DNA of 64,000 bases from the NCBI RefSeq assembly GCF_902459735.1, contig NZ_CABPRV010000001.1, positions 558,001 to 622,000 of the forward strand, given 5' to 3'. Positions 1-64,000 of this stretch are shown here, piece after piece. How positions within the stretch are numbered: the first letter of the stretch is position 1; every line of letters starts with the position of its first letter. Under the pieces are notes generated by a model, which was given only the letters and a program-made list of their open reading frames with translations, was not told where the DNA came from and ran no database searches. This stretch comes from Pandoraea capi (lineage in GTDB: Bacteria > Pseudomonadota > Gammaproteobacteria > Burkholderiales > Burkholderiaceae). Both the position numbers and the translations under genes were made by a program.

Positions 1-240
1 GCCCGCGAACGAGACGGAAAACGATTCCAGCTGAATGCGTCGCTGCAATTCGTCCATGCGACGAAGATTACGCACGATGGCCCAGCACATCGCAAAACCC
101 GGCAACATCGGCAGCAGCGCGATCGGCACCCGGGCGCTCAGGGGAAGATCAGGCATCGCCTGCAACACGCGTATCGATCCCGCCAGCACCACCACGTAGG
201 CGAGCAACGCTCCGCCCATCTCTTTCACATAACGCGTCAT
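1..240 (-). CDS. Small integral membrane protein, partial
   Basis: The reading frame opens with ATG at 240 on the minus strand and runs off the left edge of the window, so only the first 80 residues are visible. Two hydrophobic segments (about residues 9-22 and 38-56) flank a short polar loop, followed by a basic/acidic cytoplasmic stretch RRMDELQRRIQ. Such small multi-helix proteins are often encoded beside an XRE-type regulator, but that neighbour, if present, lies outside the window. The 74 bp upstream carry two copies of a TGTAAA-N6-TTTACA palindrome, so the gene is probably repressed by a dimeric regulator. No function is assigned. Confidence 0.7.
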   Translation of the reverse strand, partial: MTRYVKEMGGALLAYVVVLAGSIRVLQAMPDLPLSARVPIALLPMLPGFAMCWAIVRNLRRMDELQRRIQLESFSVSFAG

Positions 241-252
241 CGTGCATCCTCA

Positions 253-270
253 TGTAAAGCATGCTTTACA
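253..270. promoter_or_regulatory. Palindromic operator candidate, copy 1
   Basis: A perfect 18-bp palindrome TGTAAAGCATGCTTTACA lies 13 bp upstream of the minus-strand membrane protein gene. It has the same TGTAAA-N6-TTTACA form as a second site whose centre is 40 bp away, about four helical turns. Confidence 0.65.
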
Positions 271-292
271 CGATAAGCGAAACCGATCCACG

Positions 293-310
293 TGTAAAGT
301 TTCTTTTACA
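293..310. promoter_or_regulatory. Palindromic operator candidate, copy 2
   Basis: TGTAAA-GTTTCT-TTTACA, extended by CG on both flanks so that the arms are 8 bp. It abuts the end of the LysR gene. The cognate regulator is not visible in the window. Confidence 0.6.
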
Positions 311-314
311 CGAC

Positions 315-1208
315 TCAGATCACGCTCGCGATGCACTCCCGCAGCCAGCGATGCGCCGGGTCGCGATGCACGCGCTCGTGCCAGTACATCGAGATTTCGA
401 AGCCGGGCAGATCGACCGGGGCCGCCGTGATCTGTAACGCCGGATCGTCGCGCACGAGGCGTTCCGGGGCCATGGCGACGAGATCGGTCTGCGCCAGCGC
501 CGCGCGCAGGAACAGGAAGTGCGGCACGGAGAACACCACGCGACGTGACATGCCGAGCGCGGCCAGCGCGTCGTCGGTGCTGGCGTGAAAACCCCCGCCG
601 TCCTGCGAGACGATCGTGTGATCGAGGCCGCAAAACTGTTTGAGCGTGGGACGCCGCGTCAACTTCGGATGCCCGCGCCGTCCGGCCAGCACGTAGCGCT
701 CGGTGAATAGCGCCTTGCGATGCAGTGCCTCGGGCGCGTTTTCTGTCGTATGAAAAATGACGTCGACTGCGCCTTGCTCCGCCTGCCGCTCCAGCCGCGA
801 CGGCTCAAGATCGAGCACCGCCAGACGCGCCTTTGGCGCCTGCGCCCGCAATACCTGAAGCAGCGGCAGCACGATGGTCGATTCGGTGTAATCGGTCGCG
901 GCGATTCGCCACGTCAGCTCGGCGCTGCCCGGATCGAATGGTGCTGCGGGGGCCACCGCGCGGGAGAGCGATTCGAGCGCCTCGCGCAGCGGTTCGCGCA
1001 ACGACTCCGCGCGCGCGGTCGGTCGCATACCGCGCGGCCCCGGTAGCAGCAGCGGATCGTTCAGCAGATCCCGCAGTTTCGCCAGATGCACGCTCACCGC
1101 CGGCTGGGAGATGTGCAACCGCTCGGCAGCGCGTGTGACGTTCAGCTCCGAAAGCAGCACGTCGAGCGTGACGAGCAGATTCAGATCGATGCGGCGTAAA
1201 TTAACCAT
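315..1208 (-). CDS. LysR-family transcriptional regulator
   Basis: The 297-residue protein has the usual LysR length and an N-terminal winged helix-turn-helix (about residues 5-65) with the pattern NVTRAAERLHISQPAVSVHL, followed by a periplasmic-binding-like effector domain. It is transcribed away from a quinone reductase gene; this divergent layout with a 145-bp shared intergenic region is typical of a LysR regulator acting on its neighbour, probably with a small aromatic or quinone-like inducer (inference). A CCTGA-N4-TCAGG palindrome of T-N11-A type sits between the two genes. The ATG at 1208 was chosen because translation from it begins directly with the conserved DNA-binding domain. Confidence 0.93.
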   Translation of the reverse strand: MVNLRRIDLNLLVTLDVLLSELNVTRAAERLHISQPAVSVHLAKLRDLLNDPLLLPGPRGMRPTARAESLREPLREALESLSRAVAPAAPFDPGSAELTWRIAATDYTESTIVLPLLQVLRAQAPKARLAVLDLEPSRLERQAEQGAVDVIFHTTENAPEALHRKALFTERYVLAGRRGHPKLTRRPTLKQFCGLDHTIVSQDGGGFHASTDDALAALGMSRRVVFSVPHFLFLRAALAQTDLVAMAPERLVRDDPALQITAAPVDLPGFEISMYWHERVHRDPAHRWLRECIASVI

Positions 1209-1228
1209 CGAGATAATCCATAGTTATA

Positions 1229-1242
1229 CCTGACATATCAGG
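1229..1242. promoter_or_regulatory. Candidate LysR operator
   Basis: CCTGACATATCAGG has 5-bp inverted arms and lies between the LysR gene and the divergent oxidoreductase gene, where a LysR box is expected. Assignment is by position and symmetry only. Confidence 0.45.
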
Positions 1243-1353
1243 AATTCATTTCCAATATACCTTTGCCGCACCTAAGCTGCATTCGTTCTCTTCTTTTGCC
1301 ACATCTTTTCGCCTCACCGAATCGAATGCGCCGACCGGCGCCGGAGTTTGACC

Positions 1354-2130
1354 ATGAATGTCCTGATCGTCTACGCCCATCCGCAACCGCGCTCGCTGAA
1401 CGGCGCACTTCGCGATTTCACCGTGCAGCATCTGGAAGCTGCCGGTCATCACGTGCAGGTCTCGGATCTGTACGCTATGCAATGGAAGACCACCATCGAC
1501 GAGCAGGACGCGCCGCAACGCGACCCGAGCGAGCCGTTCCACGCATCGCTCGATTCGAAGAAGGCGTTTCAGAGCGGCACACAAAGCGCCGACATCGCGC
1601 GCGAGCAAGACAAGCTGCGCTGGGCCGACACGGTGATTTTCCAGTTCCCGCTCTGGTGGTTCTCCATGCCCGCGATCATGAAGGGCTGGTTCGACCGCGT
1701 GTATGCGTATGGTTTCGCTTACGGCGTGGGTGAGCACTCGGACTCGCATTGGGGGGATCGCTACGGCGAAGGCAGCATGACCGGCAAGCGCGCCATGCTG
1801 ATGGTGACGACGGGCGGCTGGGATTCGCATTACAGTGCGCGCGGCATCAACGGCCCGATCGAGGACGTGCTTTTCCCGATCCAGCACGGCATGCTGTTCT
1901 ACCCCGGCTTCGACGTGTTGCCGCCGTTCGTCGCTTACCGCACGTCGCGCGTGGATGCCGAGGGCTTCGCCGCGCTCACGGATGCGCTCGGCGAACGTCT
2001 CGATACGCTCGCAACGACGCCGCCGATTCCCTACCGCCGTCAAAACCACGGGGACTACGACATTCCGGCGCTCACGCTCAAGCCCGAAATCGCCGAAGGT
2101 CGGACCGGGTACGCCGCTCACGTCGCCTGA
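1354..2130 (+). CDS. NAD(P)H-dependent flavin quinone oxidoreductase
   Basis: This 258-residue cytoplasmic protein belongs to the flavodoxin_2 (NQO1/MdaB-like) family, which reduces quinones by two electrons using FMN or FAD. The N-terminal strand and loop VYAHPQPRSLNG forms the flavin phosphate site, and QFPLWWFSMPAIMKGWFDRV (about residues 90-110) is the family signature. ATG 1354 is preferred over TTG 1348 because CGGAG at 1342-1346 is correctly spaced. The divergent LysR gene is the likely regulator. The natural substrate cannot be read from the sequence. Confidence 0.92.
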   Translation: MNVLIVYAHPQPRSLNGALRDFTVQHLEAAGHHVQVSDLYAMQWKTTIDEQDAPQRDPSEPFHASLDSKKAFQSGTQSADIAREQDKLRWADTVIFQFPLWWFSMPAIMKGWFDRVYAYGFAYGVGEHSDSHWGDRYGEGSMTGKRAMLMVTTGGWDSHYSARGINGPIEDVLFPIQHGMLFYPGFDVLPPFVAYRTSRVDAEGFAALTDALGERLDTLATTPPIPYRRQNHGDYDIPALTLKPEIAEGRTGYAAHVA

Positions 2131-2158
2131 CGACGCGATGCCGATCGGCGCTGCGGCT

Positions 2159-2191
2159 AACCCCCAAGGCACAAGCGTTTGCCGGGGGTTT
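2159..2191 (+). terminator. Possible terminator after the quinone reductase
   Basis: AACCCCC pairs with GGGGGTT across an 18-base loop, 30 bp after the stop codon. The downstream T run is short (TTT), so this is a weak call. Confidence 0.4.
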
Positions 2192-2273
2192 CGCCGGTCG
2201 GCTTGTCGCGCGAGACGGTATCTGCAAGACTGACGGCTTCGCGCTGTCGGCGCGCCAACACCGATCTCTCGTC

Positions 2274-2900
2274 ATGCACCTCTCCACGCTCGCGATTTAC
2301 GCGACGGCCGCCCTGATCGGCGGCCTGATCCCCGGCCCCACGACACTGCTCGCGCTCGCGAACGGCATCTCCGGGAACTGGCGTGTGGTACTGGTCGGGA
2401 TGTGTGGCGCCGCGCTGTCGGACCTGCTCGTGGTGGCGGCCGTCGGCGCCGGGCTCGGCGCGTTGCTGATGGCGTCTGCGGCGCTGTTCGCGACGGTCAA
2501 ATGGGTCGGTGTCGTTTATCTCGTGTGGCTGGCGATCCAGTTGTGGCGCAGCCATCCGCAGGATCTGAGTCAGGTCCGGATCAAGTCCGACCTGAGCGCC
2601 GGGCGTGTCTTCCTGCGCAGCTTCGGCGTCGGTCTGACCAATCCGAAGATTCTGCTGTTCTTCTCGGCGTTCCTGCCGCAGTTCGTCGATACGTCGATGC
2701 CGCTCGCGCCGCAGTACGCCGTGCTGGCGATCGTGTCAGCCGGCGTCGATATTTTCGTGATGACACTCTATGCGACCGGCGGCGTGCAAGCCGCCCGTCT
2801 GATGACGGCGCGCAGTCTCAAACAGTTGAATCGTGTCTGCGCGGTCGTGATGTTCTCGCTGGCCGGCGGGCTGGCGTTGTATCGCAAGACCGGCAACTGA
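2274..2900 (+). CDS. LysE/RhtB-family amino-acid exporter
   Basis: The 208-residue protein has six predicted membrane segments. The N-terminal GGLIPGPTTLLALANG is the LysE/RhtB signature with the helix-breaking PGP, and VFLRSFGVGLTNPKILLFF in the middle matches the conserved GxxxxLxNPK motif. Members export amino acids such as lysine, threonine or homoserine lactone; the cargo here is unknown. ATG 2274 gives the standard family N-terminus. The gene stands alone, convergent with the aceE-like gene and separated from it by a strong hairpin. Confidence 0.92.
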   Translation: MHLSTLAIYATAALIGGLIPGPTTLLALANGISGNWRVVLVGMCGAALSDLLVVAAVGAGLGALLMASAALFATVKWVGVVYLVWLAIQLWRSHPQDLSQVRIKSDLSAGRVFLRSFGVGLTNPKILLFFSAFLPQFVDTSMPLAPQYAVLAIVSAGVDIFVMTLYATGGVQAARLMTARSLKQLNRVCAVVMFSLAGGLALYRKTGN

Positions 2901-2940
2901 AGCGTTAAGGAACGCATCAGGGAATCACAGGAAAAACTAC

Positions 2941-2979
2941 AGGTGAGGCGCGGTGCGCCAGCCGCCCCGCGCCTCACCT
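2941..2979. terminator. Hairpin between convergent genes
   Basis: A perfect 13-bp stem (AGGTGAGGCGCGG with CCGCGCCTCACCT) around a 13-base loop lies between the LysE-type exporter and the aceE-like gene. It is followed on the plus strand by TTTCCCCC and then a long pyrimidine-rich tract to about 3070. It probably terminates one or both transcripts. Confidence 0.6.
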
Positions 2980-3078
2980 TTCCCCCTCTCTACCCCCTCT
3001 CTCCTGCTTCTCCGGCCTCTCCTGCCTATCTGGCCTATCCGGCCTCTCTCCTGCTTGCTGCTCCCCCCGCTGACTTCC

Positions 3079-5757
3079 TCAAACCGTCGTCGGATCCAGC
3101 TTCTCCGGATCGATGCCGTACTTGCGGATCGCCTCACCCACGCGCTCGCGCGGCAGCTCGCCGGCATCGGCCAGTGCGCCCAGCGCGGCAAGCACGATGA
3201 AGTGACGGTCCACCTCGAAATACTTGCGCAGCGACTCGCGCGTATCCGAACAACCGAAGCCATCGGTGCCGAGCGTCACGAAGCGGCGATCGTGCACGAA
3301 CGGACGAATCTGATCGCCGACGATCTTCATGTAATCCGTGGCAACCACGACCGGGCCCTTACGGTCCGCAAGACATTGCTGGACATACGGCACGCGCGGC
3401 GTCTGCTCCGGATGCAGCAGGTTCCAGCGCTCGGCCGCCAACCCTTCGCGACGCACTTCCGTCAGGCTCGTCGCACTCCAGATGTCGCTCTGCACGCCGA
3501 AGTCGTCGCGCAGCAATTCGCTCGCGGCAATCACTTCGCGCAGGATCGAACCACTGCCCATGAGTTGAACGCGCGGGGCATCGGCGTCCGATGCCTGCGC
3601 TTCACGTAGCAGATAGAGGCCCTTCAGGATGCCCGCCTCTGCGCCCTCGGGCATCGCCGGGTGCGAATAGTTTTCGTTGAGCAGCGTGACGTAGTAGTAG
3701 ACGTCTTCGTTGTCGACGTACATGCGCTGCATGCCGTTCTGAAGAATCACGGCCAGTTCGTACTGGAACGTCGGGTCGTAGGCCACGCAGTTCGGGATGA
3801 CCGACGCGAGCACGTGGCTGTGGCCGTCGTCGTGCTGCAGGCCCTCGCCCATGAGCGTCGTGCGCCCGGACGTCGCGCCCAGCATGAAGCCACGCGTGCG
3901 TGCGTCGCCCGCCGCCCAGGCGAGGTCGCCCACGCGTTGCAGTCCGAACATCGAATAGAAGATGTAGAACGGAATCGTGGCGTAGTTGTGCGTGCTGTAC
4001 GACGTACCCGCCGCGATCCACGACGCCATGGCCCCCGACTCGTTGATCCCTTCCTGAAGAATCTGACCGTCGAGCGCTTCCTTGTAGAAGCTCAGTTGAC
4101 CGGCGTCCTGCGGCGTGTAGCGCTGCCCCTGGAACGAGTGAATCCCGATCTGGCGGAACAGCGGCTCCATGCCGAAGGTGCGCGACTCGTCGGGCACGAT
4201 AGGCACCACGCGCTTGCCGATCTCCTTGTCCTTGAGCAGCGCCGTGAGAATGCGCACGAACGCCATCGTCGTCGACATTTCACGCTCGCCCGTGTCTTTC
4301 ATCTGCGCGGCGAACGTGCTCAGCGGGGGAATCGCCAGCGGTGCGCTCAGGCCGAAGCGTGCCGGCTGATGACCGCCCATCGCGGCGCGACGGGCCGCGA
4401 AGTAACGTCCTTCCGGGCTGTCCGGATCGGGGCGCAGGTACGGCATCTCTGCGAGTTGATCGTCCCGCACCGGCAGGTCGAAGCGATCGCGGAACGCGCG
4501 CACGGCGTCGGCGCTCATCTTCTTCAACTGGTGGTTGACGTTCTGCCCTTCGCCCGCTTCCCCCATGCCGAAGCCCTTCACGGTCTTGGCGAGAATCACG
4601 GTTGGACGCCCTTCAGTCTTCATCGCCTGCGCGTAGGCCGCATAGACCTTGAGCGCATCGTGGCCGCCGCGGGCGAGTTGCCAGATGTCGTCGTCGCTCA
4701 GATGCGCGACCATCGCCAGCAATTCGGGCGACGCACCGAAGAAATGCTCGCGCACGTAAGCGCCGTTCTGCGACTTGAACGTCTGATAGTCACCATCGAC
4801 GCACGCCATCATGCGCTCGCGCAGCAGGCCGTGGACGTCCTTTTCCAGCAGTGCATCCCAGCCGCTGCCCCAGATCACCTTGATGACGTTCCAGCCCGCC
4901 GCACGGAAGGTGCCTTCCAGTTCCTGAATGACCTTGCCGTTGCCGCGCACCGGGCCGTCCAGCCGTTGCAGGTTGCAGTTGACGACGAAAACCAGGTTGT
5001 CCAGACGCTCGCGTCCGCCCAGCGAAATGGCGGCCAGCGACTCCGGTTGATCCATCTCGCCGTCGCCAAGGAACGCCCACACTTTGCGCCCCTGATGCTG
5101 CTTCAGGCCACGGTATTCCAGATACCGCATGAAGCGCGCCTGATACGCGGCGGTGATCGGACCGAGGCCCATCGACACGGTGGGGAATTGCCAGAAATCG
5201 GGCATCAGGCGCGGGTGCGGATACGACGAAATGCCCTCGCGACCGGCTTCGCGGCGGTAATTGTCGAGTTGCGCTTCGGTGATACGTCCCTCGACATAAG
5301 CACGCGCGTAGATACCCGGCGCGGAGTGGCCCTGCACGTAGATCATGTCGCCGTCGAACGTATCCGTACGGCCACGGAAGAAGTGATCGAAACCCACGTC
5401 GTACAGCACGGCTGCCGACTGATACGTCGCGATGTGGCCGCCAACGTTCGAGTGCTTGCCTGCGCGCAGCACCGTCACCATCGCATTCCAGCGGATGAAC
5501 GCGTTCAGACGGCGCTCGATGGCCAGATCGCCCGGGTAAGCCGGCTGGCGCGACGGCGTGATCGTATTGACGTAGTCGGTCGTCACGCGGGTGTGGAAGT
5601 CGCCGTGCTGCGCAAAGTCCCATGCCGCAAGACGGTCGATCAGGAAGTGCGCGCGCGAGCGGCCCTCGACAGCGGTGACGCCTTCGAGCGCGTCGAGCCA
5701 CTCACGCGTTTCCTGAATATCGGTGTCGGCGCTCGCCACCACAGGCAATTGGGTCAT
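3079..5757 (-). CDS. aceE: Pyruvate dehydrogenase E1 component, homodimeric type
   Basis: The 892-residue length fits the AceE family (thiamine-diphosphate E1 of the pyruvate dehydrogenase complex, which decarboxylates pyruvate and acetylates the E2 lipoyl group). The TPP/Mg motif GDGEMDQPES with NCNLQRLDGPVRGN, the loop KGFGMGEAGEGQN and the GEGLQHDDGHSH segment of the second domain are all intact. ATG 5757 is chosen over GTG 5778 because AAGGAG sits 8 bases before it. No E2 or E3 gene is nearby, so this is probably a second, separately regulated copy. The divergent MarR gene and palindromes at 5812 and 5855 indicate repression by that MarR protein. Confidence 0.93.
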   Translation of the reverse strand: MTQLPVVASADTDIQETREWLDALEGVTAVEGRSRAHFLIDRLAAWDFAQHGDFHTRVTTDYVNTITPSRQPAYPGDLAIERRLNAFIRWNAMVTVLRAGKHSNVGGHIATYQSAAVLYDVGFDHFFRGRTDTFDGDMIYVQGHSAPGIYARAYVEGRITEAQLDNYRREAGREGISSYPHPRLMPDFWQFPTVSMGLGPITAAYQARFMRYLEYRGLKQHQGRKVWAFLGDGEMDQPESLAAISLGGRERLDNLVFVVNCNLQRLDGPVRGNGKVIQELEGTFRAAGWNVIKVIWGSGWDALLEKDVHGLLRERMMACVDGDYQTFKSQNGAYVREHFFGASPELLAMVAHLSDDDIWQLARGGHDALKVYAAYAQAMKTEGRPTVILAKTVKGFGMGEAGEGQNVNHQLKKMSADAVRAFRDRFDLPVRDDQLAEMPYLRPDPDSPEGRYFAARRAAMGGHQPARFGLSAPLAIPPLSTFAAQMKDTGEREMSTTMAFVRILTALLKDKEIGKRVVPIVPDESRTFGMEPLFRQIGIHSFQGQRYTPQDAGQLSFYKEALDGQILQEGINESGAMASWIAAGTSYSTHNYATIPFYIFYSMFGLQRVGDLAWAAGDARTRGFMLGATSGRTTLMGEGLQHDDGHSHVLASVIPNCVAYDPTFQYELAVILQNGMQRMYVDNEDVYYYVTLLNENYSHPAMPEGAEAGILKGLYLLREAQASDADAPRVQLMGSGSILREVIAASELLRDDFGVQSDIWSATSLTEVRREGLAAERWNLLHPEQTPRVPYVQQCLADRKGPVVVATDYMKIVGDQIRPFVHDRRFVTLGTDGFGCSDTRESLRKYFEVDRHFIVLAALGALADAGELPRERVGEAIRKYGIDPEKLDPTTV

Positions 5758-5811
5758 GACATCTCTCCTTGAGATCACGGAACGGGGCGATTGCCAAAAT
5801 GCATCGAGTGA

Positions 5812-5825
5812 ATTGCAAATGCAAT
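5812..5825. promoter_or_regulatory. MarR operator candidate (ATTGCA-N2-TGCAAT)
   Basis: ATTGCAAATGCAAT lies between the aceE-like and MarR genes, 55 bp upstream of the aceE-like start. The same palindrome recurs at 5855, 7690 and 7705, always beside genes of this cluster. Confidence 0.7.
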
Positions 5826-5854
5826 CGTATTGCCGGTCATTCTAGCGATGTACA

Positions 5855-5868
5855 ATTGCATCTGCAAC
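5855..5868. promoter_or_regulatory. MarR operator candidate, second copy
   Basis: ATTGCATCTGCAAC matches ATTGCA-N2-TGCAAT at 11 of 12 defined positions. It lies 28 bp upstream of the MarR start, a position suited to autorepression. Confidence 0.65.
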
Positions 5869-5895
5869 TCACCCATGAAAACGACAAGGACATTC

Positions 5896-6357
5896 ATGAG
5901 CACGACCGATCCCGATCTCTGGTTCTCCTTCGTGCGCGCACATCGCACGATGATTCGCGAGATCGAGCGCCGTCTGGCGCAGGCCGGGCTGCCCGCCTAC
6001 GCTTGGTACGACGCGCTGTGGGGGCTGGAAAGCGGCCCGCAGGGCACGCGTCGCATGCACGAACTGGCCGATGTGCTGGCCATCGAGCGTTACAACCTGA
6101 CGCGTCTGATCGATCGCCTCGAACAGGAGGAACTCGTCACGCGCATGCGCGATCCGGACGACGGCCGTGCGGCCTACGCGACCATCACGGACAAGGGGCG
6201 CGCGCTTCGCAAGAAGATGTGGAAGGTCTACCAGTCCACCGTCGCCGAGCTTTTCCTCAGTCAGTTTCGCGAGAAAGACATCGCTCCCGTGGCCGAGGCG
6301 CTCGACCGCGCCAGCACGGCGGCACGGGCGTTTCTGGTGGAGACGAAGCCACGCTGA
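5896..6357 (+). CDS. MarR-family transcriptional regulator
   Basis: The 153-residue protein has the MarR winged helix: RRMHELADVLAIERYNLTRLIDRLEQ as the recognition region and DPDDGRAAYATITDKGR as the beta wing. It lies divergent to the aceE-like gene and convergent with the E1-like gene. ATG 5896, preceded by AAGGA, is preferred to the upstream ATGs at 5830 and 5875 because those would put operator sequence inside the coding region. MarR proteins usually repress their own gene and a neighbour until a small phenolic or oxidant ligand binds; the shared palindromes suggest that its targets are both E1 genes and the GST gene. Confidence 0.92.
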   Translation: MSTTDPDLWFSFVRAHRTMIREIERRLAQAGLPAYAWYDALWGLESGPQGTRRMHELADVLAIERYNLTRLIDRLEQEELVTRMRDPDDGRAAYATITDKGRALRKKMWKVYQSTVAELFLSQFREKDIAPVAEALDRASTAARAFLVETKPR

Positions 6358-6396
6358 AGCGGGTAGGATTGACGGCGTTCGCCGCGACGTCGGGCA

Positions 6397-7614
6397 TCAG
6401 ATCACGCCGTAACGACGCGTGGCATCTGCGATGCGCGAGCGCGGCAGCATGCCGTCGTTCACCAGCAGGCGCAGCGCGTTCAGGACAATCCAGCGCACGC
6501 CCGGCGCATCGCCCGTCTTCAGGCTCTCGCCGTTTTCATCCTTCCCGCCTTGCACATCCGTGTCGTCGCTGCCCAATGCGGCGAAACGCGCCGGAATGAA
6601 CGCACCGATCTGATTCGCAATGTGGCGCGCATAGCCCGTCACGGCGAGCACCGGTGCGCGTCCGTCTCCGAGACACCGAACCAGATGCGGTACGTCGGCG
6701 GGTGCGTCTGCACGCAGCATCGACATCCGCTCGGCTTCGCCGGCCTCGCGCGCGAGACGCGTATAGCTCGGACAGCTCCACACCTCGCAGGCCACGCCCC
6801 AATCCAGTTGCAGCCATCGCGCCGCTTCGAGCACGTTCGCGAGCGCCCGGCCCGCACCGCACAGCCGGATGACGTAGGGCGGATTCGTGTCAGGGAGCGT
6901 GCGCAGACGGTACATGCCCCGGTAGGCGTCGTGAGCATCGCCCGGTCCCAGCGCCGGTGAAGGGATGGACGGCATGTCGTGCGCGCTCAGATAGCAAAAA
7001 CCGAATTCGCCTCGAACGTACAACGCGTCAAGCGCCGCACATAGCAGCGCTTGCAGTTCCTGTGCCGATGCCGGGTCGTATGGCAGCCATTCGGACTGGG
7101 CCGCGAGCCATAGCGGCAGTTCGGGGCGCACACGTTGCAACCGGTCCGGCGACCAGACGGAGGCGTCGTTGAGGAAGATGCCGCGCCTTAACGGATCGGT
7201 CTGCTGCGGTGCGCGCAGGCCCGACGCTTCGACACCCGCCATCAGCACGCCACGCAATGTCGGTGAATGCAGCAAATACAGCAGCGGACGCTCGCTCGCC
7301 GTCGCCGAGCGAAACCAGGTCGCAATGGCGCTGGGCAAGCTGGACGACGACGCGGCCTTGCTGCGCGACTTTCGGCCCGGGGTCTCCTGCGCCGGTGTCG
7401 CCGAATCCACGATCCACACCTGCTCGGACGTGTCGCCCTGAGCCAGCACATCGGCGATATGGGCCAGCGCCCCCGACGGCGACGTCGCCGTCCCGCCGCC
7501 GTCCTCGCGCTCCCCGCCATCACGGAAAGCCATCAGCTTGCCGATACAAGCCAGCGCCGCCTGTCGCGTTGCGCTCTCGACCGCCGAACGGCCCCGTCCC
7601 GACATCCCCATCAT
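6397..7614 (-). CDS. Truncated E1-like protein without the TPP-binding domain
   Basis: This 405-residue protein aligns with the C-terminal two fifths of the AceE protein encoded next door. The last 200 residues match well by eye: GMYRLR for GLYLLR, ILREV-like VLEAARWLQLDWGVACEVWSC, VRCLGDGRAPVLAVTGYARHIANQI for the QCLADRKGPVVVATDYMKIVGDQI segment, and a final RRYGV. The central domain is degenerate and lacks the GEGLQH residues; the N-terminal domain that carries GDGxxx-N (TPP/Mg) is absent altogether. It therefore cannot be a stand-alone decarboxylase. ATG 7614 follows GGGAGAGG. The frame is open and the length conserved enough to look maintained rather than decayed. A regulatory or structural partner of the AceE copy is a reasonable inference. 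Confidence 0.8.
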   Translation of the reverse strand: MMGMSGRGRSAVESATRQAALACIGKLMAFRDGGEREDGGGTATSPSGALAHIADVLAQGDTSEQVWIVDSATPAQETPGRKSRSKAASSSSLPSAIATWFRSATASERPLLYLLHSPTLRGVLMAGVEASGLRAPQQTDPLRRGIFLNDASVWSPDRLQRVRPELPLWLAAQSEWLPYDPASAQELQALLCAALDALYVRGEFGFCYLSAHDMPSIPSPALGPGDAHDAYRGMYRLRTLPDTNPPYVIRLCGAGRALANVLEAARWLQLDWGVACEVWSCPSYTRLAREAGEAERMSMLRADAPADVPHLVRCLGDGRAPVLAVTGYARHIANQIGAFIPARFAALGSDDTDVQGGKDENGESLKTGDAPGVRWIVLNALRLLVNDGMLPRSRIADATRRYGVI

Positions 7615-7671
7615 GGCCTCTCCCTCATGCGCCGTCACGATTCGGTACGGCTTGTGATTCGTCTCGGAAAC

Positions 7672-7693
7672 ACATACGATTGACATACGATTG
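7672..7693. repeat. Tandem ACATACGATTG duplication
   Basis: Two exact 11-bp copies lie head to tail in the region shared by the E1-like and glutathione-transferase genes. The second copy's ATTG is also the first half of the MarR-type palindrome at 7690. Confidence 0.6.
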
Positions 7694-7703
7694 CAATTGC
7701 AAT
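7690..7703. promoter_or_regulatory. MarR operator candidate, third copy
   Basis: ATTGCAATTGCAAT is a perfect palindrome of the same form as those at 5812 and 5855. It lies between the divergent E1-like and GST genes. Confidence 0.7.
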
Positions 7704-7704
7704 C

Positions 7705-7718
7705 ATTGTATTTGCAAT
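7705..7718. promoter_or_regulatory. MarR operator candidate, fourth copy
   Basis: ATTGTATTTGCAAT has one mismatch to ATTGCA-N2-TGCAAT. Its centre is 15 bp from the preceding copy, suggesting paired binding. Confidence 0.6.
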
Positions 7719-7749
7719 TGAAAGACAAGACAACGTTCCGAGGAAATCC

Positions 7750-8400
7750 ATGACACCGACGCATTTGCCCCTCACCGTCTACACGGCCGACACACCGAAC
7801 GGCCTCAAAGTCAGCCTGTATCTGCACGAATGCGGGTTGCCGCATCGACAGATCGATGTCGATCTCTCTGCTGGAGAACAGAAGCAACCGGCCTTCCTCG
7901 CGTTGAATCCAAACGGCAAGATTCCGGTCATCGTGGATCATGAGCGGGCGCTAACGGTCTTCGAGTCGGGCGCAATCCTGTCGTATCTCGCGACAAAGAC
8001 CGGCGTGCTGCAACCGATGACGAAAGCGAAGGCGATTGCCGTGAATCAGTGGCTTCATTTCCAGATCGGCGGCATTGGCCCGATGCTCGGGCAGTTGTGG
8101 TGGTTCCTCCACGGCTCGAAGACGACCAACACCGAGGCCATCGAACGCTATCGCAAGGAGTCGCTACGGCTGATCGGCGTGGTGGACGACCGGTTGGCGA
8201 CGTCGGCCTATCTCGCGACCGACGAGTACTCGATTGCCGACATCGCCGCGTTCGCGTGGCTACGGACGTATCACGAACTGAACGTGGACATCTCATCGTT
8301 CGCCAACGTGCAACGCTGGCTGGCGCAGATCGAGGCGCGTCCGGCGGTGAAGGCCGCGATTGTGGCCAATCGGGGGACACGGGAAAAGCAGGAGGCGTGA
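7750..8400 (+). CDS. Nu-class glutathione S-transferase (YfcG/YghU type)
   Basis: The 216-residue protein has a thioredoxin-like N-terminal domain (about 1-85) with the TPNGLKVSLYLHE segment typical of Nu-class enzymes, NPNGKIPVIVDH and the ESGAILSYLA glutathione-binding motif. The helical domain contains QIGGIGPMLGQLWWF, which is characteristic of YfcG/YghU. These enzymes act as disulfide-bond reductases and peroxide scavengers using glutathione. GAGGAAA precedes the ATG. It is divergent from the E1-like gene and shares the twin ATTGCA-N2-TGCAAT sites, so it probably belongs to the MarR regulon. The downstream SMR gene starts 4 bp after its stop, suggesting one transcript. Confidence 0.93.
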   Translation: MTPTHLPLTVYTADTPNGLKVSLYLHECGLPHRQIDVDLSAGEQKQPAFLALNPNGKIPVIVDHERALTVFESGAILSYLATKTGVLQPMTKAKAIAVNQWLHFQIGGIGPMLGQLWWFLHGSKTTNTEAIERYRKESLRLIGVVDDRLATSAYLATDEYSIADIAAFAWLRTYHELNVDISSFANVQRWLAQIEARPAVKAAIVANRGTREKQEA

Positions 8401-8404
8401 GGCC

Positions 8405-8731
8405 ATGGCCTGGATCTATCTGTTGCTGGCCGCCGCGCTGGAAATCGGGATGGGGCTAGCCCTGAAGCTCAATCAAGGCTGGACTCGCGTGGTGCCCAGC
8501 GGCCTTGCCGTTGCCGCGGCGCTGGCCAGCATCTACCTGCTCGCGCTGGCACTGCGCGCCCTGCCCGTGGGCATGGCGTATGCGATCTGGACGGGCATCG
8601 GCACGGTCGGTCTGGTGGTCGTCGGCGTGCTGTGGTTCGGCGAATCGCTGCCGTGGACGCGCATCGGCTTTCTGGCGCTGACGATCGTCGGTATCGCGGG
8701 GCTGCGATTCTCCGAAGGCGGCGCGGCCTGA
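8405..8731 (+). CDS. sugE: SMR-family exporter, SugE/Gdx-like
   Basis: The 108-residue protein has four predicted membrane helices, the standard SMR size. The essential glutamate lies in ALEIGMGLALKLNQGW (helix 1), and WTGIGTVG in helix 3 is the Gdx/SugE form rather than the EmrE form, pointing to guanidinium or small quaternary-ammonium export. AGGAGG upstream overlaps the end of the GST gene and supports ATG 8405. Since SMR proteins act as dimers and no second SMR gene is adjacent, a homodimer is likely. Confidence 0.87.
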   Translation: MAWIYLLLAAALEIGMGLALKLNQGWTRVVPSGLAVAAALASIYLLALALRALPVGMAYAIWTGIGTVGLVVVGVLWFGESLPWTRIGFLALTIVGIAGLRFSEGGAA

Positions 8732-8741
8732 TGGGCAAGAG

Positions 8742-8785
8742 GTCGATGTGATGTCGATGTGATGTCGATGTGATCCCGATGCGAT
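8742..8785. repeat. 11-bp tandem repeat GTCGATGTGAT
   Basis: Three exact head-to-tail copies followed by one degenerate copy begin 11 bp after the SMR stop codon. The region has no open frame of its own; replication slippage is the simplest origin. Confidence 0.8.
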
Positions 8786-8924
8786 GCCGACATCGCGCAC
8801 CGGGAGGCGCCACCGGGACAGCGCGATTTACGCCCGTGACGACCGAATCTATACTGCCCGCAGCGAATCGCCGAAGCTCGCCGGACATCCCCGGCATCGG
8901 CATGAACAAAGGCAGGGGCACGAC

Positions 8925-9539
8925 ATGAATCATGAAGTCACGAGCGTGGATCAACTGGAAGCCATCTATGGCGAGCCGAGCGAGCGCGCGCTCTGGAAGG
9001 AACTGACTTATCTCAACGAGGACTATCAGGCCTTCGTCAAAGCCTGCCCCTTCGTGGTGCTGGCGTCCGTGGGTGAAGAAGGCACCGACTGTTCGCCCAA
9101 GGGCGACCCTGCCGGTTTCGTCCGAATTCTGGATGAGCGCACGGTTGTCGTGCCCGATCGTCCTGGCAACAACCGGATCGACAATCTGCGCAACATCCTT
9201 GCCGATCCACGGGTGTCGTTGTTGTTTCTGATTCCGGGCGTGGGCGAGACGCTGCGCATCAACGGCCGCGCCCGTATCTCGGTCGACCCGGAGCTGCTCG
9301 CGTCATTCCAAGTCAATGGCAAGTCGCCGAAAACTGCCATCGTCGTGTCCATCGATCGCGTGTATTACCACTGCGCGAAAGCGATCGTTCGCTCGGGTCT
9401 TTGGGAGGCGCAGACGCAAATTCCTCGTGAATGCCTGCCAAGCCCCGGCGCGATGCACCGACGCCTGAGCGGCGGACATTTCGACGCCGAAACGTATGAC
9501 CGGGATTTGCAGAAGAACACGCAGGCCGGTCTGTATTGA
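8925..9539 (+). CDS. Pyridoxamine 5'-phosphate oxidase-family flavoprotein
   Basis: The 204-residue protein belongs to the PPOX split-barrel group related to MSMEG_1061/DR2398, FMN- or F420-type flavoproteins of mostly unknown substrate. Seen in the sequence are FVVLASVGEEGTDCSPKGD (first barrel strands), the VPDRPGNNRIDNLRNIL phosphate-binding segment and ADPRVSLLFLIPGVGETLRINGRA. ATG 8925 is used because AGGGG lies 7-11 bases upstream and the family fold starts soon after. It is single, ending in a strong terminator. Confidence 0.88.
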   Translation: MNHEVTSVDQLEAIYGEPSERALWKELTYLNEDYQAFVKACPFVVLASVGEEGTDCSPKGDPAGFVRILDERTVVVPDRPGNNRIDNLRNILADPRVSLLFLIPGVGETLRINGRARISVDPELLASFQVNGKSPKTAIVVSIDRVYYHCAKAIVRSGLWEAQTQIPRECLPSPGAMHRRLSGGHFDAETYDRDLQKNTQAGLY

Positions 9540-9570
9540 CGGCCGACATCGATTGCGCGAGCCGCATTCG

Positions 9571-9614
9571 AATGGCCCGATGAAGCGCCGACCGGCTTCG
9601 CGGGCCATTTTTTT
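9571..9614 (+). terminator. Rho-independent terminator after PPOX gene
   Basis: AATGGCCCG pairs with CGGGCCATT, with an internal GAAGC/GGCTTC pairing, and is followed by seven T residues. Confidence 0.8.
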
Positions 9615-9762
9615 GTGCCGTCCATTCGCCTCCTCATCTGTTTCGCTCATCTGTCCCATTTACCGTCAATTTGACGACCTTTCGTTTCCTTTCATGAATT
9701 CGTCATGACGCCCTCCAATACTTGGCGACTTCGAACAAGTTCCAAAGAGGACATCGGGGTTT

Positions 9763-12700
9763 ATGAAACCTATCGCCATTCTTGCGGGCGTCATCGCGCT
9801 TTTCGCCGAACAAAACGCCTTCGCCGCTAACTTCCAGATCGTCAACGGGCAAACGCTCACGACCGCACAGACGCTGTCGAGCGGCCAGACCGGCACCATC
9901 AATCAGGGCGGCACGCTCTCGCTCGGTGGCAGCGCGGTCGGGATCACCATGACGGGCAACGCCACCCTCGTCAACAACGGCACGATCAACATGACCGGCA
10001 CCGGTCGCGCGATTCGCGACAACACCGGGGGTCTGACGCTGACCATCACGAACGGTGTCGGTGCGAGCATGACCACGTTCGACGCTGACGTGATCCAGAT
10101 GAACAAGGCGAACAGCAATATCGTCTTCAACAACTACGGCACGCTCACGTCGACCAACACGTCGGCCGGTGGCAGTCAGGCCATCGACTTCAACGCGATC
10201 ACGACCGGCACCAACGTCCTGAACAACTTCGCGGGCGGCATCATTCAGGCAAACGAAGCCGATGCGGTTCGCCCCGGGGTGAACGGCGTGGTGAACAACG
10301 CGGGCATCATCCGCTCGACCAACAATCCGGGCAGCACGAGCAGCAGCGACGGTGTCGACGCGCAGTCCAACAGCGGTGTGACCATCGTCAACGCCGGTAC
10401 CGGCGTGATTCAGGGCGCGCGTCACGGCATTACCGGTGGCGTCGATACCACGACCGACGGCACGTTCAAGCTGTCGGTGACGAACAATGCCGGCGGCACG
10501 ATTCAGGGCATGAACGGGTCCGGCATCAACATCGACGGCTTCAACGCCAAGGAAGTCGTCACCATCGTCAACGCGGGCACCATCATCGGAAACGGCGTGA
10601 CGGCTGACGGCGACGGGGTGGATGTCGACGGCATTGTCAACATCACGAACTCCGGCGTGATTCGCGGCGCGAGAGCGAACAACGACGTGAGCGAAGGTGT
10701 CACGGTCGGCGGCGGCACCATCGTCAACAGCGGCACGATCGTCGGCGAGAACACGCCCGGCGGCATCGGACGCGGCATTACGCTCGCCGGCGTCGACAAG
10801 GATCCGGTCTCGGGGTTGCCCATTGCGCCGCAAGGCATCTATACGAACACGACCATCGTCAACAGCGGTCTCATTCGCGGCCAGAGCGATTCGGCGATTG
10901 CGGTGACCGGCGCACGCAACGCCTTCACGGTGACCATCGTCAACCAGGCCGGCGGCACGCTGGAAGGCGGCGGCGCAACGGCCGCAGCGGTCAATACCGG
11001 TGCGAACGATGCCACAGTGATCAACTACGGCACGATTACCGCCGATCAGAGCGGCAAGGCCGTGGATCTGGGCAGCGGCAACAGCAGCCTCCAGATTCTG
11101 GGCGGCTTGGCGGTAGTGAACGGCGACATCTCGGGCGGCACGGGCACCAGCACGCTGACGATCACGCCGGGGGCGGGCAACGCGTTCAGCTACAACGGCG
11201 CCATCTCGAACTTCTCGTCCGTCTCGCTGGGCGCCGGCACGACCACGCTTAATGGTGCGAGCACGTACGCAGGGCCGACGTCGCTCGCGAGCGGCGCCAC
11301 GGTGATCGTCGGCGATGCGTCGCATCGGAGCGCCACGCTCGGCAGCGGCATGACGACCGTGGCCAGCGGCGCGACGCTGGCAGGCTACGGCGGCACGCTG
11401 GGCAGCGTGACGAACGCGGGCATCATCGCGGTCGGCAGTGCGTCGCCGGGCGCGGTGGCGGGCAACCTCGGGACGTTCACGATTGCGGGCAATTACGTCG
11501 GCAACAACGGCACGGCGCTCATGGGCGCGACGATCAGCCCTGACGGCTCGGTCGCGTCGGACAAACTGGTCATCAACGGCAACGCGAGCGGCACGACCTT
11601 CCTGAAGCTCAAGGTGTCCGGTGCGGGCGTACCGACCTCGGGCAACGGGCTTGAACTGGTGCAAGTCAACGGCACGGCGTCAGACGGCGCGTTCAAGCTC
11701 GATTCGCCGGTGCAGGCGGGCGCGTATCAGTATCTGCTTCGCAAGGTCGGCCCGGTCGGTGGCGATCCGAGCTGGTTCCTGTCGACGTCGTACGCGTCGG
11801 GTGAGACGGCGTACCGTGCTGCGACGGTCGCGTACGCCATGACGCCGCAGTTGAACGCCGACTTCGGCTTCACGATGCTGGGCCGGATGCAGGAGCGTCT
11901 GGGCAGCGTGCGCACGAATGGCGGTGTGGGCGACGATGCGTCGAATAGTGTGTGGGGACGCGTGTACGGCAAGACGATGGACAGCACGATGTCGGGTCGA
12001 TTCGGGGCGGATGAGCGCCTGTTCGCGGCGCAGTTCGGGCGTGACTGGCGTCTGAATACCGATGCCTCGGGCATGGGCGGCAGTGTACTGGCGGGGCTGA
12101 CGGCGACGTTCGGTTCGGCGTCGGCGTCGTTCTCCGACAGTGCGCGTACGCAGGACCCGACGCTCTCATCGGCGACCGGTTCGGTGTCGATGCAGGCGCA
12201 GTCGGTCGGGGCATACTGGACGCGCATCTTGCCGCAGGGCGCATTCATCGACGTGACGACGCAGTTCTCGCACTATCGCAACAAGTACAGCGACGTGTCG
12301 GGTGTGGGTGCGACGCAAAACGGTTTCGGTGCCGCGTTGTCGGGCGAGATCGGGCACAAGTTCTCGATCCTGGGTTCGGGCTTCACCATCGAGCCGCAGA
12401 TGCAGTTGGCCTATCAGTATCTGCATCTGAACGGGTTCAGCGACAGCGTTTCGTCGGTGTCGGGCAATACGACGAATGCTTTGCGAGGACGCGTGGGTTT
12501 CAAGCTCAACACGCCGGATCTGGGCAATTCGGTCGGTGTCGGGTCGGCTGCGCCGTACCTGACGGTCGATGTCGTACACGACTTCCTGTCGCCGGGCGCG
12601 ACGAACGTCGGCGGTGCGACGTTCGACAGCAGTCTGGCAAAGACCTGGTATGAAATCGGCGCCGGCGTCGAAGCCACCCTCGGACGCGCCTCATCGCTCT

Positions 12701-12786
12701 ACGCCGGCGCGAAGTACGCCCGCAACATGGGCGGCGATTACCGCCGCAATATTTACGGACAGGTGGGGTATCGGTATCGGTGGTGA
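9763..12786 (+). CDS. Autotransporter (type Va) with beta-helix passenger
   Basis: The 1007-residue protein is a secreted surface protein. A short signal peptide ends near residue 21 (NAFA). The passenger (about 25-700) consists of many imperfect turns of the pattern NxGTIxG / NAGxIxG / NSGxIRG, typical of right-handed parallel beta-helices. About residues 735-1007 form the outer-membrane autotransporter barrel, starting near NSVWGRVYG and ending in the terminal aromatic GYRYRW. No catalytic triad motif is evident, so adhesion or aggregation is more likely than proteolysis (inference). The gene is monocistronic, ending 63 bp before a terminator. A 5'-proximal AGAGGACA may be the ribosome binding site. 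Confidence 0.93.
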   Translation: MKPIAILAGVIALFAEQNAFAANFQIVNGQTLTTAQTLSSGQTGTINQGGTLSLGGSAVGITMTGNATLVNNGTINMTGTGRAIRDNTGGLTLTITNGVGASMTTFDADVIQMNKANSNIVFNNYGTLTSTNTSAGGSQAIDFNAITTGTNVLNNFAGGIIQANEADAVRPGVNGVVNNAGIIRSTNNPGSTSSSDGVDAQSNSGVTIVNAGTGVIQGARHGITGGVDTTTDGTFKLSVTNNAGGTIQGMNGSGINIDGFNAKEVVTIVNAGTIIGNGVTADGDGVDVDGIVNITNSGVIRGARANNDVSEGVTVGGGTIVNSGTIVGENTPGGIGRGITLAGVDKDPVSGLPIAPQGIYTNTTIVNSGLIRGQSDSAIAVTGARNAFTVTIVNQAGGTLEGGGATAAAVNTGANDATVINYGTITADQSGKAVDLGSGNSSLQILGGLAVVNGDISGGTGTSTLTITPGAGNAFSYNGAISNFSSVSLGAGTTTLNGASTYAGPTSLASGATVIVGDASHRSATLGSGMTTVASGATLAGYGGTLGSVTNAGIIAVGSASPGAVAGNLGTFTIAGNYVGNNGTALMGATISPDGSVASDKLVINGNASGTTFLKLKVSGAGVPTSGNGLELVQVNGTASDGAFKLDSPVQAGAYQYLLRKVGPVGGDPSWFLSTSYASGETAYRAATVAYAMTPQLNADFGFTMLGRMQERLGSVRTNGGVGDDASNSVWGRVYGKTMDSTMSGRFGADERLFAAQFGRDWRLNTDASGMGGSVLAGLTATFGSASASFSDSARTQDPTLSSATGSVSMQAQSVGAYWTRILPQGAFIDVTTQFSHYRNKYSDVSGVGATQNGFGAALSGEIGHKFSILGSGFTIEPQMQLAYQYLHLNGFSDSVSSVSGNTTNALRGRVGFKLNTPDLGNSVGVGSAAPYLTVDVVHDFLSPGATNVGGATFDSSLAKTWYEIGAGVEATLGRASSLYAGAKYARNMGGDYRRNIYGQVGYRYRW

Positions 12787-12849
12787 TGGGGGCGGGTTGC
12801 CTCTGCGAGCGGCATCGAGGTGATGTTTGCTTGCATTGGGTGCAGTAGA

Positions 12850-12878
12850 GAAAGGCTCCTTCGGGAGCCTTTCTTTTT
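12850..12878 (+). terminator. Terminator of the autotransporter gene
   Basis: GAAAGGCTCC-TTCG-GGAGCCTTTC followed by TTTTT: a ten-bp stem with a UUCG tetraloop. Confidence 0.92.
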
Positions 12879-12966
12879 AGACAAGACTAAAGGTTGTCAT
12901 TGGCACATGGGCAAGCTGCGACGTCGCCGGATCCGTCAAAACCTGACCGACCGTGAATCAGCTCTC

Positions 12967-14061
12967 TCAGCACTCAGTTGACGACATTAACTCATGACTT
13001 GATGCTACTTGTGACAGACTTGGTGCCCAAGTAATTACTGAATTCTTGCCTGAACGCTTCGCCACATATAAGGCCGCATCCGCAGCGGCCAGCCAGTCCG
13101 ATGGGGTTTTGAATTCCGTCCGGAGTTCTGCAACGCCGATGCTCACAGTCACAGGCGACGCATCCCAATCCCAACAAGCCTCACGCAGAAACTCCCCCCG
13201 AATTTCCTCAAGCATTTGACAGGCACTCGAAAGCCGTTGCTCATCAAGTAGTACGCAAAACTCATCTCCACCATATCTCCCGGCACTAACATAGGTGGAT
13301 TGATGTTTCCCCAATATGACGCCAAGCAGCCTGAGCAGTGAGTCTCCCCTGAGATGTCCATAGGTATCGTTTACGCGTTTGAATTCATCAATATCAATGA
13401 TGGCAACACACGCACTGCCCAAGCTCGCTCGCCGGTTACGCTCAAAGCTCTCCGTGAACAGTTTCATCCAAAGATGTCGGTTCTTCAGGCGTGTCAACTC
13501 GTCTTGGCCACTCATCTCGCGGATAGCCCGCTTGCTTTGAGAGAGCTGTTGCGCAAGTTTATGACTTGAAAGCCCTACCGCCGCGGGGTAAAACATGAGC
13601 ATAGGAAAACACGCTGCTACTTGCCGCACCTCGGTACCCAATGCAATTTTGAATCCGGTCAAGCACCCAACCAACACTGAGCCAAGTAACATCGCCGCAC
13701 CGCATCTAAACATCAGGCGGTATCCACCAACTGCCGCGTTATGCATGAGGAGCATCGAAATAAGCACCGCGGACGGAGCGTCTGCGAAATGCATTGCCGC
13801 TACCCATGCTCCACCGAACAGCGAGTCGCAAAGCAAGTTGCGGTGCTCCACCTCTATAGGGTCTATTGCCCTTACGGCAAGCATGTGCGCCACAGTCGGC
13901 CAAACAAAAGCGTTTACTGCCAAAAGTACGATTACGATCGGAGCCCCTCGCAACGGGAAAACGGTTACGAACACAAGGAGCGCACTGAGAGCGCACCCGA
14001 TTGAGCGGAGGGCCAACACCCTCCGTGAGAACCCTAGTCCCTTCTCAAACCTTGACTCCAT
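12967..14061 (-). CDS. MASE2-GGDEF diguanylate cyclase
   Basis: The 364-residue inner-membrane protein probably makes cyclic-di-GMP. The N-terminal 180 residues contain several hydrophobic helices with the MASE2 pattern (RVLALRSIGCALSALLVF, then LNRHLLCD-like HRNLLCDSLF), as in E. coli DgcC. After a short linker KRAIREMSGQDELTRLKNRH, the GGDEF domain spans about 195-350 with the intact active-site loop GRYGGDEFCVLL and the IDIDEFKRVNDTYGH nucleotide site. No RxxD inhibitory site precedes GGDEF, so product feedback at that site is not expected. The gene is monocistronic and noticeably less G+C-rich than the flanking core genes. Confidence 0.93.
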   Translation of the reverse strand: MESRFEKGLGFSRRVLALRSIGCALSALLVFVTVFPLRGAPIVIVLLAVNAFVWPTVAHMLAVRAIDPIEVEHRNLLCDSLFGGAWVAAMHFADAPSAVLISMLLMHNAAVGGYRLMFRCGAAMLLGSVLVGCLTGFKIALGTEVRQVAACFPMLMFYPAAVGLSSHKLAQQLSQSKRAIREMSGQDELTRLKNRHLWMKLFTESFERNRRASLGSACVAIIDIDEFKRVNDTYGHLRGDSLLRLLGVILGKHQSTYVSAGRYGGDEFCVLLDEQRLSSACQMLEEIRGEFLREACWDWDASPVTVSIGVAELRTEFKTPSDWLAAADAALYVAKRSGKNSVITWAPSLSQVASSHELMSSTEC

Positions 14062-14135
14062 TCCTTTCCTCGTCCCGCCGTCGTGAGTGCTTCAGGCGAC
14101 CTGAAACCCGATCTTGTATTTTGTATTCACTTCAA

Positions 14136-14381
14136 CTACAAGAGTTTTCCGATCTGCGCCCTGAAATCCCCAACCCAGTCCCGACCCCTCAGTTCCAAGA
14201 CTGCGCCATCATCTGGCGCCCCCACCTGTCTCACGAAAATAATCCGGTGCTTCCATGACGTCCCTATCGGAATCACTCCCACGACGGAGTAAGCAACGAA
14301 ATCCACCCCCAACGCCGAATATACGCGCCGGAATTCTTGCTTTTCCTCTTCTGGAAAGTCACGAAATTCAACTGTAGGCAT
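14136..14381 (-). CDS. Small acidic protein of unknown function
   Basis: An 81-residue frame begins at ATG 14381, seven bases after a perfect GGGAGG ribosome binding site at 14386-14391. That is why this start is preferred over the longer frame opening at 14495. The protein starts MPTVEFRDFPEEEKQEFRRVY, then has a hydrophobic strand pair (FVAYSVVGVIPIG, RIIFVRQVG) and a charged tail. It lies 80 bp downstream of another tiny gene on the same strand, so the two are probably cotranscribed. I do not recognise a family. Base composition is A/T-rich relative to the window. Confidence 0.6.
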   Translation of the reverse strand: MPTVEFRDFPEEEKQEFRRVYSALGVDFVAYSVVGVIPIGTSWKHRIIFVRQVGAPDDGAVLELRGRDWVGDFRAQIGKLL

Positions 14382-14461
14382 CGAGACCTCCCTAAGACTC
14401 TCGGTGATCGTATCACTGGCGAGTCTCAGAAACCGCCATCCAACCGCAAGTTGCGATTCCG

Positions 14462-14650
14462 CTACAGCTTCGGTTCGATCTTTCGTTTCGACCATCTCGC
14501 CTGTGCTGCGATGCGAGCCAACGCCGAACGCTCCTCAGAAGTCAATGCTGATACTCGAGCTCGACCGCCAATACGGGAAATCTCCTTGCGTTGTTGGGGT
14601 GAGAGGATTTTGGCGCGCGCTTTTCCACCCATACTGGCTCTGATCTTCAT
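14462..14650 (-). CDS. Small basic protein with paired ARxxALTxEER-type motifs
   Basis: A 62-residue, strongly basic frame contains two related segments, GGKARAKILSPQQRKEISRIG and GGRARVSALTSEERSALARIA, each a small-residue/basic patch followed by a helix with S-x-x-x-R, then ending in AAQARWSKRK. Small proteins with this A-R-W ending are widespread in Proteobacteria and may bind nucleic acid, but no function is established that I can name. GGGGT precedes ATG 14650. It is upstream of the 81-residue gene on the same strand, and a two-gene operon is likely. Confidence 0.6.
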   Translation of the reverse strand: MKIRASMGGKARAKILSPQQRKEISRIGGRARVSALTSEERSALARIAAQARWSKRKIEPKL

Positions 14651-14955
14651 ACATACCCCGTCAACAATACGTTGCTTACAGAACCCATGAACGTGAGATA
14701 ACAGAACGCATAATAGTTATATTTTTTCTTCTCGTTATCCCGCAGGGCAGGACCGCTCACGCTGACCACCAGTTTTGGTCACCGCGACCACAGGCGCAGG
14801 TACGTCCTTAGATAGATTAGCTGCAAGCGTAGATCGGTAGATCCGCGTATTCAGTGGTGTTTTCTTCGGATCGACGTCTCCGGGGTATGATACTGGGGCA
14901 TGTTGTCGCCCAGATTTCGTGTTTTCGCTTCGCAACCCTGAAACGAGAATCATCG
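14651..14955. other. Gene-free A/T-rich intergenic stretch
   Basis: These 305 bases separate the divergent small-protein pair and the 291-residue gene. An 84-codon minus-strand frame exists here but has no ribosome binding site and no recognisable content. A/T-rich tracts near 14710-14730 could hold promoters for both directions. I see no repeat, RNA gene or recombinase remnant that I can defend. Confidence 0.5.
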
Positions 14956-15831
14956 ATGAGCACATCTCCCGATCCGACCTCGCAGCCATCGTCTATCGTA
15001 GACGTGGACAGCTTGCGATCTCAGCTTGAAAAGCTTAACCCCAGCGCACAACGACGAATCCTTGAGAAGTTTGCCCTTGCCGCGCTTGGAGCGATTCCGT
15101 GGGTCGGTGGATTTCTTAGCGCCCTCGCTAACTACAAGACAGAAGAAGGCACGCTCAAGACCGACTCACTGCAAACGCAGTGGATTGAAGAGCACGAACG
15201 ACGCATGGGAGATCTGAGCCGAACCATGATTCAGATCGGGCAGCGGTTCGAGGCGCTAGGAGAAGAAATCAACGAGCGCCTATCAAGCGATCAGTATCTC
15301 GACATTGTGAGGAAGGCGTTTCGGACGTGGGACGAAGCTGACACAGAAGAAAAGCGACGCTACGTCGCGAACCTCGTGACGAACGCCGCAGGCACGGGCC
15401 TGTGTTCAGACGACGTGATTCGTCTCTTCATAGACTGGCTTCACACCTATCACGAAGCACACTTCGCTGTAATTCGCGAGATCTACACGAACCCCGGCTC
15501 CACTCGATATGACATCTGGGTAGCCATACGTGGGCAGCTTGTCCGCGAGGACTCGGCGGATGCGGATCTGTACAAGCTGCTTATTCGGGATCTAAGCACT
15601 GGTGGCGTAATTCGCCAAGCACGGGATACCACGGATGACGGGCAATATTTGAAGAAACGCCCGACCCCAACCCCTCGTGGGCAGACATCCTCCACGATGG
15701 AATCGGCGTTCGAGCAAACAAAGCCGTATGTTCTGACCGAATTGGGCAAACAGTTCGTGCACTACACCATGAACGAGGTGGTCACCCGCGTTGGGGGAAA
15801 CGGCGACCAAGAAAGTCCGAAACCGTCCTGA
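14956..15831 (+). CDS. Unknown protein: N-terminal hydrophobic helix, C-terminal winged-helix-like region
   Basis: The 291-residue protein is not assigned to a named family. Residues 1-38 are polar; residues 39-58 form a glycine-containing hydrophobic segment (ALGAIPWVGGFLSAL) that could insert in a membrane; residues 75-125 are charged helix with coiled-coil character. Residues 130-160 carry DEADTEEKRRYVANLVTNA, and residues 170-275 read like a winged helix (HFAVIREIYTNPGSTRYDIW, LLIRDLSTGGVIRQ, YVLTELGKQFVHY). ATG 14956 follows GAGAATCATCG and gives a polar N-terminus. The gene sits alone in an A/T-richer islet beside a tRNA, consistent with horizontal acquisition. A role in phage defence or signalling is only a guess. 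Confidence 0.75.
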   Translation: MSTSPDPTSQPSSIVDVDSLRSQLEKLNPSAQRRILEKFALAALGAIPWVGGFLSALANYKTEEGTLKTDSLQTQWIEEHERRMGDLSRTMIQIGQRFEALGEEINERLSSDQYLDIVRKAFRTWDEADTEEKRRYVANLVTNAAGTGLCSDDVIRLFIDWLHTYHEAHFAVIREIYTNPGSTRYDIWVAIRGQLVREDSADADLYKLLIRDLSTGGVIRQARDTTDDGQYLKKRPTPTPRGQTSSTMESAFEQTKPYVLTELGKQFVHYTMNEVVTRVGGNGDQESPKPS

Positions 15832-15863
15832 AACCGGACCAAAGGGAATCCCCAAATGCGCCT

Positions 15864-15882
15864 GCGATGGGAATCGATCCCA
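15864..15882 (-). repeat. Inverted partial copy of the tRNA-Gly 3' end
   Basis: Nineteen bases on the minus strand match the T-arm and acceptor segment of the tRNA-Gly gene (16011-16031) with one mismatch, TGGGATCGATTCCCATCGC against TGGGTTCGATTCCCATCGC. The copy lies 84 bp upstream of the tRNA and in opposite orientation, and may mark an old recombination event. Confidence 0.6.
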
Positions 15883-15965
15883 AGACTCTCACCCCAGAAT
15901 CGTACACACCGCCAAAACGCGCAGATTGCCAAACGCCACAATCCCCGCGTAAAATGGCACCCTTC

Positions 15966-16039
15966 GCGGGCGTCGTATAATGGTAATACCCTAGCTTCCC
16001 AAGCTAGAGCCGTGGGTTCGATTCCCATCGCCCGCTCCA
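15966..16039 (+). tRNA. tRNA-Gly, anticodon CCC
   Basis: A 74-nt cloverleaf is clear: acceptor GCGGGCG pairs with CGCCCGC, D-arm with AATGGTAAT, anticodon stem CTAGC/GCTAG around TTCCCAA (anticodon CCC), T-arm GTGGGTTCGATTCCCAT, and an encoded CCA at 16037-16039. It decodes GGG glycine codons. It sits at the right end of an A/T-richer islet, and tRNA genes are common integration targets. Confidence 0.96.
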
Positions 16040-16217
16040 GAACGCTTCACGCCCCTCGGCGCTCTCAATACGTTCTGATCTGCAAGTCTTCATCCTTCCC
16101 GGCAAGTTTCCGCTAGCGCCCTGACGCACAACGTCACAGCGATCTGTTGCTTCGCCCAGTCGCAATCACTCCAGCGCCGCGCGATGGGGCGCCGGAGCAA
16201 GTACATCTCTCACAATT

Positions 16218-16685
16218 TCAGAGGCCCAGTTCCGTCAGCCCCGGATGATCGTCGGGACGTCGTCCGAGCGGCCAGTGGTACTTGCGCTCGCTTTCCTTGA
16301 TCGGCATGTCGTTGATGCTCGCATAGCGACGCTGCATCAGCCCGTTCTCCGCAAACTCCCAATTCTCGTTGCCGTACGACCGGAACCAGTTGCCCGCGTC
16401 GTCGTGCCATTCGTAGGCGTAACGCACCGCAATCCGGTTGCCGTCGAATGCCCAAAGCTCCTTGATGAGGCGATAGTCCAGCTCCTTGCGCCACTTGCGC
16501 TCCAGAAAGGCCTGCGCCTCGGCACGGTTGCTCGCAAACTCCGCCCGATTACGCCATTTCGTATCCAGCGTGTATGCCAGCGCGACCTTGGCCGCATCGC
16601 GCGTGTTCCAGCCATCTTCGGCCAAACGGATTTTCTCGATCGCGGTTTCTCGCGTGAACGGCGGCAGAGGGGGACGTGTTTCCAT
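16218..16685 (-). CDS. NTF2-like protein, DUF1348 family
   Basis: The 155-residue protein contains the DUF1348 pattern: an N-terminal helix with [64 protein letters not shown] split over two strands, and NENWEF/DMPI near the end. The fold is an alpha+beta cone often used as a ligand pocket or dimerisation unit; no enzyme activity is known for this group. GGAG lies 7 bases before ATG 16685. The divergent TetR gene and the paired GTAGACAG palindromes in the 97-bp gap indicate that it is repressed by that TetR protein. Confidence 0.87.
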
Positions 16686-16718
16686 GACGACTCCTGACAG
16701 TGAGATAAGGTGAAACAA

Positions 16719-16736
16719 GTAGACAGACCTGTCTAC
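16719..16736. promoter_or_regulatory. TetR operator candidate, perfect palindrome
   Basis: GTAGACAG-AC-CTGTCTAC, with 8-bp perfect arms, lies between the divergent DUF1348 and TetR genes. Confidence 0.72.
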
Positions 16737-16755
16737 ATGACGGAGTGTAGACGCA

Positions 16756-16773
16756 GTAGAACGATCTGTCTAC
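16756..16773. promoter_or_regulatory. TetR operator candidate, second imperfect copy
   Basis: GTAGAACG-AT-CTGTCTAC shares one exact half (CTGTCTAC) with the site at 16719; the two centres are 37 bp apart. It ends 9 bp before the TetR start, so binding here would block its own gene. Confidence 0.6.
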
Positions 16774-16782
16774 AATTCCCCT

Positions 16783-17358
16783 ATGAATCCTACTCATGAC
16801 TCCCCTGCCCAATCATCGCCGCGCGATCGCATCCTCGTCGCGGCGCACGATCTGTTCTATCGTGACGGCGTCCGGGCGACGGGAATCGACAAGATCATCG
16901 AGCAGTCGAAGGTCGCCAAGGTCACGTTCTATCGCCAGTACCCGAGCAAGGACGATCTCATCCGCGCCTATCTGGATTATCGGCATGTGCGCTGGATCCA
17001 CTGGTTTCGCACGACGCTGGACGCGCAGGTGGCCACCGGCCAATCACCGGCCGACGCGCTCGTCGCCACGCTCGCGCAATGGTTCTCGCGGGACGATTTC
17101 AGAGGCTGCGCCTTCCTGAACTCGTCGGCCGAACTCGGGACCGCCGATCCCCAGATTCTGGAAATCGTGCGAGAGCATAAGGACGACATGACGTCCGCCA
17201 TCGAAACGCTCGTCGCTCCGGGCAACACTCGCACAGCGAAAGCACGCGCCCTCGCCCTGGCCGTCGACGGCGCCATCGTGCACGCGCAGATGGGACATCC
17301 GCTGCCCCTCGTGCTTGATAGCCTTAGAACGCTCATCTCTCCCATGTTCGCGAAGTAA
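16783..17358 (+). CDS. TetR-family regulator of the DUF1348 gene
   Basis: The 191-residue protein has the TetR DNA-binding helix-turn-helix at about residues 14-60 (ILVAAHDLFYRDGVRATGIDKII, then AKVTFYRQYPSKDDLI), followed by an all-helical ligand domain. The GCAFLNSSAELG segment in the ligand domain occurs in a subgroup of TetR proteins linked to small-molecule stress responses. It is divergent from the DUF1348 gene, with two GTAGACAG-type palindromes between them, giving a clear autoregulatory model. The inducer is unknown. Confidence 0.92.
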   Translation: MNPTHDSPAQSSPRDRILVAAHDLFYRDGVRATGIDKIIEQSKVAKVTFYRQYPSKDDLIRAYLDYRHVRWIHWFRTTLDAQVATGQSPADALVATLAQWFSRDDFRGCAFLNSSAELGTADPQILEIVREHKDDMTSAIETLVAPGNTRTAKARALALAVDGAIVHAQMGHPLPLVLDSLRTLISPMFAK

Positions 17359-17387
17359 CACCAAGTCCCCGCGAACGGATGCAGCAC

Positions 17388-17425
17388 CCGCCGAAGCCGT
17401 CCCTGTGACGGCTTCGCGGCATTTT
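17388..17425 (+). terminator. Terminator after the first TetR gene
   Basis: AAGCCGTC-CCTGT-GACGGCTT with further GCCG/CGGC pairing outside it and a following TTTT, 35 bp after the stop codon. Confidence 0.65.
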
Positions 17426-17479
17426 GCGAGGCACTCCGATCCCGGCACTCGCCAAACCCACATCCCACGTCCGGTTATT

Positions 17480-17493
17480 TGAACGATGAGTCA
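17480..17493. promoter_or_regulatory. Candidate operator of the second TetR regulator
   Basis: TGAACGATGAGTCA lies about 80 bp upstream of the TetR start. It and the site at 18267 are both imperfect versions of TGAACGATCGTTCA. Confidence 0.45.
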
Positions 17494-17575
17494 AAAATAG
17501 CCTATAGTCACGCCATCCACCGTTGCGTCTTGCGCACCGGCCGTTTCCCATCCTCACGATTCGACGAGGCCCATC

Positions 17576-18157
17576 ATGAGCGGTAGACCCAGAGAATTCG
17601 ACGACGCGGCCGTCATCGACGCCGCCATGGACGTCTTCTGGACGAACGGCTATGAAGGCACCTCCGCGCAGGCACTCGTCGAATGCACAGGGCTGGGCCG
17701 TGGCAGTCTGTATAACGCCTTCGGCAGCAAGCTCCACCTCTATCACGAAGCGCTCGAACGCTATCAGACGCTCGGCCTTCAGAAGCAAGCCGACATTCTC
17801 AACACCCCCGGTCCCGTCAAGGATCGGCTGCGCGCCATGATGCAATGGGGCATCGACGAAGACCTCGATCCCGACAAGCAACGCGGCTGCATGGCCCTTT
17901 TCGCCGCATTCGAACGCGGCGCCAAGGACGAGAAGGTTCGTAGAATCAGTCAGGCTTACTTCACCCGCATCGAACAAGTGCTCGTGCACCTGATCGCGAT
18001 CGGCCAGCACAACGGCGAACTCTCCACCCAGCGCTCGCCCGTTGTCGTCGCCCGTACGTTCATGTCGAGCTACTACGGTCTGCGCGCCCTCGGACGCACC
18101 GTCCACGACCGCGCCTTCCTCGAAGGCGTCATGCAGGGCACGCTCGATCAACTGTGA
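17576..18157 (+). CDS. TetR/AcrR-family regulator
   Basis: The 193-residue protein starts with the TetR helix-turn-helix (DAAVIDAAMDVFWTNGYEGTS, then GRGSLYNAFGSKLHLY). The ligand domain includes RGCMALFAAFERGAKDEKV, with a cysteine near residue 105 that occurs in many members controlling efflux. It lies 128 bp upstream of an MFS exporter on the same strand. Similar imperfect palindromes upstream of both genes suggest that it represses itself and the exporter. Confidence 0.92.
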   Translation: MSGRPREFDDAAVIDAAMDVFWTNGYEGTSAQALVECTGLGRGSLYNAFGSKLHLYHEALERYQTLGLQKQADILNTPGPVKDRLRAMMQWGIDEDLDPDKQRGCMALFAAFERGAKDEKVRRISQAYFTRIEQVLVHLIAIGQHNGELSTQRSPVVVARTFMSSYYGLRALGRTVHDRAFLEGVMQGTLDQL

Positions 18158-18266
18158 CGTTTGGCACCGCCTGTCGCTTCATCGCTGACTTTCTCGCGCA
18201 ACACACCATCCAAAACACCTGACACCCTAAATCCCCCCTCGCGGATTCCATTCACATCCGCGATTA

Positions 18267-18281
18267 TGGAATGATCGTTAA
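18267..18281. promoter_or_regulatory. Candidate operator at the MFS start
   Basis: TGGAATGATCGTTAA resembles TGAACGATCGTTCA, as does the site before the TetR gene. A CGCGGAT-N9-ATCCGCG hairpin sits immediately upstream at 18240-18262. Confidence 0.42.
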
Positions 18282-18285
18282 AGTT

Positions 18286-19485
18286 ATGACGCAAAAATCG
18301 ACAATGCCGCCTGTCGTCTACCTGTTAGGACTCACCGTCTTCGCGATGACGACCGCAGAATTCATGGTCGCCGGCATGATGCCCGCGCTCGCCCACGCAA
18401 TGAACGTCGGTATCGGCGACATCGGCAATCTGATCTCGCTCTACGCCCTCGGCATGACCATCGGCGGCCCGGTCCTCACGGCCCTACTGCTCGCGCTGCG
18501 TACCCCGCACAAGCGGGCGCTCATCTGGTTGCTGAGCATCAATGTGGCCGGCGGCGTGCTGGCTGCCGTCTCGACCCGCTATGAAGTGATGGCCCTCGCC
18601 CGGATCATCATGGGGGTAGCCAGCTCGGCGACGTTCGGGGTTGCGCTGACGCTTTGCGCCGATCTCGTGGCGCCGTCGGTTCGCGGGCGCGCGGCGTCCT
18701 TCGTGCTGGGCGGGCTGATGTTCTCGCCGGTGGTCGGTGTGCCGCTCACGGCCTTCATCGAGCAGCACTACGGCTGGCGCGCCAGCTTCTGGCTCGTCGC
18801 CGTGCTCGCTGCGCTTTGCACGGTGGCGGTTGCGCTCTGGGCACCCAGGAGTGAAAAGCAGGAAGAGGAAGTCGTCAGCCTGGCGGCGGAATTTCGCTCG
18901 CTGCTGAATCGTCCGCTGTGGGCCGCGTTTGCGACCAGTGGCCTGATCATCGGCGCGACGTTCGCCGCGTTCAGCTACTTCTCGCCGATCTTTCTGAATG
19001 TCGCCGGCGTGTCGGCCACGTCCATTCCGAATCTGCTCGCGATGTACGGCATCGCCAACATCATCGGCAACGCCGTCGTCGGGCGCTTCGCCGACCGTCA
19101 TACGCTCACCGTGCTGATTGCGGGTTTGTCAGTGCTCGCACTCGCGCTGATCAGCTTCGCGCTTTGGGCCGAGTTGACGCCGGTCGGTATCGCCGCGTTC
19201 GCTGCCATCGGGCTGACGGGCGTGTCGCTCAATCCGGCGATGGTCGCGCGTGTGATGCGGGCCGCAGCCCCCGGGCCGCTCGTCAATACGATGCATACGT
19301 CAGTGATTACGGCCGGTCTCGCCTTCGGGACGTGGGCGGGTGGTGCTGCCATCGACGCCGGGTACAGCATGCGTGCACCACTCTGGATCGGTGCCGCGAT
19401 GGCGGCCCTGGGGCTCGCCAGTTTGTTACCTTACCTCCGCTCGGGTCTCGCTCAGGCCCCCGAAACGGTGTGCTCCGCTTCCTGA
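18286..19485 (+). CDS. MFS efflux transporter, AraJ/PbuE-like (DHA1)
   Basis: The protein of about 399 residues has twelve predicted membrane helices. The N-terminus reads TTAEFMVAGMMPALAHAMNVGIGDIG, typical of the DHA1 sugar-efflux/multidrug branch, and the loop after helix 2 contains TPHKRALIW. RGRAASFVLGGLMFSPVVGVPLT in helix 5 is the antiporter motif C region. Starts at 18271, 18286 and 18304 are possible; none has a good ribosome binding site, and 18286 keeps the palindrome at 18267 outside the gene. The upstream TetR gene probably controls it. The substrate is unknown. Confidence 0.9.
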   Translation: MTQKSTMPPVVYLLGLTVFAMTTAEFMVAGMMPALAHAMNVGIGDIGNLISLYALGMTIGGPVLTALLLALRTPHKRALIWLLSINVAGGVLAAVSTRYEVMALARIIMGVASSATFGVALTLCADLVAPSVRGRAASFVLGGLMFSPVVGVPLTAFIEQHYGWRASFWLVAVLAALCTVAVALWAPRSEKQEEEVVSLAAEFRSLLNRPLWAAFATSGLIIGATFAAFSYFSPIFLNVAGVSATSIPNLLAMYGIANIIGNAVVGRFADRHTLTVLIAGLSVLALALISFALWAELTPVGIAAFAAIGLTGVSLNPAMVARVMRAAAPGPLVNTMHTSVITAGLAFGTWAGGAAIDAGYSMRAPLWIGAAMAALGLASLLPYLRSGLAQAPETVCSAS

Positions 19486-19606
19486 TGCTGTCTTAGATGA
19501 GGGGGCAGCCAGGTCCGGGAAGCACTCGCTTACCGCATCGGAATGGCTGCCTCACCCGATAGATCCCCAACGCATCTCGCACCTTCAGACGTTCAGCGCG
19601 CACCGA

Positions 19607-19714
19607 TCAGAACAGTGCCAGCACGTCGTTGAAAAACTTCGCTACCGGTGCAGCACGGCTTGCCCACGTGCCTACGGTCACCAGTGCGTCGCAGATCGGT
19701 CCAATTGCAGCCAT
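19607..19714 (-). CDS. 35-residue hydrophobic peptide, tandem copy 1
   Basis: The frame is ATG 19714 to TGA 19607, preceded by GGAGGTGTGAC, an ideal ribosome binding site with 6-base spacing. The peptide begins MAAIGPICDALVTVGTW and ends FFNDVLALF; it has one cysteine (residue 8), one arginine (20), one lysine (26) and otherwise mostly aliphatic or aromatic residues, so it should form an amphipathic or membrane-seeking helix. There is no signal-peptide or leader-peptide cleavage pattern. The copy at 19764 encodes the same peptide with five base changes, all silent, which strongly supports translation. Family unknown; a type I toxin-like, bacteriocin-like or signalling peptide are all possible. 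Confidence 0.82.
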   Translation of the reverse strand: MAAIGPICDALVTVGTWASRAAPVAKFFNDVLALF

Positions 19715-19763
19715 GTCACACCTCCAGTCGATTCAGTTCGGTTTGCGTTTCGTCGCGCGTTAA

Positions 19764-19871
19764 TCAGAACAGCGCCAGCACATCGTTGAAGAACTTCGCT
19801 ACCGGAGCAGCACGGCTTGCCCACGTGCCTACGGTTACCAGTGCGTCGCAGATCGGTCCAATTGCAGCCAT
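19764..19871 (-). CDS. 35-residue hydrophobic peptide, tandem copy 2
   Basis: ATG 19871 to TGA 19764; the amino-acid sequence is identical to copy 1. The five base differences (Val, Ala, Phe, Asp and Ala codons) are all at third positions. The ribosome binding site is GGGGGTGTGAC, one base weaker than in copies 1 and 3, so this copy may be translated less. The spacer to copy 1 is 49 bp with no terminator, so the three are probably one transcript read from copy 3 to copy 1. Confidence 0.82.
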   Translation of the reverse strand: MAAIGPICDALVTVGTWASRAAPVAKFFNDVLALF

Positions 19872-19921
19872 GTCACACCCCCAGTCGATTCGGTTCGGTT
19901 TGTAATTCGTATCGGGTTATT

Positions 19922-20029
19922 TCAGAACAGCGCCATCACGTCGTTGATGAACTTTGCTACCGGGGCTGCCCGGCTAGCCCACGTTCCGACAACCACCAGT
20001 CCGTCGCAGATCGGTCCAATCAGAGCCAT
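19922..20029 (-). CDS. 35-residue hydrophobic peptide, tandem copy 3 (promoter-proximal)
   Basis: ATG 20029 to TGA 19922, with GGAGGTGTGAA upstream. It differs from copies 1 and 2 at five residues (A3L, A10G, T13V, F28I, L32M), all conservative, while IGPICD, VGTWASRAAPVAKF, NDV and the final ALF are unchanged. This pattern of substitution, hydrophobic for hydrophobic with fixed polar positions, indicates selection on an amphipathic structure. A TTGACA hexamer at 20104-20099 (minus strand) and a GGTCCGGACC palindrome lie upstream. Confidence 0.83.
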   Translation of the reverse strand: MALIGPICDGLVVVGTWASRAAPVAKFINDVMALF

Positions 20030-20098
20030 TTCACACCTCCAGTTTCGCTTCGTCGTTGTTGGGTCTTTGTTTCGTCGTTTCGCGTTTGCCGCGAGTTG

Positions 20099-20104
20099 TG
20101 TCAA
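20099..20104 (-). promoter_or_regulatory. Possible -35 element of the peptide array
   Basis: A perfect TTGACA on the minus strand lies 70 bp upstream of peptide copy 3. The hexamer 17 bases further (GAAACG) is a poor -10, so the promoter call is tentative. Confidence 0.35.
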
Positions 20105-20113
20105 AGATAAACC

Positions 20114-20129
20114 TCGGGTCCGGACCTGA
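20114..20129. promoter_or_regulatory. Palindrome upstream of the peptide array
   Basis: TCGGGTCCGGACCTGA contains a perfect 10-bp core GGTCCGGACC with two further matching bases at each outer end. It lies in the divergent region between the peptide array and the DUF3348 operon, where a shared regulator could act. Confidence 0.4.
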
Positions 20130-20132
20130 AAA

Positions 20133-20148
20133 CTGAGATAAATCACAG
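20133..20148. promoter_or_regulatory. CTG-N10-CAG element, weak LexA-box candidate
   Basis: CTGAGATAAATCACAG has the spacing of a LexA box (compare the recA site at 62625) but an imperfect A/T core. Such a minimal pattern is expected by chance many times in 64 kb, so only its position, 104 bp upstream of the peptide array, makes it worth noting. Confidence 0.2.
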
Positions 20149-20301
20149 TCGATGCGCCGGACGGCGGAAGTCCGCCACGGCGTCTTCCAAAAGATGTCCA
20201 AATGGCCCGCTTCACGCCCGTCAAGCCCCGGCATACCGGGCAGTCGGCGGTCGGAAGGCGCGCGCAGTGTAAACTGCTGGGTTTTCGACCCCCCCAGTGG
20301 A

Positions 20302-21108
20302 ATGGTGCAAGTGTCCCGGCGTCCCGTTATCAGCGCCCCAACACTCATACGCTCGCTGGCCCGCCTGAGCTCGTTCGCGCCCCCGGAGGCCGCGCCGTCG
20401 CTCTCGGACCGCATGAGCCAGTGGCTGGGCTGGACCGACGCCATCGCGCTCTCGTCGGCCCTGAAAGCCAACCCGCCGGCGGCAACGCCCGGCGCGCGTT
20501 CGGCTGCGCAGGACCCGGCGAGCGCGCTCGCCACACTCGCCCGTGTGCGCGCCGAGCTGGCCGCCGCCATCGCCCGCGATTGCGGGCTGGCCGCCGCCCC
20601 CGGCGGGCAGATCCGCGCCCTGAGCGCCGCCGAGCGTCAGCGCGCCGCGTCCTTCGCCGAATTTCCGGCGTATCGACAGCGCTACGCGACCTCGCAGCAG
20701 ACGATGGATACGGCGATCAGCGCCCTGCGCACCCGCCTGCGGGCCCAGTTGGCCACGCAGTCGCCGGACGCCGCCCGACTCGCCAGCGTCGACGCCGTCA
20801 TGGAGCGTGTGATGGGCGCACGTGAGCGCACACTGCTTGCCAGCGTGCCGAATTTGCTCGAAGGGCATTTCGTGCGGCTACGTGACACGGAACAGGCGGC
20901 CATGGCCGCCCCGCGCGTGCCCGGCGCCCCGGCGCTACCGCCGGCCGGCACATGGCTCGACACCTTCCACCGGGATATGCAGAGCGTTTTGCTCGCGGAA
21001 CTGGATATACGCCTGGAACCGATCGAAGGGCTGATCGCCGCCCTCGCCTCGGTGACTCCCGGCGAAAACGTTAGTGAACCCGGACAACATGACCCGTTAC
21101 CTCGTTGA
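20302..21108 (+). CDS. DUF3348 protein, first gene of a MotAB-like operon
   Basis: The 268-residue protein is predicted to be cytoplasmic and mostly helical, without membrane segments. Recognisable DUF3348 features are the N-terminal APTLIRSLARL, the central DRMSQWLGWTDAIALS, and the helix-rich FAEFPAYRQRYATSQQTMDTAI followed by ERTLLASVPNLLEGHF. Its function is unknown; the family is known to me only beside DUF802 genes. ATG 20302 gives the family N-terminus, although its ribosome binding site is weak. It overlaps the DUF802 start by 20 bp, indicating translational coupling. Confidence 0.85.
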   Translation: MVQVSRRPVISAPTLIRSLARLSSFAPPEAAPSLSDRMSQWLGWTDAIALSSALKANPPAATPGARSAAQDPASALATLARVRAELAAAIARDCGLAAAPGGQIRALSAAERQRAASFAEFPAYRQRYATSQQTMDTAISALRTRLRAQLATQSPDAARLASVDAVMERVMGARERTLLASVPNLLEGHFVRLRDTEQAAMAAPRVPGAPALPPAGTWLDTFHRDMQSVLLAELDIRLEPIEGLIAALASVTPGENVSEPGQHDPLPR

Positions 21109-24100
21109 TCTCGTCGCCTTTGTCGCAGGTCTGGCCGTCGTCGGCTGGATCGCCATCGGCTATGCCGGCACCAATACCCTCGCACTCGCCGTCGCGCTGC
21201 TGATCGCCGCCGTGTATCTGATCGGAGCGCTCGAACTCAAACGCTTCCATCAATCGACGAACGCGCTCGCCCGTGCCGTCGGCAGCCTGAACGCCGCCCC
21301 CGCCTCGCTGCCCTCGTGGCTCGACACGCTGCCGGCCGGACTGCGCACCGCCGTGCGTCTGCGCGTGGAAGGCGAACGCGTCGGCCTGCCCGGCCCGGCC
21401 CTCACGCCGTACCTCGTCGGCCTGCTCGTGCTGCTCGGCATGCTCGGCACCTTCCTCGGCATGGCCGCCACGCTGCGCGGCACCGGTATCGCGCTCGAAG
21501 GCGCGACCGATCTGCAAGCGATCCGCGCTTCGCTCGCCTCGCCGGTCAAAGGCCTGGGCTTCGCCTTCGGGACGTCCGTCGCCGGGGTCGCCACATCCGC
21601 CATGCTCGGCCTGCTCGCCGCCCTCGCCCGCAAGGAACGCGCGCAGGTCGTCCAGTCGCTCGACGCCCGCATCGTCACGACATTGCGCGGTTTCTCCCAG
21701 CAACATCAACGCGAGACCACGCTGCAACTGCTTCAGCAGCAAGCGACGGTCATGCCCGCGCTCGTCGACCGTCTGCAAGACATGATGGCCGCGATGGAGC
21801 GCCAGAGTCAGGCGCTCGGCGAACGTCTGGTCGCGAATCAGGACGCGCTTCACGCCAAGACGGATGCCTCCTACGCGCAACTGACCAGCGCGATGCAGCA
21901 GTATCTAAAGGACAGCGTCGCCACCACGGCAAGTGCCGCCGGTGCCGCGATTCGTCCGGAAGTCGAGGCGACGATGGCCAGCCTCGCACGTGAAACCGCC
22001 ACATGGCACCAGACCGTCTCCGCCGCCGTGCAAGACCGCATGGATGGCCTGTCGGACCGCTTCGAAGCCACGACGGCGCGTGTGGCCAGCGTCTGGAAAG
22101 ATTCGCTCGACGCTCAATTGCGCACCAATGAATCGCTCGCAACCGATCTGCGCAGCGCCCTCGGCGACTTCACGCAAACGTTCGAGACCCGTTCGTCGCG
22201 ACTCGTCGACGATGTCGCTACGCGTCTGGAAACGGCCACGGAACACGTCGGCAACGCCCATGCCGGCGTCGCCAAAACGTGGGAAGCGTCGCTCGTCACG
22301 CAACAACGCAGCCACGACGCGCTGGCTGAAAGGCTGGACAGCGCCCTCACGCAATTCGCACAGACCTTCGAGACACGTTCGGCCAAGCTGGTCGACGACA
22401 TCGCCGTGCGTCTGGAGACGACGACGGGGCAGGTCAGCACCGCGCATGCGGGCATTGCGCAGACGTGGGAAACATCACTCACCACACAACAACAGACGAA
22501 CGACGCGCTCGCGAAGGCCCTCAGCGCCACGCTCGCGCAATTCACCGACTCGTTCCAGACGCGTTCCGCCGGCCTGCTGGCCGACGTCACCACGCGACTC
22601 GACAATGCCACCGGCAGCATCGCCACCGCGCAGACCACCGTGGCCGAAGCCTGGCAACAGGCGCTCGGCCAGCAGCAACAGTCGCACGATACGTTCACGC
22701 AATCGCTCGGCGCCGCACTGGAGCGCTTCGCACAAACGTTCGAAGCCCGCTCGGGCGCACTGCTGGCAGATGTGGCCACCAAGCTCGACGCGGCGAGCGG
22801 CAACCTGAGCGGCGCGCACGAGCGCGTGGCGCAGGCGTGGGACCAGTCGATCGCGTTGCAGCAACAGGCCAACGCCGCGCTGAACGCCGAACTCTCCGCC
22901 GCGCTCACCCGCTTCACCGACACCTTCGAGCAGCGCGCCGTCCATCTGATCGACGGCGTGAGTCAGCGCACCGAGGGCGCGATGCACAGCGTGTCGGAGA
23001 CGGCGGCTGTCGTATCCGGCGAATGGAAGCAGGCGATCACGGCGCAGCAGTCCGCCAACGACACCCTCGCCCGTGATCTCGCCGACGCCCTTGGCCGCTT
23101 CGCCGAGACGTTCGAATCGCGCGCGTCGCAGTTGCTGCAAAGCGTCTCGTCGCAAATGGATTCGACGTCCGCCAACGTCGCACAGACGTGGCGCGACGCG
23201 GTCGCGGAACACGCCCGCACGAACGAGCGTCTGGCCGACGGCAACCAACAACTCGTGACGGCAACGACGCAGGCGTTCACCGAGCACAGCGCCTCACTGC
23301 TGCAAGCGCTCAGCGCCGCCAACACCGCGCATCACGACGCCACCGCCGAGCGCGAGACGCAGCGTCTGTCCGCCTGGACCGAAACGCTCGAAGGCACGCT
23401 CGCCACGTTGCGCTCGGAATGGCAGCAGGTCGGTGCGCAGACGGCAAGTCAGCAACAAGCGATCTGCGACACGCTCGCGCGCACGGCACTGGAAATGTCG
23501 GAGCAAACGCGCGCCAACGCGAGCGACACCATCGCGGAAATCTCGCGTCTGGTGCAGACGGCATCGGAAGCCCCGAAGGCGGCCGCCGAGATCATCGGCG
23601 AACTGCGTCAGAAGCTCTCGGACAGCATGGTGCGCGACAACGCCATGCTGGAAGAACGCTCGCGTCTGCTCGACACGCTGGGCACGCTGCTCGACACCGT
23701 CAAGCACGCGGGCAACGAACAACGCGCTGCCGTCGACGAACTGGTGACGACGTCCGCCCAACTGCTGGAACGCGCCGGTGCGAATCTGGGCGACGCCATC
23801 GCCGCGCAGACGGAAAAGCTGACGGAGGCATCGGCGCAGGTCACCGGCAGCGTGATCGAGATCGCCAGCCTCGGCGACGCCTTCGGGGCGGCCGTGCAGT
23901 CGTTCGGCGAATCGAACACACAGTTGCTCGACCATCTGCAACGCATCGAGGCCGCGCTCGACAAGTCGATGGCGCGCAGCGACGAACAACTCGGCTACTA
24001 CGTCGCACAGGCTCGCGAAGTCGTGGAACTGAGCGTGATGTCGCAGAAGCAAATCCTCGAGAACCTTCAGGACATGGCGCAAACGCGCGCACAAGCCGCG

Positions 24101-24139
24101 TCGCAGGCGAACGCGCAACCGGGTAGCGTGGCAGCATGA
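21089..24139 (+). CDS. DUF802 protein: MotA/TolQ/ExbB-like channel with long coiled-coil tail
   Basis: The 1016-residue protein has four predicted membrane helices at about 5-24, 29-49, 106-128 and 154-180. Helices 3 and 4 read GLLVLLGMLGTFLGMAATLRGTG and SPVKGLGFAFGTSVAGVATSAMLGLL, the pattern of MotA/TolQ/ExbB proton channels. The remaining 800 residues are cytoplasmic helix. From about 334 to 730 they contain six to seven units of a 62-residue repeat (W-x5-QQ-x9-L-x6-F-TFE-RS-LV-DV-RL). ATG 21089 is preferred, with GTG 21074 as the alternative. It shares 20 bp with DUF3348 and ATGA with the OmpA-like gene. The layout resembles ZorA of Zorya defence systems. Confidence 0.9.
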   Translation: MTRYLVDLVAFVAGLAVVGWIAIGYAGTNTLALAVALLIAAVYLIGALELKRFHQSTNALARAVGSLNAAPASLPSWLDTLPAGLRTAVRLRVEGERVGLPGPALTPYLVGLLVLLGMLGTFLGMAATLRGTGIALEGATDLQAIRASLASPVKGLGFAFGTSVAGVATSAMLGLLAALARKERAQVVQSLDARIVTTLRGFSQQHQRETTLQLLQQQATVMPALVDRLQDMMAAMERQSQALGERLVANQDALHAKTDASYAQLTSAMQQYLKDSVATTASAAGAAIRPEVEATMASLARETATWHQTVSAAVQDRMDGLSDRFEATTARVASVWKDSLDAQLRTNESLATDLRSALGDFTQTFETRSSRLVDDVATRLETATEHVGNAHAGVAKTWEASLVTQQRSHDALAERLDSALTQFAQTFETRSAKLVDDIAVRLETTTGQVSTAHAGIAQTWETSLTTQQQTNDALAKALSATLAQFTDSFQTRSAGLLADVTTRLDNATGSIATAQTTVAEAWQQALGQQQQSHDTFTQSLGAALERFAQTFEARSGALLADVATKLDAASGNLSGAHERVAQAWDQSIALQQQANAALNAELSAALTRFTDTFEQRAVHLIDGVSQRTEGAMHSVSETAAVVSGEWKQAITAQQSANDTLARDLADALGRFAETFESRASQLLQSVSSQMDSTSANVAQTWRDAVAEHARTNERLADGNQQLVTATTQAFTEHSASLLQALSAANTAHHDATAERETQRLSAWTETLEGTLATLRSEWQQVGAQTASQQQAICDTLARTALEMSEQTRANASDTIAEISRLVQTASEAPKAAAEIIGELRQKLSDSMVRDNAMLEERSRLLDTLGTLLDTVKHAGNEQRAAVDELVTTSAQLLERAGANLGDAIAAQTEKLTEASAQVTGSVIEIASLGDAFGAAVQSFGESNTQLLDHLQRIEAALDKSMARSDEQLGYYVAQAREVVELSVMSQKQILENLQDMAQTRAQAASQANAQPGSVAA
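22089..23250 (+). repeat. Coding repeat in the DUF802 tail, 186-bp period
   Basis: Six units of about 62 codons plus a partial seventh encode W-x-x-[AS]-[LIV]-x3-QQ ... RF-x-TFE-xRS-x-LL-x-DV segments. Units diverge at the third base and at surface positions, so the duplication is old; unit length is conserved until the last, which is six codons shorter. Confidence 0.8.
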
Positions 24140-24801
24140 GGGACGAATTCGACGCGGATATCGCGGACGGCGACGTCGGTGCCGCCGCGCCGACCTGGGC
24201 CGTCTTCGGCGATCTGATGTCGGTGATGCTCGGCGCGTTCGTGCTCATCATGCTGGGCGTGATCGGCGTGCAGATCGAGCTGTCTGCCAAGCTGGATCGC
24301 GAAGTGAAGGAGCGTCAGGTCGAGACACAACGCCGCGAGACGCTGGAGAAGGCGCTTGCGGGGCCGCTTGCGGGCGGTCGCGTCACGCTGGTGAACGGGC
24401 GTATCGGCATCAGCGGGAACGTGCTGTTCGCGCTGAACTCGGACCAGTTGCAGCCGCAGGGCCGTGAAGTGCTGCGCAGTCTGGCTGCGCCGCTCACCGC
24501 CTATCTGCGCGCGAGCGACGAGATTCTCATGGTCAGCGGCTTTACCGACGACCAGCAGGTGCGCGAGACGAATCGTCGATTCGCGGACAACTGGGAGCTT
24601 TCGGCACAGCGCGCACTCACCGTCACGCGCGAACTGATCGCCGCCGGTGTGCCGCCGGCGTCCGTCTTCTCCGCCGCTTTCGGCTCGGAACAGCCGGTGA
24701 CGTCGAACGCCGATGAAGCGGGACGCGCGAAGAACCGTCGCGTGGAAATCGCGCCGATGCCGCGCAGCAGCGCCAGTAGCGCAGGCAAGCCGAAGGCCTG
24801 A
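24136..24801 (+). CDS. OmpA/MotB-like peptidoglycan-binding partner of the DUF802 channel
   Basis: The 221-residue protein has one membrane helix (about 28-46) directly after an aspartate in WAVFGDLMSVMLGAF, matching the ion-carrying Asp of MotB/ExbD/ZorB. A charged linker leads to a C-terminal OmpA domain (about 85-210) with FALNSDQLQPQGREVL, VSGFTDDQQ, NWELSAQRALTVTREL and KNRRVEI, which binds peptidoglycan. It overlaps DUF802 by ATGA. The pair therefore has the two halves of an ion-driven stator: a multi-helix channel protein and a plug/anchor protein. Confidence 0.9.
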   Translation: MRDEFDADIADGDVGAAAPTWAVFGDLMSVMLGAFVLIMLGVIGVQIELSAKLDREVKERQVETQRRETLEKALAGPLAGGRVTLVNGRIGISGNVLFALNSDQLQPQGREVLRSLAAPLTAYLRASDEILMVSGFTDDQQVRETNRRFADNWELSAQRALTVTRELIAAGVPPASVFSAAFGSEQPVTSNADEAGRAKNRRVEIAPMPRSSASSAGKPKA

Positions 24802-24802
24802 C

Positions 24803-25750
24803 ATGCCCGATACCGCCAAGGCACAACCTCCGATGCACGCAGCCGCAACGACTGCCGACGACACGGCGACACCCGATCGTCCGGACGATGTGCTGACGTC
24901 GGACGCCGGGACGCCAGCGTGTGCGGACGCACCAATGTCCGACGATCAAGCTGTCCCCTTGGTCCCCTTGGTCCCCCTCGCCCCCGACGCGATTGACGCA
25001 CAACTCGCCGCATGGCGTGACGGCGGTGTCGACAGACGCGATCCGGTGCGGTTTCATCGCATCGAAGCGCTCTCGCAGCGCTTGCAGGCCTATCGCGGAG
25101 ATGTGCGCCGCGTGCTGGAAACGCGTCTGGGCATGCTGGCGGCGGAACTCGCGAAGTCGCTTGGCGACACGCAGGCGTCGTCTGCAACCAGCGAGGCACC
25201 TGACGCAGCCTCGCCGCTCGCCGTGCTGACGACGCAGATCACGCAACGCATCGGCGTGAGCGAGCGCCCTGCCCCGTCGACAGCCCCCCGCCCGGGTCGC
25301 CCCGCAGCGCCGGGCGTCACAGTTGCGCACACGCCTGCGCCCGCTCAAGCGCAAGCGAACGCAACGGCATCCCCGAAGCGCCCCGTCACACCGCCCGCGC
25401 CGGCGCCTGTGGCGATCACGCCCACGGTCATTGCGACCGACGACGCGTTCGAAGACCTCGACGTGCTCGAATACTTCCGCGAGACGTGGTCGAAGCTGAG
25501 TACCGACGGCAATCTGCGTCAGTCGCTCGCGCAGGTGCCCGAAAACGCCGGACCGCTCAATTCCAGCCATCTCGTGCATCGTGCGCTATCGCTCATGCAC
25601 GACGTTTCCCCCGACTACCTGCGTCACTTTCTGCGCCACGCCGACGCGCTCTCGTGGCTCGAAGACATGGAAACCACGGGCGTTTTCGGCAACAAGAGTG
25701 CTGCACGGGTGGCGGCGAGCGCCAAGCCGTCGCGCGCCAAGGCACGCTAA
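24803..25750 (+). CDS. DUF2894 protein, last gene of the MotAB-like operon
   Basis: The 315-residue protein is predicted to be cytoplasmic. It has a low-complexity acidic/alanine N-terminus, a helical segment IDAQLAAWRDGGVDRRDPVRFHRIEALSQRL split from the following helices, a Pro/Ala-rich linker (about 165-215) and a conserved C-terminal block LEYFRETWSKLSTD ... LMHDVSPDYLRHFLRHADALSWLE. The start lies 1 bp after the OmpA-like stop. DUF2894 appears to be a fixed companion of DUF802/DUF3348, suggesting a cytoplasmic effector or adaptor for the channel. Confidence 0.85.
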   Translation: MPDTAKAQPPMHAAATTADDTATPDRPDDVLTSDAGTPACADAPMSDDQAVPLVPLVPLAPDAIDAQLAAWRDGGVDRRDPVRFHRIEALSQRLQAYRGDVRRVLETRLGMLAAELAKSLGDTQASSATSEAPDAASPLAVLTTQITQRIGVSERPAPSTAPRPGRPAAPGVTVAHTPAPAQAQANATASPKRPVTPPAPAPVAITPTVIATDDAFEDLDVLEYFRETWSKLSTDGNLRQSLAQVPENAGPLNSSHLVHRALSLMHDVSPDYLRHFLRHADALSWLEDMETTGVFGNKSAARVAASAKPSRAKAR

Positions 25751-25936
25751 GCCACGACAGGCGCTGCGGCGCGCCGAGGACGCTGCTGGCCGTCAACTTG
25801 CCAGTCAAGGGGGTTCCGGTGGATAATCGAGCCCGTTCCCGACGCCGCAGAGTGACGAACCGCGCGGGAAAATCCTTTGAAAAATCATCGTGTTGGACGC
25901 TACGCATCACACGCGCCGCACGCAGCACTCCTCGAC

Positions 25937-25961
25937 AAGCCGTCGTCCCTGACGGCTTTTT
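25937..25961 (+). terminator. Terminator immediately upstream of trmB
   Basis: AAGCCGTC-GTCCCT-GACGGCTT followed by TTTTT ends only 6 bp before the annotated trmB ATG. It probably terminates the DUF3348-DUF2894 operon, or attenuates trmB. Confidence 0.75.
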
Positions 25962-25967
25962 GTTTCC

Positions 25968-26792
25968 ATGACGAACCACGGACAACCGCCGGCTGACGAC
26001 GCGCTCCCGGCCCACGACGACGCCGATCTCGACGCCTCGTCGACCCACGCCTCTCCCGATTCGGAAGACGACGCGCACGACTCGCACTACGTTGGCCCGG
26101 ACGGCGTGGCCCATCCGCGCCGCATCCGCAGTTTCGTGCGCCGCGCCGGACGCAGCTCGGAAGCGCAGAAGCGCGCCTTCGACGAACTCGGCCCGAAGTT
26201 CGTGCTGCCCTACGCCCCCCAGACGCTCGACTGGCCGGCCGCATTCGAACGCGCCGATGCGCCGCGCATCCTCGAGATCGGCTTCGGCATGGGCGACGGC
26301 ACCGCACACATCGCGAAGCTGCGCCCGAACGACGATTTCCTCGGTGTGGAAGTGCATGAACCAGGCGTGGGCGCACTGCTCAAGCTCATCGGTACGACCC
26401 CGCTGTCCAACGTGCGCATCATCCAGCACGATGCGGTGGAAGTCGTCCAGCACATGCTCCCGGAGGGCTCGCTCGACGGCGTGCACGTCTTCTTCCCCGA
26501 CCCGTGGCACAAGAAACGCCACCACAAGCGCCGCCTGCTGCAGCCGCCGTTCGTGGCGCTGCTCGCGTCGCGTCTGAAGCCGGGCGGCTATCTGCACTGC
26601 GCGACGGACTGGCAGGAGTATGCCGAGCAGATGCTCGAAGTGCTCGGCGGTGAAGCGTCGCTGGAGAACACCACCACCGACGCGAGCGGTTACGCGCCAC
26701 GCCCGGACTATCGTCCCGTGACGAAGTTCGAGAACCGTGGCCTGCGCCTCGGTCACGGCGTGTGGGATCTGGTCTTCCGCAAGCGCGGCTGA
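25968..26792 (+). CDS. trmB: tRNA (guanine-N7-)-methyltransferase
   Basis: The enzyme methylates G46 in the variable loop of tRNAs using S-adenosylmethionine. The 274-residue protein has a variable acidic N-terminus of about 45 residues, then [14 protein letters not shown], the SAM-binding motif [15 protein letters not shown], and the family motifs [10 protein letters not shown] and [17 protein letters not shown], the latter carrying catalytic and tRNA-contact residues. The start is uncertain: no ribosome binding site precedes ATG 25968 and a terminator lies just before it, so translation may begin further in, for example at GTG 26107. Confidence 0.93.
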
Positions 26793-26820
26793 ACGCGACC
26801 GGACACCTCTCGCACACCAC

Positions 26821-26852
26821 GAAAAAGGGCACCTCACCGGTGCCCTTTTTTT
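26821..26852. terminator. Bidirectional terminator between trmB and uppP
   Basis: AAAAAGGGCACC-TCACC-GGTGCCCTTTTTTT: a strong stem with T runs on both strands between convergent genes. Confidence 0.9.
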
Positions 26853-26881
26853 CATGCATTCGACACTCAGCGTCCGGAAAC

Positions 26882-27724
26882 TCAGTCCGCCCAGGCCACC
26901 AACCCGCTGTACGCCGACGCCAGCACCACCAGACCAAACACGATCCGGTACCAGGCGAACGCCGTGAAGTCGTGCGACGCGATGTAGCGCAGCAGCCAGC
27001 GCACGCAGATGAAGGCGCTGATGAACGCAAAGACGAAGCCGATGCCGAGCAGCCCGAAGTCCGAGACTTCGAGCATCGAACGCGACTTGTAGAGTTCGTA
27101 GATCGTCGCGCCGAACAGGATCGGAATCGCGAGGAAGAACGAGAACTCGGTCGCCACGCGACGCTCCAGCCCGAACATCATGCCGCCGATGATCGTCGCC
27201 CCCGAGCGCGACGTGCCGGGCACCAGCGCGAGGCACTGTGCGAAGCCGACCTTCAGGGCATCGATGGCGCTCAGGTCGTCGATCGAACGCACGCGCGGTG
27301 GCTTGCCGGCCTCGACGTTACTACGGTTGTGACGCTCCACGAGCAGAATGATCACGCCACCGACGATGAATGCCGTCGCCACCACCAGCGGATTGAACAG
27401 CACCGCCTTGATGTGCTTGCCGAACAGCAACCCCAGCACGATGGCCGGTACGCAGGCGATGATGACGTTCACTGCGAAACGCCGCGCCTTCGCGTCGCTG
27501 CCCAGCCCGCACACCACCTGCGCGATCTTCACGCGAAACTCCCAGCACACCGCGAGAATGGCGCCGAACTGGATCACGATGTCGAAGATCTTGCCTTTCT
27601 CGTCGTTGAAGTTCAGCAGGCTGCCGACAAGAATCAGGTGCCCGGTCGAGGAGATCGGCAGAAATTCGGTCAGGCCTTCGACGACACCGAGAATGACGGC
27701 TTTGAGCGCCAGCAACAAGTCCAT
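26882..27724 (-). CDS. uppP: Undecaprenyl-diphosphatase
   Basis: The 280-residue inner-membrane protein (BacA/UppP) recycles the lipid carrier for peptidoglycan and O-antigen by removing a phosphate from undecaprenyl diphosphate. The N-terminal [20 protein letters not shown] and the central [15 protein letters not shown] are the two active-site motifs, with the expected Glu and Arg/Ser residues. Membrane helices fill the rest. Overproduction in other bacteria gives bacitracin resistance. It is convergent with trmB. Confidence 0.96.
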
Positions 27725-27794
27725 GCAATGCGTTCCTGAAGAGTGATGAGAGAGGGAAACCTGTGTGAGGGGACGGCGAAAGGACAGCGAAGTC

Positions 27795-28436
27795 TCAGCG
27801 CGTGTCGAACTTGACGTTCACGCCATGCGACAGCACGGTGATCGCCCCCGGCTGACGCATCGCGCCGCCGATGTTGAGCTGCTCGGGCTTGAACGTGTAG
27901 ATCGGGGCGCCTTGCAACAACTGCGTCGCGATCAGCGCGCCCGCCGCGTTCATCTGACGCGCCCAGCGCTCCGGCAAACCGTCGATGGTGAAGGTCTCGA
28001 CCTCCGGGTCCTGCAACACGACGGACAGCGTGGCCGGGTCGTACGCGAGCGCACTGTCGATGGCGAGCGTGCCCGTGAGTGGTGCGCCACCGAGCGGATG
28101 CGTGACGGTCGCATCGACAGCCACGGCCAGACGGTTGCGCTCGGGCAACAGCGTCAGGCGCGGATGCGACAGATTGACGTCGAGCACCGCCAGCACACGA
28201 CGGTCGAACGGGAACTTGCGTTCGAGCGCGCGCTGCAACTGGCTCTCGGAGAAGGTGTAATCGTTACCGAACGGCAGGCCCGCACACGCGGCAAGGCCCA
28301 TGGCGAGCGCCGCAGCGCCGGTCATCGTCAACCAGCGGCGGCGGGCGTGGACGGTGTGGGACGCAGTCCCATCGCACTGCCGACGATCGTTCGAGTCTTG
28401 AGGAGCTTGAGGAGTTTGAGGAGTGTTACCCGGCAT
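27795..28436 (-). CDS. DUF1439 lipoprotein
   Basis: The protein of about 213 residues has a basic stretch RRRW, a hydrophobic segment and a lipobox LAAC before the mature part, so it is an envelope lipoprotein. The mature DUF1439 domain begins [21 protein letters not shown] and includes [24 protein letters not shown]. It is similar in role class to E. coli YceB; function unknown. The N-terminus is uncertain: ATG 28436 gives about 50 residues before the lipobox, encoded partly by 9-bp repeats, and lacks a good ribosome binding site. Confidence 0.8.
28398..28424. repeat. Three tandem 9-bp repeats TTGAGGAG(C/T)
   Basis: Head-to-tail copies lie in the 5' part of the lipoprotein frame and encode a PQ-x repeat on the minus strand. 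On the sense strand they read as CTCCTCAAR. The copy number is likely to be unstable. Confidence 0.7.
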
Positions 28437-28568
28437 GAGGCGTTCCGCTTCAGGGCGTCCAGCGCCCGACACGCGCGACTATAGCACTCGCCTGTGACAC
28501 GGCTCCACGTCGACCTAAGCCAGCCTGATGTCGTCCTGATAACCATCAACGGTGCGCCAGAGATACGC

Positions 28569-28832
28569 TCAGGCGGCCATCGGCGCGGTCATCGCTTCCA
28601 GTGCCGATAACCAGGCAATGGCCTGCGCGCGATCCTCGCCGCACATCTCCCGCGACGGCTGCAACGAACCGCAAACGGCCGGACGCTGCGGGCTGCCGAA
28701 GATCCGGCAGCGGTCGTCGTCATCGAGCTGCACGCAACGCGTGTTCGCCGGCTTGCCGTTCGGCATGCCGGGAATGGGCGTCGAGATCGAAGGCGCGATG
28801 CAGCAGGCCGCGCAATGGGGTCGGCAGTTCAT
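28569..28832 (-). CDS. YkgJ-family cysteine cluster protein
   Basis: The 87-residue protein contains the CxxxCxxCC pattern CRPHCAACC at the N-terminus, then [21 protein letters not shown] and SREMCG, giving the eight cysteines of the YkgJ/FliB zinc-or-iron-binding family. ATG 28832 places the first cysteine at residue 3. Function is unknown. It stands alone between the DUF1439 and SDR genes. Confidence 0.88.
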
Positions 28833-28972
28833 GAACAGTACAGGGGATGCTGGGCGGTGAGGCGAATGACGCCGTCCGCTCGGGACGACGTCTCAGGGCC
28901 GCGCATTTTACCGCGAGTGTTGCGTGGGACGTCGGAAGGCGGCAAATGCTGTCGACACGGTCATGCAAGAAC

Positions 28973-29755
28973 TTACCAGGGCAGATCGCCCTTGAGATCG
29001 AAGAAGCCTCCCGTGACCGCGCCACGCTCGCCGAGCGCGAGGATCACCACGCTGCGCACGCCGTCCGCCAGCCCCTGACGCGCGCGCTTGCCGCTCGCGT
29101 CCGTTGTCAGATCGGCAGGCGCGCCCGGATCGACCGAGTTCACCGTGATCGACGTCTCACGCAACGTCTGCGACAACTGCACCGTCAGCATGTTGAGTGC
29201 CGCCTTCGAGGCGTTGAACCCGATTTGCCGGAATGCCGCATGCTCCCACGCCGGATCGTTGTTTTGCGCGAGCGAGCCGAGACCGCTCGACACGTTGACG
29301 ATACGCGCGCCTTCCGAGCGCGACAGCCACGGCAGCATGGCCTGCGTCACGCGCAGCGTGCCGAAGAAGTTGGTCTGGAAGACCCGCTCCACCGCTTCGA
29401 TGGACGCCTTCTCCGGCGTGTCGTCGCGCGGATCGGTCACGCCGGCGTTGTTCACCAGCACATCCAGACGCCCGTGATAGCGGCCGATTCGATACGCCGC
29501 CGCATGCAGCGTCTCCGGACGCAGCAGATCCAGCACCAGCGTCTCCGCCTGAAAACCCGCCTTGCGCAGCGGCGCGACGACTTCGTCGCCCTTCGCCTCT
29601 TCGCGCGCGCCCACCAGCACCGTCATGCCCGCCTCGGCCAGCTCGCGCGCGACTTCCTGCCCGATTCCCCGGGTCGCGCCGGTCACCAGCGCCACTTTTC
29701 CCACATGGCGTTCGGCGTCCTCGCGCACCGCATTCTCGATAGCGTCCCGTTTCAT
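28973..29755 (-). CDS. Short-chain dehydrogenase/reductase with Phe at the catalytic Tyr
   Basis: The 260-residue Rossmann-fold protein has the cofactor motif TGATRGIGQEVA (TGxxxGIG, about residues 24-35), the NNAG motif VLVNNAG and the serine strand IVNVSSGLGS. At the YxxxK position it reads FNASK: TTC encodes Phe where Tyr is the usual acid/base residue. Activity as a normal SDR is therefore doubtful. GGGAG precedes ATG 29755. The divergent TetR gene, 97 bp away, is the likely regulator. Confidence 0.9.
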   Translation of the reverse strand: MKRDAIENAVREDAERHVGKVALVTGATRGIGQEVARELAEAGMTVLVGAREEAKGDEVVAPLRKAGFQAETLVLDLLRPETLHAAAYRIGRYHGRLDVLVNNAGVTDPRDDTPEKASIEAVERVFQTNFFGTLRVTQAMLPWLSRSEGARIVNVSSGLGSLAQNNDPAWEHAAFRQIGFNASKAALNMLTVQLSQTLRETSITVNSVDPGAPADLTTDASGKRARQGLADGVRSVVILALGERGAVTGGFFDLKGDLPW

Positions 29756-29822
29756 CACTGCTCCCGTCGAATTCCCTTTGTTCTGCGCCCGACCGCACGC
29801 AAATTTGTTAGCATCGAGTTTA

Positions 29823-29836
29823 TGAAGAATCCTTCA
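29823..29836. promoter_or_regulatory. Candidate TetR operator
   Basis: TGAAGAATCCTTCA has 5-bp inverted arms and lies between the divergent SDR and TetR genes, 16 bp before the TetR start. Confidence 0.45.
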
Positions 29837-29852
29837 GATTTTCTATTCGCAT

Positions 29853-30584
29853 ATGAAACCGGCCGGCCGATCCCCCGCAACGCCCCGTAAATCACCGCAG
29901 CAGGCGCGTTCGCGCGTCACCATCGACGCCATTTTCGAAGCCGCGCTTCAGGTTTTGCTGCTCGATGGCGGGCGTCAACTGACCACGACGCGCGTTGCCG
30001 AGCGTGCGGGCGTGTCCGTGGGCACCCTGTATCAGTACTTCCAGAACAAGCAGGTGCTGCTGTACGCCGTGCTGGAGCGCCACATCGACCGGATCGTCGA
30101 GACGGTCGAGCAGACGTGTCAGGGCGCGCACGGCCAGGCGCTGGACGTGATGGCGCGCGAGCTGGCGACGGCGTACGTCGGCGCCAAGATGCGCGATATC
30201 GAGGAAGCGCAGGCGTTGTACCGGCTTTCCGAGGATCTGGACGGACGCGAGGTGTTTTCGCATGCGGCGGCGCGTATGCACGCGGCGGTCGTCGGCATGC
30301 TCCGGACAGCCCATAACGCGCGTTTCGACGATCCCGAGACGGTCGCCTTCGTCTTTCTGAACTCGATGACCGGCCCGATCAAGGCGATTCTGGAAAATCG
30401 TGCGCCGGCCGGCACCTGCCATGAGACGCTTTCCCGCCAGATCGCCGACCAGATGGCGACGATGTGCGGTGCTTATTTGCAGTGCGTCGCCCGCTGTGCC
30501 GCCGAGGATTCACGCGGTGTTGCACCCGATGGGACGCCGGGAGTGACGATTGAAGTGCCGCCCCTGCCCGAGCCTGCCGCCTGA
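29853..30584 (+). CDS. TetR-family regulator, SDR-linked
   Basis: The 243-residue protein starts with a basic tail and the TetR helix-turn-helix (TIDAIFEAALQVLLLDGGRQLTT, then VSVGTLYQYFQNKQVLLYAVLE). The C-terminal domain is of the TetR_C_17-like type seen in regulators of oxidoreductase genes, with a cysteine-containing extension (MCGAYLQCVARC). It is divergent from the SDR gene and probably represses it through the TGAAG palindrome. The inducer is unknown. Confidence 0.9.
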   Translation: MKPAGRSPATPRKSPQQARSRVTIDAIFEAALQVLLLDGGRQLTTTRVAERAGVSVGTLYQYFQNKQVLLYAVLERHIDRIVETVEQTCQGAHGQALDVMARELATAYVGAKMRDIEEAQALYRLSEDLDGREVFSHAAARMHAAVVGMLRTAHNARFDDPETVAFVFLNSMTGPIKAILENRAPAGTCHETLSRQIADQMATMCGAYLQCVARCAAEDSRGVAPDGTPGVTIEVPPLPEPAA

Positions 30585-30744
30585 GTCAGACCGTCACGTC
30601 ATCGTCGTTGGTTGACCAACAGATTCCCCCGCAATCGTTCCGAATTGCGGCAAAAGTTCACGCATCAACATGACCGCCGCCCGGAACTGGTAAAATGCCG
30701 GGTTGTGTTTGCCTCGTTTGCCATACTACCCACGAGTAATCGAA

Positions 30745-31413
30745 ATGAATTACGAACAGGCCCGCTTTAACATGATCGAGCAGCAGATCCGTCCCTGGGA
30801 CGTGCTCGACCAGGAAGTGCTCAAGCTGCTGGAAGTCGTCAAGCGCGAAGATTTCGTGCCGGCGGCACTGCGCGAGATCGCGTTCACGGATGTGGAACTG
30901 CCGCTCCCGGGCGCCGCGATTCCCAACGAAAGCCAGCATATGTTGTTCCCGCGCGTGGAAGCCCGCATTCTGCAAGCGCTCGCGCCGAAGAAGAACGAGA
31001 ATGTGCTCGAAATCGGCACGGGCTCGGGCTACATGGCCGCGCTGCTGGCGTATAACGCGCATCACGTCACGACCGTCGAATTCGACGCAAACCTCGCACA
31101 GACCGCCCAGCAGACGCTGCGCGCCAATGGCGTGACCAACGTGGAAGTCGTCAACGCCGACGGCGCGCAGGGCTGGAGCGCTGCCGCACCGTACGACGTG
31201 ATCGCCATCTCCGGCGCGCTGCCCGAACTGCCGCAAGCGTTCCTGAACCAGTTGAAGGTCGGGGGCCGTCTGGCCGCATTCATCGGCGGCAGCCCGGTCA
31301 TGGAAGCGTTGCTGATCACGCGCGTGTCCGAGACCGAATACCGCACTGACAACCTGTTCGAGACGCAAGTGACCTATCTGGTCGCGCCGCATCCGTCGAG
31401 CTTCAAGTTCTAA
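30745..31413 (+). CDS. PCMT-family methyltransferase (protein-L-isoaspartate O-methyltransferase-like)
   Basis: The 222-residue protein has the PCMT fold: N-terminal NMIEQQIRPWDVLDQEVL, VKREDFVP, the IPNESQHMLFPRVEARILQAL segment corresponding to the substrate loop, and the SAM motif VLEIGTGSGYMAALLA. It lacks the exact TIS/QP loop of classical Pcm, as is usual for this Burkholderiales branch, so repair of isoaspartate is probable but not certain. ATG 30745 gives the standard start. It is followed by rhodanese and TolC genes on the same strand. Confidence 0.88.
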   Translation: MNYEQARFNMIEQQIRPWDVLDQEVLKLLEVVKREDFVPAALREIAFTDVELPLPGAAIPNESQHMLFPRVEARILQALAPKKNENVLEIGTGSGYMAALLAYNAHHVTTVEFDANLAQTAQQTLRANGVTNVEVVNADGAQGWSAAAPYDVIAISGALPELPQAFLNQLKVGGRLAAFIGGSPVMEALLITRVSETEYRTDNLFETQVTYLVAPHPSSFKF

Positions 31414-31561
31414 GCCCGGCGACCGGGCAGGCGGGCGGTTCGTTCACGGACTGCACGCCCCCGGATGCCGCGAGCGGACCGGTTCCGCGTACCTTCGTTT
31501 GGGGACGAAAGTACGAGCGAACGAGAACCGGACGCCATCGATTCGTCACACGTAGAACATC

Positions 31562-31885
31562 ATGCAAAACATTACACCGGCGCAATTGGCCCAGTGGCTC
31601 GCGGATGGGGAACGCGGCCAACCCACGCTCCTCGACGTGCGTGAGGACTGGGAAGTGCAGACCTGCCACATCGCCCAGAGCAAGAACGTGCCGCTCGGCG
31701 ACGTGCCCGCCCGTCTGAGCGAACTGGACGCCGACGCGCCCATCGTGTGCATCTGCCATCACGGCATGCGCAGCGCCCGCGCCGCAATGTTTCTGGAACA
31801 ACAAGGCTTTTCTCAACTGTTCAATCTGGACGGCGGTATCGATGCCTGGGCTCGCCAGGTCGATCCGTCGATGCCGACCTACTGA
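31562..31885 (+). CDS. Single-domain rhodanese-like sulfurtransferase
   Basis: The 107-residue cytoplasmic protein has the rhodanese fold: LLDVREDWEVQTCHI, NVPLGDV, the active-site loop CHHGMRSARAA with the catalytic cysteine, and NLDGGIDAWA. It transfers sulfane sulfur, donor and acceptor unknown (GlpE-like). It ends 9 bp before the TolC-family gene, so the two are probably cotranscribed, an arrangement that also includes the PCMT gene in related genomes (from memory). Confidence 0.93.
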   Translation: MQNITPAQLAQWLADGERGQPTLLDVREDWEVQTCHIAQSKNVPLGDVPARLSELDADAPIVCICHHGMRSARAAMFLEQQGFSQLFNLDGGIDAWARQVDPSMPTY

Positions 31886-31894
31886 GCCAGGGCC

Positions 31895-33430
31895 GTGCGC
31901 CCCCCGAGGTTTGCCGCGCGACAGCGCGCGGCCAGCCATGCGCCTGCCTTGCGCACCCGTTCTGCGAGCGCCGTCGTCTGCACGATGGCGTTCTCGGCCT
32001 TCATTGCGTTCATGGGCCACGCCGCACCCGCCGGCGCCACCGACCTGCTCCATCTCTACAGCGAAGCGCAAAATCGCGACGCCCTGATTGCCAGCGCTCG
32101 GTCGGCCTACCTCGCCAACCTCGAAGCGTTGCCGCAAGCGCGTGCCGCCCTGCTGCCGCAAGTCACCGCGCGCTGGGGGTCCGTCAATACGCACTACGGC
32201 TCGGGCAACATCTCGAACACATTTGGCAGCAGCGGCTACAGTCTGGCGTTGACGCAGCCCCTCTTCCACTGGGATAGCTGGCAGTCGTATCAGCAAGGAA
32301 AGCTGACGGTCGCGAGCGCCGAAGCGGCATTCGCACAAGCGCAGCAGGATCTGATTCTGCGCGTGGCGACTGCCTACTTCGACGTGCTCGCCGCACAGGA
32401 CGATCTCGCGCTCGCCGGCACGCACAAGCAGGCCATTGCCGAGCAACTGGCGTCCGCGAAGCGCAACTTTGAAGTCGGCAACGCGACCATCGTCGACGCC
32501 AACGAAGCACAGGCGAGCTTCGATCAGGCCACCGCGCAGGAAATCGCCGCGCAGAATACGCTCGACGTACGCCGCGCGGCGTTCGCTCGCATCGTGGGGC
32601 ATCAGGTCGGCTCGCTCGCCACGTTGCGCGCAGGTTCCACGCTGCCGTCGCCCGAACCGAACAACGTCGCCGACTGGGTCACGCAGGCCGAGCAGTCCAA
32701 TTACGGCGTGCAGTTGCAAGCGCTCACGCTGGAGATTGCGCGACGCGAGACGTCCAAAGCCAAGTCGGGCTACATGCCGTCGGTCGATCTGGTCGCGGCC
32801 GGCGCGCACTCGAACGTCGGTAACGCCAACAGCCTGCTCACTTCCGCGATGTCGAGTCCGTCGAGTCAGGGAACGGGGCCGAGTTCTGCCGGGCAGATCG
32901 GCATTCAGATCAGTATCCCGATCTTCTCGGGCGGCTCGGTGCAGAGCAAGATGCGCCAGACGCTCGCGCTCGAAGACAAGGCGCAGAGTGATCTGGACGA
33001 TGCGCGACGGCTCGCCGTGCTCGGTGCACGCACGTCGTATCTCGGCGTGTCGAGCGGGCTGGCGCAGGTCAAGGCGCTGGAAGCGGCCGAGCAATCGGCG
33101 CAATCGTCAGTCGCGTCGAACAAGCTCGGCTATCAGGTCGGCATTCGTATCAACGCCGACGTGCTCAACGCCGAAGACAAACTGTTCACCACCCGACGCG
33201 ATCTCGCCAAGGCACGCTACAGCACGCTGCTCTCCAGTCTGCAACTGAAGGCCAGCGCCGCCACGCTCGTGGATACCGATTTGCAGTTGCTCAACGCGCT
33301 GCTCACGGAGAACCCGGACGCCTCCGCCGCCATGGCAGGCGCGCGTGGCGAGGCGACACCAGCCAACGCCGGTGCGGGATTGCCGGAACGCGGCGTGCGC
33401 CCCGGGACGACAGCACCGCTGCGCCGCTGA
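31895..33430 (+). CDS. TolC-family outer-membrane channel protein
   Basis: The 511-residue protein is the outer-membrane exit duct for type I secretion and tripartite efflux pumps. An extended basic N-terminus precedes a signal segment ending near GHAAPAGA; the mature part has the two tandem OEP repeats, seen as LYSEAQNRDALIASARSAYLAN with LPQARAALLPQVTA and again as ALTLEIARRETSKAKSGYMPSVDLVA, with IPIFSGGSVQSKMRQT in the second half. GTG 31895 is used because ATG 31985 would leave no positively charged signal start. It is followed by a strong terminator. Confidence 0.93.
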   Translation: MRPPRFAARQRAASHAPALRTRSASAVVCTMAFSAFIAFMGHAAPAGATDLLHLYSEAQNRDALIASARSAYLANLEALPQARAALLPQVTARWGSVNTHYGSGNISNTFGSSGYSLALTQPLFHWDSWQSYQQGKLTVASAEAAFAQAQQDLILRVATAYFDVLAAQDDLALAGTHKQAIAEQLASAKRNFEVGNATIVDANEAQASFDQATAQEIAAQNTLDVRRAAFARIVGHQVGSLATLRAGSTLPSPEPNNVADWVTQAEQSNYGVQLQALTLEIARRETSKAKSGYMPSVDLVAAGAHSNVGNANSLLTSAMSSPSSQGTGPSSAGQIGIQISIPIFSGGSVQSKMRQTLALEDKAQSDLDDARRLAVLGARTSYLGVSSGLAQVKALEAAEQSAQSSVASNKLGYQVGIRINADVLNAEDKLFTTRRDLAKARYSTLLSSLQLKASAATLVDTDLQLLNALLTENPDASAAMAGARGEATPANAGAGLPERGVRPGTTAPLRR

Positions 33431-33477
33431 CGGTCGCACTGGCCCGGCGACGCTCTCCCCGTCATCCGCACGCCGAC

Positions 33478-33519
33478 AAAAAAGCCTCGCATCGCCATTG
33501 CGGCATGCGAGGCTTTTTT
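33478..33519. terminator. Bidirectional terminator between tolC-type gene and waaA
   Basis: AAAAAAGCCTCGCAT and ATGCGAGGCTTTTTT form a nine-bp G/C-containing stem flanked by A and T runs, between convergent genes. Confidence 0.9.
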
Positions 33520-33554
33520 GATGCGCCGACGCCCGATGTGGCGTCGGCAAGGCA

Positions 33555-34868
33555 TCACTCCTGCGGCACGACGATGCGTGCGGTATCGAGCCAGCGTCCG
33601 AGTGCGGTGACGGTGCGCGCCGTCGCCCCCTGATGCTGCTTCGCGAACAACAACGCCGCCGTACGCATCGCGAGTCGCTTGTCGTCGTGGATCAGCAATT
33701 CGGCGATGGTCGACGCGAGCTCGCCGGCATCGCTCACCCGGCGTGCCGCCCCTGCCGCCAGCGCATTGTCGCTGGCTTGCGTGAAATTGAACATGTGCGG
33801 ACCGAAGACGACGGGGGTTCCCGCCGCACAGGCTTCGATCAGGTTCTGACCGCCCAACGGCAGCAGACTGCCGCCGATGAACGCCACGTCGACCGCCGAG
33901 AAGTAAGCCGCCATCTCGCCCATCGAATCGCCAAGCACGACATCGACATCGGCGGGCAACGGCGTGTCGTCGTCCGGCCAGACACTGCGTCGCACATAGT
34001 TCAGACGCACCTTCTCCAGCATTGCGGCCACTTCGTCGAACCGCTGCGGGTGACGGGGCACCAGCACCAGCAACGAACGGCGACCCACGTCGGAAGCTGC
34101 GGAGAGCATCGCGCGCGCCTGAAGCACGAGCGCTTCCTCGCCGTCACGCGTACTGGCCGCGAGCCACACCTTGCGCTCGCCGAAGCGTTCGCGCCAGCGC
34201 GCGCCCAACGCGAGCAGCGCGGGCGGCGGCGTCATGTCGAACTTGAGGTTGCCCATCACGTCGACGTCGCTCGCCCCCAGCATGCGCAGGCGTTCGGCAT
34301 CGGCATCGCTTTGCGCCAGCACGCGGCTGAACCCGCCGAAGACAGGTCGCGCCGCTCCGCCAAAGCGCGCGGCACGGCGAAACGAACGCGCCGACATGCG
34401 GGCATTGGTCAGCACCAGCGGTACGCCGTCTTCCTGACACGTGAAGATGAGATTCGGCCAGACTTCCGTCTCCATCACGACACCCACGCTCGGCCGCCAG
34501 TGCTTCAGGAAACGCCGGATCGGACCGACCATGTCGTAGGGCAGATAGCAACGCAGCACGCGATCGCCGAACAGGCTCTCGCCTGTGGCGCGGCCCGTCG
34601 GCGTCATGTGCGTGAGCAGCACGCCGTGCGCAGGATAGCGTTCGAGCAGCGCGTCGATGAGCGGCTGCGCGGCGCGCGTCTCACCGACAGAGACGGCGTG
34701 CACCCAGATGAGCGGTCGGCCGGTGTAGGGCGGCGTGCGGTAGAAGCCGAAGCGCTCCCCGATGTGACGGCGATAGCCTGGCTCGAAGCGGCCGCGCCAC
34801 CACAGACGAATCACCGCCAGCGGTGCGACGATCCACCAGAGCGCGCGATAGACGAGACGCAGCAACAT
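33555..34868 (-). CDS. waaA: Kdo transferase (3-deoxy-D-manno-octulosonic acid transferase)
   Basis: The 437-residue, inner-membrane-anchored GT30 enzyme adds Kdo to lipid A precursor. The N-terminal hydrophobic anchor and RPLIWVHAVSVGETRAAQPLI segment, the METEVWPNLI motif and GGSLLPLGGQNLIEACAAGTPVVFGPH are the hallmarks of WaaA. It is the third gene of waaC-kdoO-waaA; its ATG is contiguous with the kdoO stop codon. Confidence 0.97.
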   Translation of the reverse strand: MLLRLVYRALWWIVAPLAVIRLWWRGRFEPGYRRHIGERFGFYRTPPYTGRPLIWVHAVSVGETRAAQPLIDALLERYPAHGVLLTHMTPTGRATGESLFGDRVLRCYLPYDMVGPIRRFLKHWRPSVGVVMETEVWPNLIFTCQEDGVPLVLTNARMSARSFRRAARFGGAARPVFGGFSRVLAQSDADAERLRMLGASDVDVMGNLKFDMTPPPALLALGARWRERFGERKVWLAASTRDGEEALVLQARAMLSAASDVGRRSLLVLVPRHPQRFDEVAAMLEKVRLNYVRRSVWPDDDTPLPADVDVVLGDSMGEMAAYFSAVDVAFIGGSLLPLGGQNLIEACAAGTPVVFGPHMFNFTQASDNALAAGAARRVSDAGELASTIAELLIHDDKRLAMRTAALLFAKQHQGATARTVTALGRWLDTARIVVPQE

Positions 34869-35804
34869 TCAGATCAGCGCCCGATGCGTGAGACGTTGCA
34901 GGACAGCCAGCGGCGAGCATTCAGGATGCACCATCGCTTCGGCCGGCAGGAAGAAGGTCTGCTCCATCATGAACTGCCCCGACATCACGGCGTGCGACGT
35001 CTGGTCCGAGAAGCAGATCCACACGCTACCCGGCGGGAACGGCATGGTCTGCTGACCAGCGTCGCGCTGATACTCCATATCGGCCTTCATGCCGTCGTGC
35101 AGATGCAGCATGATGTGGTCGTAACCACTGCGCGGACGCTTGGTGATGCCCACGGCATTTTGCAGCCACGCCGAACCCGGCCATTGCGTCGGGACCTTCG
35201 GCAAGAAGCGCTTCGCCACATCCTCGAACGGCTCGCCCACACGCCACACGCGCGGTTGCCCGGCCGGATTGATGTTGGTGAACACGCGCAGAATGCGCTC
35301 ACCGTAATTCGGCCGCGACGGGAAGGCATCGACATGCAGACGGCTGTCGTCCTTGCGCCACGACGTCTGACGCGTCTCGACCTGATGCAGGCGCAGGCTC
35401 GTCGGTGCCGCGCGCAGCTTGCCGCGATACTCCGGCATCAACCCGTCGATCAGACTGCACGCCTGCGTGTAGTAGCGCTTGACCAGTGCGTGCACGGCAC
35501 GCTGTGTGGCGTCGTCGGCGGCCACACCCACGAGCACGTCGGTCTTCGGATCCAGACTGATATTCTTGCGCTTCGGGTCGGCAATGGCCGGGTCGAGCAG
35601 ACGTTGCCCGGCGGCGTCGAGCGCGAAGGCCAGATGCGGAAAGTACAACACCTTGCCCGCTTCGACATCGGCGACCAGCGCCTCGCGCGAGACCGGCAGT
35701 TGTCCGCCCTGCCAGTCGCCGGACGCCACGGTCACGATCTGGCTGCCCTCATCGGTGGCAACCGCCGGGCGAGCCTCGTTTTCCGTATTCACGTGTGGAT
35801 TCAT
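34869..35804 (-). CDS. kdoO: Kdo 3-hydroxylase (KdoO-type dioxygenase)
   Basis: The 311-residue protein belongs to the Fe(II)/O2/2-oxoglutarate-dependent Kdo hydroxylases that convert Kdo to Ko in lipopolysaccharide, known from Burkholderia and Yersinia. The iron site is visible as RLHVDAFPSRPNYG (HxD) with a distal SHAVMSGQ histidine; LPEYRGKLRAAPTSLRLHQVE split by the active site and MLHLHDGMKAD are family blocks. ATG 35804 is preceded by GAGGAGG. It lies between waaC and waaA, one base before the waaA start, fitting modification of the Kdo residue that WaaA installs. Confidence 0.92.
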   Translation of the reverse strand: MNPHVNTENEARPAVATDEGSQIVTVASGDWQGGQLPVSREALVADVEAGKVLYFPHLAFALDAAGQRLLDPAIADPKRKNISLDPKTDVLVGVAADDATQRAVHALVKRYYTQACSLIDGLMPEYRGKLRAAPTSLRLHQVETRQTSWRKDDSRLHVDAFPSRPNYGERILRVFTNINPAGQPRVWRVGEPFEDVAKRFLPKVPTQWPGSAWLQNAVGITKRPRSGYDHIMLHLHDGMKADMEYQRDAGQQTMPFPPGSVWICFSDQTSHAVMSGQFMMEQTFFLPAEAMVHPECSPLAVLQRLTHRALI

Positions 35805-35809
35805 GCGAG

Positions 35810-36820
35810 TCAGTCCTCCTCGGACGCGGCGGCGCCAGCCGTTACCGGCGCAAGCGATGGCGCCAGCTCGCGCACGGCATCGCGCACTTGCGCGAGCGTC
35901 GGCTTGTGTTCGGCGTCGCCGAGATTGACGATGCGCGGCGACCAGAATCCCCCGGTACGCCACGCGGTGCTGAAATTGTATAGCTCGATGGTGGGACGGT
36001 TCAGCGCTGCGGCAATATGTACCAAACCGGTATCCACACCAACGGTGATCGCCCCGCGATCGATGAGGCCGACGACCTGCGACAGGTTCATCTTCGGCGG
36101 CACCCACGCCGCATCGCCCAGCGCCGCCGCCAGTCGCAGCGACACGTCACGCTCGGCGGCGCTGCCCCACGGCAGCACGATCAGGAAACCCTGTGACGCC
36201 AGATCGCGTCCCAGCGCGATCCAGTCGTCTTCCGGCCAGGTCTTGTCGTCGCGCGACGTCGCGTGCACGAACACCGCATACGGACGATCGGGGCACTGGC
36301 TGTGGTCCGCCCGCTCGGTCGCAATGCCGAAGTCGATCTCGCCCGGCACCTTGAAGCCCAGCGCCTGCGCCACGAGCAAACGCGAGCGCGTGACCACGTG
36401 CGTGTGCGGTTCGATGCGCACCATATGCTGGTACAGATACCGCACCGGCCACTCGTAACTGGCGCCTTCGGTGCGATTACCCAGTCCCCAGACGGCGCCG
36501 CGTGCGGTGCGCGCGATCCAGCCGGTCTTGACCAGACCTTGCGTGTCGATCACGTAGTCGTAAGGGGTTTCGCGCAGGGCACGGCGAAATGTGCCGATTT
36601 CCTGCCAGGTACGCGCGGCGAACGGCTGTTTGCGCCAGCGGCGTAGGGCAAAGGGAATGACCCGGCGCACACCGCGCACGAGTTTGACGAGGTCGACGAA
36701 TCCCTCTTCCACGACCCAGTCGATCTGGGCATCGGGGTACTGGCGCAGGATGTCCTGCACCACGGGCATGTTATGGACGACGTCGCCGAGCGACGAGACT
36801 TTGACGATCAGAACCTGCAA
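35810..36820 (-). CDS. waaC: Lipopolysaccharide heptosyltransferase I
   Basis: The 336-residue GT9 enzyme adds the first heptose to Kdo in the inner core. It starts MQVLIVKVSSLGDVVHNMP, the canonical WaaC N-terminus, and has VVEEGFVDLV, DYVIDTQGLVKTGWIA and the ADP-heptose site VGVDTGLVHIAAALNRPTIELY. It is the first gene of the waaC-kdoO-waaA operon; 5 bp separate it from kdoO. Confidence 0.97.
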   Translation of the reverse strand: MQVLIVKVSSLGDVVHNMPVVQDILRQYPDAQIDWVVEEGFVDLVKLVRGVRRVIPFALRRWRKQPFAARTWQEIGTFRRALRETPYDYVIDTQGLVKTGWIARTARGAVWGLGNRTEGASYEWPVRYLYQHMVRIEPHTHVVTRSRLLVAQALGFKVPGEIDFGIATERADHSQCPDRPYAVFVHATSRDDKTWPEDDWIALGRDLASQGFLIVLPWGSAAERDVSLRLAAALGDAAWVPPKMNLSQVVGLIDRGAITVGVDTGLVHIAAALNRPTIELYNFSTAWRTGGFWSPRIVNLGDAEHKPTLAQVRDAVRELAPSLAPVTAGAAASEED

Positions 36821-36922
36821 CCGAACGCCCCGGCGGTTCGGCCGGGCCTCGTGAGCAAAACCGCGATTTTACCCCGACCCGGCCTGCCGATCATGATTGT
36901 CCTCGTCGTCCGGCGGACGGCC

Positions 36923-38320
36923 TCAGAACGGCAGCTTGGCGTCCGGCTTGACGGCCAGGATGGCGCGGCGGAAATCGTCCTGAATGCGCTTGATCGCCGC
37001 ATCGCTGTCGGCCTCGAAACGCAGCACGACGACTGGCGTGGTGTTCGACGAACGCGCCAGTCCGAAACCGTCAGGGTACTCGACACGCACGCCATCGATC
37101 TTGACGACGTCCTGTGCGCCCTCGAATTTGGCCGTCTCGCGCAGCTTGTCGATCAGCGCGAAGTTCTCGCCTTCGGCCAGCGGAATCTGCAACTCCGGCG
37201 TCGAGATCGAATTCGGCAGGGCGTTGAGCACTGCGCTCGGATCGGCCGACTTCGACAGGATTTCGAGCAGACGTGCGCCCGTGTACAGGCCGTCGTCGAA
37301 ACCGTACCAACGGTCCTTGAAGAACACGTGGCCGCTCATCTCACCTGCTAGCGGTGCGCCGGTTTCCTTGAGCTTGGCCTTGACCAGCGAGTGGCCCGTC
37401 TTCCACATGAGCGGCTCGCCGCCATGCTGCCGCACCCAGCTCGCGAGATTACGCGTGCACTTCACGTCGTAGATGATTTTCTCGCCCGGATTGCGGCTCA
37501 GCACCTCGGCGGCGAAGAGCATCAACTGGCGGTCCGGATAGATGATCTGGCCGTCCTTGGTGACCACGCCGAGACGATCGCCGTCGCCGTCGAACGCCAG
37601 ACCGATTTCCGCGTCCGTCGTTTGCAGCGTGCGAATCAGGTCCTGAAGGTTTTCCGGATGGGCCGGGTCCGGATGGTGATTCGGGAAGGTGCCGTCGACG
37701 TCGCAGAACAGTTCGATGACTTCACAGCCGAGCGCGTGGAACAGCGCGGGTGCGTAGGCGCCTGCGACACCATTGCCGCAGTCCACGACGATCTTCATCG
37801 GACGCGCCAGATGCACGTCGTTGGCGATACGCGAGCGATACGATTCGCCGATCTCGTCAGCGGTGTAGGTGCCCTGCCCGGTCTCGAAGTCCTGTGCCTC
37901 GATCAGCTTGGCGAGGCCCTGAATCGCGTCGCCATAGATGGCGCGGCCGCGCAGGACCATCTTGAAACCGTTGTAGTCCGGGGGGTTGTGGCTGCCCGTG
38001 ACCATGATGCCGGAGTCGACGACGCGGCCATGCAGCGTCACGTTCGTCGCGAAATACACCATCGGCGTGACGACGACGCCGATATCGACCACATCGACGC
38101 CCGCTGCGCGCAGGCCGTCGGCCAATGCGCCGACCAGTTCCGGACCAGAGAGGCGACCGTCGCGGCCGACGACGACGGCATTGCCGCCCTCGCGACGCAG
38201 TGCGGTGCCGAAGGCGCGTCCGATCAGATGCGCGACGTTGGCATCCAGCGTCTTGCCGACGATGCCGCGAATGTCGTATGCCTTGAAAATCGCAGGCGAA
38301 ACTTGCGTGGTTTGCGTCAT
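36923..38320 (-). CDS. manB: Phosphomannomutase/phosphoglucomutase
   Basis: The 465-residue alpha-D-phosphohexomutase interconverts hexose 6- and 1-phosphates for nucleotide-sugar synthesis. FKAYDIRGIVG begins domain 1; the phosphoserine loop is VTGSHNPPDYNGFKM; the Mg site is AFDGDGDRLG; the sugar-binding loop is GEMSGHVFF; and the phosphate-binding loop RSSNTTPVVVLRFEA ends domain 4. This is the AlgC/ManB type with dual substrate use. ATG 38320 starts the conserved part. It lies divergent from the flippase gene and supplies the adjacent polysaccharide genes. Confidence 0.94.
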   Translation of the reverse strand: MTQTTQVSPAIFKAYDIRGIVGKTLDANVAHLIGRAFGTALRREGGNAVVVGRDGRLSGPELVGALADGLRAAGVDVVDIGVVVTPMVYFATNVTLHGRVVDSGIMVTGSHNPPDYNGFKMVLRGRAIYGDAIQGLAKLIEAQDFETGQGTYTADEIGESYRSRIANDVHLARPMKIVVDCGNGVAGAYAPALFHALGCEVIELFCDVDGTFPNHHPDPAHPENLQDLIRTLQTTDAEIGLAFDGDGDRLGVVTKDGQIIYPDRQLMLFAAEVLSRNPGEKIIYDVKCTRNLASWVRQHGGEPLMWKTGHSLVKAKLKETGAPLAGEMSGHVFFKDRWYGFDDGLYTGARLLEILSKSADPSAVLNALPNSISTPELQIPLAEGENFALIDKLRETAKFEGAQDVVKIDGVRVEYPDGFGLARSSNTTPVVVLRFEADSDAAIKRIQDDFRRAILAVKPDAKLPF

Positions 38321-38647
38321 GGGAAAGCGTCTCTCGGAAACGAGGGGGAGATTTTGGCTTGAAAAGTGCAAAGCCCGAAAAATGCAAGGACGTGCAAGGA
38401 CGCCACAAACATCGAATCCCGGCGGGAAGCCCGGCCGGGAGCGGCTGCATTACGTTAAAATTATACGGGACTTCGCCGCACTGCGGCATTTCCCCAAACC
38501 CTTGTCAGCCTGCGCCTACATTCGCCTGAAGCGTCGTCATCCGACGAATGGCACAAGCCCCGACAGCCCGGTTTCGTGTCACCCCGCACCGGCCTCACCA
38601 GGCCGGTTTTGCTTATCTTGAGAACGAGTGAGACGCGCGAGCGCCGC

Positions 38648-39874
38648 ATGCCCTACCGAACGTACCGGACCATCTTCCGCAACATCCTCTGGATGCTGAC
38701 CGAGCGCGGCGCGCAGATCGCCGGCGGCATCGCGGTCTCCGGCCTGCTCGCCCGCAGTCTCGGCGCCGCACAGTTCGGCCTGTTTCAGTACGCGCAATCG
38801 CTCGTCTTCCTCGCGGCCTCGCTCACGTTGCTGTGCGGCAGCGAAGTCGTGGTACCGCGTCTTGTCGGCAAACCGGAAGGCGAACAACGCACGGTCATCG
38901 CGCACGCGTTCGTGCTGCGTCTGGCGGCCGCAGCGGTCGCTTATACGATCCTCACGATTTACGTCGTCGGATTCGCCGAATCGAATCTGGTGGCCGTAAC
39001 ACTCTGGCTCGGCGTCGCCCTCTGGTTCCGCGAACCCTCGGGCATCGTGATCGCCTGGCTGCAAGCGCGCACCTTCAACCGGCCCAGCGTGACGGCCAAC
39101 CTCTGCGGTCTCGGCGTGAAGCTCGCGCTCGTCGGCGTGCTGTTCGTCACGCATGCGGACGTGACGGCCTTCGCCGTCGTCTACGCCGTCGAGGCCGTCG
39201 TCGCCGCTGCGCTGCTCGTACGCTATTACCTCAAGCATTCGCCGAAGACGCCGATCGTCTGGCGTCGCTCGCTGCTGCTCGAACTGCTCACCAGCGGCGC
39301 CACGTTCTGGGGCGGGTTGATGCTCATGATTCTGTTCAAGCGCATCGATCAGCTCGTGCTCAAACCGATCATTCCGCTGGCCGAACTCGGCGCCTACGCC
39401 GCCGCCATGCAGATCACGGAAAATTTCGTGCTCGTGGCGCCGATCATCGCGAATTCGCTCGCCCCGCAACTCATCTTTCAGACGACGGACAACGCGACGG
39501 CCCGCCGTAACACCGTGCGCGCCGTATGGCTGATGGTCGCCGCAGGGGCGAGTCTGGCCGTGCCGATCGCCTTGCTCGCGCCGTGGATCGTCCATCTGAT
39601 CTATGGTGCAGGCTTCGCCGAATCGGCGCAGATCCTGCGCGTCTCTGCGTTGATGGGGATTCTCGTGTTCGCCGACGCCGCACTGAACCTCACGCTCATC
39701 CGGCGCGGCGCCGGGCGATGGGTCATCGCGAAATGGCTGTGCGCCGCCGTGGTCGCGTTCGTGGTCGTGCGCAGCCTGGCGCCGCAGCTCGGCGCGTTCG
39801 CCGGGGCGCTGGGCTATGGCGCGGGCTATGCCGCAGCACTTGTGCTCGGCGTATGGCTCCTGCGACGGGACTGA
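38648..39874 (+). CDS. Wzx-like flippase / polysaccharide biosynthesis membrane protein
   Basis: The 408-residue protein of the MATE-like polysaccharide-export superfamily has about 12 predicted helices. The N-terminal RNILWMLTERGAQIAGGIAVSGLLARSLG and QFGLFQYAQS are typical of O-antigen flippases. It probably moves undecaprenyl-linked oligosaccharide across the inner membrane. It is the first of a plus-strand run of four closely spaced glycan genes (gap of 4 bp to the next). ATG 38648 starts the conserved helix. Confidence 0.9.
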   Translation: MPYRTYRTIFRNILWMLTERGAQIAGGIAVSGLLARSLGAAQFGLFQYAQSLVFLAASLTLLCGSEVVVPRLVGKPEGEQRTVIAHAFVLRLAAAAVAYTILTIYVVGFAESNLVAVTLWLGVALWFREPSGIVIAWLQARTFNRPSVTANLCGLGVKLALVGVLFVTHADVTAFAVVYAVEAVVAAALLVRYYLKHSPKTPIVWRRSLLLELLTSGATFWGGLMLMILFKRIDQLVLKPIIPLAELGAYAAAMQITENFVLVAPIIANSLAPQLIFQTTDNATARRNTVRAVWLMVAAGASLAVPIALLAPWIVHLIYGAGFAESAQILRVSALMGILVFADAALNLTLIRRGAGRWVIAKWLCAAVVAFVVVRSLAPQLGAFAGALGYGAGYAAALVLGVWLLRRD

Positions 39875-39878
39875 CACG

Positions 39879-41018
39879 ATGACACCCATCGATTCGCTCA
39901 AGTCGCCGGACGGCACCCGCACCCTCTGCCTGTTCACCGGCACGCTCGCGGCCTTTGCCGGTGCAGAACGCGCGACCGCCACGCTCGCCAATGCCCTCGC
40001 CGCGCGCGGACATCGCGTGCACGTGCTGTCGCTGTGGGGCAATGCGCCCGTCTTCCCGCTATCGCCCGCCGTTTCGCACCACGCGATGTTTGCCGAGCGG
40101 GTCGCGTTCAAACATCACTACCTGTCGATCGTGTGTCAGGTCAGGCGCTATGTGCGCGAGCATGGCGTCGAGGTCATGGTGGACGTCGATCCGATGCTCG
40201 CGCTCTACACCGTGCCGGCCACGTTCGGCCTGCCGATCCGACGCATCGCCTGGGAACACAGCACCTACGCGAGCGACCTCGGCCGTCGTGCCCGTCGATG
40301 GGCGCGTGCGCTCGCGGCGCGTCGCTACGACGCCGTCGTCGTGCTCACCGACGCCGACCGCCATGCCTGGCAAGCGCATCATCCCCGCGCCCGCGCGCAA
40401 TTCGTCACGCTCCCGAATCCCCTCGGCATCCCGATGCCGGAGGCCGCCCCCGAACATGGCGACGAACGCTGCGTGCTGGCTGTCGGTCGTCTCGTGCCGG
40501 AGAAGGGTTTCGACCGGTTGATCGACGCATGGGCGCGTATCGCGCACGACGCGGCGGGCTGGCAAGTACGCATCGTCGGCGACGGCCCGCTGCGCGACGC
40601 ACTGCTCACGCAGGCGCGCGACGCGGGCGTTGCCGACTCGGTGCAGGTGTTGCCCGCCGTGGCCGATATCGGGCAGCACTACGCGACGGCATCGATCTAC
40701 TGCCTGCCGTCGCGACGCGAGAGCTTCGGCCTCGTGCTGATCGAAGCGAAGGCCTATGCGCTGCCCATCGTGGCCTATGCCGCCGATGCCGGACCGCGCG
40801 CCCTGCTGCATCACGAGACCGACAGTCTCGTCGTGCAGGACGGCGATATTCCCTCGCTGGCCGACGCACTGCACCGGTTGATGGGCGACGCGGCACTGCG
40901 CCGTCGACTGGGACTGGCGGGATACGCGCACGCGCAGGACTTCCGCGCAGATGCCATCGCGGCACGCTGGGAAGCCTTGTGGCAAGACGCCGGACGCCCC
41001 TTCGCGGAGGCGCGATGA
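39879..41018 (+). CDS. GT4-family glycosyltransferase A
   Basis: The 379-residue retaining glycosyltransferase has a GT-B fold: N-terminal LCLFTGTLAAFAGAERATATLANALAARGH, the C-domain start LAVGRLVPEKGFDRLIDAW, the donor-site segment VRIVGDGPLRDALL and SRRESFGLVLIEAKAYALPIVAYAADAGP with the ExxxxxxxE motif. Donor and acceptor cannot be predicted. It overlaps the next gene by ATGA, so translation is coupled. Confidence 0.93.
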   Translation: MTPIDSLKSPDGTRTLCLFTGTLAAFAGAERATATLANALAARGHRVHVLSLWGNAPVFPLSPAVSHHAMFAERVAFKHHYLSIVCQVRRYVREHGVEVMVDVDPMLALYTVPATFGLPIRRIAWEHSTYASDLGRRARRWARALAARRYDAVVVLTDADRHAWQAHHPRARAQFVTLPNPLGIPMPEAAPEHGDERCVLAVGRLVPEKGFDRLIDAWARIAHDAAGWQVRIVGDGPLRDALLTQARDAGVADSVQVLPAVADIGQHYATASIYCLPSRRESFGLVLIEAKAYALPIVAYAADAGPRALLHHETDSLVVQDGDIPSLADALHRLMGDAALRRRLGLAGYAHAQDFRADAIAARWEALWQDAGRPFAEAR

Positions 41019-42169
41019 AAATCGTTCTGTTCGTGACCGGTCTGCAACTCGGCGGCGCGGAGACGCAGGTCGCCGATCTCGCGCGCGGCTTTCTCGCTCG
41101 TGGGCACGACGTCACGCTGATCTCCGTGACCGGTCCGTGCACGATCGCGCTGCCGCAATCGCCGCGCTTCACGCTCGTCGAGCTCAAGGCGGGCAAATCG
41201 CCGGGCGCACTGCTCGGCGCGATGTTCCGGTTCGTGGCCTATCTGCGCGCATGGCAACCCGATGTCGTGCACGCGCACATGGTTCACGCCAATCTGATGG
41301 CGCGCGTGGCCCGATGGTTCGTCAGGATGCCCGTGCTCGTGAGCAGCGCGCACAGCCGCAACGAAGGCGGTCGCGCCCGCATGCTGGCCTATCGGCTGAC
41401 CGACCGGTGGACGGACCTGACGACCAACGTCAGCGACGACGCCGTCGCCGCGTTCGTCGCACAAGGCGCAGCCCCCGCCGAACGCATCGTGAGCGTGCCC
41501 AACGGCATCGACACACGGCGTTACCGTCCGGACGCGCAAGTGCGCTCGCATTGGCGCGAAATGCTGCTAGGGCATAAGCAAACCGATGTCGACGCCAACG
41601 CCAACGCCGCAACGCCCATTGTCTTCGCCGCAGGCCGGATCGCCGAAGCGAAGGACTATCCAACGTTGGTCAAGGCCTTTGAACGCGTGCTCGACTTGAT
41701 GCCCGAGGCCAGGCTACTCATCGCAGGTGACGGGCCATCGCGGGCGTCGGTGCAGACGCTGATCGACACCCGCGGGCTCGCGCGATCGGTCTCACTGCTG
41801 GGGCGTCGCAACGACGTTGCACAATTGATGTGTGCGGCCGACGTGTACGTCATGTCTTCCGCCTGGGAGGGTTTGCCGCTGGTTATCGGCGAAGCTATGG
41901 CCACGTGTTTGCCAGTCGTTTCCACGGACTGCGGCGGTGTACGGGAACTGCTCGGGGATATCCAGGACAACACGCTAGTGCCCATCGGCGATGCCTCGGC
42001 GCTTGGCAACGCCCTGATTCGCCACCTTAGCCATACCGTAGACGAGAGCCGCGCAATCGGCGCCGCGAATCGCGAGCGCATCGTTGCATGCTATTCCCTC
42101 GACGCCATTGTGGCGCAATGGCTGGATATATACGCCCGCCTGGCCGCGCCGCGCGAAACTCTCCGCTGA
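41015..42169 (+). CDS. GT4-family glycosyltransferase B
   Basis: The 384-residue protein has the GT4 layout: VTGLQLGGAETQVADLARGFLARGHDV, HAHMVHANLMARVARW, VPNGIDTRRYRPD, FAAGRIAEAKDYPTLVKAFE and SSAWEGLPLVIGEAMATCLPVVSTDCGG. It is similar in pattern to WbpH/RfaB-type transferases. It lies between two other GT4 genes in the same operon and probably adds one sugar of a repeat or outer-core unit. Confidence 0.93.
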   Translation: MKIVLFVTGLQLGGAETQVADLARGFLARGHDVTLISVTGPCTIALPQSPRFTLVELKAGKSPGALLGAMFRFVAYLRAWQPDVVHAHMVHANLMARVARWFVRMPVLVSSAHSRNEGGRARMLAYRLTDRWTDLTTNVSDDAVAAFVAQGAAPAERIVSVPNGIDTRRYRPDAQVRSHWREMLLGHKQTDVDANANAATPIVFAAGRIAEAKDYPTLVKAFERVLDLMPEARLLIAGDGPSRASVQTLIDTRGLARSVSLLGRRNDVAQLMCAADVYVMSSAWEGLPLVIGEAMATCLPVVSTDCGGVRELLGDIQDNTLVPIGDASALGNALIRHLSHTVDESRAIGAANRERIVACYSLDAIVAQWLDIYARLAAPRETLR

Positions 42170-42174
42170 ATGCT

Positions 42175-43317
42175 ATGCAAGCACCCGTTCTCTTTTGCTC
42201 CAACTCATTCTGGTCGATCCACAACTTCCGCGGCGGCCCGATCCGGGCCTTGCTGGCCGACGGACATCCGGTGCACGTCGTCGCCCCCGACGACGACTAC
42301 GTCCCGCTGCTACGCGAGATGGGCTGCCACGTTCACCTCATGCCGATGGCCTCGAAGGGACAGAACCCCTTGCAAGACATCGCGCTGACGCTCCGCCTTT
42401 ACCGTCTCTATCGCCGGATCCGTCCTGCCGTCTGTTTTCATTACACGATCAAGCCGAACATCTACGGCGCCGTGGCGGCGCACTGGGCAGGGATTCCCTC
42501 AGTCTCGATCACGACGGGCATGGGAACGGTGTTCATCAATAAGTCACTGATTACGCACATCGTACGTCTGCTATATCGCTATGCGTTCCGGCATACGCTC
42601 GAAAACTGGCTGCTCAATGACGCCGATTTCGACGCCATGGTGCGCGGGGGGCTGGTCGATATCCGCAAAGCGCGGTTGTTGCCCGGAGAAGGCGTCAATC
42701 TGGATCATTTTTCCCTCGCCCCCTGGCCGGAAGAGGACGGCACTTTCCGATTTTTGCTGATCGCCCGGCTGCTGCGTGACAAGGGGGTGCTGGAGTTCGT
42801 CGAAGCGGCCCGGACGATCAAGGCATCGATGCCCCATGTGCGCTTCCAGCTTCTTGGGCCGTCCGACGTCGAGAACCCCACGGCAATTTCGCGCGAGCAG
42901 GTGGCGCAATGGGAGCAGGAGGGACTTATCGAATATCTCGGCATCACGCAGGAAGTGCGTCCATTCATCGCGCAAGCCCACTGTATCGTGCTGCCGTCTT
43001 ACCGCGAAGGGTTGTCCCGGACCCTGCTGGAGGCCGGCGCGATGGGACGTCCGGTCATCACGACGGACGTACAGGGGTGCCGTGAAGTCGTCGACGAAGC
43101 GTCCAGCGGATGGGTCGTCCCGGCACAGAATGCATCGGCGTTGGGCGCGCGCATGGCGCTTGTGGCCAAGATGCCGTCATGTGAATTAGCGGCGGTCGGG
43201 GGGGCCGGGCGTGCTAAAGTAGCGCAAAATTTCGACGAGCGATTGGTCATCGCCGAGTATTTCAGAATACTTGGCGAAGTTTATCGGGGAACTCCTTCAT
43301 TTCCTACCCACGTTTAA
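42175..43317 (+). CDS. GT4-family glycosyltransferase C
   Basis: The 380-residue protein resembles the WbpX/WcfI-like group that often partners WecA-type initiating enzymes: FCSNSFWSIHNFRGGPIRALLADGH, FHYTIKPNIYGAVAAHWAG, SITTGMGTVFINKS, LLIARLLRDKGVLEFVEAARTIK and LPSYREGLSRTLLEAGAMGRPVITTDVQGCREVV. Members commonly transfer the second sugar after the lipid-linked HexNAc, consistent with the two WecA-like genes downstream. ATG 42175 lies 5 bp after the preceding stop. Confidence 0.92.
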   Translation: MQAPVLFCSNSFWSIHNFRGGPIRALLADGHPVHVVAPDDDYVPLLREMGCHVHLMPMASKGQNPLQDIALTLRLYRLYRRIRPAVCFHYTIKPNIYGAVAAHWAGIPSVSITTGMGTVFINKSLITHIVRLLYRYAFRHTLENWLLNDADFDAMVRGGLVDIRKARLLPGEGVNLDHFSLAPWPEEDGTFRFLLIARLLRDKGVLEFVEAARTIKASMPHVRFQLLGPSDVENPTAISREQVAQWEQEGLIEYLGITQEVRPFIAQAHCIVLPSYREGLSRTLLEAGAMGRPVITTDVQGCREVVDEASSGWVVPAQNASALGARMALVAKMPSCELAAVGGAGRAKVAQNFDERLVIAEYFRILGEVYRGTPSFPTHV

Positions 43318-43384
43318 ACGGAGATGACGCGAGAGCGCCATTCGCCCATAAAAAACTAAGTAACGCGGTTAACTTGTCCGTACT

Positions 43385-44479
43385 ATGCTGAACCTGACAT
43401 TGGCATTGGTAGTTTCATTTATCACCACGCTGCTGATTGTGCGGTATGCCCATGTGCATGCCCATTTCTCCAGCGACAGTGATACGAAAGGGGTTCAGAA
43501 GGTCCACTCGCATCCAGTGCCTCGCATTGGCGGTTTAGGCATTATGCTCGGCCTGCTCGTGGCCGGCACGTTCGCCGCTTCTTATTATCCGGGCCGCCTG
43601 CGAGAAATTCTGCTGCTTGCCGCCAGTGCTGCGCCTGTGTTTATCGGCGGATTCATCGAAGACGTCACGAAACGGGTTTCGCCCCGGACCCGCCTGATCT
43701 GTGCGATGGTGTCTGCACTCGTCGCGTACTGGGTACTCGGCATTCACATCAATCGAATCGATATCGGCCCGATTGACCGGCTTCTCGCCATTCCGGCAAT
43801 TTCGGTCGCACTGACAGTCATTTGCACCGCTGCCATGACCAATGCCGTCAACATCATCGACGGGTTTAACGGTCTGGCTGCAATGGTCAGTATTTTCATG
43901 TTCGTCTCGCTAGGCTACGTTGCATTTCAGGTTGGCGACGATGTCGTGCTTTCCGCTTCTCTGATAATGACGGGTGCCGTTTTCGGTTTCTTCATCCTTA
44001 ATTATCCGAATGGCCTGATTTTCCTCGGAGATGGGGGCGCCTATTTCATCGGATTCATGTTGGCAGAACTCGCGATTTTGCTTGTCATGCGTAATCCGAT
44101 GGTTTCACCCTGGTACCCGGCACTGATGTTGATTTACCCAATTTTCGAAGTCTGCTTCTCGATTTACCGTCGTCGGTTCGTGCGCGGTGTCTCGCCCAGC
44201 ATGCCCGATGGTGTTCATCTGCACATGCTGATCTACAAGCGGGTGCTGCGCTGGGCGGTAGGTTCGAAGGTGGCGGCGCAACTGGCGCGCCGCAATTCAA
44301 TGACATCACCGTATCTCTGGGTACTCTGTCTGTCGGCAGTACTTCCGGCTACGATTTTCTGGCGTCACAGCGGGCTGCTCGCGGCCTGCTGCCTGGTGTT
44401 CATCGTGGCCTATGTATGGCTTTATCAGCGAATCGTGCGCTTCCGTTCGCCGCGCTGGATGATTTTCACCAAAAAGTAA
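43385..44479 (+). CDS. WecA/MraY-family initiating sugar-phosphate transferase, copy 1
   Basis: The 364-residue polytopic enzyme transfers HexNAc-1-phosphate from UDP-HexNAc to undecaprenyl phosphate. Family motifs are FIEDVTKRVSP (variant of DDxxD with Glu first), NAVNIIDGFNGLAAMV, IFLGDGGAYFIGF and the carbohydrate loop DGVHLHMLIYKR. It is highly similar to the downstream copy and visibly richer in A/T, especially at third positions, suggesting a different recent history. It is 67 bp after the GT4 gene. Confidence 0.93.
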   Translation: MLNLTLALVVSFITTLLIVRYAHVHAHFSSDSDTKGVQKVHSHPVPRIGGLGIMLGLLVAGTFAASYYPGRLREILLLAASAAPVFIGGFIEDVTKRVSPRTRLICAMVSALVAYWVLGIHINRIDIGPIDRLLAIPAISVALTVICTAAMTNAVNIIDGFNGLAAMVSIFMFVSLGYVAFQVGDDVVLSASLIMTGAVFGFFILNYPNGLIFLGDGGAYFIGFMLAELAILLVMRNPMVSPWYPALMLIYPIFEVCFSIYRRRFVRGVSPSMPDGVHLHMLIYKRVLRWAVGSKVAAQLARRNSMTSPYLWVLCLSAVLPATIFWRHSGLLAACCLVFIVAYVWLYQRIVRFRSPRWMIFTKK

Positions 44480-44534
44480 GCGGTCTACCGAATTCTCTTT
44501 TCGATAGTCAGGCCACCGGCTATCGCACCTCTCA

Positions 44535-45626
44535 ATGCTGAGTCTCGCCATCGCCCTCGTCGTGTCGTTTGTCGCGACGCTGCTCATCGTCCGCTACGCG
44601 CACGTGCACTCCCGCTTCTCCGGCGATAGCGACGTTGCCGGGGTGCAGAAGTTTCACGTGCGGCCTGTGCCGCGCATCGGCGGCGTGGGCATTCTCGCCG
44701 GTCTGCTCGTCTCGGCCACCGCGCTCGGGCTGTCATACCCCACGGTGTCGCGTGACATCCTTCTGCTCGTGGCCTGCGGCCTGCCTGCCTTTCTGTCCGG
44801 CTTCATCGAAGATCTGACCAAGAAGGTCACGCCGACGGTCCGACTGGTCTGCACGATGTTCGCCGCCCTGCTGGCGTGGCTGGTGCTCGACATCCACATC
44901 ACCCGCGTCGACATCGGCATGGCCGACCGGGCGCTGGTCATGGCCGCGATCTCCGTGCCGCTCACCGTGCTGTGTGTGGCCGGCATGGCCAACGCCGTCA
45001 ATATCATCGACGGCTTCAACGGCCTCGCAGCGATGGTCGCGATGATCATGTTCGCCTCGCTCGGGTATGTCGGCTTTCAGGTGCAGGACCCGATCGTGCT
45101 CACCACGTCGATGATCATGGTCGGCGCCATCCTCGGCTTCTTCATCTTCAACTTCCCCGGCGGGCTGATCTTCCTGGGAGACGGCGGTGCGTATTTCCTC
45201 GGCTTCATGCTGGCGGAAATCGCCATTCTGCTGGTCATGCGCAATCCGCAGGTGTCGCCGTGGTATCCCGCGCTGATGGTGATCTATCCCGCGTTCGAAG
45301 TCTGTTTCTCGATTTATCGTAAGCGCTTTGTCCGGGGCATTTCGCCCGGCATTCCCGACGGCGTGCATCTGCATATGCTCGTCTACAAGCGGTTGATGCG
45401 CTGGGCTGCGGGCGCCCGCACGGCCAGCGCGCTGACCCAGCGCAATTCCTTGACCTCTCCCTATCTTTGGCTGCTATGCTTGCTGGCAGTGATCCCGGCG
45501 ACGGTATTCTGGCGGCATAGCGTGGTGCTGGCACTGTGCTGCGTCGCCTTCATGGTGACGTACGTGTGGCTGTATCTGAGCATCGTCCGCTTCAAAGCGC
45601 CGCGCTGGCTGATCTACAAGAAATGA
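44535..45626 (+). CDS. WecA/MraY-family initiating sugar-phosphate transferase, copy 2
   Basis: The 363-residue tandem paralogue of the preceding gene has the same motifs: FIEDLTKKVTP, NAVNIIDGFNGLAAMV, IFLGDGGAYFLGF and DGVHLHMLVYKRLMRWA. Codon use matches the rest of the chromosome, unlike copy 1. The two may differ in UDP-sugar preference or may represent a recent gain beside the resident gene. The stop overlaps a possible early apaH start (ATG 45623). Confidence 0.93.
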   Translation: MLSLAIALVVSFVATLLIVRYAHVHSRFSGDSDVAGVQKFHVRPVPRIGGVGILAGLLVSATALGLSYPTVSRDILLLVACGLPAFLSGFIEDLTKKVTPTVRLVCTMFAALLAWLVLDIHITRVDIGMADRALVMAAISVPLTVLCVAGMANAVNIIDGFNGLAAMVAMIMFASLGYVGFQVQDPIVLTTSMIMVGAILGFFIFNFPGGLIFLGDGGAYFLGFMLAEIAILLVMRNPQVSPWYPALMVIYPAFEVCFSIYRKRFVRGISPGIPDGVHLHMLVYKRLMRWAAGARTASALTQRNSLTSPYLWLLCLLAVIPATVFWRHSVVLALCCVAFMVTYVWLYLSIVRFKAPRWLIYKK

Positions 45627-45718
45627 ACGACCTCGGGGGCGACGCACCGAAGGTGCGCGAGCGCGGCACACGCCCCCCCCTGATCGGGACAACCAGACAA
45701 GACAGCGCCACCAACGCG

Positions 45719-46693
45719 ATGCGTGACATCTATGCCATCGGCGACCTGCAAGGTTGCCAAACGTCGTTTGAACAACTGCTTGCGCGCCTGCCGCAGGAGG
45801 CAGATCTCTGGCTCGCCGGCGATCTCATCAATCGCGGCCCGCGCTCGCTCGACACGCTGCGTCAGGTCATCGCCCTGGGCGAGCGCGTCACCGCCGTGCT
45901 CGGCAATCACGATCTGCATCTGCTGGCGGTCGCAGCCGGGGTGCGTCAAGCACACGGCAGCGATACCCTCGACGACATTCTCAACGCCCCCGACCGCGAC
46001 GCTCTCATCGACTGGGTTCGCCGGCAACCGTTGGCACACTTCGCACACGGGCACCTGATGGTGCACGCCGGGGTGCTGCCGCAATGGGATGCCGAGCAAG
46101 TCGTCTCGCTCGCACGCGATGTGCAGACGCAATTGCGCGGCCCGGACTGGAAGACGTTTCTCTCGCGTATGTTCGGCAACCAGCCGGATCAATGGCAGGC
46201 GGACCTCAGCGACGAAGACCGTCGGCGTCTCACGATCAACGCGCTCACGCGCATGCGCTTTTGCAGTGCCGACGGACGCATCGACTTCAAGATCAAGGAA
46301 GGCGCGGACGCCGCCACCGACGCCCTGAAGCCGTGGTTCGATGTGCCGGGCCGACGCACGTCCAACGTCACGATGGTCTTTGGCCACTGGTCGGCCCTCG
46401 GACTGGTGATGCGCGACAACGTGCTCGGACTCGATACGGGGTGCGTGTGGGGCGGCAAGCTCACGGCCGTGAAACTCACGGCATCCCCTGCGGATCGGGA
46501 GTTGATTCAGATCGACTGCCCGCAGATCCGCGATCCGCTCGCGTCGAGCGACAAGAAACGCAGCAAGATGAAGACGGCCGACAAGGCCGAAGACGCCTTC
46601 AAGGCCGCCAAGGCCGAGAAGCTCGACAAGTTTGGCAAGGCGGCGCGAAAGCAGGAAAAGCTGGAGAAGGCCGCGAAACGCAAAGGCGAGTGA
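45719..46693 (+). CDS. apaH: Symmetrical bis(5'-nucleosyl)-tetraphosphatase
   Basis: The enzyme hydrolyses Ap4A to two ADP. The phosphoesterase motifs are YAIGDLQGC, LAGDLINRGPRS, VLGNHDLHLL and HAGVLPQWD, with VFGHWSALG near the C-terminus. ATG 45719 begins directly with the first motif as in most ApaH proteins; ATG 45623, overlapping the WecA stop, would add 32 non-conserved residues. The 324-residue product is about 45 longer than usual because of a Lys/Ala-rich C-terminal tail (KAAKAEKLDKFGKAARKQEK). Confidence 0.94.
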   Translation: MRDIYAIGDLQGCQTSFEQLLARLPQEADLWLAGDLINRGPRSLDTLRQVIALGERVTAVLGNHDLHLLAVAAGVRQAHGSDTLDDILNAPDRDALIDWVRRQPLAHFAHGHLMVHAGVLPQWDAEQVVSLARDVQTQLRGPDWKTFLSRMFGNQPDQWQADLSDEDRRRLTINALTRMRFCSADGRIDFKIKEGADAATDALKPWFDVPGRRTSNVTMVFGHWSALGLVMRDNVLGLDTGCVWGGKLTAVKLTASPADRELIQIDCPQIRDPLASSDKKRSKMKTADKAEDAFKAAKAEKLDKFGKAARKQEKLEKAAKRKGE

Positions 46694-46714
46694 TCGCCGG
46701 AGTGCGGCTGTATT

Positions 46715-47545
46715 TCAGACCTGAAGCGCCCGCGCAGCGTCGTCTTCTTCGTCGCCCAGCGTCGACGTACGTGACCCGACAGCGCCCGTCTCCGGCAGCA
46801 CCGCTTCGGGCAGGAAACCCTGCAACGCCGCACCGACTGCCTGCTGTGCGCCCAGCGTGAACTCGCGGCGATGCTGTCCCTCCTGCGGATACTGCGGTGC
46901 GCCGATCGACAGGCGTACCGTCATCGGCGGCGCCTTCAGAATCATGTCGATGGACTCGATCAGGCTCGTCTCGCCGATGTACGCCGGCGCCATCGTATGA
47001 CGTCCGCTCGCCGCGTCGGTATAGAACAGGCACATCGGCTGCGCCGGCTTGCCCGTCGACACCGGGGCTTGCAGCAAATTCGCGTGGAACGGCAACAGGC
47101 TGCGGCCGTCCGTCGTCGTGCCTTCGGGGAAGACCGTGATGATGTCGCCGTCACGCAGGCAATCGGACAGGTAGTGCATGATGCGACGCGCATCCGCACG
47201 ACGCTCGCGTTGCAGGAAGATCGTGCGCGTCTGCACGCACAGCCAGCCGACCAGCGGCCAGTGACGAATCTCGGCCTTCGCGACGAAGCGCACCGGTTGC
47301 CACGCATTGAGCGCGAAGATGTCGATCCACGAGACGTGATTGCACAGCAGCATCACGCCACTTTCCGGCACCGGGGCATGCTGCTCGACTTCGAGACGCA
47401 TGCCGCACAGCTTCAGCAGCTTCTGCGACCACGCGCGAATGCGACGGTCCTTCTGCGCTTGTGACAAAAACGGGAACAGGATCGCCGCGGTCAACATACC
47501 GCGCGCGAGGTGCAGGCCCAGACGAAGTTTTCTGATCAACAGCAC
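46715..47545 (-). CDS. plsC: 1-acyl-sn-glycerol-3-phosphate acyltransferase
   Basis: The 276-residue membrane-associated enzyme makes phosphatidic acid. The catalytic HX4D motif is NHVSWIDIFAL, with FVAKAEIRHWPLVGWL, the FPEGTTTDGRSLLPFHANL block carrying the glycerophosphate site and VLYTDA-like CLFYTDAASG. An N-terminal hydrophobic helix anchors it. It is 12 bp downstream of the dihydroorotase-like gene on the same strand. The last 35 residues (EAVLPETGAVG onward) are lineage-specific. Confidence 0.93.
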   Translation of the reverse strand: MLLIRKLRLGLHLARGMLTAAILFPFLSQAQKDRRIRAWSQKLLKLCGMRLEVEQHAPVPESGVMLLCNHVSWIDIFALNAWQPVRFVAKAEIRHWPLVGWLCVQTRTIFLQRERRADARRIMHYLSDCLRDGDIITVFPEGTTTDGRSLLPFHANLLQAPVSTGKPAQPMCLFYTDAASGRHTMAPAYIGETSLIESIDMILKAPPMTVRLSIGAPQYPQEGQHRREFTLGAQQAVGAALQGFLPEAVLPETGAVGSRTSTLGDEEDDAARALQV

Positions 47546-47557
47546 GGCAATCGCATC

Positions 47558-48826
47558 CTAGACGGCGAGGGCTTCGTACGCCACGCGGCCACCGACCAGC
47601 GTGAGCCGTACCTGGCCCGGTAATTCGTATCCCAGAAACGGGGTGTTGTGACCGGCGCTGCGCAACTGCTGCGCGGACACGGTCCAATGCGTCGACGGCG
47701 CAAACACGCATACGTCGGCGGGCTGTCCCGGCGACAAGCGGCCCGCGCCCGGCGCGACTGCCGCAAGACGCTGCCCCGGCCCATGCGTGACCCGCGCCAA
47801 CGCATCGACCAGCGGCACGCGCGACTCCTCGGCCCACTTCAGCACCAGCGACAGGAGTAATTCAAGCCCTGTGGCGCCCGGTGCAGCTTCCGCGAAGGGA
47901 ACAAGACGGGCGTCGGGGGCGAGCGGCGTGTGATCCGAGCAGATGGCGTCAATCGTACCGTCCCTCGCAGCGTCGCGCACGGCCTCGCGGTCACGTCCGG
48001 AGCGCAGCGGCGGATCGAGTCGGTACTGGGCGTCAAAATACCCGATATCCATGTCGGTGAGATGGAGGTGATGTGCGGCAACGTCGCACGTCACCGGCAA
48101 TCCTTCGGCTTTCGCCGCACGTACCAATGCCAGACCGGCCGCAGAGGACAGACGACACAGATGCACGCGCGTGCCGGTCACCCGCACGAGTTCGAGAATC
48201 GTGTGCAGCGCGATGGTTTCGGCCGCCACCGGAATACCGGCCAGCCCGAGACGCGAGGCGACCGCACCACTCGCGGCAACGCCTCCGGCAGCCAGTGCGG
48301 CATCCTGCGCACGCAGCCATACCGTCAGCCCGAAGGTGCCCGCATATTGCAACGCGCGCAGCAGCGTCCGGTTGTCCGCCATCGCGGCATTCGCCTGCGA
48401 CAAGCCGATGCAGCCCGCACGCGTCAGTTGCGCCATCTCGGTGAGTTCGCGTCCCGCAAGACCGGCCGTGAGCGCGCCGAGCGGATGGACCTGCACGGCG
48501 TGCGTCGCGCGCGCACGTAGTTGCAGCATCTCCACGAGGTCCGGTTCGTCGAGCACCGGATCGGTATCCGGCGGACAGACCACCCGTGTGACGCCACCGG
48601 CGAGCGCCGCGGTCGCTTCGCTCGCCGCCGTCACCCGGCGCGCCGACAGATCGATCAGCCCGGGGGCGACCCACATGCCCTTCGCGTCGAAGGTGCGCCC
48701 GGCAGTGAAGTCGGCGGGCGCTGCGTCCAGCGCAACGATATTGCCGTCGGCAATGAAGATGTCCTGCACGCGATCGGTACGCGTTGCGGGATCGATGACG
48801 CGGCCACCCTTCAGATGCAGTTTCAT
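47558..48826 (-). CDS. Dihydroorotase-like protein lacking the metal-binding HxH motif
   Basis: The 422-residue amidohydrolase-fold protein belongs to the PyrC'/PyrX group. Where active dihydroorotases have DxHxH after GLIDxH, this protein reads GLIDLSARRVT, so two zinc ligands are missing. The later SDHTPLAPDAR keeps the terminal Asp-His. In Pseudomonas and relatives such proteins are inactive partners that pack with aspartate transcarbamoylase. It lies 7 bp downstream of pyrB, as expected for that complex; a separate active PyrC must exist elsewhere. Confidence 0.92.
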   Translation of the reverse strand: MKLHLKGGRVIDPATRTDRVQDIFIADGNIVALDAAPADFTAGRTFDAKGMWVAPGLIDLSARRVTAASEATAALAGGVTRVVCPPDTDPVLDEPDLVEMLQLRARATHAVQVHPLGALTAGLAGRELTEMAQLTRAGCIGLSQANAAMADNRTLLRALQYAGTFGLTVWLRAQDAALAAGGVAASGAVASRLGLAGIPVAAETIALHTILELVRVTGTRVHLCRLSSAAGLALVRAAKAEGLPVTCDVAAHHLHLTDMDIGYFDAQYRLDPPLRSGRDREAVRDAARDGTIDAICSDHTPLAPDARLVPFAEAAPGATGLELLLSLVLKWAEESRVPLVDALARVTHGPGQRLAAVAPGAGRLSPGQPADVCVFAPSTHWTVSAQQLRSAGHNTPFLGYELPGQVRLTLVGGRVAYEALAV

Positions 48827-48833
48827 GGCGCGC

Positions 48834-49811
48834 TTACCCGTTGTTCGCGGCGACGATGCTCATCGCCGCCATCCGCACGGCAATGCCGAACGAGACTTGT
48901 TCGAGAATGACCGACTGCGGCCCGTCGGCGACGGCCGAATCGATCTCCACGCCCCGATTCATCGGGCCGGGATGCATCACGATGGCATCAGGTTTGGCCA
49001 GCGCGAGCCGCTCCGGCGTCAGACCGTAATACTGAAAGTATTCACTCGCAGAAGGCAGCAATGCGCCGTTCATCCGCTCGTTCTGCAAGCGCAGCATGAT
49101 GATCACGTCGACGTCGCGAAGCCCTTCGTCCATGTCGTGAAACACACGCACACCAAGCTGTTCCAGCCCTGTAGGCAACAGCGTACGCGGACCGATGGCA
49201 CGCACTTCGGGCACGCCGAGCGTGGTCAGTGCGTGAATGTCGGAGCGCGCCACGCGCGAGTGCAGAATGTCGCCGACGATCGCGACCGTCAGGTTCTGGA
49301 ATTCGCCCTTGTGATGGCGAATCGTGTACATGTCGAGCAGCCCCTGCGTGGGGTGCGCATGACGTCCGTCGCCCGCGTTGATGACGTGCACGTGCGGCGC
49401 ACAATGCTCGGCGATCAGATACGGCGCCCCCGACTGCGCATGCCGCACGACGAACAGGTCCGCGTGCATCGCCGAGAGATTGCCGATGGTGTCGAGCAGC
49501 GTCTCGCCCTTGCTAGTCGACGACGCGTTGATATTCAGATTGAGCACATCGGCAGACAGGCGTGCAGCGGCAATCTCAAACGTCGTTCGCGTACGCGTCG
49601 AATTCTCGAAGAACAGATTGAAGACCGACTTGCCACTGAGCAGCGGCACCTTCTTCACATCGGCATCGTTCACGCTGACGAACTGCGTGGCCGTATCGAG
49701 AATGTGCATGAGCACGGCACGCGGCAAACCTTCTACCGTCAGCAAGTGCCGGAGCTCGCCATTGCGATTGAGTTGAGGGTGACCGCGACGGCCGAGAATG
49801 CCGTTAGCCAT
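48834..49811 (-). CDS. pyrB: Aspartate carbamoyltransferase catalytic subunit
   Basis: The enzyme catalyses the first committed step of pyrimidine synthesis, carbamoyl phosphate plus aspartate. The 325-residue protein has the carbamoyl-phosphate site [27 protein letters not shown], and the aspartate-binding LRLQNER and [13 protein letters not shown]. It is preceded by CGGAG and followed immediately by the dihydroorotase-like partner. No pyrR gene lies upstream, where related genera usually carry one (from memory). Confidence 0.96.
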
Positions 49812-49855
49812 GCCGGGGCTCCGAGGGGACCGAAGTCACGTGGTGCAAGGGGAAA

Positions 49856-50284
49856 TCAGGCGGGCACATGCTCGTCGAAATACTGCTGGAGGATGATGCG
49901 GGCGGCCTCGGCGTCGAGCGATGTCTTCTGCGACACCTTGACGCCGGCTTCGGCCAGCGCCGCCGCCGCCGCGACCGACGAATAGCGTTCGTCGACCCAG
50001 ACGACCGGCACGCTGAACCGCCCATTGAGCTGGTTACCGAAGCGTTTGGCCTGCTGCGTCATTTCATGCGGCGTGCCATCGGGATGACACGGCAGACCGA
50101 CGACGATCAGCTCGGGCTGCCACTCGGCGATGAGCTTGCCCATCTCGGCAAAACGCACTTCACGATTGAGGTTGGCGACGACGGTGAGTGCGCGGGCCTC
50201 GCGCAGCATCAGATTGCCCATCGCGACGCCGATGCGGCGCTCGCCGTAATCGAAGGCGAGCACCGTGCGACTGCCAGCCGTCAT
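49856..50284 (-). CDS. ruvX: RuvX/YqgF pre-16S rRNA nuclease
   Basis: The 142-residue RNase H-like protein was once called a putative Holliday junction resolvase and is now linked to 16S rRNA 5' processing. Active-site strands are [15 protein letters not shown] (Asp), [10 protein letters not shown] and [13 protein letters not shown] (Glu) with a C-terminal [13 protein letters not shown] (Asp). It overlaps yqgE by ATGA, a gene pair conserved across Proteobacteria. Confidence 0.95.
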
Positions 50285-50850
50285 GCGTGACCCGCGTCGG
50301 CGGAGAGCATCGACGACGTCACGCCGAGCAACGCCAGCGCGGCGTCGAAGCGTTCGGCCGGCGGCACGTCGAACACGATGCCCGGGTCGGCCGCGACCGT
50401 CAGCCAGCCGTTGCGGCTGATTTCGTCTTCCAGTTGCCCTGCGCTCCAGCCCGAATGACCGAGCGTGAGCAGGAAACGGTTGGGGCCTTGCCCATTTGCG
50501 ACGGCTTCGAGCACGTCCTTGGACGTCGTCATCTCCAACCCGCCCGGCACCGACAGCGATGAACTGTACGCAGTCCCTGTCGCCTCATGCAGCACGAAGC
50601 CGCGCTCGGTCTGCACCGGGCCGCCGAAGAAGACCGGTTGATGCGCCAGCGGATCGATTTCGAGCTTGAGGTCGAGCCGCTCGAAGAGCGACGCGAGGTC
50701 AATGTCGGTAGGACGATTGATGACCAGCCCGATCGCGCCTTTTTCACTGTGCTCGCACAGGTAGACGACGGTGCCGGAAAAGGTGGGATCGGCCATGCCG
50801 GGCATGGCGATAAGGAACTGATTCGTAAGGTTGATACGGTCGTTCGGCAT
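50281..50850 (-). CDS. yqgE: YqgE/AlgH-family protein
   Basis: The 189-residue protein of the UPF0301 family starts [28 protein letters not shown], with [29 protein letters not shown] and [15 protein letters not shown], all canonical. The biochemical role is unknown; AlgH affects alginate regulation in Pseudomonas. ATG 50850 begins the conserved region. It is translationally coupled to ruvX. Confidence 0.94.
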
Positions 50851-51027
50851 AGGGCCAGAGTTTATCGGAACCTGTTTGACGGTCTGCCCGCCGGACCTCG
50901 TCCCGCAGCGGGCGTCGAGGCCCCGTGAGAGCCTCGCGTCACCTGCCGCCGGCCGGTCGGTGGACGAACTTTTTCCGCATCGTGATACGGCCATCGGCCG
51001 CCAGTGGCAGCCTTTGGGCCGACTGTA

Positions 51028-52443
51028 TCACGGAACGTCGCGCCCGGTGACTAGCCGCTGCCCGAACACGCTGGCGTCCAGCGCCCGTTCGCGCCACATG
51101 GCCATCTCGGCGATCAGGTCAGGGCGCGCCTCGGGGTAGGTGTCCGCCGCAAACTGATGCAGCATGCCGCGCAACGCCCTGACCGTCATCGCCAGCGCAG
51201 CCGGGCCGCCCGGCTCCGCCGGGGGCGACGCCGCCAGACGCTCGCCCGTCGCCGCGACCGCAGCCGCCAGCCGCGCGACCGGCGCCAGCCCGATGGCCGC
51301 CGCATTTTGCGCCACCTGTGCGGCCACGGCCGGATCGTTCAAATTCGGAAGCGCCTCATCCGCAAGACTGAGGAATGTCTGGCAAACGTCCTGCCGCACC
51401 GACAACGGGCCGATGCGCAGCCAGTCGCGCGAACTGGTGCCGGCGCCCTGCTTCTGACCCGCTTGGGCGGCGTCCGCCAACGGCTCGGGCAAATGGCTGG
51501 GACGGCGCAATACGCCGAAATCGGCCAAAAGCGTTCCCAGCCAGGTGTCGGGCGCCTCGGCGTGCCACGTAGCGAGCGCTTCGAGCAGATCGTGTCCCGG
51601 CACCGCTTCGGCAGCCGTTCTGGCGGCGGCAGACGACGTGGCCGGCGCGGCGCGAACGTCATCCGGGCCGCTCGGCCGGGTGAGTTGCTTGCGCAATGCC
51701 ATGTTCATCCGCCCGATCTGACGCTTGTCGGCCAGACTCAGCGGTGCCCGGGCAAAGCGCAGCCAGGCGGCGGCCAGACGCCAGTAATCCAGCGGCGCGG
51801 TAGCCCCGGCACGGTGCAGGTCTGCCGCCAGATCGGCCAATTGGCCCAAAGCGGCCGTGGTATCGGTCGCGTCGGCGTCAGGGCGCAACAGGCGCAGCAG
51901 CACGCGTTCGACATCGGCGCGCAGCGGCGCAGTGCCCGCAGGCAGTCCGTGAAGACGCGGCTGTGCGATCACCCATCCTGCCATGCGAAGCTCGCCCGGC
52001 GTGGGCGCGCCGGCCCAGTTATCGGCAGTCGCGGCCGTCTGAGAAGACGGCGAGGACGCTAACGGCGCGGGCACGACACCCGCCTGCCAGATATCGCGCT
52101 CGAACTGTCGCAGCGCATTGCGCTGGGCGTCCTGACTGCCCGATCCGCCATACGCCGCCTCGGCAATCGCCTGAACGAGACGCTCACCCTGGAGCGCCCA
52201 GTCGGCATGACCGCTCGTCTGAAGCAGACGATTCGCTCGACGCAGCGGACCCAGCGCCGCCGCCGGGCCGTTCGACCATGCGTCGGACGCCTCGGTCAGC
52301 GCTTCGGCCACCTCCGGCAAACGCCACAGCGGCGCCTCACGCGTGTCGCGCGTGGCGCCGGCAGTCACGTTATCGGGGGAGTCGGGAGATGATTGAGATG
52401 CGCCGGGCACGCTGGGCGCACCAGACGATTCAGACATCACCAT
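51028..52443 (-). CDS. Unrecognised 471-residue Ala-rich protein
   Basis: The protein is helical and Ala/Leu-rich, with Ser/Pro-rich linkers near residues 1-35, 125-145 and 250-275, and no membrane segment or signal peptide. Repeating helix pairs (EALTEASDAW, RRANRLLQTSG; LQGERLVQAIAEA; DLAADLHRAGATAPLDYWRLAAAWLRFA) could form helical bundles. I do not recognise a family. It occupies the place between rubredoxin and yqgE where related genera carry pilGHIJ-chpA (from memory), so it may descend from the N-terminal helical domains of ChpA; this is inference. It starts 24 bp after rubredoxin on the same strand. Confidence 0.75.
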   Translation of the reverse strand: MVMSESSGAPSVPGASQSSPDSPDNVTAGATRDTREAPLWRLPEVAEALTEASDAWSNGPAAALGPLRRANRLLQTSGHADWALQGERLVQAIAEAAYGGSGSQDAQRNALRQFERDIWQAGVVPAPLASSPSSQTAATADNWAGAPTPGELRMAGWVIAQPRLHGLPAGTAPLRADVERVLLRLLRPDADATDTTAALGQLADLAADLHRAGATAPLDYWRLAAAWLRFARAPLSLADKRQIGRMNMALRKQLTRPSGPDDVRAAPATSSAAARTAAEAVPGHDLLEALATWHAEAPDTWLGTLLADFGVLRRPSHLPEPLADAAQAGQKQGAGTSSRDWLRIGPLSVRQDVCQTFLSLADEALPNLNDPAVAAQVAQNAAAIGLAPVARLAAAVAATGERLAASPPAEPGGPAALAMTVRALRGMLHQFAADTYPEARPDLIAEMAMWRERALDASVFGQRLVTGRDVP

Positions 52444-52467
52444 AGGGCGTCTCCTGGCCGTTCGGCC

Positions 52468-52638
52468 TCAGATCTGCACCATCTCGAAGTCTTCCTTGCG
52501 GGCCCCGCACTCCGGACAGGTCCAGTTGATCGGCACGTCTTCCCAGCGCGTACCGGGCGCGATGCCCTCGTCGGGCAATCCTGCCTCTTCGTCGTAGATC
52601 CAACCGCAAATGAGGCACATCCAGCTCTTGTATTCCAT
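52468..52638 (-). CDS. Rubredoxin
   Basis: The 56-residue iron protein has two CxxCG motifs, WMCLICGWIYDEEAG and WTCPECGARKEDF, that bind a single Fe, with the intervening GIAPGTRWEDVPINW loop. It transfers one electron, possibly to an alkane hydroxylase or another reductase not present in the window. ATG 52638 starts 6 residues before the first cysteine pair. It is divergent from thiD, an arrangement common in Burkholderiales. Confidence 0.96.
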   Translation of the reverse strand: MEYKSWMCLICGWIYDEEAGLPDEGIAPGTRWEDVPINWTCPECGARKEDFEMVQI

Positions 52639-52851
52639 GCTTTCTTCAGCGACGAGCGTTCCGTTACAATGGCTTGTCAACCGCTTCGGGTCCCGTCGGC
52701 AGAGATGCCGAACGGTCTTGTGGGAACCCTGCCGGTGCATTGTCCGGCGGGCGCTGCCCACGGCGCTTTCAAGCGCTCCGAAACGGGCATTTAAGGCGTG
52801 ATGGTACCAACGAACCCAAGGCCTGACCAGATCGCCGTCTATCCTGCTTCC

Positions 52852-53688
52852 ATGCAAACTGAATCCCCACCCATTCTCCTGACCTTCGGGCTTTCCGACC
52901 CCACTTCGGCAACCGGCGTGCAGGCCGACCTGCTCACCTTTGCGAGCATGGGCGGCTACGGCGTGTCGGTGCTCACCGGCTACTCCTCGCAAGACTCGCG
53001 CGCGTGCGACGACGTGCAGCCCATCGACCCCGACTGGATTGCCGATCAGGCGCGCATGCTGCTTGAAGACATGCCGGTCGCGGCCTTCAAGGTCGGCAGC
53101 GCCGTGAATGCCGAGAACGTCGCGTCCATCGCCGAGATCGTGGCCGATTACGACGAAACACCGCTCGTCGTCGCCCCGGACTTCGGCCTGGCCGGCGAGC
53201 ATCTGCTCTCGGCGGACGAATTACGCGAAGCCACGGCCAGCCTGCTGGTGCCGCAGGCCAGCGTGCTTGTCGTGAGCCCGGCCAGCGCCGTCGCGCTCGC
53301 GCAGACGATTACGGAGAATGAAAACCTTTCGCTCGACGAGGCCGTCTCGATCCTGCTGGAAAACGGCTGCGAGTTCGTGCTCGTGAGCGACGGCAACGCG
53401 CCGCAGTTCACGCACACGCTGTACAGCGACGGCGGCATGGTCCGTGAAGACGCCTGGGACCGTCCGCCGCACAACGTGGCCGGGGCCATGGACACCCTGG
53501 CTGCGGCCGTTACCGCCATGCTCGCCAACGGTCTGGCCGTGCCGGAAGCCGTTCGCGAGGCCCAGGAGTATTTGCAGCAGGTACTGGAAAACGCCTTCCG
53601 CCCGGGCATGGGACGTCACTTCCCCGATCGCTTCTTCTGGGCACGCACCGAAGACACCGAGCAGGACAGCAGCCCGCCGGAGGCCTGA
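52852..53688 (+). CDS. thiD: Hydroxymethylpyrimidine (phosphate) kinase
   Basis: The 278-residue ribokinase-fold enzyme phosphorylates HMP and HMP-P in thiamine synthesis. SDPTSATGVQADLLTFASMGGYG is the substrate motif, with FKVGSAVNAENV and LVVAPDFGLAG following. Near the C-terminus, where ThiD normally reads GTGC, this protein reads HNVAGAMDTLAAAV, which resembles the GAGD motif of other ribokinase-family enzymes and supplies an Asp. The substrate should therefore be checked. ATG 52852 is the likely start; longer starts add non-conserved residues. Confidence 0.86.
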   Translation: MQTESPPILLTFGLSDPTSATGVQADLLTFASMGGYGVSVLTGYSSQDSRACDDVQPIDPDWIADQARMLLEDMPVAAFKVGSAVNAENVASIAEIVADYDETPLVVAPDFGLAGEHLLSADELREATASLLVPQASVLVVSPASAVALAQTITENENLSLDEAVSILLENGCEFVLVSDGNAPQFTHTLYSDGGMVREDAWDRPPHNVAGAMDTLAAAVTAMLANGLAVPEAVREAQEYLQQVLENAFRPGMGRHFPDRFFWARTEDTEQDSSPPEA

Positions 53689-53725
53689 CGCTCCCCCCGG
53701 TTCGCCGATCGGCGCTGCAATGAAA

Positions 53726-53750
53726 ATCGCCCGCGAATGTCGCGGGCGAT
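53726..53750 (+). terminator. Hairpin downstream of thiD
   Basis: ATCGCCCGCGA-ATG-TCGCGGGCGAT is a perfect 11-bp stem with a 3-base loop; the following CTCGTTT is a poor T run. Confidence 0.65.
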
Positions 53751-53854
53751 CTCGTTTCTGACGGATGTGTCGGCTGCGACAGATGCGCCAGATGTGGCGG
53801 ACAGGCGTGGCGTGATGCCTTCGTGCCGCTGTGCCGCGGCGTCGTTACACGTCG

Positions 53855-55729
53855 TTATGACAGCCGCCGCACATTACCTCGCGGCGCAGCCATCGCATCC
53901 GTGTCCGTCTCGCCCGTCGGCCGTCCATACGTATCGATGACCCGCTTGACGAACGGCTTCAGGTCATCGCCCTGCTCGCGCAACATGCGCACGAGTGCGG
54001 CATATTGCCCTTCCCAGATCAGCGTGTTGTAGTTTTTCAAACGTTGCACGTCCTGCAAGGCTTCGTCGTCGCGTCCAGCCAAAGCCAGCAGCACGACATA
54101 GCGCTTGATCATCGTCGGTCCGGCGCCCAGCGCCAGCGCTTCGCGATGCGCGGCGAGCTTCTCGTCGAGCTGATCCTTGCTGAGGTACAGCGCCCCCGTC
54201 ACTGCGTAATCGCCGTAAGGCGCGAAGAACAACGCCGGATCAGTGCGATACGCTTCGATCTTGCCCGCGCGGTAAGCCACCTCGACGCGCTGATAGTCGC
54301 CGTACAGCCAGGGAATCGCGACGCATGCAAACAACACGATCACGCCGTTGATAGCGCCGGTGGCCGCCGACGACACGCTCTCGATCGACTTCGTCTCGCA
54401 AAACCCGAGCAGGAACATCGCGGGCAGCAAGAAAAATGCATAGTGCTGTGGATATTCCAGCAGCGAATGAATCGCGAGCATGCCCAGCAACACGAAAGCG
54501 AGCGCAATCGGTGCCGTCTTGATATTGCGTACCGCACGCGCAAACCAGAACGCCAACGGCAACAACACGGCGAGCGCGCCGACAATACCAATCTTTGCCA
54601 GCAGGTCGATCAACACGTTATGCGCGTTGTCCGCCATCTCGACCGGGCCCAGCTTGTCCACCAGTGCGAATTGCGCATCGATGTAATTCGACCAACCTGC
54701 GCCGAAGAACCAGTGCTCGCGGAAGATGGTCAGCCCATACTCCCACAGGATCACACGGCCCGTTACCTGCCCCGCGTGCTGCATACGCGCAACCGCACTG
54801 CCTTCGAGATGCCATCCCCAGGCGATATTCGCCCAACCGACACACACCGTCATCAAGGCAAGCATCGGGAGTATCGTCGCCGGCACGAACCAGCGCATCG
54901 AGCGACGCATGTTGCGCGTCTCCTCGCTTCGCTCCATCCAGACGAGCCACAATCCGAACGCCGAGAGCAACGCCAGTTGCAACCACGGCGTACGCGAACC
55001 CGTCAGGCAGATGCCGATGTCGAAGGCCGCAGACGCCACCAGAAATGCCCACGCGGGCAGCTTGCGCTGATACCAAAGGTAGAACGCACCGGCGCTCGCC
55101 AGCGACAGGTACGTCGCCAGATGATTCGGCTGATACATGTTGCCGAACAGACGCCGCGCCACGGTCACCGTGTACTTCGCGACGAGCCACGGCACATGCG
55201 CTTCGAGATGAAACGCCTGCACGAGCTGAGCGCCCACCGCATACAAACCGCCCAGCGTCAGCGCGACGGCACTCCAGCGCATGAGCACGCCACGCCAGCC
55301 CAGTTGCGCCAGCCAGTAGCCCGCATTGACGGCAACGATCATCGCCACGCCGTAGAGCAGCGCCGTCATCATCAACTGCGGCAACTCGGTCGGCATCGTC
55401 GCGCGCTGGATGAGCACGACCGCAACGAAGGCGAGCGGCATCCAGGTCACGCGCGGCATGCGCAGCACGCGCGCATCGCGCTGCCACACGGCGATCATCG
55501 AGAGCACGCCGAGCAACGCGAAGAGCGAAAACGTCAACGCTTCCGAGTAAAACGTGGAGATCGGATAGGTGTGCTTGACGAGGTTGTAGGGCAAGGCCCA
55601 GATCAGGGCCATCGTGAGCCCGATCATCGAGAGAAGCAGAGGAGGAAACAAGGTCGCCGCCGTGCAATGCACCGGTTGGAAGATGCGCAAGCATAACGAA
55701 AAACGGCCGCCCGGGGGCAGCCATTTCAT
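53855..55729 (-). CDS. pglL: PglL-type O-oligosaccharyltransferase (Wzy_C family)
   Basis: The 624-residue membrane protein has about 11 predicted helices and a Wzy_C domain with FGNMYQPNHLATYLSLAS (the PglL NQPNH-type motif), GRVILWEYGLTIFREHWFFGAGW, the periplasmic DNAHNVLIDLLAKIGIVG and LLEYPQHYAFFLLP, with the conserved His residues. After about residue 480 a soluble periplasmic tail follows. Such enzymes transfer lipid-linked glycans to pilin Ser/Thr. It lies directly downstream of the pilin gene, the likely acceptor. ATG 55729 was chosen, giving a short cytoplasmic start before helix 1. Confidence 0.9.
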   Translation of the reverse strand: MKWLPPGGRFSLCLRIFQPVHCTAATLFPPLLLSMIGLTMALIWALPYNLVKHTYPISTFYSEALTFSLFALLGVLSMIAVWQRDARVLRMPRVTWMPLAFVAVVLIQRATMPTELPQLMMTALLYGVAMIVAVNAGYWLAQLGWRGVLMRWSAVALTLGGLYAVGAQLVQAFHLEAHVPWLVAKYTVTVARRLFGNMYQPNHLATYLSLASAGAFYLWYQRKLPAWAFLVASAAFDIGICLTGSRTPWLQLALLSAFGLWLVWMERSEETRNMRRSMRWFVPATILPMLALMTVCVGWANIAWGWHLEGSAVARMQHAGQVTGRVILWEYGLTIFREHWFFGAGWSNYIDAQFALVDKLGPVEMADNAHNVLIDLLAKIGIVGALAVLLPLAFWFARAVRNIKTAPIALAFVLLGMLAIHSLLEYPQHYAFFLLPAMFLLGFCETKSIESVSSAATGAINGVIVLFACVAIPWLYGDYQRVEVAYRAGKIEAYRTDPALFFAPYGDYAVTGALYLSKDQLDEKLAAHREALALGAGPTMIKRYVVLLALAGRDDEALQDVQRLKNYNTLIWEGQYAALVRMLREQGDDLKPFVKRVIDTYGRPTGETDTDAMAAPRGNVRRLS

Positions 55730-55859
55730 GCCTGACGCGCGTAGCTCGACGCCAGCGGATTCCAGCCCGGTTCCGGTCAGCAAATCCTCGGTGACGTCGG
55801 GGCCGGACGTGGTATCGCGTGATGCAACATCAGGTCATCCGGCCAACCGCTCATCGGAC

Positions 55860-56381
55860 TCAGGCGCCCTTGGTCGCGGTCTCGCCACGGCACTCCGGCG
55901 GTGCCAGCTTGCCGGGCAGCGTGGCGCCGTTCGGTGCACCCTCGCGGCCCTGTGCGTAGCACGTCCAGACGATCTGGCCTTCGGGGGCCTTGCCGACGGT
56001 CAGCGCTTCGGGCTTGCCGGTCACGCCGGTGGTCGTGGGCACCAGAACCATCGCACCGTCGCCGGCACGCTGCGTGTAGGCCACGGTCACGTTGCCGCTC
56101 ACGGAATCGATGCTCACGCCGCTCACGTTGTCAGTCGCGCTCGGCGCCTGCCAACCGCTGTTGAACGGGGCACCGTGCATGGCGTTCTCGCTCACGAGCG
56201 CCTTGGCGGACGCTGCTGCGCCCAGCCCTTCGACGACACGTGCGCGCACCAGATAATTCTGCAGATACGGAACCCCTGCCGTGACCAGCACGCCGATGAT
56301 CGCCAGCACGATCATCAGTTCGATCAGGGTGAAACCCCGGGATTTGGCGAGACCGGTAGTCCGGTGGCCGAAACGACGCAT
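55860..56381 (-). CDS. pilA: Type IV pilin (PilA)
   Basis: The 173-residue prepilin has a leader of 16 residues ending in G, then FTLIELMIVLAIIGVLVTAGVPYLQNYLVRARV: the prepilin peptidase site G|F with Glu at +5 and the N-terminal hydrophobic helix. The globular part ends in a disulfide loop bounded by VWTCYAQ and PPECRGE. A GGGAG site precedes ATG 56381. The PglL-type gene follows, suggesting O-glycosylation on a Ser/Thr of the globular domain. Confidence 0.94.
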   Translation of the reverse strand: MRRFGHRTTGLAKSRGFTLIELMIVLAIIGVLVTAGVPYLQNYLVRARVVEGLGAAASAKALVSENAMHGAPFNSGWQAPSATDNVSGVSIDSVSGNVTVAYTQRAGDGAMVLVPTTTGVTGKPEALTVGKAPEGQIVWTCYAQGREGAPNGATLPGKLAPPECRGETATKGA

Positions 56382-56652
56382 TGTGTAACTCCCTGCAAAA
56401 GCAATGAAAACAAAAGGGACATCGGGGGGAAGTGGGCGGAGTATGCCATAGCCCTCCCGACGAATGCCCTGCCGCAGATCAAAATCGGGCGGCGCCGCAT
56501 GGGGCCGTCGGAATCGTCCGAGCCGAAGCTGGACGATTCATCGATTGAGAAGGTCGATCGCAGCGCTCGCGATGTGTCCCGGTCCGCCATGACGTGCGGA
56601 CATCGGAGCAAGACATCCCGCACCGGGATGTCCGGCCCCGCAATGGACCCGT

Positions 56653-57381
56653 TTATTTCGAAGAGGTTGCACGCGTTTGACGTGCCTCGCTTCGACGCTT
56701 GAGCACCAGTCCCACAGCGAGAACCAGCAGCGCGCCGATCGCGGACGCCACGTAGTGCGTGTATTGGGCAGCATCGCCCGGCAAGTGCAGCAGATGGCCG
56801 ACGCCCGGATCCGACACGATCAGACCGCCTGCGATCCAGCCGAGCAGCGCGGCGCCCACCATTACGATGACCGGGAACCGGTCGAGCGCCTTGAGCACGA
56901 GCTGGGACCCCCAGACGATCAGCGGAATGCTCACCAGCAGACCGAAAATCACGAGCGGCAATTGATGATGCTCGGCGGCGCCTTCGGCTGCCCCGGCAAT
57001 CGCAATCACATTGTCGATACTCATCACAAGATCGGCAACGATGATGGTCTTGACCGCCGTCCAGAGTTTGTCCGCCGGCTTCACGCTGTCGTGCGCGTCA
57101 TGGTCAGGCACCAGCAGCTTGGTACCGATCCAGAGCAGCAGCAATCCGCCCACGGCCTTCAGATACGGCACGGCGAGCAGCGTCACGGCGAATGCGATCA
57201 GAATCACGCGCAGCACGATGGCCCCGGCCGTCCCCCACACTATGCCCTGCAGGCGTTGCTTGGCCGGCAAATTGCGGCAGGCGAGCGCGATCACCACGGC
57301 ATTGTCGCCACCCAGCAGGATGTCGATCATGATGATCTGTGCCACGGCGGCCCAGTTCAGCTCGGCAAAAAACGCAAGCAT
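56653..57381 (-). CDS. TerC-family integral membrane protein
   Basis: The 242-residue protein has about seven helices with the two TerC acidic motifs, IDILLGGDNAVVIALAC and ADLVMSIDNVIAIAGA. Relatives (Alx, MeeF, YkoY) export manganese, often to metallate secreted proteins; substrate here unproven. No manganese riboswitch could be recognised in the 87 bp upstream. It lies between pilA and sucD, apart from both. Confidence 0.92.
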   Translation of the reverse strand: MLAFFAELNWAAVAQIIMIDILLGGDNAVVIALACRNLPAKQRLQGIVWGTAGAIVLRVILIAFAVTLLAVPYLKAVGGLLLLWIGTKLLVPDHDAHDSVKPADKLWTAVKTIIVADLVMSIDNVIAIAGAAEGAAEHHQLPLVIFGLLVSIPLIVWGSQLVLKALDRFPVIVMVGAALLGWIAGGLIVSDPGVGHLLHLPGDAAQYTHYVASAIGALLVLAVGLVLKRRSEARQTRATSSK

Positions 57382-57468
57382 GGCGCAAATATCCTTGGGA
57401 ACGATGGAGACGAAACGACGGCGTCGGGTAAGACGAATACAGCAAAGGATTGCGCAAACGCAATAGCA

Positions 57469-57502
57469 AAAGAGGGAGCCCGATGCCCTGGGCTCCCTCT
57501 TT
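57469..57502 (-). terminator. Terminator after sucD
   Basis: AAAGAGGGAGCCC pairs with GGGCTCCCTCTTT over 13 bp around an 8-base loop; on the minus strand the stem is followed by TTTT. Confidence 0.85.
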
Positions 57503-57560
57503 CATGACCGCTGACACCGCCGCCGGTTCCGGCGGCGATAACACGATCGTCCGGCGGGAA

Positions 57561-58442
57561 TTACAGCACCGACTTGAGCAGGCGGCCCATTTCCGACGGG
57601 TTCTTGGTCACCTTGATGCCGCAGGCATCCATGATGGCCAGCTTGGCTTCGGCCGTATCGGCACCGCCCGAGATCAGCGCGCCGGCGTGGCCCATGCGCT
57701 TGCCCGGAGGCGCCGTCACGCCTGCGATGAAGCCGACGACCGGCTTCTTCATGTTGCCCTTGATCCACTCGGCGGCAGCGGCTTCGTCCGGACCACCGAT
57801 TTCACCGATCATGATCACGGCGTCCGTTTCCGGATCGTCGTTGAACATCTGCATGACGTCGATGTGCTTCAGACCGTTGATCGGGTCGCCACCGATACCG
57901 ACGGCGCTCGACTGGCCCAGACCCAGGGCGGTCAGCTGACCCACGGCTTCGTACGTCAGGGTACCCGAGCGCGACACCACGCCGATGCGACCCTTCTTGT
58001 GGATGTGACCCGGCATGATGCCGATCTTCAGTTCGTCCGGCGTGATCACGCCCGGGCAGTTCGGGCCGAGCAGCAGGGTCTTGCGACCTTCGCGACGCAT
58101 ACGGTCCTTCACTTCGATCATGTCACGGACCGGAATACCTTCCGTGATACAGATCGCCAGATCCAGGTCGGCTTCGACAGCTTCCCAGATTGCGGCAGCA
58201 GCGCCTGCGGGCGGCACGTAGATCACCGACACGGTAGCGCCGGTTTGTTCCTTGGCGTCCTTCACCGAACCGTAGATCGGAATGCCTTCGAAGTCTTCGC
58301 CGGCCTTCTTCGGGTTCACGCCAGCGACGAACGCGTTCTTGCCGTTCGCGTATTCGCGGCACATGCGGGTATGGAACTGGCCGGTCTTGCCAGTGATACC
58401 CTGGGTGATGACCTTGGTGTCTTTGTTGATCAGAATCGACAT
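57561..58442 (-). CDS. sucD: Succinate-CoA ligase, alpha subunit
   Basis: The 293-residue alpha subunit carries the CoA site ([14 protein letters not shown] near the N-terminus) and the phosphohistidine loop near [14 protein letters not shown], with [11 protein letters not shown] and [10 protein letters not shown]. With SucC it converts succinyl-CoA to succinate with ATP or GTP formation in the TCA cycle. It follows sucC by 84 bp and ends before a terminator. Confidence 0.97.
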
Positions 58443-58526
58443 TGCTTGATTTCCTTCGTCCTGTTGCCTGGCGGTGCGCACTGCCCCTCTCGGAGTGGCG
58501 CGCCGCGACGGCTTCGACTGTTCTGG

Positions 58527-59693
58527 TTACTTGCCTGCGGCGGCCGCGACAACCTTCTGGGCAGCTTCTTCCATGCTGTCAGCAGAAATGATCGGCAGGC
58601 CGGACTCGGCGAGCATCTTCTTGCCCAGGTCTTCGTTCGTGCCCTTCATGCGCACGACGAGCGGCACCTTCAGCGACACGGCCTTCGATGCCGTGATCAC
58701 GCCTTCTGCGATCACGTCGCAGCGCATGATGCCGCCGAAGATGTTGACCAGAATGGCCGTCAGGTTCGGGTTCTTCAGCATGATCTTGAACGCTTCGGTC
58801 ACCTTCTCTGCCGTGGCGCCACCGCCCACGTCCAGGAAGTTGGCCGGCTCGCCGCCGAACAGCTTGATGGTGTCCATCGTGGCCATGGCCAGACCGGCAC
58901 CGTTCACCAGACAGCCGATGTTGCCGTCGAGCGAGATGTAAGCCAGATCGAACTTCGAGGCTTCGACTTCCGCCGGATCTTCTTCGTCCAGATCGCGGTA
59001 AGCCACGATTTCCGGATGACGGAACAGGGCGTTCGAATCAAAGTTGAACTTGGCGTCCAGCGCCGTGACCGTGCCGTTCTTGCTCACGTTCAGCGGGTTG
59101 ATTTCGGCCAGCGAAGCGTCCGTTTCCCAGAAGGCCTTGTACAGACCTTGCAGGATCGTACGGGCTTGCGGCACCGAAGCGTCGGGCACGCTGATCTTCT
59201 TGGCGAAGTCATCAGCTTGTGCGTCGGTCAGGCCAACCGACGGATCGATCACGACGTGATGGATCAGTTCCGGATGCTTTTCGGCGACTTCTTCGATGTC
59301 CATGCCGCCTTCGCTCGAACCCATCATCACGATCTTCTGCGTGACGCGGTCAACCACCAGGCTGACGTACAGTTCGTTATTGATGTCGGCGCCTTCTTCG
59401 ATCAGCAGGCGATTGACCTTCTGACCTTCCGGACCGGTCTGGTGCGTGACCAGTTGCATGCCGAGGATCTGGCTGGCGTATTCGCGCACTTGCTCGATCG
59501 TCTTGGCAACCTTCACGCCGCCGCCCTTACCGCGACCGCCTGCGTGAATCTGGGCCTTAACCACCCAAACCGGACCGCCGAGTTCTTCGGCTGCCTTCAC
59601 GGCCTCGTCCACGGAAAACGCCGGAATGCCGCGGGGCACCGCGACTCCGAATTTTCGGAGGATTTCCTTGCCTTGATACTCATGAATCTTCAT
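58527..59693 (-). CDS. sucC: Succinate-CoA ligase, beta subunit
   Basis: The 388-residue ATP-grasp subunit starts [17 protein letters not shown], with [29 protein letters not shown], the nucleotide site [18 protein letters not shown] and [16 protein letters not shown]. It is preceded by GAAGGGAAT, and its ATG overlaps the DUF2889 stop, so DUF2889-sucC-sucD form one operon. Confidence 0.97.
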
Positions 59694-60376
59694 GCGTGAT
59701 TCCCTTCTTGCTGAGTTGGAAGTTTGGGTTCGAGCTTGCGAGTCGAGGCCTCATCGCGCACCGCTTCTGATGTGACGGGCGTCGTGGGCTCGTTCGCTCG
59801 ATCGTTTGCGCGGCCGTTGAACCAGCGCGGGTAAAACCGGCGCACCGCCTCGCCATCGAACCGCAAGGCGTGACAATGTCCGAGTTGGAAAGGTGGCGCC
59901 GAATCGTTGGCGTCATTGGCGGCCTTGAGTGCCGTATCGGGCGTGTGGATCACCACCCCGGCAAAGGCCTGAATCGCTGCCGTGGGCAGGACACTGCAAA
60001 GTTCGGTCAGATGGGTACAGCCCGCCGCGCCGCCAAGGCGCTCGCGAACCCCGCGCCGGAAGCCCTGTCGCAGGTTAAGACCGATCAACTGACGATATTC
60101 TGGGCCGATCTGGTCGCAAATGCCCGGATAAGGCACCCAATCGGAAACGGCCTCGGCGTCATGCACCTCGAAGGACTCATCGATCGTCAACCGCAGCCAG
60201 AGCTCGTGAATCGGCGTGCCTTCCTTGCGAAGGCCCGTCGCCAATGCAAAATCCCGATCCTTATGATCGGTGAGACGGGCTTCGATGTCCCATAGGCCAT
60301 CGTCGCGCGAAAACGCTTCAACAGCGATCGTGCGACGGTGACGCAAGGTACGAGAGGCAGGCGCGGAGAGCGGCAT
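59690..60376 (-). CDS. DUF2889 protein
   Basis: The 228-residue protein has the DUF2889 block: [35 protein letters not shown] over residues 9-45, [43 protein letters not shown] and [22 protein letters not shown] with Cys/His residues that might bind metal. The function is unknown. ATG 60376 gives the family start, and the ATGA overlap with sucC indicates cotranscription with the TCA-cycle genes. Confidence 0.9.
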
Positions 60377-60685
60377 GCGGAAGTGTGCAATGCATGAACG
60401 CAGAAAGATCTTGATTCTAGCATAGGCGACAGCACCGTCTGCCGCAGCGCAGCAGAAGCCCACCGCATAAGGGTGAATAACCCGACCCAACGGTCGGGAA
60501 ATCAATGCCACCCGATTGCCGCGCGCATGGTGCGACGCCATAACGCGATAACCGAGTAATGACGCGTCACATGAGATCCATCGACGTGTCATGCCCGCGT
60601 TGAAGCGGATGACACGATGCAGCGTGTCATTCATCTGCTGACGATGAATGCGCCCTCATCCATGACGAATGCGATGAGGCGCACC
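60377..60685. other. Gene-free stretch between recX and the DUF2889 gene
   Basis: About 309 bases. A 5' extension of the DUF2889 frame covers most of it but is unlike the family and has no good start. It should hold the promoter of the DUF2889-sucCD operon; no operator or hairpin that I can defend is visible. Confidence 0.4.
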
Positions 60686-61231
60686 TCAGACATCGTCCAG
60701 AAACTCGTCGGCGCCTCTTACGATTTTGCTGATAACGGTACGAGAAAAGCCGCGCGCCGCAAGAAAGCGCATCTGCTTGGCGCGCGCTTCCGGTGTGGTG
60801 GCGACTTCCCCGAACTTCTTCTGCCAGACGGCACGGGCTCGCGTCATCTCGGTTTCGCGCAATTGCTCCGAAATGGCGGCAACGGTCTCCGCATCGACCT
60901 GATGCTGCTTGAGCTCACCGATGATCCGCGTAGTCCCCATGCGCGACGCACGCCGGTTCACTACGCTCTCGGCAAAGCGCTCGTTGGATAGCCAGCGTTC
61001 CTGCTCCAGGCTGTCGAGCAGGCGATCGAGTGCTTCGGGGCCCTCGGCATCGGCGTACGGCATGAGCTTGCGACGCAACTCCGCCCGGCTGTACTCACGA
61101 CGCGCGAGATACGACAGCGCACGTCCTTTCAGACTGAGCACAGGCTTGCGCGACGGCTTGGCCGCAACGGCCTCATCCCCCGGCGGGGGCGGCGGTGCGT
61201 TCGGATCTTGGGGAGGACGACGGTGGATCAT
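60686..61231 (-). CDS. recX: RecA regulator RecX
   Basis: The 181-residue protein modulates RecA filaments. It has a Pro-rich N-terminus, then the three-helix RecX repeats: LKGRALSYLARREYSRAELRRKL, RWLSNERFAESVVNRRASRMGTTRIIGELKQHQV and the C-terminal MRFLAARGFSRTVISKIV. ATG 61231 is the likely start. It lies 272 bp downstream of recA with a strong terminator between them, so some separate transcription is expected. Confidence 0.95.
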   Translation of the reverse strand: MIHRRPPQDPNAPPPPPGDEAVAAKPSRKPVLSLKGRALSYLARREYSRAELRRKLMPYADAEGPEALDRLLDSLEQERWLSNERFAESVVNRRASRMGTTRIIGELKQHQVDAETVAAISEQLRETEMTRARAVWQKKFGEVATTPEARAKQMRFLAARGFSRTVISKIVRGADEFLDDV

Positions 61232-61430
61232 GGAGTCATCGTAACGCCATCGGCGGCAGTGCATGAGAGACACCGGCACCAAGGGCGAGCCTGGAAGCAA
61301 GTCGGAGAGTCAGCGGACAACACGTGAGACACGCGGATGACCGGCAAACCACGGTCAAACAACGCCCAAAGACGTCAAATGAAAACGAAAGGCGCGCGAG
61401 AACCGGTACAGATAGAAGAACTACCGAGAG

Positions 61431-61474
61431 AAAACAAAAACGGCAGCGCGACGCCGTCTGGCTTCGCGCTGCCG
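61431..61474 (-). terminator. recA terminator
   Basis: CGGCAGCGCGA and TCGCGCTGCCG form an 11-bp stem; on the minus strand the stem is followed by TTTTTGTTTT, 30 bp after the recA stop codon. Confidence 0.9.
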
Positions 61475-61503
61475 TTGCGACAACTCAGGCGCTCAACAAG
61501 CGC

Positions 61504-62568
61504 TTAAGCCTCGTCTTCTTCTTCGATCTCACCGGTTTCGTTGATCGCCGTAACCCCCAGCGATGCACGTACCTTGTTCTCGATCTCGTGGGCGATGTCC
61601 GGATTCTCACGCAGGAATTCGCGCGCGTTGTCCTTGCCCTGACCGATCTTCTCGCCGTTGTAGCTGTACCAGGCGCCGGCCTTCTCGACAATCTTCGCAT
61701 TGACCCCCAGATCGATGATTTCGCCTTCGCGCGAAATGCCCTGACCGTAGAGGATGTCGAAAATCGCTTCGCGGAACGGCGGCGATACCTTGTTCTTCAC
61801 GACCTTGACGCGGGTTTCGTTACCGACCACCTCGTCGCCCTTCTTGATCGAACCGATACGACGGATGTCCAGACGCACCGACGAGTAGAACTTCAGCGCG
61901 TTACCGCCGGTCGTCGTTTCCGGGTTGCCGAACATCACACCGATCTTCATACGAATCTGGTTGATGAAGATCACCGTGCAGTTCGTACGCTTGATCGTGC
62001 CGGTCAGCTTACGCAGCGCCTGCGACATCAGACGTGCCTGGAGACCCGGCAGCGAGTCGCCCATTTCGCCTTCGATTTCGGCCTTCGGCACCAGCGCCGC
62101 GACCGAGTCGATAATGATCAGGTCGATCGAACCCGAGCGCACCAGCGCATCGGCGATTTCCAGTGCCTGTTCGCCCGTGTCCGGCTGCGAGATCAGCAGT
62201 TCCGGCACCGAGACGCCCAGCTTGTTGGCGTAACCGACGTCGAGGGCATGCTCTGCGTCGATGAACGCGCAGGTGCCACCGATCTTTTGCATCTCCGCCA
62301 CGACTTGCAGCGTGAGCGTGGTCTTACCCGACGATTCCGGACCGTAGATCTCGATCACGCGACCGCGCGGCAGGCCACCGACGCCAAGCGCGATGTCCAG
62401 ACCCAGCGAGCCCGTGGAGACGACCTGGATGTCCGCTTCGACCTCGCCGTCGCCCAGACGCATGATCGAGCCCTTGCCGAATTGCTTCTCGATCTGCGCG
62501 AGGGCGGCGGCGAGCGCCTTGCCTTTCTCGGCCGACAGATTGGCAGACCCTTTCTTGCTTTCTTCCAT
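61504..62568 (-). CDS. recA: Recombinase RecA
   Basis: The 354-residue recombinase catalyses strand exchange and activates LexA self-cleavage. The Walker A motif is [10 protein letters not shown], Walker B is [10 protein letters not shown], the L1 loop is [21 protein letters not shown] and the L2 loop spans [17 protein letters not shown]. An acidic C-terminus ends [11 protein letters not shown] 62568 follows AAAGGACG. A LexA box lies 57 bp upstream. Confidence 0.98.
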
Positions 62569-62624
62569 GAATCGTCCTTTGATATGATGAGCGAGACGGC
62601 TCGAGTGAGGCGTGACTGCCGGTA

Positions 62625-62640
62625 CTGTATAAAAAACCAG
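62625..62640. promoter_or_regulatory. LexA (SOS) box upstream of recA
   Basis: CTGTATAAAAAACCAG matches CTG-N10-CAG with an A/T-rich core. It lies between recA and the divergent response-regulator gene, nearer to recA. Confidence 0.85.
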
Positions 62641-62770
62641 TGCTCTTTGCAAGTGCCTGTTGTCCGAAAGCGCCGAAACGACAAAAAAAGCCGCGAACCA
62701 CGCGCCGCAACATCACAGGAGACACACCGCTGCCGTCAGGCGACGGTGCCTACACAAGCCTATCACGCCC

Positions 62771-63460
62771 ATGCGAATTCTCATCGCAGAGGATGACAGC
62801 ATTCTGGCCGACGCCCTGACCCGCTCGTTGCGTCAGGGGGGCTACGCCGTCGATCACGTCAAGACGGGGCTCGAAGCCGACTCCGCGCTCTCCGCCCAGA
62901 CGTTCGACCTGCTGATTCTCGATCTCGGTCTGCCCCGCCTGCCCGGCCACGAAGTCCTGCGCCGCCTGCGCGCCCGCAACTCCCATCTGCCCGTGCTGAT
63001 CCTGACGGCATCCGACAGCGTCGACGCCCGCGTGAAGGGCCTCGATCTCGGTGCAGACGACTACATGGCCAAGCCTTTCGCGCTCGCCGAACTCGAAGCG
63101 CGCGTGCGGGCCCTGACCCGGCGCGGCGCCGGCGGCGGCTCGACGGTCATCCGCCACGGCCCGCTCAGCTTCGATCAGGTCGGGCGCACCGCCTATATTC
63201 ATGAGCAGATGCTCGACCTGTCCGCCCGCGAACTCGAATTGCTCGAAGTGCTGCTCCTGCGCACCGGGCGCCTCGTCTCCAAGGAACAGCTCGTCGACCA
63301 TCTGTGCGGCTGGGGCGAAGAAGTCAGCAACAACGCCATCGAGGTCTACATGCACCGGCTACGCAAGAAGATCGAGCCGAGCGGCGTGCGCATCGCCACG
63401 ATTCGCGGACTGGGGTATTGTCTGGAAAAGCCTGCGGCAACACCTGCGAACGCCGCCTGA
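62771..63460 (+). CDS. OmpR/PhoB-family response regulator
   Basis: The 229-residue protein has a receiver domain with acidic pocket AEDDS, phospho-acceptor LILDLGLPRLPG (Asp51), LTASD and the KPF lysine, followed by a winged-helix DNA-binding domain (about 130-222) with LSARELELLEVLLLRTGRLVSKEQL and VYMHRLRKKIEPSGVRIATIRGLGY. It is of the TctD/QseB type. ATG 62771 begins the receiver strand. The sensor kinase gene follows on the same strand. Confidence 0.95.
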   Translation: MRILIAEDDSILADALTRSLRQGGYAVDHVKTGLEADSALSAQTFDLLILDLGLPRLPGHEVLRRLRARNSHLPVLILTASDSVDARVKGLDLGADDYMAKPFALAELEARVRALTRRGAGGGSTVIRHGPLSFDQVGRTAYIHEQMLDLSARELELLEVLLLRTGRLVSKEQLVDHLCGWGEEVSNNAIEVYMHRLRKKIEPSGVRIATIRGLGYCLEKPAATPANAA

Positions 63461-63612
63461 CAAAAGGACGTCGGGCACACACGCGAGGCCGGCCGCCCTT
63501 GCGGTCTTCACCGATGCGTGAAGCCGGTCACGCCCGAACCGACGCGTGATGCCGGGCACGCCCAGTCGACCCGGCACGCCCGCCGCCTCAGCCTCTTTAG
63601 CCTATCCGCCCG

Positions 63613-64000
63613 ATGCGTCTGAGCTTTCGTCACCCCCATCGCGCCACGCCTGCGGATCCGGACGCGGCTCGCCACGCAGGACATGCCGGGCCGCCCCCGC
63701 ACGCCGCAGACGCCACCGATCCGTTCGATCCCTACGCCGATCCTTTCGTGCGCCCGGGTTTCGGCGCACCGCTGGAGCGCGAGGCCGAGCCGCCGCCGCG
63801 CTCGCTGTTCGGCGAGATTCTCGACTGGATGCTCGCGCCGCTGCTCCTGCTCTGGCCGATGAGCATTGCCGTGACGTACCTCGTTGCGAAGTCGATTGCC
63901 AACGGCCCGTTCGACCGGGCGCTGGAAACCAATACTTACGTGCTCGCCCAGCAAGTCCATTCGGATCGCGGACAGGTCACGCTCACCCTGCCGATGCCCG
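63613..64000 (+). CDS. Sensor histidine kinase, N-terminal part (cut by window end)
   Basis: The open frame starts at ATG 63613, 152 bp after the response-regulator stop, and continues past the window. The first 75 residues are a Pro/Ala/His-rich cytoplasmic extension, followed by a membrane helix (WMLAPLLLLWPMSIAVTYLV) and the beginning of a periplasmic sensor region (AKSIANGPFDRALE, VLAQQV). This matches the TctE-type two-component sensor N-terminal domain. The kinase core is outside the window, so the assignment rests on context and the TctE-like segment. Confidence 0.8.
   Translation, partial: MRLSFRHPHRATPADPDAARHAGHAGPPPHAADATDPFDPYADPFVRPGFGAPLEREAEPPPRSLFGEILDWMLAPLLLLWPMSIAVTYLVAKSIANGPFDRALETNTYVLAQQVHSDRGQVTLTLPMP

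What the first reader, a model, noticed from the sequence alone, without database searches (positions are those of the whole stretch)
19607..20029. Three tandem genes for near-identical 35-residue hydrophobic peptides
Three minus-strand frames of exactly 36 codons are repeated with a 157-158 bp period, each with its own GGAGG- or GGGGG-type ribosome binding site. Copies 1 and 2 encode the same peptide and differ at five bases, all silent third positions; copy 3 has five conservative substitutions. Fixed features are IGPICD, VGTWASRAAPVAKF and a final ALF. This is strong evidence for translated, selected peptides too small for routine gene calling. They have no leader or export signal and no maturation genes nearby. 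Multi-copy tiny hydrophobic peptides are known as type I toxins (Ldr, Ibs) and as leaderless bacteriocins; these match neither that I can name.
Basis: partly seen in the sequence, partly recalled or inferred. Interest (0 to 1): 0.9.

Follow-up and report, generated by a model that had tools for sequence, protein, structure and literature searches.

The report
Pandoraea peptide operon under lux-box-like promoter
Three tiny, nearly identical, leaderless helical peptides are encoded in one operon found only in the bacterial genus Pandoraea, behind a promoter built like a quorum-sensing promoter that the genus also uses for other unrelated tiny peptides, which suggests a cell-signalling programme for making membrane-active peptides in bulk.

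Summary
In detail: three minus-strand 35-codon genes (19607-20029), each with a strong ribosome-binding site. The window is Pandoraea. 23 of 32 genomes of the genus carry copies; nothing convincing was found outside it. Codon evolution shows a selected protein (pN/pS 0.37 in this frame, 0.51-1.87 in the other five).

A near-invariant 16-bp box, CTGTGATTTATCTCAG (20133-20148), lies exactly 23 bp before a putative -10 box (20104-20109). luxI promoters of the genus show the same spacing from lux box to -10 in 15 of 16 luxR1-luxI loci. Variants of the box precede three other groups of 40-51-residue peptides, and a putative sRNA, in five other Pandoraea genomes. All 23 genomes with the box encode both Pandoraea LuxR solos, whose targets are not named in what I read.

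Best reading: a LuxR-type-controlled operon of leaderless amphipathic peptides, working like staphylococcal phenol-soluble modulins but unrelated to them. Regulation is inferred from sequence; activity and export are untested. Type I toxin and cationic bacteriocin fit less well.

The parts
19607..19714 (-). Peptide gene, third in transcription order: MAAIGPICDALVTVGTWASRAAPVAKFFNDVLALF (35 aa)
   Evidence: family in 23 of 32 Pandoraea genomes
19764..19871 (-). Peptide gene, second in transcription order, same peptide, 5 silent differences
19922..20029 (-). Peptide gene, first in transcription order: MALIGPICDGLVVVGTWASRAAPVAKFINDVMALF
19715..19725 (-). Ribosome-binding site GGAGGTGTGAC of the third gene
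   Evidence: GGAGGTGTGA[AC]ATG or close variants throughout the family
19872..19882 (-). Ribosome-binding site GGGGGTGTGAC of the second gene
20030..20040 (-). Ribosome-binding site GGAGGTGTGAA of the first gene
20133..20148 (-). Lux-box-like operator CTGTGATTTATCTCAG; the only site in this genome for the 19-mer CTGTGATTTRTCTCAGTTT at up to 3 mismatches
20127..20132 (-). Putative -35 hexamer TTTTCA, abutting the operator (inferred)
   Evidence: 13 of 15 luxI promoters have TTTTC or TTTCC at this place
20104..20109 (-). Putative -10 hexamer TATCTT, 23 bp after the operator; start of transcription predicted near 20097 (inferred)
19504..19551 (-). Inverted repeat GGCAGCC...GGCTGCC after the last gene, a weak terminator candidate without a U-run
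   Evidence: not among the 2 terminator-like sites of the scan, one of which lies inside the last gene

Best explanation
A single class-II activator-type promoter drives a three-gene operon of leaderless, net-neutral, amphipathic helical peptides. The activator is most likely a LuxR-type regulator binding a variant lux box centred near -42.5, with the Pandoraea LuxR2 or LuxR3 solo as first candidate. Tandem copies and near-ideal ribosome-binding sites raise output, so the peptides are made in bulk when an acyl-homoserine lactone, self-made or foreign, is sensed. They most likely act on membranes or surfaces (surfactant, spreading, competition), as agr-controlled phenol-soluble modulins do in staphylococci. 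Shown: genes, selection on the protein, genus restriction within the collections searched, co-conserved promoter block, shared box and spacing with luxI and with other small-peptide genes. Inferred: that LuxR binds it, that AHL induces it, and that the peptides leave the cell and act on membranes.
For: Selection on the reading frame. Box-N23-TATNNT in 24 of 32 Pandoraea genomes at up to 3 mismatches, against 1 match in all 32 for the reversed control pattern. The exact core TGTGATTTRTCTCAG is in 22 of the 23 array genomes, 24 sites, each upstream of a family peptide (in G031 of a partial copy at a contig end). The 23rd, G012, has lost the box and holds one copy with replacements at otherwise fixed places; G019 has both flanking genes about 177 bp apart with neither array nor box there. 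luxI promoters, reached through luxR and not through the box, have CTGTCAACGTTGACAG (or 1-2 changes)-N23-TANNCT in 15 of 16 luxR1 loci. In 444 kb of Pandoraea DNA, 62 oriented palindromic CTG-N10-CAG sites have TANNNT at N23 17 times and at the other spacings from 10 to 35 twice in all (many of these loci had been fetched for the box). The box stands 101-107 bp before the ATG of three other peptide groups, as it stands 98-123 bp before the array. LuxR2 and LuxR3 solos occur in 23 of 23 box genomes and 4 of 9 others; the luxI-linked LuxR1 is in 14 of 23. AlphaFold2: one helix, residues 4-34, mean pLDDT 83.5.
Against: No expression, binding or activity data. The operator's inner bases differ from the luxI box, so another regulator with a CTG-N10-CAG operator is possible. 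LuxR-solo co-occurrence is confounded by phylogeny: the five genomes without them (G003, G015, G024, G026, G030) may be early branches or reduced, and G004, G012, G020 and G029 have the solos but no intact box. The luxI-linked locus of G001 has no such box in the stretch held. Hydrophobic moment 0.43 is only borderline surface-active (yardstick recalled). SD accessibility exceeds shuffles in only 29 of 60 copies, although the region is less structured than shuffles in 59 of 60. No linked exporter or immunity gene was seen.
Confidence: 0.45

Rival explanations
1. Type I toxin loci (Ldr-, Ibs- or TisB-like): intracellular membrane-damaging peptides held off by antisense RNA or by structured mRNA.
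For: Exactly 35 residues, tandem repeats, no leader, helix; type I toxins are often tandem (recalled).
Against: One conserved promoter block upstream of the whole array, and none seen in the spacers; no promoter-like site on either strand by consensus scan (which also misses the inferred sense promoter); no Rfam match; mRNA around the start less structured than shuffles in 59 of 60 copies; no stretch reaching transmembrane hydropathy.
Confidence: 0.15
2. Leaderless bacteriocins (aureocin A70-like multi-peptide): secreted killers of relatives.
For: Leaderless, apparently co-transcribed, sequence-varied paralogues within a genome (G014 has five, three of them divergent); the 40-aa and 43-44-aa peptides behind the same box are glycine-rich.
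Against: Net charge 0 or -1 in 8 of 9 members, -3 in one: none cationic; no linked immunity or ABC exporter gene seen: the flanking MFS gene is absent beside the array in G002, G006 and G023, and about 15 kb away in G007, G010, G011 and G028.
Confidence: 0.15
3. Small structural or regulatory proteins that stay in the cell, bind a membrane complex and are dosed by copy number.
For: Conservation of D9, G15, W17, P23 and VAKF across most members suggests a specific partner rather than a generic amphipath; with the two most divergent paralogues only M1 and W17 are invariant.
Against: Absent from 9 of 32 Pandoraea and not found in other genera searched, so not a core function; the same box serves peptides without evident similarity.
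Confidence: 0.2
4. The operator belongs to another regulator (LexA, CRP/FNR or a private factor), so the regulon is an SOS, starvation or plasmid-linked response rather than quorum sensing.
For: LexA boxes are also CTG-N10-CAG dyads (recalled); the inner bases differ from those of the luxI box.
Against: None of the 37 sites (24 array, 13 other) fits the recalled LexA consensus CTGT-N8-ACAG: all 24 array boxes end in TCAG, and 9 of the 13 others start CTGC; half-sites TGYGA/TCNCA are 4 bp apart, not the 6 of CRP (recalled); the N23 to the -10 box equals that of luxI.
Confidence: 0.25

Closest known systems
Staphylococcal phenol-soluble modulins, in particular slushABC of S. lugdunensis (three peptides, lowered in an agrA mutant: PMC8826819, passages read)
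   Same: Several small peptides from one locus, quorum-sensing-type control, amphipathic helix and no leader (the last two recalled for PSMs).
   Different: No detectable sequence relation (no Pfam hit); Gram-negative host; lux-type box instead of an AgrA site; export and cytolysis unknown.
Type I toxins Ldr, Ibs, TisB (recalled)
   Same: Size, tandem arrangement, lack of leader.
   Different: No antisense gene or per-copy promoter found; one activator-type promoter.
Leaderless bacteriocins such as aureocin A70 (recalled)
   Same: Tandem leaderless small genes.
   Different: Not cationic; no immunity or transport genes seen beside them.
Pandoraea LuxI/LuxR1 system and LuxR2/LuxR3 solos (PMC6691176; abstract, passages and section 19 read)
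   Same: The solos are reported as exclusive to Pandoraea, as the peptides appear to be; luxI promoter of the same geometry.
   Different: The abstract, passages and section read name no targets of the solos, and the word 'peptide' occurs 0 times in the main text.

Membership tests
LuxR-type (lux box) class-II promoter | 16-20-bp dyad CTG-N10-CAG | tested here: met
   CTGTGATTTATCTCAG; one plasmid variant, CTGCGATTTATCGCAG, is symmetric in 14 of 16 positions
LuxR-type (lux box) class-II promoter | Box placed relative to -10 as in the luxI promoter of the same genus | tested here: met
   N23 in both; 15 of 16 luxR1-luxI loci
LuxR-type (lux box) class-II promoter | A LuxR is present wherever the box is | tested here: met
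   LuxR2 and LuxR3 in 23 of 23 box genomes; confounded by phylogeny
LuxR-type (lux box) class-II promoter | LuxR binding and AHL response | not testable with these tools
   needs experiment
Staphylococcal PSM family | Sequence homology | tested here: not met
   0 Pfam and 0 NCBIfam hits at E up to 10 for the two window peptides
Staphylococcal PSM family | Leaderless amphipathic helix | tested here: inconclusive
   one helix predicted; hydrophobic moment 0.43, borderline
Staphylococcal PSM family | Quorum-sensing control | tested here: inconclusive
   promoter geometry only
Staphylococcal PSM family | Dedicated export and cytolytic or surfactant activity | not testable with these tools
   needs experiment
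Type I toxin-antitoxin | Antisense RNA gene overlapping or beside the toxin | tested here: inconclusive
   no promoter-like site in 19400-20350, but that scan also misses the inferred sense promoter
Type I toxin-antitoxin | Transmembrane-type hydrophobic peptide | tested here: not met
   maximum 19-residue hydropathy 1.25 and 1.50 for the two window peptides, 0.70-1.52 over the nine members tested, below the recalled cut-off of 1.6
Leaderless bacteriocin (class IId) | Cationic peptide | tested here: not met
   net charge 0 or -1 in 8 of 9 members, -3 in one
Leaderless bacteriocin (class IId) | Linked immunity or transporter gene | tested here: not met
   the MFS neighbour is not kept beside the array in 7 of 23 carriers; further neighbours were not annotated one by one
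CRP or LexA operator | CRP TGTGA-N6-TCACA, or LexA CTGT-N8-ACAG (both recalled) | tested here: not met
   half-sites 4 bp apart; none of 37 sites fits CTGT-N8-ACAG

The most novel reading that the evidence does not exclude
Pandoraea has a LuxR-solo regulon made mostly of leaderless micropeptides: one promoter cassette (CTGYGATTTATCNCAG-N23-TATNNT) placed in front of at least four groups of 35-51-residue peptides without evident mutual similarity, and of a small RNA, on chromosomes and predicted-conjugative megaplasmids. It would let the cell answer its own or neighbours' AHLs with a burst of membrane-active peptides, a Gram-negative counterpart of the agr-PSM circuit.
Probability: 0.35. Interest if true: 0.87.

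Novelty: new variant of a known kind. Interest (0 to 1): 0.72.

Why it matters
It offers concrete candidate targets for two LuxR solos that are exclusive to Pandoraea according to PMC6691176 and for which I saw no described target. If right, quorum sensing (or eavesdropping) in this cystic-fibrosis-associated genus switches on leaderless peptides absent from family libraries, and the box gives a search key for more small-peptide genes.

Tried and rejected
CRP/FNR reading of the operator: first adopted (note), dropped when the plasmid copies showed half-sites 4 bp apart. LexA reading: kept only as a rival. Element hits outside the genus (15 of 366 non-genus genomes; reversed control 1 in 398): 10 of the 15 are one conserved block beside DnaA-box-like sequences in genus g34, probably an origin of replication; 12 of the 15 were read and showed no such peptide gene. 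Profile hits outside Pandoraea (best E 6e-4): short partial matches, judged chance from the tables, loci not read; for large genomes only 19 first-look candidates were scored, so a distant relative could be missed. Of 44 stretches matched in genome contigs, 15 encode relatives by tblastn E up to 1e-3, all Pandoraea; more distant ones would be dropped there. Viral contigs: 17 stretches, none a relative. Plasmids and phages: no match. PDB sequence search: best E 0.82, judged chance. The PF00765 hit in L211 sits in a 292-aa acyltransferase-like frame and was set aside as a luxI (judged by eye). Five core matches at 1 mismatch (G018, G029, G026, two in G008) have no tiny peptide gene or -10 at the fixed place and are judged chance. 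No fold search was run: a single helix would match much. The last genome search went to LuxR rather than to a family-wide search for the box, so the spread of the box outside Pandoraea is only partly tested. Literature: 10 searches of one open-access library, listings of 1-15 papers each (searches found none).

Full report
WHAT IS THERE. The window holds three minus-strand genes of 35 codons plus stop at 19607-19714, 19764-19871 and 19922-20029, in a 157-bp tandem repeat. The own genome shows these three copies only, at E up to 10.

IT IS A SELECTED PROTEIN FAMILY. Of 32 genomes of the genus, 23 carry one or more copies; record titles of relatives identify the genus as Pandoraea (where 15 of 44 matched stretches encode relatives, all Pandoraea). 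Searches of 398 family and 399 order genomes, which overlap in part, gave nothing convincing outside the genus (best E there 6e-4, a partial match), nor did viral contigs, plasmids or phages. I took 60 copies from the 23 carriers, leaving out a degenerate extra copy in G016, the partial copies at contig ends in G031, and the second solo copies of G010 and G011. They keep GGAGGTGTGA[AC]ATG or close variants; 58 of 60 have at least 34 codons, two (G001, G023) have 25; neighbouring units are 151-166 bp apart. Between-genome pN/pS is 0.374 in the coding frame against 0.51-1.87 in the other frames, with no in-frame stop in 55 copies. Copies within one genome tend to resemble each other (pooled pS 0.347 within, 0.520 between genomes), as expected of repeated duplication or gene conversion. 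Arrays include divergent members (G014, G005, G031) and apparently decaying ones (G012, and a remnant after the last copy in G017). No Pfam, PHROGs or NCBIfam family matches the two window peptides.

THE PEPTIDE. D9, V12, G15, W17, A18 and P23 are invariant in the 15-member alignments; when the two most divergent paralogues are added, only M1 and W17 are. AlphaFold2 gives one helix over residues 4-34, mean pLDDT 83.5, pTM 0.36. Net charge is 0, maximum 18-residue moment 0.43, maximum 19-residue hydropathy 1.25: more like a surface helix than a membrane-spanning toxin, but borderline.

THE PROMOTER. Alignment of 22 upstream regions shows, in all but G012, one near-invariant block, CTGTGATTT[AG]TCTCAGTTT, and a second, around TATC[TG]T, at a fixed distance. 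In the window the 16-bp box is 20133-20148 and the -10 hexamer TATCTT 20104-20109, which puts the box centre near -42.5 of a start predicted at about 20097 (inference). The 19-mer around the box occurs once in the own genome at up to 3 mismatches. The exact core is in 22 of 23 array genomes, 24 sites, each upstream of a family peptide, partial in G031. G012, with one odd copy, has lost it. G019, whose flanking genes are about 177 bp apart, lacks both at that place; nor is the box near these flanks in nine other stretches read. Box and array are kept and lost together.

THE SAME PROMOTER ELSEWHERE. Box-N23-TATNNT at up to 3 mismatches is found in 24 of 32 genomes; the reversed pattern gives one match in all 32. 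Besides the 24 array or solo-copy sites, searches list 18 sites whose box or core has at most 1 mismatch. Eight of the 18 precede genes for other tiny peptides, the ATG 101-107 bp after the start of the box: 40 residues in G001 and G002, with a disrupted remnant in G021; 43-44 residues in G005; 45-51 residues at three sites in G019 and one in G008. Three precede a putative sRNA with a strong terminator hairpin (G019, and two in G008). Two (G019 C2:157987, G015 C48) have no assigned product. Five, all, lack a tiny gene and look like chance. The four groups show no mutual similarity at E below 4 in a BLASTP of one member each. Tblastn names the G008 and G019 contigs as Pandoraea oxalativorans plasmid pPO70-1 and P. 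faecigallinarum plasmid pPF72-1, both predicted conjugative, where the four 45-51-residue genes are annotated as hypothetical proteins. No Pfam family reaches its cut-off for these peptides.

WHY LUX-TYPE. The own genome has a LuxR gene convergent with a luxI homologue (PF00765, 37 bits). Upstream of luxI is the perfect dyad CTGTCAACGTTGACAG, then 23 bp, then TAATCT. I scanned 18 LuxR loci: 16 are luxR1 loci, two (G013, G016) belong to the LuxR3 group. In 15 of the 16, such a box (0-2 changes) is followed at exactly N23 by TANNCT ahead of luxI; in G001 none was found. These loci were reached through LuxR, not through the box. In 444 kb of Pandoraea DNA, TANNNT follows palindromic CTG-N10-CAG sites at N23 17 times and at other spacings from 10 to 35 twice, with the caveat that many of these loci were fetched because of the box. 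PMC6691176 (abstract, passages and section 19 read; [quoted passage not shown] thiooxydans. PMC10134790 lists both solos with exogenous HSLs as ligands (passage). Of 86 LuxR-domain hits I could extract 82 proteins; the other 4 (G019, G024, G026, G030) had no match to the window genome's LuxR1 and were left out. Two orthologous groups match LuxR2 and LuxR3 in their degree of conservation, and each is in 27 of 32 genomes, including all 23 with the box. LuxR1, the luxI partner, is in 14 of those 23. The hypergeometric value 6e-4 ignores phylogeny and is only indicative. The solos' own 1.7-kb stretches in the window genome show no palindromic box.

AGAINST MY READING. Operator and luxI box share the outer bases but not the inner ones; a private regulator is possible. 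G004, G020 and G029 have both solos and no box. SD accessibility is no better than in shuffles (29 of 60), though local structure is weaker than in shuffles in 59 of 60. No linked exporter or immunity gene was seen, and there is no expression evidence. The consensus scan does not call the inferred promoter, as may be expected for an activator-dependent one, so its silence about antisense promoters is weak evidence too.

MECHANISM. Most likely a LuxR-type-activated operon that yields a large amount of leaderless amphipathic peptide, acting on membranes or surfaces. It works like the AgrA-slushABC arrangement (PMC8826819, passages) without being homologous. In ten literature searches no title or abstract opening listed describes such a Pandoraea peptide or a LuxR-controlled leaderless peptide operon; the listings were capped and only open-access text is held.

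The luxI count was mended from 15 of 18 to 15 of 16, the five chance core matches were added, and the LexA statement was recounted. None of these required a change of odds.

Noticed in passing
L201:12171-12289 (+); L202 and L203 at the matching distance after their boxes (L202 on the reverse complement, box at 6011; L203 box at 6403): Putative sRNA behind the same box on two Pandoraea megaplasmids: a hairpin with a C-rich loop (CACCGCCCCC...GGTG), then a CCCGCAGC...GCTGCGGG terminator and T-run; no Rfam match. The C-rich loop could pair with Shine-Dalgarno sequences.
   Followed up: partly
L087 near 7863-7970 (+) and L088 near 7614-7715 (-): G011 and G010 each carry a second solo, divergent family member (MPWMALLDGLVAVGSAAARLAPVAKFLAQTVDIFC) away from the first copy, with the same box upstream.
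   Followed up: partly
L167 and L168 (G019 plasmid): Two modules of near-identical sequence start near the box and end near the stop of the 50-aa gene, with different surroundings: it looks like a mobile box-plus-peptide cassette (by eye).
   Followed up: partly
L210:5033-5048: A second copy of the lux box CTGTCAACGTTGACAG lies about 735 bp upstream of the luxI promoter box; its target is unclear.
   Followed up: no
L414 (G019 C2:267555): The P. faecigallinarum plasmid with five boxes also has a LuxR autoinducer-domain hit (55 bits); the script did not recover the protein.
   Followed up: no
L110-L119: Ten genus-g34 genomes share a relative of the box, mostly CTAGGATTTATCTCAGTTT, just before inverted DnaA-box-like sequences, probably an origin of replication; resemblance to the peptide box is probably accidental.
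   Followed up: no
window 20296-21108: The gene divergent from the array is matched in 31 of 32 Pandoraea genomes and begins a cluster with a 1021-aa protein and an OmpA-like protein; the array sits beside it in 19 of 23 carriers, even where the MFS gene is missing.
   Followed up: partly
window 8742-8790: Tandem repeat of GTCGATGTGAT, 4.5 copies, overlapping the start of a plus-strand ORF at 8784.
   Followed up: no
window 19607-20029: Glycine 5 of the peptides is always GGA (50 of 50 aligned copies with Gly there), an unusually fixed codon at the start of the gene.
   Followed up: no
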